In this document: positions 1-32,444 of the stretch, piece by piece
Numbering within the stretch: the stretch's first letter is position 1
How the letters are laid out: the number at the start of each line of letters is the position of its first letter
DNA from: a virus
Length of the DNA: 32,444 nucleotides
Virus record (IMG/VR): IMGVR_UViG_3300009164_000213
Location: 1 to 32,444 of that record
Reading direction: 5' to 3' (one strand)
Notes under the pieces: generated by a model
Told to the model about the DNA's origin: nothing
Database searches by the model: none
The model's input: the letters and a program-made list of their open reading frames with translations, nothing else
Program-made: the position numbers and the translations under genes

Positions 1-1922
1 AAGCTATCACAGCGTCTGACACTGTTAACTATTCAGTGGTCGGCGGCGCAATGCCGTCTGGTCTGTTTTTGAATAGTGTGACAGGTGTGCTATCGGGTGT
101 TCCGCTTGTTGATAACCCAGTGGCCAATGTACCTATTTTTATTTTTACATTTACCTTACGTGCCACCAGCAGTACCGGCGATTATGCTGACAAAATCTTC
201 AAGCTACCAATTGTATTCAATAACCTGTTTATTCCGGCAAATCCGAGCCAAACCAGAATTCGTTTTTCCAGCGACAAATTTCAATACCAAATCAATCGCG
301 GCACAGTCGACACTGCCACCAACACTTACTGGCGCTTGGAATTTGGAGAACTTCCGCCCAATCTTGTGTTATATCAAAATGGTACCTTTGAAGGTGTTGC
401 TCCTAATGCCGCAGTGCCATTGGCCAGAGAACAATTTGTAAATAGAACTGCACCTGCGCTGGCACAGTTAAACCAAGCATCGTGGGATTCGTGGTTAGCA
501 GGGTTTTTGAGTACACCGCACGAATTTGACTATCAGTTTGTGTTGCGTTTAGGCAACAGCACAGGCGCCACACAACTTTCTGTCACTGTCAGAATCCTGT
601 ATGTAAAGATACCGGCCATGGCTGCTTGGTTTGTGACCAATGCCAATTATGTCACCTACGATCCCAACCGATACTATACTTTTGTTTCGGTATCCGATAG
701 TGATTATATCAATTGGGAGACTCCAGCAGATTTTGGATCAGTATCCAATGGTTCCATTAGCGATTTGTCGGTGGTTGCCACTAGCAACTTAAAGAAACAA
801 ATATTCTACGCAATCAAACCCTACTTCACAAGTACCTTACCACAACAATTGGTACTGTTAGACAACGGGTTGATCTCAGGGCGTATAGCATTTAAATGTT
901 ATCAAGACGATCCTGTCAATCTTCCAGTCAATGACGATTATTATTTTACAGTACGTGCAATTAATTCTGACCGCTTTACTTATGTTGAGCGCACCTTTAA
1001 ATTGCATGTAGACCGTGTGAACACTGTGCCATATCACAATATCTGGATCAGGTCGTTTCCTACCATCACTGAGAGACAAAATTTAAACAAGATACTGGAC
1101 AACGAAATAATATTCCCCAGTAGGTTGCTGTACAGAAATCCTGATCCGTGGTTTAGCAAAACAAAGCATCTGAGATTTTTGTTTGCGCCTGGGTTAAATG
1201 ATTCCACCATGGAAGAATATAACACAGCATTGGAAAACAATCACTATAACAAAACATTGCTATTCGGTGATGTACAAACTGCAGTCTGCTACGATGAACA
1301 TCTTAGAATACGATACGAAGTTGTTTATTTGCCTGTGATTGATAGATTGTCTACCATTGAACCAGGAACTCACAGCACAGTGGGTTTGCCAGATGTGATA
1401 GATCTAAGATCACAAATAAAGAATTACTATTTCAAAGATGGTCAACCCTATTACATCTTTAAACCCAACGGATTAGAAAACATGCACCATAGATTGGCAA
1501 CAAGCATTGGGTTTTACAACCAAGGAATTATTCCAACTTGGATGACCAGTGTACAACCTATACCAGAAAAATTGGGACAATTCTATTCTCCTCCTGGATT
1601 TATACATGCTGTGGTCCTGGCTTATACCATACCTGGAGGCAGCGGAGTTGTTGCTTTCCGTCTCAAACGGGCAGGCGTTAACTTTAACAATTTTAAATTT
1701 GAATTTGATCGTTACGAACTAGACAAGAAATTGAGTGAAGACTTTAGTGAGCCACCCAGCGACCTTGAAGAAGCCACATCATTTGACAATGACATAACCA
1801 CATTTGAAAACGGTACTACTAAATTTAACTACGGTACTGACTATATTCTCGGACTTACAGGAACTGGTCCATATGTTGGGAATAAATATCTGAAGTTCCC
1901 CAAAACTGGAGCATTTACATAA
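1..1922 (+). CDS. Tail-fibre/structural protein with Ig-like (He_PIG-type) repeats, 5' partial
   Basis: The reading frame is open from the first bases of the window (first full codon at base 3), so the true start lies upstream; the GTG at 36 is only the first start-like codon. At least three copies of a motif of the form G-x-LP-x-x-L-x-L-x-x-G-x-x-x-G occur: 'AMPSGLFLNSVTGVLSG' near the start, 'ELPPNLVLYQNGTFEGV' near residue 105, and 'LPQQLVLLDNGLISGRI' near residue 270. This is the signature of putative Ig (He_PIG/cadherin-like) beta-sandwich domains, which are common in phage tail fibres and adhesins. No enzyme motif is seen. It overlaps the next fibre gene by one base (TAATG), so the two are probably co-translated parts of the same adsorption apparatus. 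The structural role is well supported; the exact position in the virion is inference. Confidence 0.7.
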   Translation, partial: AITASDTVNYSVVGGAMPSGLFLNSVTGVLSGVPLVDNPVANVPIFIFTFTLRATSSTGDYADKIFKLPIVFNNLFIPANPSQTRIRFSSDKFQYQINRGTVDTATNTYWRLEFGELPPNLVLYQNGTFEGVAPNAAVPLAREQFVNRTAPALAQLNQASWDSWLAGFLSTPHEFDYQFVLRLGNSTGATQLSVTVRILYVKIPAMAAWFVTNANYVTYDPNRYYTFVSVSDSDYINWETPADFGSVSNGSISDLSVVATSNLKKQIFYAIKPYFTSTLPQQLVLLDNGLISGRIAFKCYQDDPVNLPVNDDYYFTVRAINSDRFTYVERTFKLHVDRVNTVPYHNIWIRSFPTITERQNLNKILDNEIIFPSRLLYRNPDPWFSKTKHLRFLFAPGLNDSTMEEYNTALENNHYNKTLLFGDVQTAVCYDEHLRIRYEVVYLPVIDRLSTIEPGTHSTVGLPDVIDLRSQIKNYYFKDGQPYYIFKPNGLENMHHRLATSIGFYNQGIIPTWMTSVQPIPEKLGQFYSPPGFIHAVVLAYTIPGGSGVVAFRLKRAGVNFNNFKFEFDRYELDKKLSEDFSEPPSDLEEATSFDNDITTFENGTTKFNYGTDYILGLTGTGPYVGNKYLKFPKTGAFT

Positions 1923-4222
1923 TGGCAAGTAGAATAGATAACACAAGGATCAACGCAGGTTTTCCTGTTGCTGGACAAAATAATGATAGTCAAGGCTTCA
2001 GAGATAATTTTGCAAATATCAAGCTGGGACTGGGCACAGCAAATAGTGAAATAACCGAACTACAAAATAGTAGCGTGTTAAAAAGCCCTGTGGGCGGCGG
2101 CACCACAATTGACAACGATCTTAATTGGACTCCTATCAGGAGAGCACAGCTCACAGCACCCAGTCATACCTATACCGATCTTGACGCAGTATCGGGCATA
2201 ACAGAAATTGATTACTTGATGGGCAGTTTCCAACGCATGCGCCTGAACAATAATATTATTCTAAACATGAGCAACTTTCCTCCACTGGGGCAAGCGGGCA
2301 GAGTGGTGCTTTGGTTTAGCGTTACAAATTCAACCTACAAAGTTTTATTACCTGAAAATGTAGCGTACGGAGTTGACAGGAATACACAAATTATCAATAA
2401 AGAAATTGTATTCCCTGATGTGGGTGACTACCTGGTAGAAGTTGCATCAGTTGACGGCGGTATTACCTATTGGCTAATAGACTTTGCGAACCTTGGCGGC
2501 TCAGGTGGCAGTGGCGGCTCAGGTGACGGCAATGGTTTTACAGGTTCAAGAGGTGCAACTGGTGTTGCCGGAGCAACTGGTCCCACAGGACAATTTGGCG
2601 GTGTCACTTTAGCATATAAATTTAAAAGTATTATTGCAGATGCAGATCCAGGAAATGGATTCTTGTCTTTTGACAGCACCGATCTTGCTTCAGCCACACG
2701 TTTATACATTGACAAACAAGATACCAATGGCGACAGCGTGGAAGGTTACTTGCAAACAATTGATGATAGTACCAGCACCCTTAAAGGTCACTTCAAGATC
2801 AGTAACAGACTCAACGCAGATGATTTCACAATTTTCAGTATCAACTCCTTGGTTGATGTGGCCGGTAATACTGGCTACTTCAAGGTATCATGCAATTACC
2901 TAAGCGGCTCTACATCTTACAGCAGCTTGGAAGATGTTATTATCACCTTTGCAAGAACTGGTGACATAGGCGCAACAGGTGCACGAGGTTACACTGGCAG
3001 TCGCGGACAGTCTGGTGCATTTGCTGCCTATGGTGCAACAGGTGCTACAGGTATTCCTGGACCGCAGGGTGCCAGTGGATTTGGAGCCACAGGCGCACAA
3101 GGTGTGCCAGGTCCGCAAGGAGATACTGGTTATGTTGGTAGTGAAGGCAATCGTGGTTATACCGGCAGTGCCGGACCACAGGGCATAGATGGGCAATATG
3201 CCGGTGTTGGTTACACAGGATCGCTGGGTGCTTCAGGACCATTAGGGTACACAGGCAGTCGTGGTCTTCCGGGTGTGGCTATCTATGCTGGTGCTACAGG
3301 GCCAACAGGAACACGTGGTGCCACCGGTCCAATTGGTGCCACTGGTATGAGTGGCGCAACAGGTAGTGCAGGCATTGGGGTATGGACTGACTTTGATTTG
3401 GGCGTTGACAGTCCGATACCCACAACTTACAGTAGACCAAACATAACTGCATTTAATGCCTACAACAGTACCGATTTTCCGGGACCATTTTTTGTTGGTT
3501 TAAGTATCAATGCTCAGAATGCTGCCGCACAACTTGCAATGAATTGGAACAGCGAAGAAGATCCACCAAAAGGTTTATACTTTAGAGCCAACGACGACAC
3601 CGGTGATGTGTATGCATGGAGTCCGTGGAAAAGAGTTTTAATCGACAACGGACTGATTACGCCCAGTGCAGGACCGGGCACTGATGCTGGAATTAAATTT
3701 CCAAATGACCCTGCCGGTGGCAGCGGCGACACTGCTTGGATTAGATACTATGCATACTCTGGCGAAAAGACCACACTTGAAATAGGAGTATCAAATGATG
3801 GTATCAACCCCACATCACAAGACAGCATCAACTTGGTGTCGCCCAGCGGTGTTGGCATTAACAAACAGGAGCCTTCGTACACGTTAGATGTCACAGGTGA
3901 CATACATGCGTCCGGAGATATTATTGCATTCAGTGATGCCACACTAAAAACCAATGTCAAAACCATCGAGGACCCATTGGAGCTGATAGCAAAACTACGT
4001 GGTGTCTACTATGACAAGATTGATACAGGGCAAACAGGCACAGGTGTTATTGCTCAAGAAGCCGAAGCAGTGATGCCCATGTTGGTTAAAACAAACGCCG
4101 AAGGTCTCAAGAGTGTTAACTATGGAAACTTTGCTGGATTGTTCATTGAAAGTATCAAGGCATTACAAAATACTGTGGACGAACTCAAAGCGGAAGTTGC
4201 TAGACTAAAAGGCAAAGAATGA
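1922..4222 (+). CDS. Collagen-like tail fibre with C-terminal S74 intramolecular chaperone
   Basis: 766 residues. The N-terminal part ('INAGFPVAGQNNDSQGFRDN') resembles the virion-attachment end of T4-like fibre proteins. A Gly/Ser linker near residues 192-206 leads to a short collagen stretch, then a beta-rich region, then a long Gly-x-y repeat at residues 347-485 (GATGATG, GPQG). A distal domain follows, and residues 671-766 form a peptidase S74 chaperone. Its Ser-Lys pair is visible: Ser671 and Lys676 in 'FSDATLK', with 'GVIAQEAEAVMP' and a terminal coiled coil. In this family the chaperone trimerises the fibre and then cuts itself off just before the serine, so the mature fibre should end near residue 670. 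The start overlaps the previous stop by one base and the stop overlaps the next start by four. Confidence in the domains is high; the receptor is unknown. Confidence 0.9.
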   Translation: MASRIDNTRINAGFPVAGQNNDSQGFRDNFANIKLGLGTANSEITELQNSSVLKSPVGGGTTIDNDLNWTPIRRAQLTAPSHTYTDLDAVSGITEIDYLMGSFQRMRLNNNIILNMSNFPPLGQAGRVVLWFSVTNSTYKVLLPENVAYGVDRNTQIINKEIVFPDVGDYLVEVASVDGGITYWLIDFANLGGSGGSGGSGDGNGFTGSRGATGVAGATGPTGQFGGVTLAYKFKSIIADADPGNGFLSFDSTDLASATRLYIDKQDTNGDSVEGYLQTIDDSTSTLKGHFKISNRLNADDFTIFSINSLVDVAGNTGYFKVSCNYLSGSTSYSSLEDVIITFARTGDIGATGARGYTGSRGQSGAFAAYGATGATGIPGPQGASGFGATGAQGVPGPQGDTGYVGSEGNRGYTGSAGPQGIDGQYAGVGYTGSLGASGPLGYTGSRGLPGVAIYAGATGPTGTRGATGPIGATGMSGATGSAGIGVWTDFDLGVDSPIPTTYSRPNITAFNAYNSTDFPGPFFVGLSINAQNAAAQLAMNWNSEEDPPKGLYFRANDDTGDVYAWSPWKRVLIDNGLITPSAGPGTDAGIKFPNDPAGGSGDTAWIRYYAYSGEKTTLEIGVSNDGINPTSQDSINLVSPSGVGINKQEPSYTLDVTGDIHASGDIIAFSDATLKTNVKTIEDPLELIAKLRGVYYDKIDTGQTGTGVIAQEAEAVMPMLVKTNAEGLKSVNYGNFAGLFIESIKALQNTVDELKAEVARLKGKE
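2960..3376 (+). repeat. Collagen-type Gly-x-y repeat region inside the fibre gene
   Basis: In-frame, imperfect repeats of GGTGCNACAGG-like units encode Gly-x-y triplets, with a few interruptions such as 'AFAAYGATG' and 'QYAGVGYTG'. Phage collagen repeats form trimeric stalks. The repetitive DNA is also a likely site of length change by slippage or recombination. Confidence 0.85.
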
Positions 4223-5025
4223 CCTTGCCCACAACCGGCAACTTATCTATGGCACAAATTGCCAACGGAGCAGACCTGTCCACCAGAGTGCCTGTCAGCT
4301 TGGGTAGTCAAGCAATACGTAATGTTGCCAGAAATTTTGTTGCCGATGCAAGAATATCATACTCTGACTTACAAGGCAAATCAAAATTTACATTTACCAA
4401 TGGTAGTTTTAGCGATGGTGTTGTAACTTCTATCAGTCCCACTTTGTCACAAGTACCAGGATGGCTTATATACCTAGAACAGGTTAAAATGAATGACCTG
4501 AGTACCATAGCCGGTTTTCCTACTCCCACACGTGACAGTTCGCCCGGCTATACCAGTTACAAATATGAAGCCGTTTACGAAACTGATTTACCACCGGGCG
4601 AGTGTGCACCAGCACAATCGTTGAAGTTGGTTGACTTGGGTATCACAAGTACACCCGGTGTTGTGCACGGGCCTTATGTTGTGTCCGAATTACCAATTGC
4701 ATTAGAAGAAGGTGACGAAGTTGGTTTTTGGTGGAAGGCAGAACAATGCACAGACTCCTACAATATTGTTGCATATCTTGTCAATGTCAACTCCGGTGCA
4801 ATCATTGAACTAATAGACCAGTCTGGCGCAAGCAGTACTGCTACTGCACCTTGGACCAAGGTAACTCGGGTTATCACTGATACAGAAGCATCAGCCAATT
4901 GGCAAATTGCCGATTACAAGTTTGTGTTTGTGAGTGGTAGTCGCGACCATGCTGGAGCACAATGGGCCGGATCCAGTGTATACATTACCCAAATTAAAGT
5001 AAAGAAATGGGTTGAAAGTCTTTAA
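4219..5025 (+). CDS. Putative distal tail-fibre or receptor-binding structural protein
   Basis: 268 residues, starting at an ATGA overlap with the fibre gene. The N-terminus 'MTLPTTGNLSMAQIANGA' is of a type often found on phage tip and structural proteins. The remainder is rich in beta-strand pattern residues (Thr, Ser, Val, Gly and aromatic), with no signal peptide, membrane segment or catalytic motif. Residues 75-268 look like one jelly-roll or carbohydrate-binding-like sandwich ('PLPPGE', 'EGDEVGFWWKAEQ', 'YITQIKVKKW'). Its position directly after an S74 fibre suggests a tip or adhesin, as seen in other phage adsorption clusters. I cannot identify the family by eye, so the receptor-binding role is inference from position and composition. 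Confidence 0.55.
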   Translation: MTLPTTGNLSMAQIANGADLSTRVPVSLGSQAIRNVARNFVADARISYSDLQGKSKFTFTNGSFSDGVVTSISPTLSQVPGWLIYLEQVKMNDLSTIAGFPTPTRDSSPGYTSYKYEAVYETDLPPGECAPAQSLKLVDLGITSTPGVVHGPYVVSELPIALEEGDEVGFWWKAEQCTDSYNIVAYLVNVNSGAIIELIDQSGASSTATAPWTKVTRVITDTEASANWQIADYKFVFVSGSRDHAGAQWAGSSVYITQIKVKKWVESL

Positions 5026-5031
5026 ATAGAT

Positions 5032-5060
5032 TTGACTTTAACCAAACTATCGTGTAAAAT
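5032..5060 (+). promoter_or_regulatory. Sigma70-like promoter, TTGACT-17-TAAAAT
   Basis: A -35 box TTGACT at 5032-5037, a 17-base spacer and a -10 box TAAAAT at 5055-5060, with TGTG overlapping the -10. It lies between the fibre operon and the Hc1-like gene, 26 bases before the ATG. It is one of a matching set in this window. Confidence 0.65.
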
Positions 5061-5085
5061 CTTTAGGACAACAAGGAGATCTATT

Positions 5086-5277
5086 ATGTCAACAATCACA
5101 CAAATCAAAGAAGCAGTAGAAGCATGGTCCAAAGAAGACGAAAAGTTCGAAGGTGGTAATAGTGCCGCTGGAACTCGTGCTCGCAAAGCCCTAGCAGAAT
5201 TAGGCAAGCTGGTCAAGGCTCGCCGCAATGAAATCACTGCTGAGAAAAATGCCCGCAAAGAAGCCAGTGGCAAATAA
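5086..5277 (+). CDS. Histone H1-like (Hc1-type) small basic DNA-binding protein
   Basis: 63 residues. The start at 5086 is chosen because AAGGAG sits 8 bases upstream and a sigma70-like promoter ends at 5060; an earlier in-frame ATG at 5032 lies inside that promoter. The core 'GGNSAAGTRARKALAELGKL' followed by 'RRNEITAEKNARK' matches the pattern of chlamydial Hc1-like proteins (GNKAAxxRxRxxxxxLxKxxKxxRKExxxAEK). The protein is helical, rich in Lys, Arg and Ala, and has no membrane segment. Such proteins bind and compact DNA; in a phage it may coat phage DNA or remodel host chromatin. The family call is by eye from this short motif, so the confidence is moderate. Confidence 0.6.
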   Translation: MSTITQIKEAVEAWSKEDEKFEGGNSAAGTRARKALAELGKLVKARRNEITAEKNARKEASGK

Positions 5278-5288
5278 GGAAAATTGAT

Positions 5289-5522
5289 ATGCATCCATTG
5301 TCCCCAGACCTGAGTAAATTACCAACTGAAGAAATAACTAACAAGTACAACGAACTTGTTAAAAGAATGCTACAGGCTCAACGAATGGGCAATGGCAGTT
5401 TAATTAACCAAGTTGGTATGCTATTAGAAGATTATCGTGTAGAATTGTCCAAGCGTCAGCAAAAGATTCTAGACGATGCTAATAAAAATGCCAACTTTAA
5501 AAACATAATTGATATCAACTAA
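5289..5522 (+). CDS. Small conserved-type hypothetical protein
   Basis: 77 residues with an AAGGA ribosome site upstream (about 5276). It is mostly helical: 'TEEITNKYNELVKRMLQAQRMG', then 'MLLEDYRVELSKRQQKIL'. There is no signal peptide, cysteine pair or catalytic motif. It ends in a one-base overlap (TAATG) with the PolIII-alpha-like fragment at 5522, so translation of the two is probably coupled. The layout resembles the small accessory or adaptor proteins found around T4-like replication genes. I do not recognise a function. Confidence 0.6.
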   Translation: MHPLSPDLSKLPTEEITNKYNELVKRMLQAQRMGNGSLINQVGMLLEDYRVELSKRQQKILDDANKNANFKNIIDIN

Positions 5523-6043
5523 TGACTTATGATCAATTTGGACAGATGCATGTTACACAGGACAACCTGTTTAACATGCTGTACGAATATCCCGAATTGG
5601 ACTTGAAGCAATTTCAAGTGGATGACCCTGACACATACAATCACAGTGTGCAGACAACTCATTGTGATTTTCCCCTGCTACAACAATATCGCAAGTTGGA
5701 TATTGATGTGGGCGCATTTGACAAACAAAATCAAGACTCTTGGTTCATGCCAGATGAATACCGGAACATGGATATTGCCAAATGGGTACTAGAACAATGC
5801 CAAACACAGGCAGAGTTGCAACGCACAGGTACAGAGCTTTTGTTATTCCAAGAGAAAAATCTGTTCTCTTTACTGTGCTATCTTAAATATCTAGTAGACA
5901 CCATGCGCAAGAACCGGGTGCTCTGGGGAGTAGGTCGTGGCAGTAGTGTAGCAAGTTATGTGCTTTATCTAATAGGCGTACACAAAGTTGATTCTTTATA
6001 TTACGATTTACCTATAGATGAATTTTTAAAGGAAGACAAATGA
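5522..6043 (+). CDS. Protein with a PolIII-alpha (C-family polymerase) GRGS-like segment
   Basis: 173 residues. The C-terminal 60 residues contain 'WGVGRGSSVASYVLYLIGV' followed by 'DSLYYDLPIDEFLKE'. This closely follows the conserved DnaE block GxGRGSxxxSLVxYxLxITxxDPLxxxLxFERFLN at the edge of the polymerase palm. In DnaE the catalytic PDxDxDF aspartates come directly after this block, but here the protein stops at 'KEDK', so it cannot be a polymerase by itself. The N-terminal 110 residues show no PHP motifs. It overlaps the next gene by four bases (ATGA). It may be a domesticated nucleotide- or DNA-binding fragment of unknown use. The motif match is clear; the function is unknown. Confidence 0.65.
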   Translation: MTYDQFGQMHVTQDNLFNMLYEYPELDLKQFQVDDPDTYNHSVQTTHCDFPLLQQYRKLDIDVGAFDKQNQDSWFMPDEYRNMDIAKWVLEQCQTQAELQRTGTELLLFQEKNLFSLLCYLKYLVDTMRKNRVLWGVGRGSSVASYVLYLIGVHKVDSLYYDLPIDEFLKEDK

Positions 6044-6354
6044 AAAAAACATATCGAAGTGCTCTAGGAAAATCAGTTGACATTGATCAACTGCGTTTGA
6101 GCAACGAAGAAATTATTGCAGTTGGCAATATGAAAGTTAATGCCCGTGGTGACGAGTTAGGCCCAGGCGGTGAAGTTTTACGAACACGTAATCAAGTCAT
6201 GAACGATTACTATCGTTTGAATACTCCAACTGTGGTTCCATCCAAGCCCAATGTTGTTGCTGAACCCGATGTATTCCCATCAGACGAACCTGCCGCACCC
6301 GGAGGCCTACGTGGTAGCTTGGCTGATTCTATTGCAAAGTCAGGAAATACTTAA
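6040..6354 (+). CDS. Hypothetical protein, replication-region neighbour
   Basis: 104 residues, starting at an ATGA overlap with the PolIII-alpha-like gene. The N-terminal half has a distinctive, probably conserved segment: 'ALGKSVDIDQLRLSNEEII' and 'AVGNMKVNARGDELGPGGE'. The C-terminal third is Pro- and Ala-rich and probably disordered. No membrane segment or enzyme motif is visible. It ends one base before the ATG of the GroES-like gene (TAATATG). The function is not recognised; tight coupling to its neighbours suggests one transcription unit from the promoter at 5032. Confidence 0.6.
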   Translation: MKKTYRSALGKSVDIDQLRLSNEEIIAVGNMKVNARGDELGPGGEVLRTRNQVMNDYYRLNTPTVVPSKPNVVAEPDVFPSDEPAAPGGLRGSLADSIAKSGNT

Positions 6355-6355
6355 T

Positions 6356-6760
6356 ATGACAATTGAAAATCCGTTTGATCAAAAGCGCAAGTTCAAGTTC
6401 AAAAACAAGATCGATAAAATCAAACCCTTAGGCGATTCTATAATTGTCACGGATATGAATTTCCAAGAACGCATTACCAGCGGCGGAATTATTTTATTAA
6501 ATGACGATGGTAGAAGTGCCGGCATTCGTCCACGTTGGTGCAGGGTATATGCCACGGGCCCAGATCAAATCGATGTGGCTGTTGGCGACTGGATCTATGT
6601 AGCACACGGACGTTGGAGCCGTGGTATCGAAATTGAAGATGCCGAAGGCGACCGTACAATACGAAAAGTTGATCCAGCTGAGATATTATTAGTTTCGGAT
6701 CATTTACCTGTGGACGACACGCTCAGTGATGCAGTACTGGCTGAACAAAAAACTCGTTGA
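6356..6760 (+). CDS. GroES-like co-chaperonin (T4 gp31-type)
   Basis: 134 residues from the ATG at 6356, which follows the previous stop by one base; the frame is open upstream to 6251 but that part overlaps the previous gene. The order of elements fits GroES: an N-terminal strand 'IKPLGDSIIVTD', a mobile loop with 'ITSGGIILLNDDGRSAG' (GGIIL is the type of hydrophobic tripeptide that docks GroEL), then 'RVYATGPDQIDVAVGDWIYVAHG' and a closing strand 'AEILLVSD'. T4 gp31 replaces host GroES so that GroEL can fold the major capsid protein. The same role is likely here. The C-terminal 20 residues extend beyond the GroES core. Confidence 0.8.
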   Translation: MTIENPFDQKRKFKFKNKIDKIKPLGDSIIVTDMNFQERITSGGIILLNDDGRSAGIRPRWCRVYATGPDQIDVAVGDWIYVAHGRWSRGIEIEDAEGDRTIRKVDPAEILLVSDHLPVDDTLSDAVLAEQKTR

Positions 6761-6786
6761 CTTTAATCATCAATCTGTGCTAATAT
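6757..6786 (+). promoter_or_regulatory. Sigma70-like promoter, TTGACT-18-TAATAT
   Basis: TTGACT at 6757-6762 overlaps the stop codon of the GroES-like gene. An 18-base spacer ending in TGTGC is followed by TAATAT at 6781-6786. The clamp loader ATG is 33 bases further on. This is the same architecture as the promoter at 5032. Confidence 0.65.
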
Positions 6787-6819
6787 TACAGTATTACACA
6801 ATTTCAAGGACACAAACAC

Positions 6820-7752
6820 ATGTCGGTAACTCAGCTTTGGGTAGAAAAGTATAGACCCAACACAATCGATGGATATGTATTCACAGATCCAAACACCCGT
6901 GAACAAGTGGAATACTGGATCAAGGATCAAAGTATTCCGCATTTGTTATTTCACGGACCAGCAGGCACTGGTAAAACAACATTGTCTAAACTGTTAATCC
7001 ACAACCTGGGTGTTGAGGAATCAGATGTCATGTATGCCAATGGCAGTAAAGAAGGTCGTAAGATTGATTGGGTGGACAAACTGATTGGCTTTTGTCAAAC
7101 CATGCCATTTGGTCCATTCAAGATTGTGCTCATTGACGAAGCTGACTATTTGAATAAAGATTCAGTACAGCCTGCAATGCGTAACTTGATGGAAGACTAT
7201 GCATCGCATGTTAGGTTTATCCTAACATGCAATTATCCAACCAAGATTATCCCACCATTGAAGTCTCGCTGTCACGAAATTCATATTGCAAAGACAGACC
7301 CAACTGAATTTACTGCTAGAGCTGCCACAGTTCTAGTAGAAGAGAACGTGGACTTTGATCTAGACACCCTGGACAGTTATGTGAAAGCAACATACCCAGA
7401 TCTGCGCAAATGTTTAAACCTGTTACAAACTAACAGTGTGACAGGCAAACTGAATCAGCCTAGAGAAACTGGCGGTGTAGCAGGCGACTTTAGACTGGAT
7501 GCTGTGAATTTGATCAAGGCAGGACGACTACGCCAAGCCAGAGAACTAATTTGCAGTCAAGTGGTACCCGAAGAGATGGAAGACGTATTTCGTTGGATGT
7601 ACGATAACTTGGATCTTTGGAGTACCACAGAAGAAGGTCAAGACGAAGCAATTGTGACCATACGCAGAGGTCTAGTCAACAACGTAAGTTGTGCTGACCC
7701 AGAGATCAACCTAAGTGCAACATTAACAGAACTCATTTCAATTAACCGGTAA
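6820..7752 (+). CDS. 44: Sliding clamp loader large subunit (T4 gp44-type AAA+ ATPase)
   Basis: 310 residues, close to T4 gp44 (319). The RFC/gp44 opening 'WVEKYRPNTIDGYV' is followed by Walker A GPAGTGKT at residues 46-53, Walker B 'IVLIDEAD' near 103-109, and the SRC arginine-finger motif at 149-151. A C-terminal helical collar then follows. It loads the ring clamp onto primer-template junctions to make the DNA polymerase processive. It has its own promoter just upstream. T4 places gp45 before and gp62 after this gene; neither is recognisable here, and the next gene does not visibly match gp62. High confidence in the function. Confidence 0.92.
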   Translation: MSVTQLWVEKYRPNTIDGYVFTDPNTREQVEYWIKDQSIPHLLFHGPAGTGKTTLSKLLIHNLGVEESDVMYANGSKEGRKIDWVDKLIGFCQTMPFGPFKIVLIDEADYLNKDSVQPAMRNLMEDYASHVRFILTCNYPTKIIPPLKSRCHEIHIAKTDPTEFTARAATVLVEENVDFDLDTLDSYVKATYPDLRKCLNLLQTNSVTGKLNQPRETGGVAGDFRLDAVNLIKAGRLRQARELICSQVVPEEMEDVFRWMYDNLDLWSTTEEGQDEAIVTIRRGLVNNVSCADPEINLSATLTELISINR

Positions 7753-7756
7753 TATT

Positions 7757-8179
7757 ATGTCAACTAATAAATCTATTTTCCTAGTAGCCTACTACTTTAT
7801 GCGCCCACAGGCCAAGGCTCGAACACAAGTTAAAGGTTGGATGCAGACTGAGAAGAACATGCAATTTGACGAACAGGTGGCAGTCACTAGACGTCTTAAA
7901 ACCTCAGATCAGACCACTGCCAAAGTTATCTTGGATCTAAGCAAAAAATCTGTAGTGCGTAACGGCTGGGGTTCCACAGAAGCGTTTGATGAACTGTTCA
8001 AATACTTTCATGCCAGTTACCCAAAGTACACAACAGAAGTCATGGCCACCTTGGATCCTGCATACCTGGAACGAATCAATGCAGAAATGGCACCGCCTGC
8101 TGAAACAGTCGAGTCGCCCGAATCAACCAATACCAGTATCAGCAGTACGTCGGGCTCTAGTATTAGTAGTGCTGTCTAA
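7757..8179 (+). CDS. Hypothetical protein downstream of the clamp loader
   Basis: 140 residues. The first 100 look like a compact domain ('FLVAYYFMRPQ', 'KGWMQTEKNMQFDEQVAVTRRL', 'TAKVILDLSKKSVVRNGWG', 'FDELFKYFHASYPKY'). The last 35 residues are a Ser/Thr/Pro-rich tail. It occupies the place of the clamp-loader small subunit gp62 in T4, but I see no gp62 features and it is shorter (T4 gp62 is 187 residues). It starts four bases after the clamp loader stop and is probably co-transcribed. It may be a diverged partner of gp44 or an unrelated conserved phage protein. Confidence 0.6.
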   Translation: MSTNKSIFLVAYYFMRPQAKARTQVKGWMQTEKNMQFDEQVAVTRRLKTSDQTTAKVILDLSKKSVVRNGWGSTEAFDELFKYFHASYPKYTTEVMATLDPAYLERINAEMAPPAETVESPESTNTSISSTSGSSISSAV

Positions 8180-8185
8180 TAAATA
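8178..8185 (+). promoter_or_regulatory. T4 late-like element AATAAATA (weak)
   Basis: AATAAATAC overlaps the stop codon of the preceding gene and lies five bases before the ATG at 8191, which has no Shine-Dalgarno sequence. It matches the T4 late -10 TATAAATA at seven of eight positions. The spacing would give an almost leaderless message, so this could be chance in AT-rich DNA. Confidence 0.25.
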
Positions 8186-8190
8186 CTTGC

Positions 8191-8439
8191 ATGAATCCAT
8201 TACTTAAAAAGTTATACAAGCAAAAAAAGACTAGAGTCAGAGACCCTAATGCTCCACCACCTCCTACGTTGTTGGGACAGGTCAAAGAGCTACGTTTGAC
8301 CAAAGAGACCATGGATTCGCAAGCGGCAGAACTGCAAGTTCTGCGTCAACGTTTAGAACATTTAGAAATGAAGAATAGACGTTTAGAAAATTCTATAGAA
8401 TCAATCAGAGAGTTTGTTATCAGCAGACGCAATCAATAA
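8191..8439 (+). CDS. Small coiled-coil protein
   Basis: 82 residues. A basic N-terminus with a Pro run (residues 1-30) precedes an almost continuous coiled coil ('LGQVKELRLTKETMDSQAAE', 'LRQRLEHLEMKNRRLENSIE'), with heptad spacing of Leu and Met. There is no Shine-Dalgarno sequence before the ATG; an AATAAATA element lies just upstream. The function is not recognised. Likely roles are oligomerisation or scaffolding, but nothing in the sequence decides between them. Confidence 0.6.
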   Translation: MNPLLKKLYKQKKTRVRDPNAPPPPTLLGQVKELRLTKETMDSQAAELQVLRQRLEHLEMKNRRLENSIESIREFVISRRNQ

Positions 8440-8448
8440 ACACACATC

Positions 8449-9039
8449 ATGAAAAACAAAGTTATTTTAACTGACTGCGACGGAGTACTCACAGATTGGG
8501 AATATGCATTTGACATCTGGATGCAACAACACGGATTCAACAAGGTTGAAGGTGGCAACCTAAAATACAATATTGGTAAGCAATACGGTATTGAATACGA
8601 ACAAGGTAAAAAGCTAATCAAAATCTTCAACGAAAGTGCCGCAATTGGTTTTTTACCTGCACTCAGAGACAGCATGTACTATGTGAAACGGTTGCATGAG
8701 GAATGTGGTTATGTGTTCCATTGCATCACTAGTCTAAGCATGGATGAGAATGCACAAGAACTACGCAGAATGAATCTACGTAAACTGTTTGGTAAAACTG
8801 CATTTGAAAAGTTTGTGTTCTTGGACACCGGCGCAGACAAGGTGGAAGCACTGGCACCTTACACAGACACAGGTTGCTACTGGGTTGAAGACAAGGTTGA
8901 TAACGCCAATGCTGGTGCAAATATCGGTCTTCGATCCTTGCTCATGATGCATGGTCACAACATGGACCATGTGAGTTACAGATATCAAATGGTAAAAAAT
9001 TGGCAAGATATCTATAATATTGTTACAAAAACGGGCTAA
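8449..9039 (+). CDS. HAD-superfamily phosphatase/hydrolase
   Basis: 196 residues. Motif I is 'ILTDCDGVLTD', with nucleophile Asp9 and acid/base Asp11; motif II is a Thr-Ser near 'CITSLSMD'; motif III is the Lys in 'ADKVEAL'; motif IV is 'YWVEDKVDNANAG'. The cap between motifs I and II is short and helical, resembling 5'-nucleotidase-type HADs. It probably removes phosphate from a nucleotide or another small metabolite. T4-like phages often carry such enzymes among the nucleotide metabolism genes. The substrate cannot be read from sequence. It starts nine bases after the preceding gene and is the last gene before the promoter at 9046. Confidence 0.75.
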   Translation: MKNKVILTDCDGVLTDWEYAFDIWMQQHGFNKVEGGNLKYNIGKQYGIEYEQGKKLIKIFNESAAIGFLPALRDSMYYVKRLHEECGYVFHCITSLSMDENAQELRRMNLRKLFGKTAFEKFVFLDTGADKVEALAPYTDTGCYWVEDKVDNANAGANIGLRSLLMMHGHNMDHVSYRYQMVKNWQDIYNIVTKTG

Positions 9040-9045
9040 TTTCAA

Positions 9046-9074
9046 TTGACCTGTATCCTTTAGTGTGTTACACT
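9046..9074 (+). promoter_or_regulatory. Sigma70-like promoter, TTGACC-17-TACACT
   Basis: TTGACC at 9046-9051, a 17-base spacer ending in TGTGT, and TACACT at 9069-9074. It lies in the 88-base gap before the gene at 9128. The TG just before the -10 is shared with the promoters at 5032, 6757 and 19645. Confidence 0.6.
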
Positions 9075-9127
9075 ATGCTTGTCTTGTTTAAGTTATGAGA
9101 CATTCATTCACTTTTAAAGGAAAATTT

Positions 9128-10306
9128 ATGACAACTTCAGTACAGACCCGCGTGGTCAATCGCGGTGCAAACCCTTTCGCACCTATTATTATTCAACAAA
9201 ACGTCAACATGACTCCTCAAGGGACGTCCAGCATCTATGAACCGCTGACGACTCGTGGCGCACGAGCTCATACCAACTCTCATGTGCAACAAGCACTGCA
9301 CAATCTTCGCATTCGACTTGGCGGACAAAAGTACACTCATAAACATTTTGGTGAGTTGCTCTGGGCACGTCTCAGTGACCTAGACCTCAACATTGAAATT
9401 CAGCGTGACGAAGATGCTGAACATCAGGCCAACGTGCTTGAACGTTTTGATCCTCGCATTGCCATGCCAGTGATGGCCACTCGTCTCAAGAACGGACGAT
9501 ACAGCGTGTGGGAGGGTCAACAAACATCCTGTCTGTATTACCATCTCTACGCTGCCGGTTTGATCGACGGCGATTTCTTGGTACAGGTCAAAGCGTTTGA
9601 CGAGGACATGACAGTACCCGGCACAGACCTCCAAGGCGAAGCCGTAGGCAACTATGGGTTCCGTCAGATCAACGGTGGCGGTCGTAAAGGCATCGATGCC
9701 TTCCACTTGCATCGTAGCCGTGTCAATGGTGTTCGTTTGTACGACAGTAACTTTGACGAAGACCTGCAGAGTGAAGAAATTCAATGCACTATGGAAAAGA
9801 ACAACATGTTCCCAGCCAAGGCCTCTGATGCACGAGGGCAGTTAGCTATCCCAGGTATGGTTACATACATTCACGGTTTGAATACTATTGCTGGACACGG
9901 CACAGAAATGAAACTGTTTAAAAAGACCATCGAAGACCTGGACTGGGCACTGGCTTGGCACAACAAATACTATCCTGCTGAGAAGGGTGTAGATGGCGGT
10001 TTTATTCTTGCGTTTGGTCGACTATCTCATGCGTCGCGCACTGCTAAAATACCAGTGAAACTGGATGCCACAGTCGAAGCAGACCTGTATCGACTGTTCC
10101 AGACACAATACGGTTCCCCCAAGTCCTTTCACAAGGACTGCAAGCAACGTTTGCAAGACTTTCAAAAAGCCAACGACTTGGTAAGTTCATGGAGCGATAG
10201 TTGTTTGACTCCAATCTTGGTCATGGACTATTACAATCCTGCTAAGTTTGCTGGCAAATTGAACTTGCCGCAAGTGCCTGATATCAACAAATACGCAGGT
10301 TATTAA
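9128..10306 (+). CDS. ParB/Srx-like domain protein (tentative)
   Basis: 392 residues from the ATG at 9128, chosen because AAAGGA lies just upstream; an in-frame ATG at 9095 has no ribosome site. The segment 'VLERFDPRIAMPVMATRLKNGRYSVWEGQQTS' is spaced like the ParB N-terminal fold (a 'position-to-preferred-value' strand, then 'dG.y.v.dGqHr'). The long middle part has 'GNYGFRQINGGGRKGIDAFH' and no visible helix-turn-helix. Phage ParB-like proteins can be nucleases, CTP-dependent DNA binders or ADP-ribosylating enzymes. Codon use looks richer in CGT/CTC than in its neighbours, which fits high expression or acquisition. It is followed after one base by a GIY-YIG-like gene. Confidence 0.4.
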   Translation: MTTSVQTRVVNRGANPFAPIIIQQNVNMTPQGTSSIYEPLTTRGARAHTNSHVQQALHNLRIRLGGQKYTHKHFGELLWARLSDLDLNIEIQRDEDAEHQANVLERFDPRIAMPVMATRLKNGRYSVWEGQQTSCLYYHLYAAGLIDGDFLVQVKAFDEDMTVPGTDLQGEAVGNYGFRQINGGGRKGIDAFHLHRSRVNGVRLYDSNFDEDLQSEEIQCTMEKNNMFPAKASDARGQLAIPGMVTYIHGLNTIAGHGTEMKLFKKTIEDLDWALAWHNKYYPAEKGVDGGFILAFGRLSHASRTAKIPVKLDATVEADLYRLFQTQYGSPKSFHKDCKQRLQDFQKANDLVSSWSDSCLTPILVMDYYNPAKFAGKLNLPQVPDINKYAGY

Positions 10307-10307
10307 A

Positions 10308-10691
10308 ATGAGAACGCCAAAGGTATATTACTTTTATCTTTGGCGTCATCGTTTTGTCGATGATGCCACAGATCAAATTATTGCTCGCACATGTTTTGGA
10401 ATCACTAGAGACCCAACTGATCGAATTCATGGGTACGAAGGCCATGTTGGACATGTTGTTAAGTTTGCAAAACTATGGACAGGTTCAGAACGTCTTATCC
10501 GTGAACTCGAAGCCCGCATCAAAACTGACTTCTTTCAATATACTGTAGTTGGTACAGACGGATTCCGTTACGAATGGATCAACGAATCAATAGAGTTCAA
10601 ATCTATTGTAAAATGGGTCGATTGGGAAATTGAAAATACGTTCATTGGTATTACTCTAGTAGATGAAACCTCGTTGAGTTATACCGTGTGA
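10308..10691 (+). CDS. GIY-YIG/T5orf172-like nuclease domain protein (tentative)
   Basis: 127 residues. The pattern of the T5orf172 branch of GIY-YIG nucleases is partly visible: an opening strand 'VYYFYLWRHRF', then 'CFGITRDPTDRIHGYEGH' (compare the 'fKIGiT.nP..R' motif with its arginine), then 'LIRELEARIKTDF' carrying a possible metal-binding Glu, and 'GTDGFRYEWINES'. It starts one base after the stop of the ParB-like gene and ends just before a strong terminator, so the two genes form the end of one operon. It may act as an endonuclease on host or competitor DNA, but the catalytic set is incomplete by eye. Confidence 0.45.
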   Translation: MRTPKVYYFYLWRHRFVDDATDQIIARTCFGITRDPTDRIHGYEGHVGHVVKFAKLWTGSERLIRELEARIKTDFFQYTVVGTDGFRYEWINESIEFKSIVKWVDWEIENTFIGITLVDETSLSYTV

Positions 10692-10710
10692 TCTAGTCAC
10701 ACTATAAGAC

Positions 10711-10740
10711 AAACGGGCAACTAGTGCCCGTTTTCTTTTG
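10711..10740 (+). terminator. Bidirectional intrinsic terminator between convergent genes
   Basis: A 9-bp stem AAACGGGCA/TGCCCGTTT (10711-10719 with 10725-10733) with a 5-base loop is followed by TTTCTTTT on the plus strand. It sits between the GIY-YIG-like gene (plus) and phoH (minus). On the minus strand the stem ends in TTTGTC, so that direction is weaker. Confidence 0.85.
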
Positions 10741-10742
10741 AG

Positions 10743-11486
10743 TTAATCTTCTCCGTATAGTTTAAGTACCTCCGCAACCACTGGATGCCGTTGTATATCT
10801 TTTCTTGCAAAGTTTACATTGGCTATACTTGAACTTCCGGTCTTTGTCAGACGCTCAATGAAATCTCTCAGACCATTGTCAGAGTTGAACTTTCTGTCCA
10901 TCTGATTCAAGTCACCGGTTACTACCAACTTAGACCCTTCGGCGAGGCGTGTGAGTACCATCTTCATCTGGTTAGTTGTCGCATTTTGTGCTTCGTCGAA
11001 CACAATAAAACTGCGTTTAAAGTTACGTCCTCTCATGTATGCTAGGGGAGATATCTCTATTTTTTGTTCAGCTAGCATATATGCGATTTCTTTTTGGGTG
11101 TAGTATTCACCGATCACATCCATAATAGGCCGGGTCCACGGCTCCATTTTGGCATTTAAGTCACCGGGTAAAAAACCATGCGATTCTTCTTCAACGCCCA
11201 CGGCAGGTCTGGTTATAATTATCTTACTGATCTGACCTTCTTTGTAGGCTTTGATAGCTGCCATGACAGCTAGCATGGTTTTACCAGTTCCGGCAGGCCC
11301 GGTGGCAAAAATTATTAATTTTTTAGGGTTTGTTAATAAGTCGATATATTCTTCCTGTTTTAAAGTTTTAGGTAGCAACGCTATGGGTTTCTTGATTTGA
11401 ACTAAGTGGTTAATTCCTACTACATTATCCACTTCATTGAAGTTCTGAGCACGACGGCCCGTTTGAGGTTTACGTTTAGCTGACAA
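10743..11486 (-). CDS. phoH: PhoH-like ATPase
   Basis: This is the only minus-strand gene in the window. I prefer the TTG start at 11486, because AGGAG lies seven bases before it. An in-frame ATG at 11513 is possible (256 residues) but has no ribosome site and would put AGGAG inside the coding region. The protein shows Walker A 'ATGPAGTGKT', 'IIITRPAVGVEEESHGFLPGD' (the PhoH signature), Walker B 'SFIVFDEAQNAT', and 'LVVTGDLNQMDRK'. PhoH proteins are ATP-binding relatives of the superfamily 1 helicase core, often linked to RNA metabolism and abundant in marine phages. Its role in infection is unsettled. It converges on a shared terminator at 10711-10740. Confidence 0.92.
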   Translation of the reverse strand: MSAKRKPQTGRRAQNFNEVDNVVGINHLVQIKKPIALLPKTLKQEEYIDLLTNPKKLIIFATGPAGTGKTMLAVMAAIKAYKEGQISKIIITRPAVGVEEESHGFLPGDLNAKMEPWTRPIMDVIGEYYTQKEIAYMLAEQKIEISPLAYMRGRNFKRSFIVFDEAQNATTNQMKMVLTRLAEGSKLVVTGDLNQMDRKFNSDNGLRDFIERLTKTGSSSIANVNFARKDIQRHPVVAEVLKLYGED

Positions 11487-11531
11487 ATGATTTCTCCTAA
11501 AGTTTAGTATCATTGCTGTTATCCGACAAAA

Positions 11532-11546
11532 TGTGCATCATGCACA
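11532..11546. promoter_or_regulatory. Perfect 15-base palindrome, operator candidate
   Basis: TGTGCAT-C-ATGCACA is an uninterrupted inverted repeat located 46 bases upstream of the preferred phoH start, in the divergent control region. A loop of one base cannot form an RNA hairpin without breaking pairs, so a dimeric DNA-binding protein site is the simpler reading. Confidence 0.4.
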
Positions 11547-11556
11547 AAGATATTTA

Positions 11557-11578
11557 AGAACCCAATTGGCCCGGTTCT
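11557..11578. other. Imperfect inverted repeat AGAACC/GGTTCT
   Basis: AGAACC (11557-11562) pairs with GGTTCT (11573-11578) around a 10-base centre containing CAATTG. On the plus strand a T-run (11594-11600) follows some 15 bases later, too far for a normal terminator. It may be a second operator or an RNA hairpin in the divergent region. Confidence 0.3.
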
Positions 11579-11618
11579 ACTAGTACATTAATATTTTTTT
11601 ACAGGGCTAAGTATACTT

Positions 11619-11664
11619 TTGACTGGAATGTCAGGAGCACACTTATTAGTTTGGTAAATATAAT
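11619..11664 (+). promoter_or_regulatory. Candidate promoter region for the 11717 operon
   Basis: Two readings overlap. One is TTGACT (11619-11624) with an 18-base spacer to TTATTA (11643-11648). The other is a perfect TATAAT at 11659-11664 without a good -35. The rest of this 203-base gap (11514-11716) holds only the inverted repeats and AT-rich DNA; I see no gene in it. Confidence 0.4.
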
Positions 11665-11716
11665 ATACGGCTTTGAGTAGCAAAAAACTACTAAATAAGC
11701 ATAACCGAAAGCAGAT

Positions 11717-12295
11717 ATGTCCCAGAACGTTAAAGATATTATAGACAACACCAAAAACATCTATATGACTAACAGCTCATTAGAAAGTCTCATGGACTTT
11801 GAGCGTGTGCTTGATGAACTAGATACATACGTTTTTGCTAACTGGACCAAGGGCGAACTAGTTGAAGGCCCTGTATACGAAAAATACTTTGTTTCTTGCA
11901 CCTTTATGTGGCCTTACAAGCTCATGCCCGACCCACGTGGAGGCGAACGCTTGCTAGACTACAAGTGTGAAATAAGTTACAAACGTGATGTGTTGGCTTA
12001 TCCAGTGGATGTAAAAGATTATAATGATTTTAAACCAGGAACCAAAGTTCCTAAAATGGCCAAGAAGCCAGTTTGGTTGGTAACCATTACCATGCCCAAA
12101 CAGTTGATGCAAGACATTCACCAGGGCAGTATCGAGCTAGAAGCAGAGACCATTGACATTGAAGATATTGAACAAGCCTATGAAGTAGGCCTGGAAGATG
12201 ATGTCTATAAAAACCAAGATGAGCAAAATGAACAACAGCAACAACAGCAACAACCCCCTATTCAGCAACCCTTTCAGCAAGCTCCTGCGTTCTAA
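11717..12295 (+). CDS. Hypothetical protein with poly-Gln C-terminal tail
   Basis: 192 residues. Residues 1-165 look like a globular alpha/beta domain ('LESLMDFERVLDELDTYVF', 'KYFVSCTFMWPYKLMPDPRGGE', 'KPVWLVTITMPKQLMQ'). An acidic stretch and a low-complexity tail with a run of seven Gln ('NEQQQQQQQPP') follow. I do not recognise the fold. The ribosome site is weak (GAAAGCAG). The last 98 bases are also read in the +1 frame as the beginning of the next gene, so the Gln run doubles as an Asn/Ser run there. It is the first plus-strand gene after the divergent control region. Confidence 0.6.
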   Translation: MSQNVKDIIDNTKNIYMTNSSLESLMDFERVLDELDTYVFANWTKGELVEGPVYEKYFVSCTFMWPYKLMPDPRGGERLLDYKCEISYKRDVLAYPVDVKDYNDFKPGTKVPKMAKKPVWLVTITMPKQLMQDIHQGSIELEAETIDIEDIEQAYEVGLEDDVYKNQDEQNEQQQQQQQPPIQQPFQQAPAF

Positions 12296-12839
12296 GCTGA
12301 AAGAAGGCCTTGAGCAGGGTGATCTAGAAAGACTAGTATCATCCAAGATCTCCATTGACGAATATAAAAGTAAAATGGGCAGCGATGAGGAAATTGTTGT
12401 TGTTAGTTTTACACTACAAGGCAAGGAGCCGGCATTGGACTTGGTGAACTTTGTTGAAAAAAGTTACGAGTGGGTAGCTGATGCTGATGTCAGCTCCGGT
12501 GAAATATTTGATGGCTCTTACATTGTGTTTGTTGAAATTGAACGCACACCCGAGATTGCTGAACAGATTGTGGAACTGCTCACTGACCTTGAAAGATTGA
12601 CCGAGCATGAAATCACAGACTGGGAAATTGAGTATGCCAAGACTAAACAAAAAATCAACCCAGATGTTGAGTCATTGAAGTCCGCTATTCCAGGAACCCC
12701 ACATGATTATCGTACCATTGTCAAACGTCAAAGCAACGAGATCGACCAATTGAAAACAGCCGCCGGTGTAAAAGTTGACACTGTTGCACCAAAGAATGAT
12801 TTTACAGAAAGTATAAGGATAATGGCCGGTATACGTTAA
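12198..12839 (+). CDS. Hypothetical protein, start overlapping the previous gene
   Basis: Up to 213 residues from the ATG at 12198. The ATGATG pair there has GGAAG upstream, but too close to be a good site; further in-frame ATGs occur at 12201, 12219 and 12228. The first 25 residues are Asn/Ser-rich because of the overlapped CAA/CAG repeat. The core is acidic and looks like a single alpha/beta domain ('IVVVSFTLQGKEPALDLVNF', 'EKSYEWVADADV', 'IAEQIVELLTDLERLTEHEI'), followed by a charged helix and a terminal 'ESIRIMAGIR'. No motif gives a function. Its pairing with the 11717 gene suggests that the two products work together. Confidence 0.6.
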   Translation: MMSIKTKMSKMNNSNNSNNPLFSNPFSKLLRSKLKEGLEQGDLERLVSSKISIDEYKSKMGSDEEIVVVSFTLQGKEPALDLVNFVEKSYEWVADADVSSGEIFDGSYIVFVEIERTPEIAEQIVELLTDLERLTEHEITDWEIEYAKTKQKINPDVESLKSAIPGTPHDYRTIVKRQSNEIDQLKTAAGVKVDTVAPKNDFTESIRIMAGIR

Positions 12840-12871
12840 CCCAAATTCAACAACGTTAGGATCAATCAACA

Positions 12872-13315
12872 ATGAGTCAAATTACATGGATGCTAGGACT
12901 TTTACCAGACTGGATCTGGAGCCTGCTATTGGCGGCAGGTGTTACAGCATTGTTGGCCGCTTGGGCATTCAAGTTGATACCATTTGTTAAACAGTATACA
13001 CTGCCTATACAAGTTGCAGGAACTGTGGCTACTATAGTTAGTGTTTGGTTCTTGGGAGCCGCAGCCAATGAAGAAAAATGGCAGGCTCGTGTCAAAGAAG
13101 TCGAAGCCAAAATAGCTGCCGCCGAACTCAAAAGCAAAGAAAAGAATATAGAAATACAAACCCGGGTTGTTAAGCAAACACAGGTTATCAAAGAACGCGG
13201 CGAAGACATTATCAAGTACATAGACAGAGAAGTGGTCAAATACGACAACACCTGCCCTGTTCCAAAAGAAGTTATCAAGGCACTGAATGATGCCGCAGGG
13301 GTGCCTAAGAAATGA
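12872..13315 (+). CDS. Inner-membrane spanin (i-spanin, Rz-like)
   Basis: 147 residues with an AGGA ribosome site. Two hydrophobic segments near residues 10-30 and 45-65 ('WIWSLLLAAGVTALLAAWAF' and 'GTVATIVSVWFLGAAA') are followed by a long charged coiled coil (residues 68-120) and a short C-terminal tail with one cysteine. An i-spanin usually has one membrane anchor and a periplasmic coiled coil; two segments would need a different topology, or the first may act as the signal anchor. The ATGA overlap with a lipoprotein gene and the endolysin just downstream are typical of a spanin pair. It would fuse inner and outer membranes at the last step of lysis. Confidence 0.75.
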   Translation: MSQITWMLGLLPDWIWSLLLAAGVTALLAAWAFKLIPFVKQYTLPIQVAGTVATIVSVWFLGAAANEEKWQARVKEVEAKIAAAELKSKEKNIEIQTRVVKQTQVIKERGEDIIKYIDREVVKYDNTCPVPKEVIKALNDAAGVPKK

Positions 13316-13590
13316 AAAGAACTATTGCCGCATTGTTTGTGATGTTGACTTTGACAGCCTGCACTACCCCTGTACCATTGGTACCACGGTTTCCAGACGT
13401 TCCCGAGAAACTCACAGAAGCATGCCCTGCATTAAAGTTAATCGACGGTGAAACTACAACCTTGAGTGCGTTGACTAAAATAGCTACAGAAAACTACACC
13501 ACATACTATCAATGTGCGGCCAAATTGGATGCATGGAAAAAATGGTATGACGAACAAAAGAAAATCTTCGATGACCTCGATGGTTGGTAA
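13312..13590 (+). CDS. Outer-membrane spanin lipoprotein (o-spanin, Rz1-like)
   Basis: 92 residues. The signal peptide 'MKRTIAALFVMLTLTACTT' ends in a lipobox LTAC with Cys17 as the lipidation site. A Pro-rich stretch ('PVPLVPRFPDVP') follows, as in Rz1 proteins, and then a helical C-terminal half with two more cysteines. It starts inside the stop of the i-spanin gene by a 4-base overlap. The mature lipoprotein would sit in the outer membrane and pair with the i-spanin. This argues for a Gram-negative host. Confidence 0.8.
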   Translation: MKRTIAALFVMLTLTACTTPVPLVPRFPDVPEKLTEACPALKLIDGETTTLSALTKIATENYTTYYQCAAKLDAWKKWYDEQKKIFDDLDGW

Positions 13591-13612
13591 AATATAATAA
13601 GAAGGAAACACA

Positions 13613-14236
13613 ATGTCAAATTTTATTTTAAGTCAAGAACAATTAGCACAATTGATTCCGGGTAACCCATATTTAGATTACTGGTATCATGCCCTAGAGC
13701 AATGTTTGCCTGACTACGATATCAATACCCCACCACGTGTGGCAGCATTTGTTGCACAATGTGCACATGAGTCAGGTAACTTTAAGTTCTTGAAAGAAAA
13801 CTTAAACTACAAAGCGGAAAGCCTATGCCGAGTATGGCCACGTTACTTTAATGCTGGCAATGCCGCACAGTATGCTCACAAGCAAGAAATGATTGCCAAT
13901 CGTGCCTACGCAGGACGCATGGGCAACGGTCCTGAGGAAAGCGGTGATGGTTGGAGTTTCTGTGGACGCGGTCTTATTCAATTGACTGGTCGCAATAACT
14001 ATCAAGCATTTGCTGATAGCATTGAAACACCCATTGAAGAAATTCCAGCTTATCTGGCAACGTTTGAAGGTGCTGTACAAAGTGCCTGCTGGTTCTGGGA
14101 AAGCAACAACTTGAACAAATGGGCCGATACTGGTGACATTGTTACACTGACCAAGAAGATCAATGGCGGTACATTGGGTTTGGCAGACAGACAAAAACAC
14201 TACGATCATGCGCTACATGTTTTGGGCGCACATTAA
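13613..14236 (+). CDS. Endolysin, glycoside hydrolase family 19 (chitinase-like) lysozyme
   Basis: 207 residues with AAGGA nine bases upstream. The GH19 pattern is clear: 'RVAAFVAQCAHESGNFKFLKENLNY' carries the catalytic acid Glu53 and the second Glu62, followed by 'AYAGRMGNGPEESGDGWSFCGRGLIQLTGR' (the GRGxxQLTGxxNY block) and a C-terminal helical half with 'KINGGTLGLADRQKHYD'. No signal peptide is present, so it needs a holin to cross the inner membrane. It cuts the glycan strand of peptidoglycan. It follows the two spanin genes directly, forming the lysis cassette. Confidence 0.92.
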   Translation: MSNFILSQEQLAQLIPGNPYLDYWYHALEQCLPDYDINTPPRVAAFVAQCAHESGNFKFLKENLNYKAESLCRVWPRYFNAGNAAQYAHKQEMIANRAYAGRMGNGPEESGDGWSFCGRGLIQLTGRNNYQAFADSIETPIEEIPAYLATFEGAVQSACWFWESNNLNKWADTGDIVTLTKKINGGTLGLADRQKHYDHALHVLGAH

Positions 14237-14244
14237 AATAAATA
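14237..14244 (+). promoter_or_regulatory. T4 late-like promoter element AATAAATA
   Basis: AATAAATAT lies 17 bases before the ATG at 14262, in the gap after the endolysin gene. It differs from the T4 late -10 TATAAATA at one base. No -35 is expected for late promoters of this type. Confidence 0.4.
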
Positions 14245-14261
14245 TTTGAAAGTATCACCAA

Positions 14262-14822
14262 ATGAGAGCCAGGGAATTTACTACCGAAGCACATCATTAT
14301 CGAATGATTACACAACCAATGGGTACTTGGACTGTGCATATGGATAGCCATGCATTTGTTACTGTTGTAGATCGCGGCATTAAACTTGCTGATGTAGTTA
14401 ATATACTCACCTTTGCTTGCTTACGTGTACCCGAACTCAAGACCATACCACTAGGCAAAGGTGCGTATTTTCAAGACACAAACACCTTGATATCTTTGTA
14501 TCTCAAACGTTCAGATCATTATCCTAATGAAATTACCCTGGAGACTGTGTTATCGCCAAACATGCGCCCTACACCCCCGCTGTTTCGTAGAGCAGTGCCG
14601 TCGCATAACATAAAAGAGCCAAAACATGTTACTTCAGGACAACAAGCAATGCGACAAAAAATACAGTCTGTGGGCCGTGATGCAGTGAGCCAAGACGTAG
14701 AAAGCATGATGCCAGCATTTAATGCAAAAACTAACGCTTTAGGAATTCCACAGAATAGGGAAGAGCGTAGAGCACTTGACAAGTATTTGCAAAAAAACAA
14801 AAAAAATAAAAGGAGTCCGTAA
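14262..14822 (+). CDS. Hypothetical protein with capsid-targeting-like N-terminus
   Basis: 186 residues. The first ten residues, 'MRAREFTTEA', resemble the T4 capsid-targeting propeptide of internal proteins ('MKTYQEFIAE' then Ala): basic residues, an acid-Phe pair, and Glu followed by Ala at the possible cut. The next 115 residues are a compact alpha/beta domain of unknown family ('WTVHMDSHAFVTVVDRGIKL', 'TNTLISLYLKRSD'). The rest is basic and ends in a Lys-rich tail. There is no Shine-Dalgarno sequence; a late-like AATAAATA lies upstream. If the pattern is real, it is a packaged internal head protein. Position alone (inside the lysis region) would not have suggested that. Confidence 0.55.
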   Translation: MRAREFTTEAHHYRMITQPMGTWTVHMDSHAFVTVVDRGIKLADVVNILTFACLRVPELKTIPLGKGAYFQDTNTLISLYLKRSDHYPNEITLETVLSPNMRPTPPLFRRAVPSHNIKEPKHVTSGQQAMRQKIQSVGRDAVSQDVESMMPAFNAKTNALGIPQNREERRALDKYLQKNKKNKRSP

Positions 14823-14885
14823 ATGAGTAAAATTGCGAAACGTATACAAGCCCGTGTAATGGCTGTGTTTAAAAAGGATCAATAA
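14823..14885 (+). CDS. 20-residue cationic amphipathic peptide (micro-ORF)
   Basis: ATG at 14823 directly follows the previous stop, and the stop TAA at 14883-14885 is one base before the next ATG at 14887. AGGAG stands eight bases before the ATG, a better ribosome site than those of several large genes here. The peptide 'MSKIAKRIQARVMAVFKKDQ' has six Lys/Arg and one Asp, with Ile, Val, Met and Phe at i, i+4 positions, so it would form an amphipathic basic helix. Its place between the lysis genes suggests membrane activity, but it could also be a leader peptide for the next gene. Its reality rests on the ribosome site and the exact fit in the gap. Confidence 0.5.
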   Translation: MSKIAKRIQARVMAVFKKDQ

Positions 14886-14886
14886 G

Positions 14887-15423
14887 ATGGCAGAAGAAAA
14901 GAAACCACTATCACGTAGCGAACGTGAAGCCTTGATTAAAGACAAAGCAGGATTAGTTATCGTGTTTATGGCGCTGTTCTTGGCAGCCAACACATACTTG
15001 GCCAACAGTTTTTCAAGCACAGCGCAAACCAATCTGTTGCAGGCCAGCAACACATATGGCTTTTATCAATCCAAGTCAATCAAGCAAACTCTGGCTGAAG
15101 GGCAACTAGAAGAAGCCAAGAAGGGCACCGACAAGGCACGTATTGAAAAGCTAGAAGCCAAGATTGCTCGTTACGAAAGCGAACCTGCCACAGGCGAAGG
15201 CAAGAAAGAACTTTTGGCCAAGGCACGAGCACAAGAAGCCGCACGTGAAGAAGCCAGAGCACATGGTCCATGGTTAACTTTCTCAGGCATGTTATTTCAA
15301 CTTGCCATTGTGCTGTTGTCAGCCAGTATACTAGCAGTAAACAACAAGATGTACAAGGCCAGCTTGGGTGTTGGAGCACTAGGACTAGTACTAATGGCCC
15401 AGGGCTATTGGTTGTGGATTTAA
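14887..15423 (+). CDS. DUF4337-like membrane protein
   Basis: 178 residues. A charged cytoplasmic N-terminus leads into a membrane segment at about 21-40 ('AGLVIVFMALFLAANTYLA'). The segment 'SNTYGFYQSKSIKQTLAEG' matches the conserved 'W.fYQaKsIkqtl' core of DUF4337. A long charged coiled coil (residues 65-125) and two further hydrophobic segments at about 130-178 follow. The family is found in bacteria and some phages and has no known function. Its place between the endolysin and the holin candidate suggests a part in lysis control or in membrane changes late in infection. Confidence 0.65.
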   Translation: MAEEKKPLSRSEREALIKDKAGLVIVFMALFLAANTYLANSFSSTAQTNLLQASNTYGFYQSKSIKQTLAEGQLEEAKKGTDKARIEKLEAKIARYESEPATGEGKKELLAKARAQEAAREEARAHGPWLTFSGMLFQLAIVLLSASILAVNNKMYKASLGVGALGLVLMAQGYWLWI

Positions 15424-15438
15424 TAACAAGGAATTATC

Positions 15439-16005
15439 ATGGCAGAAAAAATGAGTGAGAGTGAAAAGAAAAAAGAAGATTGGATGAACTCCAAATGGCG
15501 TCCAATGATGGGGTGGAGTTACATGTTGACATGTATTGCAGATTTTGTTATATTTCCAGTGTTATGGAGTGTATTGCAATCTATCAGCAAGGGGCAAGTT
15601 AATATGCAATGGCAACCTATCACCTTGCAAGGTGCAGGTCTATATCACATTGCCATGGGTGCTGTTCTTGGTATTGCCGCTTACGGTCGTACTCAAGAAA
15701 AATTAGGTGGTGCAAACAACGGTGGCATTGCATTACCACCAAATGCAGGAACTACATATATTCCACCTAATAGCAATACACAAACTAATATTAATTTAGG
15801 TAACCCAACGCCAGTCACAAACAACAATAACTTTGGTGGCGGCGGCTTTGGTGGCCCGGCACCCGGTTCAGGCTTTGGTGGCAATAGCGGATTCAGCAGT
15901 AACAGCGGATTTGGTGGTAACAGCGGATTTGGTGGACCATCACAAGTTGTAACAGGTTTTGGCGGTAAGCCAGGTCCAATGCAACCACCAGATCCAGTAA
16001 TTTAA
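15439..16005 (+). CDS. Holin candidate (3-TM GTA-holin-like) with Gly-rich tail
   Basis: 188 residues. 'DWMNSKWRPMMGWSYMLTCI' followed by 'DFVIFPVLWSVL' is the type of opening seen in 3-TM holins of gene-transfer-agent and phage origin. A second hydrophobic segment near residues 68-85 ('GLYHIAMGAVLGIAAYG') follows. The C-terminal 95 residues are Asn, Pro and Gly-rich with repeats of 'GFGGNSGF', which is unusual for a holin and probably disordered. It has an AAGGA ribosome site. It would make holes that let the endolysin reach the wall. The holin call rests on family resemblance and neighbourhood. Confidence 0.55.
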   Translation: MAEKMSESEKKKEDWMNSKWRPMMGWSYMLTCIADFVIFPVLWSVLQSISKGQVNMQWQPITLQGAGLYHIAMGAVLGIAAYGRTQEKLGGANNGGIALPPNAGTTYIPPNSNTQTNINLGNPTPVTNNNNFGGGGFGGPAPGSGFGGNSGFSSNSGFGGNSGFGGPSQVVTGFGGKPGPMQPPDPVI

Positions 16006-16014
16006 GGAACAAAA

Positions 16015-16299
16015 ATGAAAAACATATTCAAGATAGCCATATTGGCAGTGCTAGTAGGATCAGTAAGCGGATGCAGTAGCGTTGGTACTATGATACCAAA
16101 GTTTGGTAATAATAAAGACTACGAAGCGTATGCCCGTGCTCAAGTTGAAATACAAAAAGCAAATACAGCCGCGGACACTGCCAGGTACCAAGCTCTTGCT
16201 GATGTTGCCAAGAGTGGCACCGAATCAGCCAAGGCTGCAGCCATTATGGGTCTAAGTCAGCCTGCACCGCACCCAACGGCAATCAAGCCGCCACAATAA
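16015..16299 (+). CDS. Small lipoprotein
   Basis: 94 residues with an AAGGA ribosome site. The signal peptide 'MKNIFKIAILAVLVGSVSGC' ends in a lipobox VSGC with Cys20. The mature part is a charged, Ala-rich helix ('AYARAQVEIQKANTAADTA') with a Pro-rich end. It sits ten bases after the holin candidate. It would be anchored in the inner or outer membrane; residue +2 after the Cys is Ser, which favours the outer membrane in Proteobacteria. It may be a second spanin-type or superinfection-exclusion lipoprotein; the sequence does not decide between these. Confidence 0.65.
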   Translation: MKNIFKIAILAVLVGSVSGCSSVGTMIPKFGNNKDYEAYARAQVEIQKANTAADTARYQALADVAKSGTESAKAAAIMGLSQPAPHPTAIKPPQ

Positions 16300-16315
16300 T
16301 TAAAAGGAGACACTT

Positions 16316-16528
16316 ATGAAATTATTAATGAGTTTAATTGTTAGTTTAGGATTACTTGGCGTAGTCACACCAGTACTTGCTTCGGCAGAAATCAAAGAAG
16401 TATGTCACGACAAGACTGGCAAAGATGGCAAGCCTGTTATGAAGGACGGAAAAGCTGTGCAAGAATGCAAAAAGATCAAGGTTCACAAAAAATTAGAAGG
16501 TACGGAAATTCCGCCTGCTAAGAAATAA
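16316..16528 (+). CDS. Small exported basic protein
   Basis: 70 residues with AAAGGAG seven bases upstream. The signal peptide 'MKLLMSLIVSLGLLGVVTPVL' is followed by an Ala-Ser-Ala cleavage site. The mature protein is about 47 residues, Lys-rich, with two cysteines (in 'KEVCHDKTGK' and 'AVQECKKIKV') that could form one disulfide in the periplasm. No family is recognised. It closes the lysis and envelope block before a promoter and hairpin at 16535-16578. Confidence 0.65.
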   Translation: MKLLMSLIVSLGLLGVVTPVLASAEIKEVCHDKTGKDGKPVMKDGKAVQECKKIKVHKKLEGTEIPPAKK

Positions 16529-16534
16529 AATCTC

Positions 16535-16563
16535 TTGACAAAACCAAAAAGGTATAGTATTAT
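16535..16563 (+). promoter_or_regulatory. Consensus sigma70 promoter, TTGACA-17-TATTAT
   Basis: A perfect -35 TTGACA at 16535-16540, a 17-base spacer and TATTAT at 16558-16563. It lies 36 bases upstream of the dnaJ ATG. This is the strongest promoter match in the window and would drive dnaJ and clpA. Confidence 0.75.
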
Positions 16564-16578
16564 GTGCTGTACCTTTTT
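16546..16578 (+). terminator. Hairpin with T-rich 3' arm overlapping the dnaJ promoter
   Basis: AAAAAGGTA (16546-16554) pairs with TACCTTTTT (16570-16578), and three more pairs can extend it inward. The T-rich 3' arm could end transcription from the lysis block. The hairpin contains the -10 of the dnaJ promoter, so the two signals share sequence. Confidence 0.5.
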
Positions 16579-16599
16579 CTATTTCTACATTATAAACAT

Positions 16600-17418
16600 A
16601 TGAAAGACTATTTTAACACTTTAGGAGTCGCAGCCGATGCCAGCGACGAAGACATCAAGAAGGCTTATAAAAGATTGGCCATGAAGCATCATCCTGATCG
16701 TGGAGGCGATCAAAATAAATTTCAAGAAATCCAGGAAGCATACTCAACCCTGTCAGAGCCTCAAAAACGCCAACAGTGGGAACAACAACGCCATTTCGGC
16801 GGCGCACACAATCAAGACGGCTTCAACTTTAACTTTGGTTTTGGACAAGATATCAATGATATCATACGCCAATTCCATGGTGGCAGTCCGTTTGGTGGCT
16901 TTAGACAGCAGCCTGCGAGAAATCGAGATCTAAGAATAGGAATTGAAATTGATCTTGTTTCCACTCTAGACGAACAAACGCATCATATCAATGTACAAAA
17001 CAAAACTGTGGAAATTAAAATACCACGTGGTGTACAGACCGGCATGCAAATGCGTTATGCAGGCCACGGTGATCAGTCTGTTCCTAATGCTCCCGCAGGC
17101 GACTTGTACGTTGACTTTAGAATACGTCAACCAGCAGAGTTCCGCATCACAGGTATCAATCTATCCAAAACGGTTACATTAAATTGTATAGATGCTATAC
17201 TAGGTACTAAGCTATTTGTTACAGGACTAGATGGAAAGCAATTTGAAATTACCATACCGCCAGCTACCCAACACGATAATAAATTCAGAATTGGCGGGCA
17301 AGGGCTATGGGATATCAATCAACCTGTTAGAGGTGACTTGTTGATACAAGTTTCATTGCAGGTACCTGCTGCCCCAACACCTGAACAACTTGAGCGTTTA
17401 CAACAACTTAAATCTTAA
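16600..17418 (+). CDS. dnaJ: DnaJ-family co-chaperone (CbpA-like, no zinc finger)
   Basis: 272 residues from the ATG at 16600; the frame is open to 16564, but that part lies in the promoter and hairpin. The J domain (residues 1-62) has the HPD motif at 31-33. A Gly/Phe-rich linker (about 75-110) leads to two C-terminal beta domains (about 115-260; 'IKIPRGVQTGMQMRYAGHGD' and 'RIGGQGLWD'). The CxxCxGxG zinc finger of classic DnaJ is absent, so this is a class B (CbpA-type) J protein. It stimulates host DnaK and delivers substrates to it. It is followed after 12 bases by clpA. No phage DnaK is seen in the window. Confidence 0.92.
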   Translation: MKDYFNTLGVAADASDEDIKKAYKRLAMKHHPDRGGDQNKFQEIQEAYSTLSEPQKRQQWEQQRHFGGAHNQDGFNFNFGFGQDINDIIRQFHGGSPFGGFRQQPARNRDLRIGIEIDLVSTLDEQTHHINVQNKTVEIKIPRGVQTGMQMRYAGHGDQSVPNAPAGDLYVDFRIRQPAEFRITGINLSKTVTLNCIDAILGTKLFVTGLDGKQFEITIPPATQHDNKFRIGGQGLWDINQPVRGDLLIQVSLQVPAAPTPEQLERLQQLKS

Positions 17419-17430
17419 TTAAAGGAATAC

Positions 17431-19734
17431 ATGTCATCAATGAAACCCAATACTGAAATTGAAGAAATTATTCTCAAAGCCGGCGAGGCTGCAAAGAATT
17501 TGCGTCACGAGTATGTCACACTGGAACATTTGAGTATGGCAATATTTCAGTACGCACCGTTTAAAGAAATTCTACGTAAAGCAAACTTCGATGTCGACGG
17601 GTTAGTTCATGATATAAATCAGTATCTGCACCAGCAGACCGATTTGGTATCCATGAACTTTGTTGCACCTAGAAAAACTCAAGCACTAGAGCGTGTGTTT
17701 AATCGTGCACTAACACAAGTATTATTCCATGGTTCTAATAGAATTAAAATTGTAGACTTGCTGTTGAGTATCAGCATGGAGCTCAATAGCTATGCCGCAT
17801 ACTTTATGTTAAAGTACGGCCTGGATCGAGTTACCATTACCGAACTATACAAAAGACTCAATACAGAGACCGACAATAGCAATCCTGACCCTGCATCCAA
17901 TCGCAAAGACAATGTGTTAGATGAGTACTGCACAAACTTGAACGATGTGGCCAAAGCCGGCGAGATTGATCCCATCATTGGTAGAGAGTATGAGCTAGGC
18001 GAAATGGCTCACATATTGGCCAAGCGCAATAAAGCAAATATCCTAATGGTAGGCGATCCCGGTGTTGGCAAAACCATGCTGGCAGAAGGCTTGGCTAAAA
18101 ACATTGTGGAAGGTAATGTTCCAGAATACCTGAAACCTTACACAGTTTATAACTTGGACATTGGTACCTTGTTGGCTGGTAGCAAATATCGCGGCGAGTT
18201 TGAAGAAAAGTTCCAGGCTGTTATCAAAGCATTGTCAAACAAGGGCAAAACAATCTTGTTTATTGACGAAGCACATCAGATGCGTGGTGCAGGTGCCAGT
18301 TCGGCAAATGCTGTGGACTTTGCCAACATGATCAAGCCAGCATTGACCAAAGGTAAGATTAAAGTTATTGCCAGTACCACATGGGACGAATACACTCAAA
18401 GTTTTGAAAAGGATCGTGCACTCATGCGCAGATTTCAGCGATTGACTGTGGATGAACCCAGCATTGCAGATGCAAAAGCCATTCTTAAAGGTATACGTAA
18501 GCAATTTGAGCAGTTCCACAATGTGGAGATTTCCGACGAAGCAATCGACTCTGCTGTTGATTACAGCGTACGATATCAAACCGATAAGAAATTGCCAGAC
18601 AAGGCAATTGACTTGATAGATACTGCCTGTGCTAAACAAAAGATACAGAAAACAGCAGAGGATCATTTCTTATTGCTAAAGAGCCATGTTATCGAAGCAC
18701 TAAGTCGTGCCACCAAGATTCCAGTGGATCAAATTGGAGCAGACAACAATAATACTTTGGTATCATTGGAAGATAATATTCGTTTAAACTTGTATGGACA
18801 AGAAACTGCAATCACCTCCGTGCTAGAAAAGATCTATGTTAGCAAAGCTGGTATCAAGGCAATCAACAAACCCATTGGTAGTTTCTTGTTCTTGGGCCCA
18901 ACAGGCACAGGCAAGACTGAATTGGCCAAGTTGCTGTCTGAGAATTTAAGCATGAAACTGGTGCGCTACGACATGAGCGAATTCCAAGAAAAGCACAGTG
19001 TGGCCAAGTTGATTGGTGCACCTCCTGGTTATGTTGGATATGATGATGCCAGCATCGGCGGCGGCCTATTGATCAGTGCTCTAGAACAAAATCCCAACAG
19101 CATTGTGTTATTTGACGAAATCGAAAAGGCACACCCAGATGTAACCAACATCCTGTTACAGTTCATGGATGAAGGCTTTATTACCAGTAGCAATGGTAAG
19201 AGAGCAGATGCACGTAACAGCATCTTGATCATGACCAGCAACTTGGGTGCCGCTGATAACGAGCGCAATGCAATTGGCTTTAACAAAGACATGCAGAAAC
19301 AAGGTGAAGACGACAAAGCTGTCAAAGAGTTCTTTAAACCAGAGTTCCGTAATCGTATTGATGCCATCTGCAAATTCAAACACTTGGATCAATTTACCAT
19401 GAAGAAGATTGTGGCCAAGTACATGACAGAAATCAACGAATTGTTATCTGATCGCGACATTAAAATTCGCTTGACAGAATCTGCCATTGACTTGTTGATT
19501 GAAAAAGGCTTTGATAAGAAAATGGGCGCAAGACCATTGAACCGTGCCATCAACGACATGGTCAAAGTTCCAATTAGTAAGAAGATCTTGTTTGAGAATT
19601 TAGAGAATGGATCAATTATCACTGTGGATCGACAAGATCAAGAGTTGACTTTTAGTGTAATAGTGTGTAACATGTGTTTACCAATGGAAGGTAATGCTAA
19701 GGTTGACGAAAATGGATTTATCAGAGTGGACTAA
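17431..19734 (+). CDS. clpA: ClpA-type AAA+ protein unfoldase
   Basis: 767 residues, near the length of E. coli ClpA (758), with an AAAGGA ribosome site. It has an N-terminal Clp repeat domain ('RHEYVTLEHLSMAIF', about 1-150), AAA1 with Walker A GDPGVGKT near 207 and Walker B 'ILFIDEAHQM', and AAA2 with GPTGTGKT near 489 and 'IVLFDEIEKAHP'. There is no long coiled-coil middle domain, which excludes ClpB. In AAA2 the loop 'ERNAIGFNKD' carries the tripeptide Ile615-Gly616-Phe617 at the place of the ClpP-docking loop, so it could feed host ClpP. The last 30 residues include two cysteines and differ from host ClpA. Its end overlaps the next gene. Confidence 0.92.
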   Translation: MSSMKPNTEIEEIILKAGEAAKNLRHEYVTLEHLSMAIFQYAPFKEILRKANFDVDGLVHDINQYLHQQTDLVSMNFVAPRKTQALERVFNRALTQVLFHGSNRIKIVDLLLSISMELNSYAAYFMLKYGLDRVTITELYKRLNTETDNSNPDPASNRKDNVLDEYCTNLNDVAKAGEIDPIIGREYELGEMAHILAKRNKANILMVGDPGVGKTMLAEGLAKNIVEGNVPEYLKPYTVYNLDIGTLLAGSKYRGEFEEKFQAVIKALSNKGKTILFIDEAHQMRGAGASSANAVDFANMIKPALTKGKIKVIASTTWDEYTQSFEKDRALMRRFQRLTVDEPSIADAKAILKGIRKQFEQFHNVEISDEAIDSAVDYSVRYQTDKKLPDKAIDLIDTACAKQKIQKTAEDHFLLLKSHVIEALSRATKIPVDQIGADNNNTLVSLEDNIRLNLYGQETAITSVLEKIYVSKAGIKAINKPIGSFLFLGPTGTGKTELAKLLSENLSMKLVRYDMSEFQEKHSVAKLIGAPPGYVGYDDASIGGGLLISALEQNPNSIVLFDEIEKAHPDVTNILLQFMDEGFITSSNGKRADARNSILIMTSNLGAADNERNAIGFNKDMQKQGEDDKAVKEFFKPEFRNRIDAICKFKHLDQFTMKKIVAKYMTEINELLSDRDIKIRLTESAIDLLIEKGFDKKMGARPLNRAINDMVKVPISKKILFENLENGSIITVDRQDQELTFSVIVCNMCLPMEGNAKVDENGFIRVD
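19645..19673 (+). promoter_or_regulatory. Sigma70-like promoter inside the 3' end of clpA, TTGACT-17-TAACAT
   Basis: TTGACT at 19645-19650, a 17-base spacer ending in GTGTG, and TAACAT at 19668-19673, 38 bases before the ATG at 19712. The spacer shares TTTAGTGT with the promoter at 9046. Confidence 0.5.
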
Positions 19735-20440
19735 GTTAAATGAAGAAGTTAAAGTTTCTTTTACTAGGAAAAAGTACTTTAACGAATTCTATTATAAGTT
19801 GACTTACTGTGTACCCGGTGCACGGTTAATGACTTATAAGTATCCAGACGATCATGAATTGATGCAACGTGTTATCCATTACAATACTAGACACAATAAT
19901 TACAATTATGGTATAAACCTGTACCGACATGCATGGAATCGTCCTGCGGCAGACTTTGATCAGTTACGATCTTTTGCTGAAGTATACCATACAAAACATG
20001 CCGATATTAAATTTAGAATTGAACAAGATATTTTTAATATCTATTCCAATTCAGAAACATACCTGTATCGTGTGGCCAACTTGGTACTAGGAGAGTACAA
20101 ATCTCGTATTACTGAATTCTGCAGACCCGAATCAGCCGACGCAAAAGCCAAGCTGGACCAAGGCTTTACTATTGTTAAAAAAGATCCAACACACCCTTAT
20201 CGTGTGAGGCTTAAAGAAGGATTTCAAACTGCCGACGAACGTCAAGGTCTAGCAACATATCTTAAAAATTTAAAAGACGATGTTAAAATCACAACATTTA
20301 TGTTGGGCCGACTCGGCGGTACATATAAATATTTCAGCGGCGGATACATATACGTCAAAGATCGCAGGATCATCGACTTATTAATACTGGTGTCACCAAA
20401 CATGATTGGCACCGTAAATCAAATGGTAATCAACAATTAA
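19712..20440 (+). CDS. Hypothetical protein
   Basis: 242 residues from the ATG at 19712, chosen because AAGG lies eight bases upstream; the in-frame ATG at 19694 has its GGAAGG too close. The first bases overlap the end of clpA. The protein is rich in Tyr, Asn and charged residues ('KKYFNEFYYKLTYCVPGARL', 'RHNNYNYGINLYRHAW') and looks like one soluble alpha/beta domain, ending in 'IYVKDRRIIDLLILVSPNMIG'. No catalytic motif is recognised. It may have its own promoter within clpA. The function is unknown. Confidence 0.6.
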   Translation: MDLSEWTKLNEEVKVSFTRKKYFNEFYYKLTYCVPGARLMTYKYPDDHELMQRVIHYNTRHNNYNYGINLYRHAWNRPAADFDQLRSFAEVYHTKHADIKFRIEQDIFNIYSNSETYLYRVANLVLGEYKSRITEFCRPESADAKAKLDQGFTIVKKDPTHPYRVRLKEGFQTADERQGLATYLKNLKDDVKITTFMLGRLGGTYKYFSGGYIYVKDRRIIDLLILVSPNMIGTVNQMVINN

Positions 20441-20457
20441 TTTCAAAGAGAGAAAAT

Positions 20458-21303
20458 ATGGAAAGCAACAACACTACTCAACAGGCCGATATCGAATTGC
20501 CAGGACAAAATGCCACGGAAGTGGTACAGAAAATCTCTGACTTTATGAAACAGAGAAAAGAAACTACACCCACAGCAACTCAGGCAAGCGGAACACCTTA
20601 CGATTTTACCAAAATACATTTGCATATTGGTATTCCTTGTTATGGTGGTATGATGAGCGAACCTACTGTAACTAGCCTGCTAAAGTTTGTGCTAATGGCA
20701 CAACGAGTTGGTTTACATTGGAGTTTGGATACCATGGTCAATGAGTCCCTGATCACTCGTGGTCGTAACAACTTGATGGCCAAAATGATGAGTAATGCTT
20801 CTGCTACACATTTTATGTTCATTGATGCAGACATTAGATTCGAAGCTGATTCTATCTTTCAAATGCTGGTGTACGAAAAGGATGTTATTGGTGGATTGTA
20901 TCCCAAGAAAAGCATCCCCAGTAACTATGTAATTAACTTGTTGCCACAGACACAGATCCAGGGCGATATCTTCACGGTTGATACCATGGGCACAGGATTC
21001 TTGATCTTTAAACGCAGTGTATACGAACAGCTATGCAAAGCACATCCAGAAGCCAAGTATGTAGACGATGTTGGATTAGGCAAACAATACGAACCAAACA
21101 TGTATGCCATCTTTGACGTGGCCATTGACGAAAAAGGACACTATCTAAGTGAAGATTGGTTGTTCTGCAGACGTTGGCAAAAGTTGGGTGGCACAATTTG
21201 GGCACACAATAAAGTATTGCTCAACCACATTGGGCATTATGAGTTCAAAGGTGATCTAACACAGATGCCAGACTTTGGAAAAACAGCCGCAACACCTATT
21301 TAA
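20458..21303 (+). CDS. GT-A fold glycosyltransferase-like protein
   Basis: 281 residues with AGAGAG just upstream. After a disordered N-terminus (1-45) the opening strand 'IHLHIGIPCYGGMM' is followed by 'RGRNNLMAKMM', then 'HFMFIDADIRF', the DxD-type metal- and nucleotide-sugar site of GT-A enzymes. After it come 'DVIGGLYPKK' and 'MGTGFLIFKRSVYE', then an acidic acceptor part with 'YLSEDWLFCRRW'. The order fits family-2-like glycosyltransferases found in many T4-like phages. It may add sugar to modified DNA bases or to a virion or cell-surface target; the sequence does not decide. A strong terminator follows. Confidence 0.7.
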   Translation: MESNNTTQQADIELPGQNATEVVQKISDFMKQRKETTPTATQASGTPYDFTKIHLHIGIPCYGGMMSEPTVTSLLKFVLMAQRVGLHWSLDTMVNESLITRGRNNLMAKMMSNASATHFMFIDADIRFEADSIFQMLVYEKDVIGGLYPKKSIPSNYVINLLPQTQIQGDIFTVDTMGTGFLIFKRSVYEQLCKAHPEAKYVDDVGLGKQYEPNMYAIFDVAIDEKGHYLSEDWLFCRRWQKLGGTIWAHNKVLLNHIGHYEFKGDLTQMPDFGKTAATPI

Positions 21304-21320
21304 ACACAGGAAACACTACA

Positions 21321-21349
21321 GAAAAGACTGCAATGCAGTCTTTTCTTTT
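21321..21349 (+). terminator. Strong intrinsic terminator
   Basis: An 11-bp perfect stem GAAAAGACTGC/GCAGTCTTTTC (21321-21331 with 21335-21345) with loop AAT is followed by TTTT. It ends the dnaJ-clpA-glycosyltransferase unit and separates it from the late block. Confidence 0.9.
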
Positions 21350-21372
21350 GACCAAGTAAAGATACTGTTAAC

Positions 21373-21380
21373 CATAAATA
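21373..21380 (+). promoter_or_regulatory. T4 late-like promoter element CATAAATA
   Basis: CATAAATAT lies directly after the terminator and 21 bases before the ATG at 21402, in an AT-rich stretch without a normal -35. It matches the T4 late -10 TATAAATA at seven of eight positions. Confidence 0.55.
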
Positions 21381-21401
21381 TTATACAATTGGATTATTTT
21401 T

Positions 21402-23720
21402 ATGTTTGTTAACGAATTATTTGAATCAGTCGCAGGTATGAATACCTTGGTGATATACCCAGGTAGATTCCAACCCTGGCACAAAGGACATAAAGCAGTT
21501 TATGATTATCTAGTAAAAAACTACGGCAGTGACAATGTTTTCGTTGCCACCAGCAACAAGGTTGATCCGCCACGTAGCCCATTTACTTTCGGTGAAAAAG
21601 TGCAGTTTATGAACTTGACTGGTGTGTCTGCAGACCGTATTATTGAAACACGTGATCCTTATAAAGCCTTAGAAGTAGTACAAAACTACGACCCAAAAAC
21701 CACAAGATTAATTTTTGCTGTGAGCGAAAAGGACATGTCGGAAGATCCACGTTTTAGTTTTAAAACTAAAAAGGATGGTAGCCCAAGTTATTTCCAACCC
21801 ATGCCCAAAGATGCATCAGACATGGTTGCCTTACAACAGCATGGTTACATAATGACTGTGCCTACATTTAATTTCTCAGTACTGGGCCAGCCCATGCGCA
21901 GTGCCACAGAAGTTCGTGCTCAATTTGCTGACGCAGACGAAGCAACACAACAACAGATTATTAAAGATCTATTTGGTAGCTATGATAAAAATGTACATGA
22001 TATCATGCGCCAAGGACTTGGTGTCAGTGCATTGAATGAGTTAAAGTTCCCCGGCAATGATGATGGTGAGCGTCACGAAGATAACTATCCTTGCTACGAC
22101 TGCGGTAGTACTATAATGGGACATCACACCCGTTTATGCGACTTAGCAGAAGATTGGGCTGTTAGAGATTTACCATCATTGCCAAACTCTCAATACTGGA
22201 CAGGTAAGATCCCAAAAGGACTGTATCCAATTGCTGGATTAGAAGATCGCGGTCCCACAAACGAAGCCACAGATCCTAAATTTGTAGGGTTCATGAACAA
22301 GTCATTGGGCGACAAAGTGGATCCTGCAAAGCCAGCCCCTAATCTTCCGGCAGAATATTCAAAATTTAAAATTGCAAGTTTTGATAACATGCCCGGTTAT
22401 AGGCCTGCACTCAAATTTGGCATGAGTGTGTTACAGGCCATGGATCAACAGACTCGACAGCATTTTATTAACTCCCCAGATGATAACGACCCAACTGATG
22501 CCATAATTGTTTACTTAATAGACATTGCTGAGAAAAAAGGTTTCATGCCCAAGTACTTTGTAGAAGAAGATATCTGGGAAGTAACAGATTGGTTTGATGA
22601 GATCTTTGCGGATCCCAATTTGGACAGCTGGACAGATTTACTTAAAAGTATGTCGGGTAAACCAGGCGTGGCAGAAGATCCTTTAAAAGAATTTGCTCCT
22701 ATTAAGCCGCCCACTGCCATTGGCGGTCCCAAGGGCGATAAGGATTACGGTCAGCCCACTAGTTCAAGGTACATACGTGACAACAAGTTTGTACTAGGTA
22801 CCACGCATAATTATATCTTAACTGCAACTGTGGACAAATGGGGATTAGATTGGGACGATGATAATGAAATATGGTACTTAGACAGTCCCGGTTCTGTTGC
22901 TATTGCTGATGCCAGCGAAGGTGAAATAGAACTGCCCGATGATATGACCTTGGCTTCAACGCCAGGTAACATTCACGATTTAGTAAGTGATTATCTTAAC
23001 GCTAGAAATTCTGCTGATTTACAACGAGTAGCCGCATATTTTGGTCACGGCACAGATGGTGAGATGGCAACGAATGAAGGCATGGCACAAGACGAAGCCG
23101 ATGAGTATAGCGGCTGGCGAGCAGAGTTTGTGAATCAAATAAATTTCAATACGTTTGAAGTTAAAATGACCAATACTAGATCAAAAGAATCAGGAAACTT
23201 TATTGTGCGTCCAGTGGACATGATATCTCATGGTCCAAGTCTGCAAATAGAAACCATGGATGTGCATGATTTACAAACTGGACAAACAGCTAGCTGGACT
23301 AGCGATGACCCTCTACCTGATGGTGGCATTGTTTATGCAATCAGTGGCATGTTCTACGACAACAAAGAACTTCAAAAGAAACTCTGGAATATTGTTGACA
23401 ACCACCCAGGTGGTGAAGATCACATGCCAGGTTTAGATCAGCGTAGAAGCATAGGTCAAGAAGTTGATGCTGATGCCTACATTGATTCGCAGGAAAAGAC
23501 TCAGGTCGCGATGGACAAAATGAAAAAAGGGCTAGCAGAAAGATTGTTAGACGAATTGTACCCTCAAGACAATGAGAACAAAATACCCGAAGATGCCGCT
23601 GGAGTAGGGGTTGTTGCCAGCAAAAAACAAAAGAATGATCCACGTTATAAAACCAGTCTTACTGTGGACGTGCACCCAGACACTCCCAAGAAGAACATGA
23701 GAGCACTGCGCTTAATCTAA
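21402..23720 (+). CDS. NMN-adenylyltransferase-like enzyme fused to a long virion-type tail
   Basis: 772 residues. Residues 14-205 are a HxGH-type nucleotidyltransferase: 'YPGRFQPWHKGH' with H27-K28-G29-H30, and the closing signature 'RSATEVR' (166-172), as in archaeal-type NMN adenylyltransferases. Residues 231-246 hold 'CYDCGSTIMGHHTRLC', a possible zinc site. Several beta-rich modules follow, and the C-terminus 'AAGVGVVASKKQKNDPRYKT' is of a type I associate with T4-like structural proteins. The N-terminus 'MFVNELFES' fits the shared M-x-x-x-[D/E]-[F/L] pattern. There is no Shine-Dalgarno sequence; a late-like element lies upstream. It may be a packaged NAD-synthesis enzyme; the enzyme fold is well supported, the packaging is inference. 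Confidence 0.75.
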   Translation: MFVNELFESVAGMNTLVIYPGRFQPWHKGHKAVYDYLVKNYGSDNVFVATSNKVDPPRSPFTFGEKVQFMNLTGVSADRIIETRDPYKALEVVQNYDPKTTRLIFAVSEKDMSEDPRFSFKTKKDGSPSYFQPMPKDASDMVALQQHGYIMTVPTFNFSVLGQPMRSATEVRAQFADADEATQQQIIKDLFGSYDKNVHDIMRQGLGVSALNELKFPGNDDGERHEDNYPCYDCGSTIMGHHTRLCDLAEDWAVRDLPSLPNSQYWTGKIPKGLYPIAGLEDRGPTNEATDPKFVGFMNKSLGDKVDPAKPAPNLPAEYSKFKIASFDNMPGYRPALKFGMSVLQAMDQQTRQHFINSPDDNDPTDAIIVYLIDIAEKKGFMPKYFVEEDIWEVTDWFDEIFADPNLDSWTDLLKSMSGKPGVAEDPLKEFAPIKPPTAIGGPKGDKDYGQPTSSRYIRDNKFVLGTTHNYILTATVDKWGLDWDDDNEIWYLDSPGSVAIADASEGEIELPDDMTLASTPGNIHDLVSDYLNARNSADLQRVAAYFGHGTDGEMATNEGMAQDEADEYSGWRAEFVNQINFNTFEVKMTNTRSKESGNFIVRPVDMISHGPSLQIETMDVHDLQTGQTASWTSDDPLPDGGIVYAISGMFYDNKELQKKLWNIVDNHPGGEDHMPGLDQRRSIGQEVDADAYIDSQEKTQVAMDKMKKGLAERLLDELYPQDNENKIPEDAAGVGVVASKKQKNDPRYKTSLTVDVHPDTPKKNMRALRLI

Positions 23721-23724
23721 GCGA

Positions 23725-23732
23725 CATAAATA
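23725..23732 (+). promoter_or_regulatory. T4 late-like promoter element CATAAATA
   Basis: CATAAATAT in the 34-base gap between the 21402 and 23755 genes, 22 bases before the ATG. It has the same sequence and nearly the same spacing as the element at 21373, which makes chance less likely. Confidence 0.55.
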
Positions 23733-23754
23733 TACATTATTACCTTTAACTACT

Positions 23755-24420
23755 ATGAAACCTACAGACTTTATCCCAGAAAAACACGCAATTGGCCAGG
23801 CTGCTGTTGACATGCACGGCGATCACGAAATACAGATGGCTAGAGAAGAGTGCTATCATGCTGCCACTAATGCAATGGAACTGCATCGTATGCTTAAACA
23901 TGTGAGCGAGCAAGAAGGCTTGCAAGCGTGGGCATCAGAGAAAATTACTCTAGCCAACGACTATCTGCGCACAGTCAAAGAATGGCTGGAGTATGAAATA
24001 ATGACCAAGTTGCAAGACTCTGTTATGTCAACACATCAAGTGGACGCAGACGTACTACAAGCAGAGGCAGCTGTGGCGGAAGCAACAGAGTTTAAAAAAC
24101 ACGAACTCCAACATGAACTAAGTGACGAAGATTCTGGACAATACTACGTTATGATTGTGAAGGGTGGCAAGTGGGAATACACCAAAGCACAACCCAAACA
24201 AAAAGGTATGAATGCCGCAGAAACTGTTGTTAAAAATCTACATGCCAAATATCCCAACATGCATTTGGGTCTTATGGGCCCAGATGGTAAAGTGCACAAC
24301 CTCGGCAAAGGTAAAGTCAAAGAAGATGCCAGCGCAGGTGGTATGAGTAGCGGTGCAATGGCAACAGGCGTAGCAGGTAGTTTGTTCGGCGGTAAAGTAG
24401 TTAAAAGGAAATCTAAATGA
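23755..24420 (+). CDS. Putative virion protein with prohead-protease-like site
   Basis: 221 residues. The N-terminus 'MKPTDFIPEKHAIG' fits the M-x-x-x-[D/E]-[F/L] pattern. Residues 20-110 are a helical bundle ('HEIQMAREECYHAATNAMEL'). The sequence 'AAVAEATEF' contains Val-Ala-Glu before Ala, like a T4 gp21 site. A small domain ('YYVMIVKGGKWEYTKAQPKQ', 'LGLMGPDGKVHNLG') follows, then a Gly/Ala-rich, Lys-ended tail with 'KEDASAGGMSSGAMATG'. There is no enzyme motif and no Shine-Dalgarno sequence. The ATGA overlap at the end couples it to the next gene. An internal head or core protein is the best guess. Confidence 0.55.
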   Translation: MKPTDFIPEKHAIGQAAVDMHGDHEIQMAREECYHAATNAMELHRMLKHVSEQEGLQAWASEKITLANDYLRTVKEWLEYEIMTKLQDSVMSTHQVDADVLQAEAAVAEATEFKKHELQHELSDEDSGQYYVMIVKGGKWEYTKAQPKQKGMNAAETVVKNLHAKYPNMHLGLMGPDGKVHNLGKGKVKEDASAGGMSSGAMATGVAGSLFGGKVVKRKSK

Positions 24421-24836
24421 TTGATTCAAAAGTGGTATCACGTATTGCCATGGGACTTGTGAGAGTGCAAGATATTGTGGAAGGTCGTTGGGTATATGGT
24501 AGCATATCAGACAGTGACCGTGCTGCCATTCAGCAGATGTACAACGAATCAGTTGATGCAGGATTAGACCACAATGACTCCAGCCTAGGCCTTTTTGAAT
24601 TCTTCAAAAAACAACACGAAGAAAAATTAAATGAAATTACCACTGTTGGTACCACAGGAACTGTTGGCACTGGTGGTGCAACTGCTGGCAACGTGGCCAA
24701 TACTGCGCCTGCATCAGCCGGTACAGTAACTAACAAACCTGTCACACAGCAAGGCGTTGATGCCTTGGGACAAATGCTAAAAAGTGCAGGATTGAATCCT
24801 TCACAACTTAACCAAGTGATGTCGAAAGCAAAATAA
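24417..24836 (+). CDS. Small hypothetical protein of the late block
   Basis: 139 residues, starting at an ATGA overlap. The first 75 residues are helical and charged ('RIAMGLVRVQDIVEGRW', 'ALGLFEFFKKQHEEKL'-like pattern). The middle is a Gly/Thr/Ala-rich linker ('TTVGTTGTVGTGGATAGN'). The last 30 residues form a small helical end ('GVDALGQMLKSAGLNPSQLN'). It lacks the M-x-x-x-[D/E]-[F/L] start of its neighbours. No motif gives a function. Its position between two putative head proteins suggests a virion or assembly role. Confidence 0.55.
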   Translation: MIDSKVVSRIAMGLVRVQDIVEGRWVYGSISDSDRAAIQQMYNESVDAGLDHNDSSLGLFEFFKKQHEEKLNEITTVGTTGTVGTGGATAGNVANTAPASAGTVTNKPVTQQGVDALGQMLKSAGLNPSQLNQVMSKAK

Positions 24837-24838
24837 CC

Positions 24839-27547
24839 ATGCATGTACTAGATCTATTTAATGACAAAGACCGCAACTTCTTAAACGGTGGTGCTATGGC
24901 CGAAGGCGGTATGCCGGATGTTAATTTGGAATACGAGGATTACCTAAAACTGCCGCCCATGGCGTTTCAAAGTCGTTACAAGATGTCCAAGGAAGCATGG
25001 GCAGAGAAATACAAAAACCTATTGCCTAAACCGGCGCCCAAGGATCCCACTGCAGGCATGCCCGATGCACCTTTTGAAGCAGTAGATCAGCTTGATGAAT
25101 TGACTCCTACAAAACTAGCCAACTATATTACAAAAGCTAATACTGATGCTAGAAATAGACTTAAACAAGATCCAAATAATCAATTTAAAAAAGCTGAAAA
25201 AAGAATGGCCGGTATGAGTAAGATTCGTGCCACAATGGAACCTGCTACTGCTAAAGCACCGGGTGTAGAGGAAGGCTCTAACCCAGAAAAAGTTGAAGTT
25301 CGTTTCAGTGCTAAAGAATATGCCGCTATGACACCTGCTCAAAAAGCCGCAAAGCAACAAGAATGGCAACAATTAAAACAACAAGCAAAAATGCGTATGC
25401 AAAACTTTACTTTGATTGACACTGATAAAGAGCAAGGTGTAGCAGAAGGTGAAGATAGAGTTGATTCACTTGTTACTAGGGGATTAGAAAAAATGCAGGG
25501 TCCAAGATGGTTGGATGCTGTGGCCGCAATAAAAGCTCAAGTTGGAGAAAGAGATTACAGAGATCGTAAACAGTTTTATGATTTCTTTGTTCAACAACTG
25601 GTGGATATGTATGGTAAAAAAGATGTGGCGGAAGGCAAACCCAATTTGAAATGTGTTTGCAAAACTATGGGACCAGAGCAATGTCCAGTGCATGCTCCAA
25701 TGGACGAAGGTTGGTTAAAAAATACTGTGGCAGGTGCCGCAATAGCAGGTGCCGCACTTGGCGCTCAAGCCAGAGTTACTCCCGGCCAAGATGATCCTAA
25801 TATCAATCGATTAACAGGCAAGCCCAATGTAACACAAGTGGCACCAGTAGACCAAAAGCCAGCAGTACAAGCACCAGCTGGATTTAGTAAAGAATATCTA
25901 CAAAGCGTTGTAGACGGCAAACATCCTAGACCATTGGTCAGCATCGAAAAGGCACAGCAATTATTAAAACAAATGCAAGAAGGTGTGGCGGAAGGTGTCA
26001 GGGAGTTAGGCTATGACGCACAATCTCTTATTATGAAACTACGCCGAGATGTAGAAGAAAAAAGATTACAACCTACTCCACAGGCAGTATTAGCAGCCGC
26101 AAGAGAGCTAGCAGGTGATATGGATTTTGCTCCTCAACTGTTAGTAAAGCAAGTGTTAGGCCAAAGCGTGGCGGAAGCTGACATGAATCGTAGAGGTTTC
26201 TTGAAGGCTGCCGGCGCGGCGGCCGTGGCAGGTGTCGGTGTTAGCAGCCAAGCACAACCAGATCAGCAACAAGATTTAGGAAACGGCTTTGTTACAGCAA
26301 AGGCAACCATTGATGGAGTAACATACAGAGCTATACAGGATACCATAAGTAAATCAGGTTACATGCTGAATCACCGTGGTGACGGCACTCCTATCGTCAA
26401 CCGTCCGGGGGAATTTCTTGTAGTAAGAAACGGTAAAATAGAAGCCAGAACGGAACTTGCTCCAAATGTCATAAGAGCCTTACAAAAAGCAGGCATCCTG
26501 TCAATGGACGACAGCCAAGTGCCCACACAAACTTCGCCAGCAGTGACTCATTCTTCTCGTGGCGGAACTAATCAACCAGCAGTGACATATTCGTCTCGTG
26601 GCGGAACTAATCAACCAGCAGTGACATATTCGTCTAGTAATAGAAAACCCAGAAACGAAGACACCGCGTCTAGAATGAAAATGGACGACTATATTAAAGC
26701 GGCGGAGGAATTGCAAGATAGACTTAGTCAAGCAATCAAGCAAGGCGACCGAGACTTGATTAAAAAATTATCTAAAGAGCGTGATGAACTAGATGCCCGA
26801 GTCAGACAACATGGTATGGTTCCGGAAGCATCTAAACTCAACAAACCAGGCAAAGAAACAGTTGGCGAAGCAACTGTTCAAAGTTTGGTAGCCAGTTATA
26901 AAAATTTACTCAAACGTGTACTCGGTATTGCATTTAGTAAAAAACAAAATGCCAGTGATCCAATGGCGTTTCAAAGAATGATGTCTAAGATTACTAGTCC
27001 GGTGGATACTTCAAAATATCAAGCAATATGGCAAGAATACAAAAATGATAAACAGTATTATGTTACTACACCGCACCCTGTTAAAGACATAAAGAATAAA
27101 GAAATAATGTATTTGTGGGCCAACAGTTTGGCTCAGTTTGTTTCAAACAAGTACCCTGATGCTCCAATTGAAGCATTAACTCGATTGGTGGAGGCACTGG
27201 CAGAGTTTGGCGCCAAAGAAGCAATAAACCAAAAACAAAAAGGTCTAGGTGAAGCTACCCAACAAAAGCCACGTGTTCGCAAGTACACCAAGATGCGCCC
27301 AGATGGCAGCAAAGCTGTGCGTTACGAAGTACTAGACCACATGGGTCGTCGTATCACAGGTCAAGGTCCAGAAGGATTTGATGATCCTAAACTTGCCAAA
27401 GACTTTTATTATAAAAACTACGATCGCTTGGCATCACTGGACGAAATTGTAGACCGCAGTGTGTCAGACACACCAACCAAGCCAGTCATGAAAGAAGCCG
27501 GCGGCCGGTACTGGTGCAGTACAGAAAAGCGTTGGAAAGATAGTTAA
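24839..27547 (+). CDS. Candidate internal-head polyprotein with multiple gp21-like cleavage sites
   Basis: 902 residues. The N-terminus 'MHVLDLFND' fits the shared pattern. Eleven sites of the form [V/L/M]-x-E-[G/A] occur, with the Glu at 22, 145, 203, 265, 290, 385, 446, 663, 677, 805 and 886; five of them are Val-Ala-Glu or Met-Ala-Glu. T4 prohead protease gp21 cuts after [L/I]-x-E before Ala/Gly. Predicted pieces run from 14 to 217 residues. Piece 266-290 has C-x-C-x7-C-x2-H. Pieces 291-385 and 447-663 would start with hydrophobic segments, the second with a twin-arginine motif. Residues 567-599 hold a 13-residue tandem repeat. No Shine-Dalgarno sequence is seen. No known enzyme domain is recognised. 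Confidence 0.65.
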   Translation: MHVLDLFNDKDRNFLNGGAMAEGGMPDVNLEYEDYLKLPPMAFQSRYKMSKEAWAEKYKNLLPKPAPKDPTAGMPDAPFEAVDQLDELTPTKLANYITKANTDARNRLKQDPNNQFKKAEKRMAGMSKIRATMEPATAKAPGVEEGSNPEKVEVRFSAKEYAAMTPAQKAAKQQEWQQLKQQAKMRMQNFTLIDTDKEQGVAEGEDRVDSLVTRGLEKMQGPRWLDAVAAIKAQVGERDYRDRKQFYDFFVQQLVDMYGKKDVAEGKPNLKCVCKTMGPEQCPVHAPMDEGWLKNTVAGAAIAGAALGAQARVTPGQDDPNINRLTGKPNVTQVAPVDQKPAVQAPAGFSKEYLQSVVDGKHPRPLVSIEKAQQLLKQMQEGVAEGVRELGYDAQSLIMKLRRDVEEKRLQPTPQAVLAAARELAGDMDFAPQLLVKQVLGQSVAEADMNRRGFLKAAGAAAVAGVGVSSQAQPDQQQDLGNGFVTAKATIDGVTYRAIQDTISKSGYMLNHRGDGTPIVNRPGEFLVVRNGKIEARTELAPNVIRALQKAGILSMDDSQVPTQTSPAVTHSSRGGTNQPAVTYSSRGGTNQPAVTYSSSNRKPRNEDTASRMKMDDYIKAAEELQDRLSQAIKQGDRDLIKKLSKERDELDARVRQHGMVPEASKLNKPGKETVGEATVQSLVASYKNLLKRVLGIAFSKKQNASDPMAFQRMMSKITSPVDTSKYQAIWQEYKNDKQYYVTTPHPVKDIKNKEIMYLWANSLAQFVSNKYPDAPIEALTRLVEALAEFGAKEAINQKQKGLGEATQQKPRVRKYTKMRPDGSKAVRYEVLDHMGRRITGQGPEGFDDPKLAKDFYYKNYDRLASLDEIVDRSVSDTPTKPVMKEAGGRYWCSTEKRWKDS
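26537..26635 (+). repeat. 39-base in-frame tandem repeat
   Basis: Two full copies (26537-26575 and 26576-26614) and a 21-base partial copy (26615-26635) encode the 13-residue unit PAVTYSSRGGTNQ. Copies 2 and 3 are identical over their shared length; copy 1 differs at a few bases. This points to recent duplication in a flexible linker. Confidence 0.9.
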
Positions 27548-27555
27548 GTAACACA

Positions 27556-28161
27556 ATGCGATCATACGAACTAGCCGAAGGACTCACGCCAGACAATGAA
27601 TTTTTGTCCAAGGCCGAACGAGTTAAAAAAGGCGACTTGGTACTTTGGAAAAGTCGCATTGTTGGAACAGCCACCGGCGAAGTCAACGGCGATCGAATAT
27701 ATTTTATTCCCAATAACACAAATGCAAAAGGTGCCGTAGCAAGTTTACCCTTAGATGAAATTAGTCTAAGAACTGCTGTGGCCGAAAGTGCCGACAGTTT
27801 GCCTGTATTGCACAATGCATTGAAGGACTTTTTGCCATTTGCAATGCAGGAATTGGAAATTACAACTCTTCCTAAAATCAAATTATCACATACCCTAGAC
27901 AGCAATGGCCAACCCAGCTTTGGCGGATTTGTGCCAGATAAAAAGACCATTAGACTGGCAGTCAACGGACGCCACCCTGTAGACATTTGTAGAACCTTGG
28001 CACACGAGCTGGTTCATTTTAAACAGAATGAAAACAATCAGTTGAACCCTGACAGCGGCGAAACTGGCAGCAACGAAGAAAACGAAGCCAACAGCACGGC
28101 TGGTATTGTCATGCGCAAGTTTAGCAAACAGTTTCCTGAATACATCAACAACGAACAATGA
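27556..28161 (+). CDS. HExxH zinc metallopeptidase-like virion protein
   Basis: 201 residues. 'TLAHELVHFKQ' gives H150-E151-x-x-H154, with 'NEENEANSTAG' about 20 residues later supplying a Glu as the third zinc ligand (E174 or E177), as in gluzincin-type enzymes. The N-terminus 'MRSYELAEG' fits the shared start pattern and also contains Leu-Ala-Glu before Gly, a close match to a gp21 cut site. Residues 22-78 form a small beta-rich domain. There is no Shine-Dalgarno sequence, and the gene overlaps the next by four bases. It could mature a virion protein or act on a host protein after injection; the sequence does not tell which. Confidence 0.7.
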   Translation: MRSYELAEGLTPDNEFLSKAERVKKGDLVLWKSRIVGTATGEVNGDRIYFIPNNTNAKGAVASLPLDEISLRTAVAESADSLPVLHNALKDFLPFAMQELEITTLPKIKLSHTLDSNGQPSFGGFVPDKKTIRLAVNGRHPVDICRTLAHELVHFKQNENNQLNPDSGETGSNEENEANSTAGIVMRKFSKQFPEYINNEQ

Positions 28162-28856
28162 ACGTAAACGACTTTGTCAAAGGTAACATAGACTACCATA
28201 ACTTACTGTCATCGGCGGCCTGGCAGGGCGGCAAGATTTCGCCCCAAGTTAGATACAAGTTGTTACAAACAGCCAAGTTCTTCATTGACTACCTGGACAT
28301 ACCCGACTTCAGGGTACTAGATGTTGTGTTAACAGGTAGCATGGCCAACTATAACTACACCAAGTATTCGGATTTTGATGTGCATGTGGTCACACGTTAT
28401 AGAGATTTAAAGTGCGATGACCTTGCTGAAGCATTTTATCGTGCCAAAAAGGAAATATGGAATAACAATCACGATATTGTTATTCACGGACACGATGTTG
28501 AGCTATACGTAGAGGACATAGAAAAGCCTCCTGTAAGCGAAGGAATCTACAGTTTATTAGACGACAAGTGGTTAAATACTCCAAAATATTCACCTCCAGA
28601 CATCGATAAAGGTGCGGTCAATCTCAAAGTACAGGATTTAATTAAACAAATAGATGTTGCAATCGAAACTGCAGACGACCCAGAAGATATACAACGTATA
28701 ACAGACAAGCTACGTCACATGCGCAGAGCCGGGCTAGACAAGACCGGAGAGTTCAGTGTAGAGAATTTGGCTTTCAAGGTGTTGCGAAATCAGGGCTACA
28801 TTGACCGGCTGTATAAAGCACACAATCATCAGCAAGACCAAAATCTAAGTTTATAA
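28158..28856 (+). CDS. Pol-beta-superfamily nucleotidyltransferase
   Basis: 232 residues. 'DVVLTGSMANYNYTKYSDFDVHVV' contains the G60-S61 motif and D72-x-D74, with a third carboxylate in 'HDVELYVED' (D113 or E115), which together form the Pol-beta-type nucleotidyltransferase active site. The rest is helical ('DLIKQIDVAIETADDPEDIQ'). The N-terminus 'MNVNDFVKG' fits the shared start pattern, although no Glu-Gly/Ala site follows closely. Relatives transfer nucleotides to RNA, proteins or small molecules (CCA-adding, MNT, OAS/cGAS-like, GlnD). It starts in an ATGA overlap with the metallopeptidase, so the two are probably made together. The target is unknown. Confidence 0.75.
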   Translation: MNVNDFVKGNIDYHNLLSSAAWQGGKISPQVRYKLLQTAKFFIDYLDIPDFRVLDVVLTGSMANYNYTKYSDFDVHVVTRYRDLKCDDLAEAFYRAKKEIWNNNHDIVIHGHDVELYVEDIEKPPVSEGIYSLLDDKWLNTPKYSPPDIDKGAVNLKVQDLIKQIDVAIETADDPEDIQRITDKLRHMRRAGLDKTGEFSVENLAFKVLRNQGYIDRLYKAHNHQQDQNLSL

Positions 28857-28866
28857 GAGTTTAACT

Positions 28867-29505
28867 GTGAATGATTTGTCGCTATCGACTAATAAATTAA
28901 CCATTGACGGTTATTGGCAACGCCCTATTAACAAAACCCTATTTTCTCCCACAATAGCAGATTTGGCTTTATTTGATCAAAATGGTTACGACTTAACCGA
29001 TCTAGAACAACGGTATGCGCATCAGAATTTGACTACTGCACAAGCACACAGATATCATCGAGCACTAAAATATGATTGGTTTACGCAAGTCGAAAAGAAT
29101 TGTTTTGCTGTACTAAATCACAGTTTATTATTTGAACGTAAAGCCTACTCAGGGCTAGCACAACAACAATTGTTATACTGGGCAAAAACTAATCCATTGG
29201 TACACAAGCTGTTGGCTTTGCGTCCCAAGTGGGGACTTGATTTTAGCATGGACTATGTTAACCAAAACGGAGATGTGTTTGAAATACTGCATTGGGAATA
29301 CGATGGATTTGATTACGAACAAGTGCAAGTATATAAGTTACAACTACAGGCCAAGTTTGCCGCAATAGACTGGGACGATGCCGGGGAGGAAATTCTTAGA
29401 CATAAAGATCAATGGCATCATTTAGACTTCTTTGAACAAAGTGCATGGAAGTGCAACTACTTTGGTATACCACAAGAGCGATTCAAGATGGTTGCTTGGA
29501 AATAA
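28867..29505 (+). CDS. Hypothetical protein (GTG start)
   Basis: 212 residues from a GTG at 28867 with only a weak AAGAG upstream. The protein is rich in Trp, Tyr, His and Gln, with no signal peptide, membrane segment or cysteine pair. Segments such as 'ERKAYSGLAQQQLLYWAKTN', 'KWGLDFSMDYVNQNGDVFEI' and 'LHWEYDGFDYEQVQVYK' suggest one globular alpha/beta domain. No family is recognised. It lies between the late block and the small genes before the polymerase, and it is not clear which group it belongs to. Confidence 0.6.
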   Translation: MNDLSLSTNKLTIDGYWQRPINKTLFSPTIADLALFDQNGYDLTDLEQRYAHQNLTTAQAHRYHRALKYDWFTQVEKNCFAVLNHSLLFERKAYSGLAQQQLLYWAKTNPLVHKLLALRPKWGLDFSMDYVNQNGDVFEILHWEYDGFDYEQVQVYKLQLQAKFAAIDWDDAGEEILRHKDQWHHLDFFEQSAWKCNYFGIPQERFKMVAWK

Positions 29506-29508
29506 ATA
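29501..29508 (+). promoter_or_regulatory. T4 late-like element AATAAATA (weak)
   Basis: AATAAATAC overlaps the stop of the 28867 gene and lies four bases before the ATG at 29513, which has no Shine-Dalgarno sequence. If it acts as a promoter, the message would be nearly leaderless, so confidence is low. Confidence 0.25.
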
Positions 29509-29512
29509 CTAT

Positions 29513-29692
29513 ATGGAAAAATATATGGATGACTACGATAGTTACAAACGATATACATCTAGCACAACCAAATGTAATTGTGGATGTAGTGCACATTGCG
29601 GGCATAGTTGTATGACTGATGATTGCGAGTGCACCGATTGCCAATGTTTCACGTGCCAAGATCAAGCGAATATACTACGTAGTTCGAATTAA
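29513..29692 (+). CDS. Small cysteine-rich metal-binding-type protein
   Basis: 59 residues from the ATG at 29513; an in-frame ATG at 29432 lies inside the previous gene. Ten cysteines fall within about 30 residues in C-x-C and C-x-x-C spacing ('KCNCGCSAHCGHSC', 'DCECTDCQCFTC'), with two His. This composition fits a zinc- or copper-binding knuckle or a metallothionein-like peptide. A Tyr/Asp-rich N-terminus precedes it. There is no signal peptide, so it would act in the cytoplasm. The metal and role are inference from composition. Confidence 0.6.
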   Translation: MEKYMDDYDSYKRYTSSTTKCNCGCSAHCGHSCMTDDCECTDCQCFTCQDQANILRSSN

Positions 29693-29694
29693 GA

Positions 29695-29808
29695 ACACTC
29701 TACCTTAGGACCTTTGCGTTATAAGAGTGTAGGCGGCTGCTGCCTAAAACAATGTTACGCCAGACATTGCTTAAAGTGAGCATTTATTTTCGTCTTAATG
29801 CTTGCTTT
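29695..29808 (+). ncRNA. Hairpin-rich intergenic segment, candidate structured RNA or terminator
   Basis: Four stems follow one another: ACACTCT/AGAGTGT (29695-29701 with 29724-29730), TAGGCGG/CTGCCTA (29730-29736 with 29740-29746, one G-T pair), CAATGT/ACATTG (29750-29755 with 29764-29769), and a 12-bp stem with two wobbles (2973-84 region: 29773-29784 with 29797-29808). The last is followed by a short T-rich stretch and may end transcription. It is the only gap over 150 bases besides the phoH control region. Confidence 0.4.
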
Positions 29809-29830
29809 TCTGCGATAAGTAATCTACAAT
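29802..29830 (+). promoter_or_regulatory. Promoter candidate, TTGCTT-17-TACAAT
   Basis: TTGCTT at 29802-29807, a 17-base spacer and TACAAT at 29825-29830, 28 bases before the dsbA-like ATG. It would drive the unit that leads into the DNA polymerase gene. The -35 overlaps the arm of the last hairpin. Confidence 0.45.
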
Positions 29831-29858
29831 AGTCTATTACTAATCACAGGAGAACTGA

Positions 29859-30122
29859 ATGACTTCACCACGCATGTTCAGCGGCGAACAAAAACTTAAA
29901 CTTACTCAAATTATCAATGAGGGCATGACCGTTTTACACGAGATCGAGACCCTCAACGAAGGCCTTAACGACACTGTCAAAGCCATTGCAGAAGAATTGG
30001 AAATTAAACCCGCTATCCTCAAAAAAGCAATCAAGATTGCACACAAAGCCAAACTGGGCGAAACCAACCGAGATCACGATGACCTTAACACTATCCTCGA
30101 AACTGTAGGCAAAACACTTTGA
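29859..30122 (+). CDS. dsbA: DsbA-like small double-stranded DNA-binding protein (T4 type)
   Basis: 87 residues with AGGAG upstream of the ATG. It is helical and charged: 'TVLHEIETLNEGLNDTVKAI', 'AEELEIKPAILKKAIKIAHK'. The order resembles T4 DsbA (89 residues), in which a short loop-out 'YNExIKDI' helix is followed by 'AKEELGVxxxxFNxLLxxYHK'. T4 DsbA binds DNA at late promoters and helps late transcription. It overlaps the next gene by three bases. The name here refers to the T4 protein, not to the disulfide oxidase. Moderate confidence, as small helical proteins are hard to assign by eye. Confidence 0.55.
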   Translation: MTSPRMFSGEQKLKLTQIINEGMTVLHEIETLNEGLNDTVKAIAEELEIKPAILKKAIKIAHKAKLGETNRDHDDLNTILETVGKTL

Positions 30123-30409
30123 ATAATATTATAATAGGCATATTTGATTGGATTAAGGATGATTACACGAGTAATAGAGTACGTTTTTGTCTTGAGGTCC
30201 TTGCTTGGGCTGTATCTATTGGCTGTAGTATCACTATGGCCGCAACCGTGCCTAATCCTCCCCTTCTTTACATGTACCCTGTTTGGATTACAGGTTGTGC
30301 TATATACGCTTGGTGCGCTTATAGTCGGCGTTCCTTTGGTATGCTGGCTAATTATATCTTGCTTACCACAATCGACACCATTGGATTGATCAGGATGATT
30401 GTTAATTAA
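30119..30409 (+). CDS. Small membrane protein, TTG start
   Basis: 96 residues if read from the TTG that overlaps the previous stop (TTGA). After a short soluble N-terminus ('GIFDWIKDDYTSNRVR') there are three hydrophobic segments at about 23-43, 48-67 and 72-94 ('VLAWAVSIGCSITMAATV', 'YMYPVWITGCAIYAWCAY', 'GMLANYILLTTIDTIGLI'). The composition is similar to small phage inner-membrane proteins. It ends in a TAATG overlap with the polymerase gene, so its translation is probably coupled to polymerase. The function is not recognised; the start is uncertain. Confidence 0.6.
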   Translation: MNNIIIGIFDWIKDDYTSNRVRFCLEVLAWAVSIGCSITMAATVPNPPLLYMYPVWITGCAIYAWCAYSRRSFGMLANYILLTTIDTIGLIRMIVN

Positions 30410-32444
30410 TGAGTTACGTTGACGCACTATTTTCAAAAGACGAAGATCGAATTTACGTAGTAGAACGTGTGGATGGTCAAAGGATATATCGAGAATATCC
30501 TGCCAACTATATTTTTTATTATGATGATCCTCGCGGCAAGTTCAGAACTATTTACGACACACCTGTCAGCAGATTCAGCACACGCAGTGGTAAGGAATAC
30601 TTCAAAGAACTCAAAATGCACAGCAAGGGCAAGCTGTGGGAATCCGACATCAAGCCCTTGGTTAGATGCCTTGAAGAAAACTACTTGGGCAAAGACGCAC
30701 CTAAACTAAACACAGCGTTCTTTGACATTGAGGTCGACTTTGATCCTGTACGTGGATTTAGTCGACCCGAAGATCCGTTTAATCCAATCACTGCTATTTC
30801 AATCTATCTTGGTTGGCTGGACAAACTGGTAACACTGGTAGTTCCACCCAAGAGCTACAGTTGGGCGGCCGCAGAGGAAATTGTCAATCAATTTGACAAC
30901 TGTTTCTTGTTCGATCGCGAGGAGGATATGATTAAAACATTCCTTGACTTGATTGAAGATGCAGACATACTGAGTGGTTGGAACAGTGAAGGCTTCGATA
31001 TTCCCTACATGGTCATGCGCACTATCAAGGTACTGAGCAAAGACGACACTAGACGTTACTGTTTGTGGGATCAGTTTCCCAAGAAAAGAACCTTTGAACG
31101 TTTTGGCGCAGAAAACATCACATTCGACCTAGTGGGTCGTGTGCACATGGACTATATGCAGTTGTATCGCAAGTACACATATGAAGAACGTCACAGTTAC
31201 AGTTTGGATGCCATTGGCGAGTACGAACTAGATGAACGCAAAATACAATACGAAGGTACCTTGGATCAGTTGTACAACAAGGACTTTCCCAAGTTCATTG
31301 ACTACAACAGACAAGACACTGTGTTGTTGGCCAAGATGGATAAGAAACTGAAGTTTATTGACTTGGCAAATGAATTGGCACATGATAATACTGTATTGCT
31401 ACCCACCACCATGGGAGCAGTGGCTGTCACCGAACAAGCCATTATCAATGAAGCGCATCAAAAAGGTTTAGTAGTTCAAAATAGGAGTAATCAAGATGAA
31501 CAAGGTGACACGCAAGCGGCAGGTGCCTACGTTGCTTACCCCAAAAGAGGTATGCATGAATGGATTGGGGCCATTGATATCAACTCGCTCTATCCCTCGG
31601 CTATTCGCGCCCTTAACATGGCATGCGAAACGATTGTCGGACAAATCAGACCGGATCGAACAGACCACTACATAACAGAAAAGATGGCAGCAGGGGCTAG
31701 TTTTGCTGACGCTTGGGAGGGCCTGTTTGGTACACTAGAGTATACCAGTGTGATGAACATGGAAGCAGGCACTGAACTTACCATTGATTGGGAAGGCGGC
31801 GGCAGTGATTCAATGAGCGCATCGGATATCTGGCGCTTGATCTTTGAAGGCAATCAACCCTGGATCTTGAGTGCCAATGGTACCATCTTTAAATATGATG
31901 CCAAAGGTATTGTGCCCGGCTTGCTAGAACGCTGGTATGCAGAACGGCAAGAAATGCAATCCAAGAAGAAAGATGCAACCACACCAGAAGAGAAAGCATT
32001 CTGGGACAAGCGACAACTGGTTAAAAAGATTAACTTGAACAGCTTGTATGGTGCTATTTTGAATCCAGGCTGCCGCTTCTTTGACAAACGTATTGGACAA
32101 AGTACAACATTGACAGGTCGTGTGATTGCCAAACACATGGACAGTTTTGTTAACGAATGTATCTTTGGCAAGTATGACCATGTGGGCGAAAGCATTATCT
32201 ATGGTGACACAGACTCTGTTTACTTTAGTGCGTGGCCTGCTGTCAAGGCTGAAGTAGAAGCAGGACGTATGCAGTGGAACAAAGAAATCTGCGTTCAACT
32301 GTATGACCAAATTGGTGACCAAGTCAACGAGAGCTTTCCTTTGTTTATGGAACGTGCATTCCGCTGTCCAAGAGAAATGGGCTCTATCATCAAAGGCGGT
32401 CGTGAGCTGGTTGCCATCAAAGGCCTGTTTATCAAGAAGAAACG
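30409..32444 (+). CDS. 43: Family B DNA polymerase (T4 gp43-type), 3' partial
   Basis: 678 residues are visible before the window edge; T4 gp43 has 898. The ATG at 30409 overlaps the previous stop by one base. The 3'-5' exonuclease motifs are present: Exo I 'FFDIEVDF' (D106, E108), Exo II 'GWNSEGFDIPYM', Exo III 'YNRQDTVLL' (Y299, D303). Polymerase motif A is 'DINSLYPS' (D390), motif B 'KKINLNSLYGA' (about 539-549) and motif C 'YGDTDS' (D600, D602). All catalytic residues are intact, so it is an active, proof-reading replicase. The C-terminal clamp-binding end lies outside the window. It should work with the gp44-type loader at 6820. Confidence 0.95.
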   Translation, partial: MSYVDALFSKDEDRIYVVERVDGQRIYREYPANYIFYYDDPRGKFRTIYDTPVSRFSTRSGKEYFKELKMHSKGKLWESDIKPLVRCLEENYLGKDAPKLNTAFFDIEVDFDPVRGFSRPEDPFNPITAISIYLGWLDKLVTLVVPPKSYSWAAAEEIVNQFDNCFLFDREEDMIKTFLDLIEDADILSGWNSEGFDIPYMVMRTIKVLSKDDTRRYCLWDQFPKKRTFERFGAENITFDLVGRVHMDYMQLYRKYTYEERHSYSLDAIGEYELDERKIQYEGTLDQLYNKDFPKFIDYNRQDTVLLAKMDKKLKFIDLANELAHDNTVLLPTTMGAVAVTEQAIINEAHQKGLVVQNRSNQDEQGDTQAAGAYVAYPKRGMHEWIGAIDINSLYPSAIRALNMACETIVGQIRPDRTDHYITEKMAAGASFADAWEGLFGTLEYTSVMNMEAGTELTIDWEGGGSDSMSASDIWRLIFEGNQPWILSANGTIFKYDAKGIVPGLLERWYAERQEMQSKKKDATTPEEKAFWDKRQLVKKINLNSLYGAILNPGCRFFDKRIGQSTTLTGRVIAKHMDSFVNECIFGKYDHVGESIIYGDTDSVYFSAWPAVKAEVEAGRMQWNKEICVQLYDQIGDQVNESFPLFMERAFRCPREMGSIIKGGRELVAIKGLFIKKK

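Follow-up and report, generated by a model that had tools for sequence, protein, structure and literature searches.

Predicted prohead-protease sites may unmask internal Tat-type export signals in polyprotein cargo of T4-like phages

Overview

A 902-aa polyprotein of a large freshwater virus of bacteria carries a twin-arginine (Tat) type signal some 450 residues into the chain, directly behind a predicted prohead-protease site, and the same segment with the same type of cut is found in 31 distinct phage proteins (IMG/VR scans); thus, its occurrence in the window (the whole stretch of DNA analysed, a 32,444-base virus fragment) is not due to chance. These proteins are likely to be packaged polyprotein cargo whose export signals are uncovered by maturation cleavage and serve after injection. 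Inferred steps are packaging, cleavage at this particular bond, the fragment's retention in the head, its injection and its transport by Tat; no mass-spectrometry or N-terminal data are at hand, and the host and its Tat system are unidentified.

The polyprotein and its buried Tat-type signal

The window includes T4-like tail-fibre families (PHROGs search) and open reading frames (ORFs) recognised by eye, which we take to be ClpB-like, PhoH-like, clamp-loader-like and DNA-polymerase genes. The polyprotein ORF (24839..27547, + strand) has about a dozen xE↓G/A/S sites (↓, predicted cut), the clearest of which are E203, E265, E290, E385, E446, E663, E677 and E805. Pfam and PHROGs searches of the 902-aa protein detected no domain other than a sub-threshold TAT_signal. 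Its N-terminus (MHVLDLFNDKD) is of an LF type, comparable to MNFTELFE of L109 and MFISDLFE of L012, as opposed to the MRAxEFIxE start of other Tat cargo; a capsid-targeting function has not been shown for the LF type. CTS-like starts with a Glu site are also noted in other ORFs of the window, at 14262 (MRAREFTTE↓A), 21402 (MFVNELFE↓S) and 27556 (MRSYELAE↓G).

The predicted cut of interest, VAE446↓A447 (26168..26179, + strand; DNA GTGGCGGAAGCT; spanning sequence GQSVAEADMNRR), meets the (L/I/V)xE rule for T4-type prohead proteases directly before A447. Cleavage after E446 would expose the segment ADMN-RRGFLK-AAGAAAVAGVGVSS-QA (residues 447-472; 26177..26254, + strand), which reads in context as VAE446↓ADMNRRGFLKAAGAAAVAGVGVSSQA↓Q, with A447 encoded from nucleotide 26177, Met449 by the codon at 26183 and the arginine pair at residues 451-452. 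The twin Arg resides in the (S/T/N/D)RRxFLK context (NRRGFLK) and is followed by a core of 18 uncharged residues with a hydrophobic X+4 (simple rule set) and a signal-peptidase-like end (S-Q-A↓Q) at A472. The match of Pfam TAT_signal (PF10518) covers residues 448-465 and scores 19.8 bits (E 7e-4), slightly short of the curated cut-off of 22.7. The segment is internal in the precursor (RR from residue 451) and becomes N-terminal only if the chain is cut after E446; the next site of the same type downstream, MVPE663↓A, would delimit a fragment of 217 residues. In the AlphaFold model the signal stretch is predicted to be disordered (pLDDT < 50) and adjoins a well-folded passenger. An earlier note, made without database searches, had proposed this cut-exposed Tat signal; its coordinates, residue numbers and fragment length all check out, and the folded, buried helix that it named as a refutation is not what is predicted.

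The passenger is a domain of about 80 aa (QQQDLGNGF...KAGIL; 26255..26524, + strand), predicted to form a small beta domain with one helix. The model, based on an alignment of 8 sequences, reaches a pLDDT of ~85 over fragment residues 33-104, and fold searches with it returned no convincing solved relative (best Z 3.9). The rest of the predicted fragment to E663 (26525..26827, + strand) contains a tandem SSRGGTNQPAVTY repeat together with an MxMDDYxKxAxE module of helical appearance, which the window fragment shares with L026. At the DNA level, the repeat within this Tat-headed fragment (26540-26640) has a unit of ~39 bases.

Recurrence of the signal behind predicted cuts

IMG/VR was searched with the DNA pattern VAE[A/G]xxxRRxFLK, the looser [MIL][ND]RRGFLK, two more patterns and the passenger. 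The first pattern recovered three further phages and a contig identical (100%) to the window over residues 339-902. Two of 33 Tat-like matches (L009 and L039) were removed as antisense or unrelated, and L061 was rejected as a chance match.

The coupling of signal to site is seen in 30 of the 31 proteins, in which the RR follows [LIV]xE at a distance of exactly 2 or 4 residues, and several of the searches did not require xE. In the EIDRRGFLK class, for which P3 was not fixed in the search, P3 is Leu or Ile in 22/22 (vs. 23% at other Glu residues of the same ORFs), while in the xDxNRRGFLK class, for which nothing upstream was fixed, VxE or IxE lies directly before the motif in all seven distinct sequences. 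The binomial values calculated for this coupling (7e-15 and 2e-11) overstate the evidence because the sequences are related to one another, and are to be taken as strong support, not as literal probabilities. The invariance of RRGFLK is partly by construction, since it formed part of most search patterns. The EID class also departs at P1', which would be Ile if the nearer site is used, as opposed to the usual A/G/S; many of its members have an alternative VAE↓G site seven residues before the RR.

The PF10518 cut-off is reached or exceeded by 15 of the 31 relatives, and simple Tat rules (hydrophobic X+4 and at least 13 uncharged residues) are passed by 29, no dedicated Tat predictor having been used. 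AxA-type sites are present in 26/31 against ~20 expected by shuffling, which is only a mild enrichment; L047, L052, L057 and L062 are without a clear one.

The Pfam Tat profile, when run over 14 related phage records, gave 18 matches, all in open frames of 306 to 1,453 aa, and 17 of these are internal, the exception being the N-terminal signal of L113. This profile search and a CTS survey together added five cases beyond the 31. New from the profile are L109 (VNE↓ADISRRGFLK), L119 (LDE↓DLSRRGFLR), L122 (LAE↓AISRRDLLK) and L123 (LEE↓NITRRGFLG). The survey covered 91 distinct ORFs with a start like that of T4 internal proteins (M[R/K]AxEFIxE) and found one Tat case, L135, with MRAVEFIAE↓IDRRGFLGALGAG (i.e., MRAVEFIAE↓IDRRGFLG) followed by GH19. 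In L032 (MRAREFIAE↓IDRRGFLK), the CTS likewise leads directly into the Tat segment. Judged from sequence alone, L032 and L135 would be the simplest form of the arrangement (CTS, Tat, cargo), in which removal of the CTS is sufficient to expose the signal.

The pattern [L/F]xEIDRRGFLK[G/A] had no match in 257 Gb of cellular genomes; EIDRRGFLK alone had 15, eight of them in an open reading frame, and where these eight have a Tat-like core it mostly sits at a possible N-terminus or close to one. When the polyprotein, its passenger and a number of Tat modules were compared by tblastn with 50,697 phage records, no cultured phage showed the Tat arrangement, with the caveat that the low-complexity filter may hide an Ala-rich signal, and E. 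coli genomes gave no match. The shared ancestry of cut site and Tat signal from locus to locus tells against the proposed reading, and the two may move together as a single cassette.

Passengers behind the signals

The passengers recognised at curated cut-offs behind post-cut Tat segments are the TonB C-terminus of L026 and L030 (TonB_2, 5e-19 and 2e-18), LysM (3.5e-10) with an SLT transglycosylase (4e-9) in L040, an M48 peptidase in L122 (5e-8) and GH19 in L123 (1e-14) and L135 (2e-11). All of these recognisable passengers have envelope functions. In L040, the Tat segment lies a few residues from a Met (MKITE↓IDRR) and, therefore, cleavage may not be needed there. Elsewhere in the same kind of cargo, cytidylyltransferase-like, GP88 and DUF6321 domains occur, and the flanks of the TonB module matched only repeat modules of cyanophage polyproteins. 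The model of a second passenger (L048 family) is mostly helical, with a mean pLDDT of 60.7.

The window passenger (QQDLGNGF...) is found with a Tat segment in the window and four other distinct loci (L037, L054, L078 and L080). L083 has it after a Sec-like signal instead, and L075 and L082 have it within cargo proteins but without any preceding signal. The signal is thus an optional module for this passenger, not an obligatory one, as L075 and L082 do without it; the exchange of Tat for Sec on one passenger fits an export function, which predicts such exchange. According to the earlier note, homologues without both the RR pair and the cut would have refuted exposure of the signal by cleavage; the Tat-bearing homologues keep both RR and xE, and RR pair and upstream cut are conserved across many unrelated passengers, so that this part of its proposal is supported.

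L113 (1474-2391), in the same phage record as L012, encodes a protein with LysM and GH19 domains whose Tat signal is N-terminal in the ordinary way and which is possibly a Tat-exported endolysin. At least one of these phages, therefore, seems to use Tat openly.

Sec-like segments and cut-site DNA

A second export-like segment, Sec-like in kind, follows a predicted cut in the window at MDE290↓GWLKNTVAGAAIAGAALGAQA↓RVTPG (25709..25771, + strand), and L043 has the same segment and passenger (LDE↓GWKSALGAAALAGTMAMGAGGASA↓RVMPG). Members of this class have (V/L/M)xE↓G(W/L)(K/L) followed by a hydrophobic core and often an AxA end (xE↓GWK...AxA), and such segments occur in about ten other loci (L012, L043, L057, L059, L064, L150, L171, L192, L218 and L228).

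The codons of VAE↓G sites, in the window polyprotein (E203, E265, E385, E446 and others) and in related loci, are kept at the DNA level, with GTGGCGGAA in 38 of 47 distinct sites, mostly within CAAGGTGTGGCGGAAGGC; the codon background of these ORFs is 9% GCG for Ala and 23% GTG for Val. The cut-site DNA resembles, and could conceivably act as, a recombination seam for the shuffling of cargo modules.

The protease

Peptidase_S77 of the T4 type (PF03420) is present in 4 of 20 related records, which amounts to four of the five records longer than 250 kb; the search took in these records and not the 32-kb window. Aligned gp23 N-termini of the same records point to LAE↓S, LTE↓T, LME↓N and LKE↓N as likely sites of maturation. 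These sites are predicted, and agree with the LxE rule and a relaxed P1'.

Proposed mechanism

The 902-aa protein is proposed to be a cargo of the T4-like phage capsid, similar in kind to internal head proteins, with its modules joined by prohead-protease sites. In the prohead, a gp21-type protease would cut after E446, such that the next module starts with ADMN-RRGFLK and its Tat signal is at a true N-terminus. In the phage-producing cell the signal would be silent, hidden as it is within the uncut precursor. Once injected into the new host, the folded module would be moved by that host's Tat system into the periplasm or inner membrane to act on the envelope; related modules with Sec-like signals would be routed via Sec. 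That export to the periplasm of the new host follows injection had been put forward in the earlier note and remains an inference. What the passenger of the window might do in the periplasm, whether envelope take-over or exclusion of competing phages, is a guess.

What is shown here is the sequence with its recurrence and its link to the cut site, the fact that the recognisable passengers are of envelope type, and the occurrence of the protease in related phages. A bolder reading, which we favour by a narrow margin, is a two-step delivery code in which the cuts made by the maturation protease both free the effectors of packaged polyproteins and give them N-terminal Tat or Sec signals, which sort the injected effectors between cytoplasm and periplasm, all of it silent in the producing cell. 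Cargo packaging, the CTS and Glu-specific maturation are already known, and injected phage proteins are usually seen as acting in the cytoplasm or the entry channel. The open-access literature searched contained no case of this cleavage being used to generate export signals, and no paper in it has the terms 'Tat signal', 'phage' and 'prohead protease' together. If correct, the mechanism would let phages install folded enzymes and TonB/Tol-like domains in the periplasm as soon as infection begins, and would account for a signal that stays hidden until virion maturation. It also provides a sequence rule for finding periplasm-directed cargo: (L/I/V)xE, then 0-7 residues, then RRxFLK, or GWK-hydrophobic-AxA.

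Alternative explanations

The Tat segment could instead serve the producing cell through an internal translation start at Met449 (26183), a possibility raised in the earlier note, in which case the product would be an ordinary N-terminal Tat protein with no need of cleavage. A purine-rich stretch (GGCGGAAG) precedes this ATG, itself three residues into the fragment; Met occupies the position in five of the 31 relatives, and a Tat protein of the ordinary N-terminal type does exist in related phages (L113). However, 24 of the 31 have Ile codons (ATA/ATT/ATC) and two have Leu, the purine-rich stretch is the cut-site cassette that occurs at dozens of sites without a start codon, and the CTS-Tat proteins (L032 and L135) already begin a few residues earlier. 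As most relatives carry Ile codons at this position, the internal start fails as an explanation; it is not supported and is considered very unlikely.

Also considered unlikely, if less firmly so, is that the segment freed by the cut is not a Tat signal but a membrane-active peptide, such as a pilot or pore segment, that aids entry of DNA or protein. Segments rich in Ala and Gly and hydrophobic in character follow several cuts, including non-Tat ones, no clear AxA site is seen in the four segments noted above, and the membrane is where ejection proteins of other phages act. The RRxFLK consensus with its weakly hydrophobic core, and the TonB C-terminus, M48, LysM/SLT and GH19 passengers, nevertheless fit cargo export better. 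Similarly improbable is that the signal is a fossil without present role, a relic of recombination at the repeated cut-site DNA that brought Tat-exported genes of host or phage origin into cargo polyproteins. The conservation of that DNA suggests cassette shuffling, and two passenger homologues have no signal, both of which favour this view. Against it, the signals persist at fixed spacing behind the cuts with many synonymous differences, the same passenger has either a Tat or a Sec-like signal, and the phage-type motif is absent from the cellular genomes searched. Unmasking of export signals by maturation cleavage remains the preferred reading.

Comparison with known systems

Polyvalent proteins of phages and plasmids (PMC5512222) are similarly multi-domain and predicted to be carried into the host for conflicts, but differ in domain content from the cargo described here; signal peptide, periplasm and TonB are not mentioned in that paper. 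The ejection proteins of the giant phages SPN3US and phiKZ are large packaged cargo cut after Glu (S/AxE there), sometimes several times, by a related prohead protease (PMC10052503; PMC5694885), much as is proposed for the window type. These cleavages remove propeptides, unlike those of the window type, and the term 'signal peptide' does not occur in PMC10052503.

The closest parallels in T4 are IPI-III and Alt, gp21-cut CTS cargo with which the window type shares short N-terminal CTS-like peptides, cuts (predicted for the window type) after Glu at (L/I/V)xE and presumed injection (PMC9026906; PMC5694885). In T4, CTS peptides some ten residues long target cargo to the head and are removed by proteolysis, and the cargo is ejected into the host (PMC9026906), and related prohead proteases cut after Glu, sometimes repeatedly in one protein (PMC5694885, PMC10052503). 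T4 cargo is described as losing an N-terminal propeptide and being ejected into the host cytoplasm; by contrast, the window-type precursor has many sites, and some of its predicted products start with an export signal. With bacterial Tat substrates the phage segments share RRxFLK, an uncharged hydrophobic core and often AxA; the phage signal differs in that it is internal in the primary product and a phage protease would be needed to make it N-terminal.
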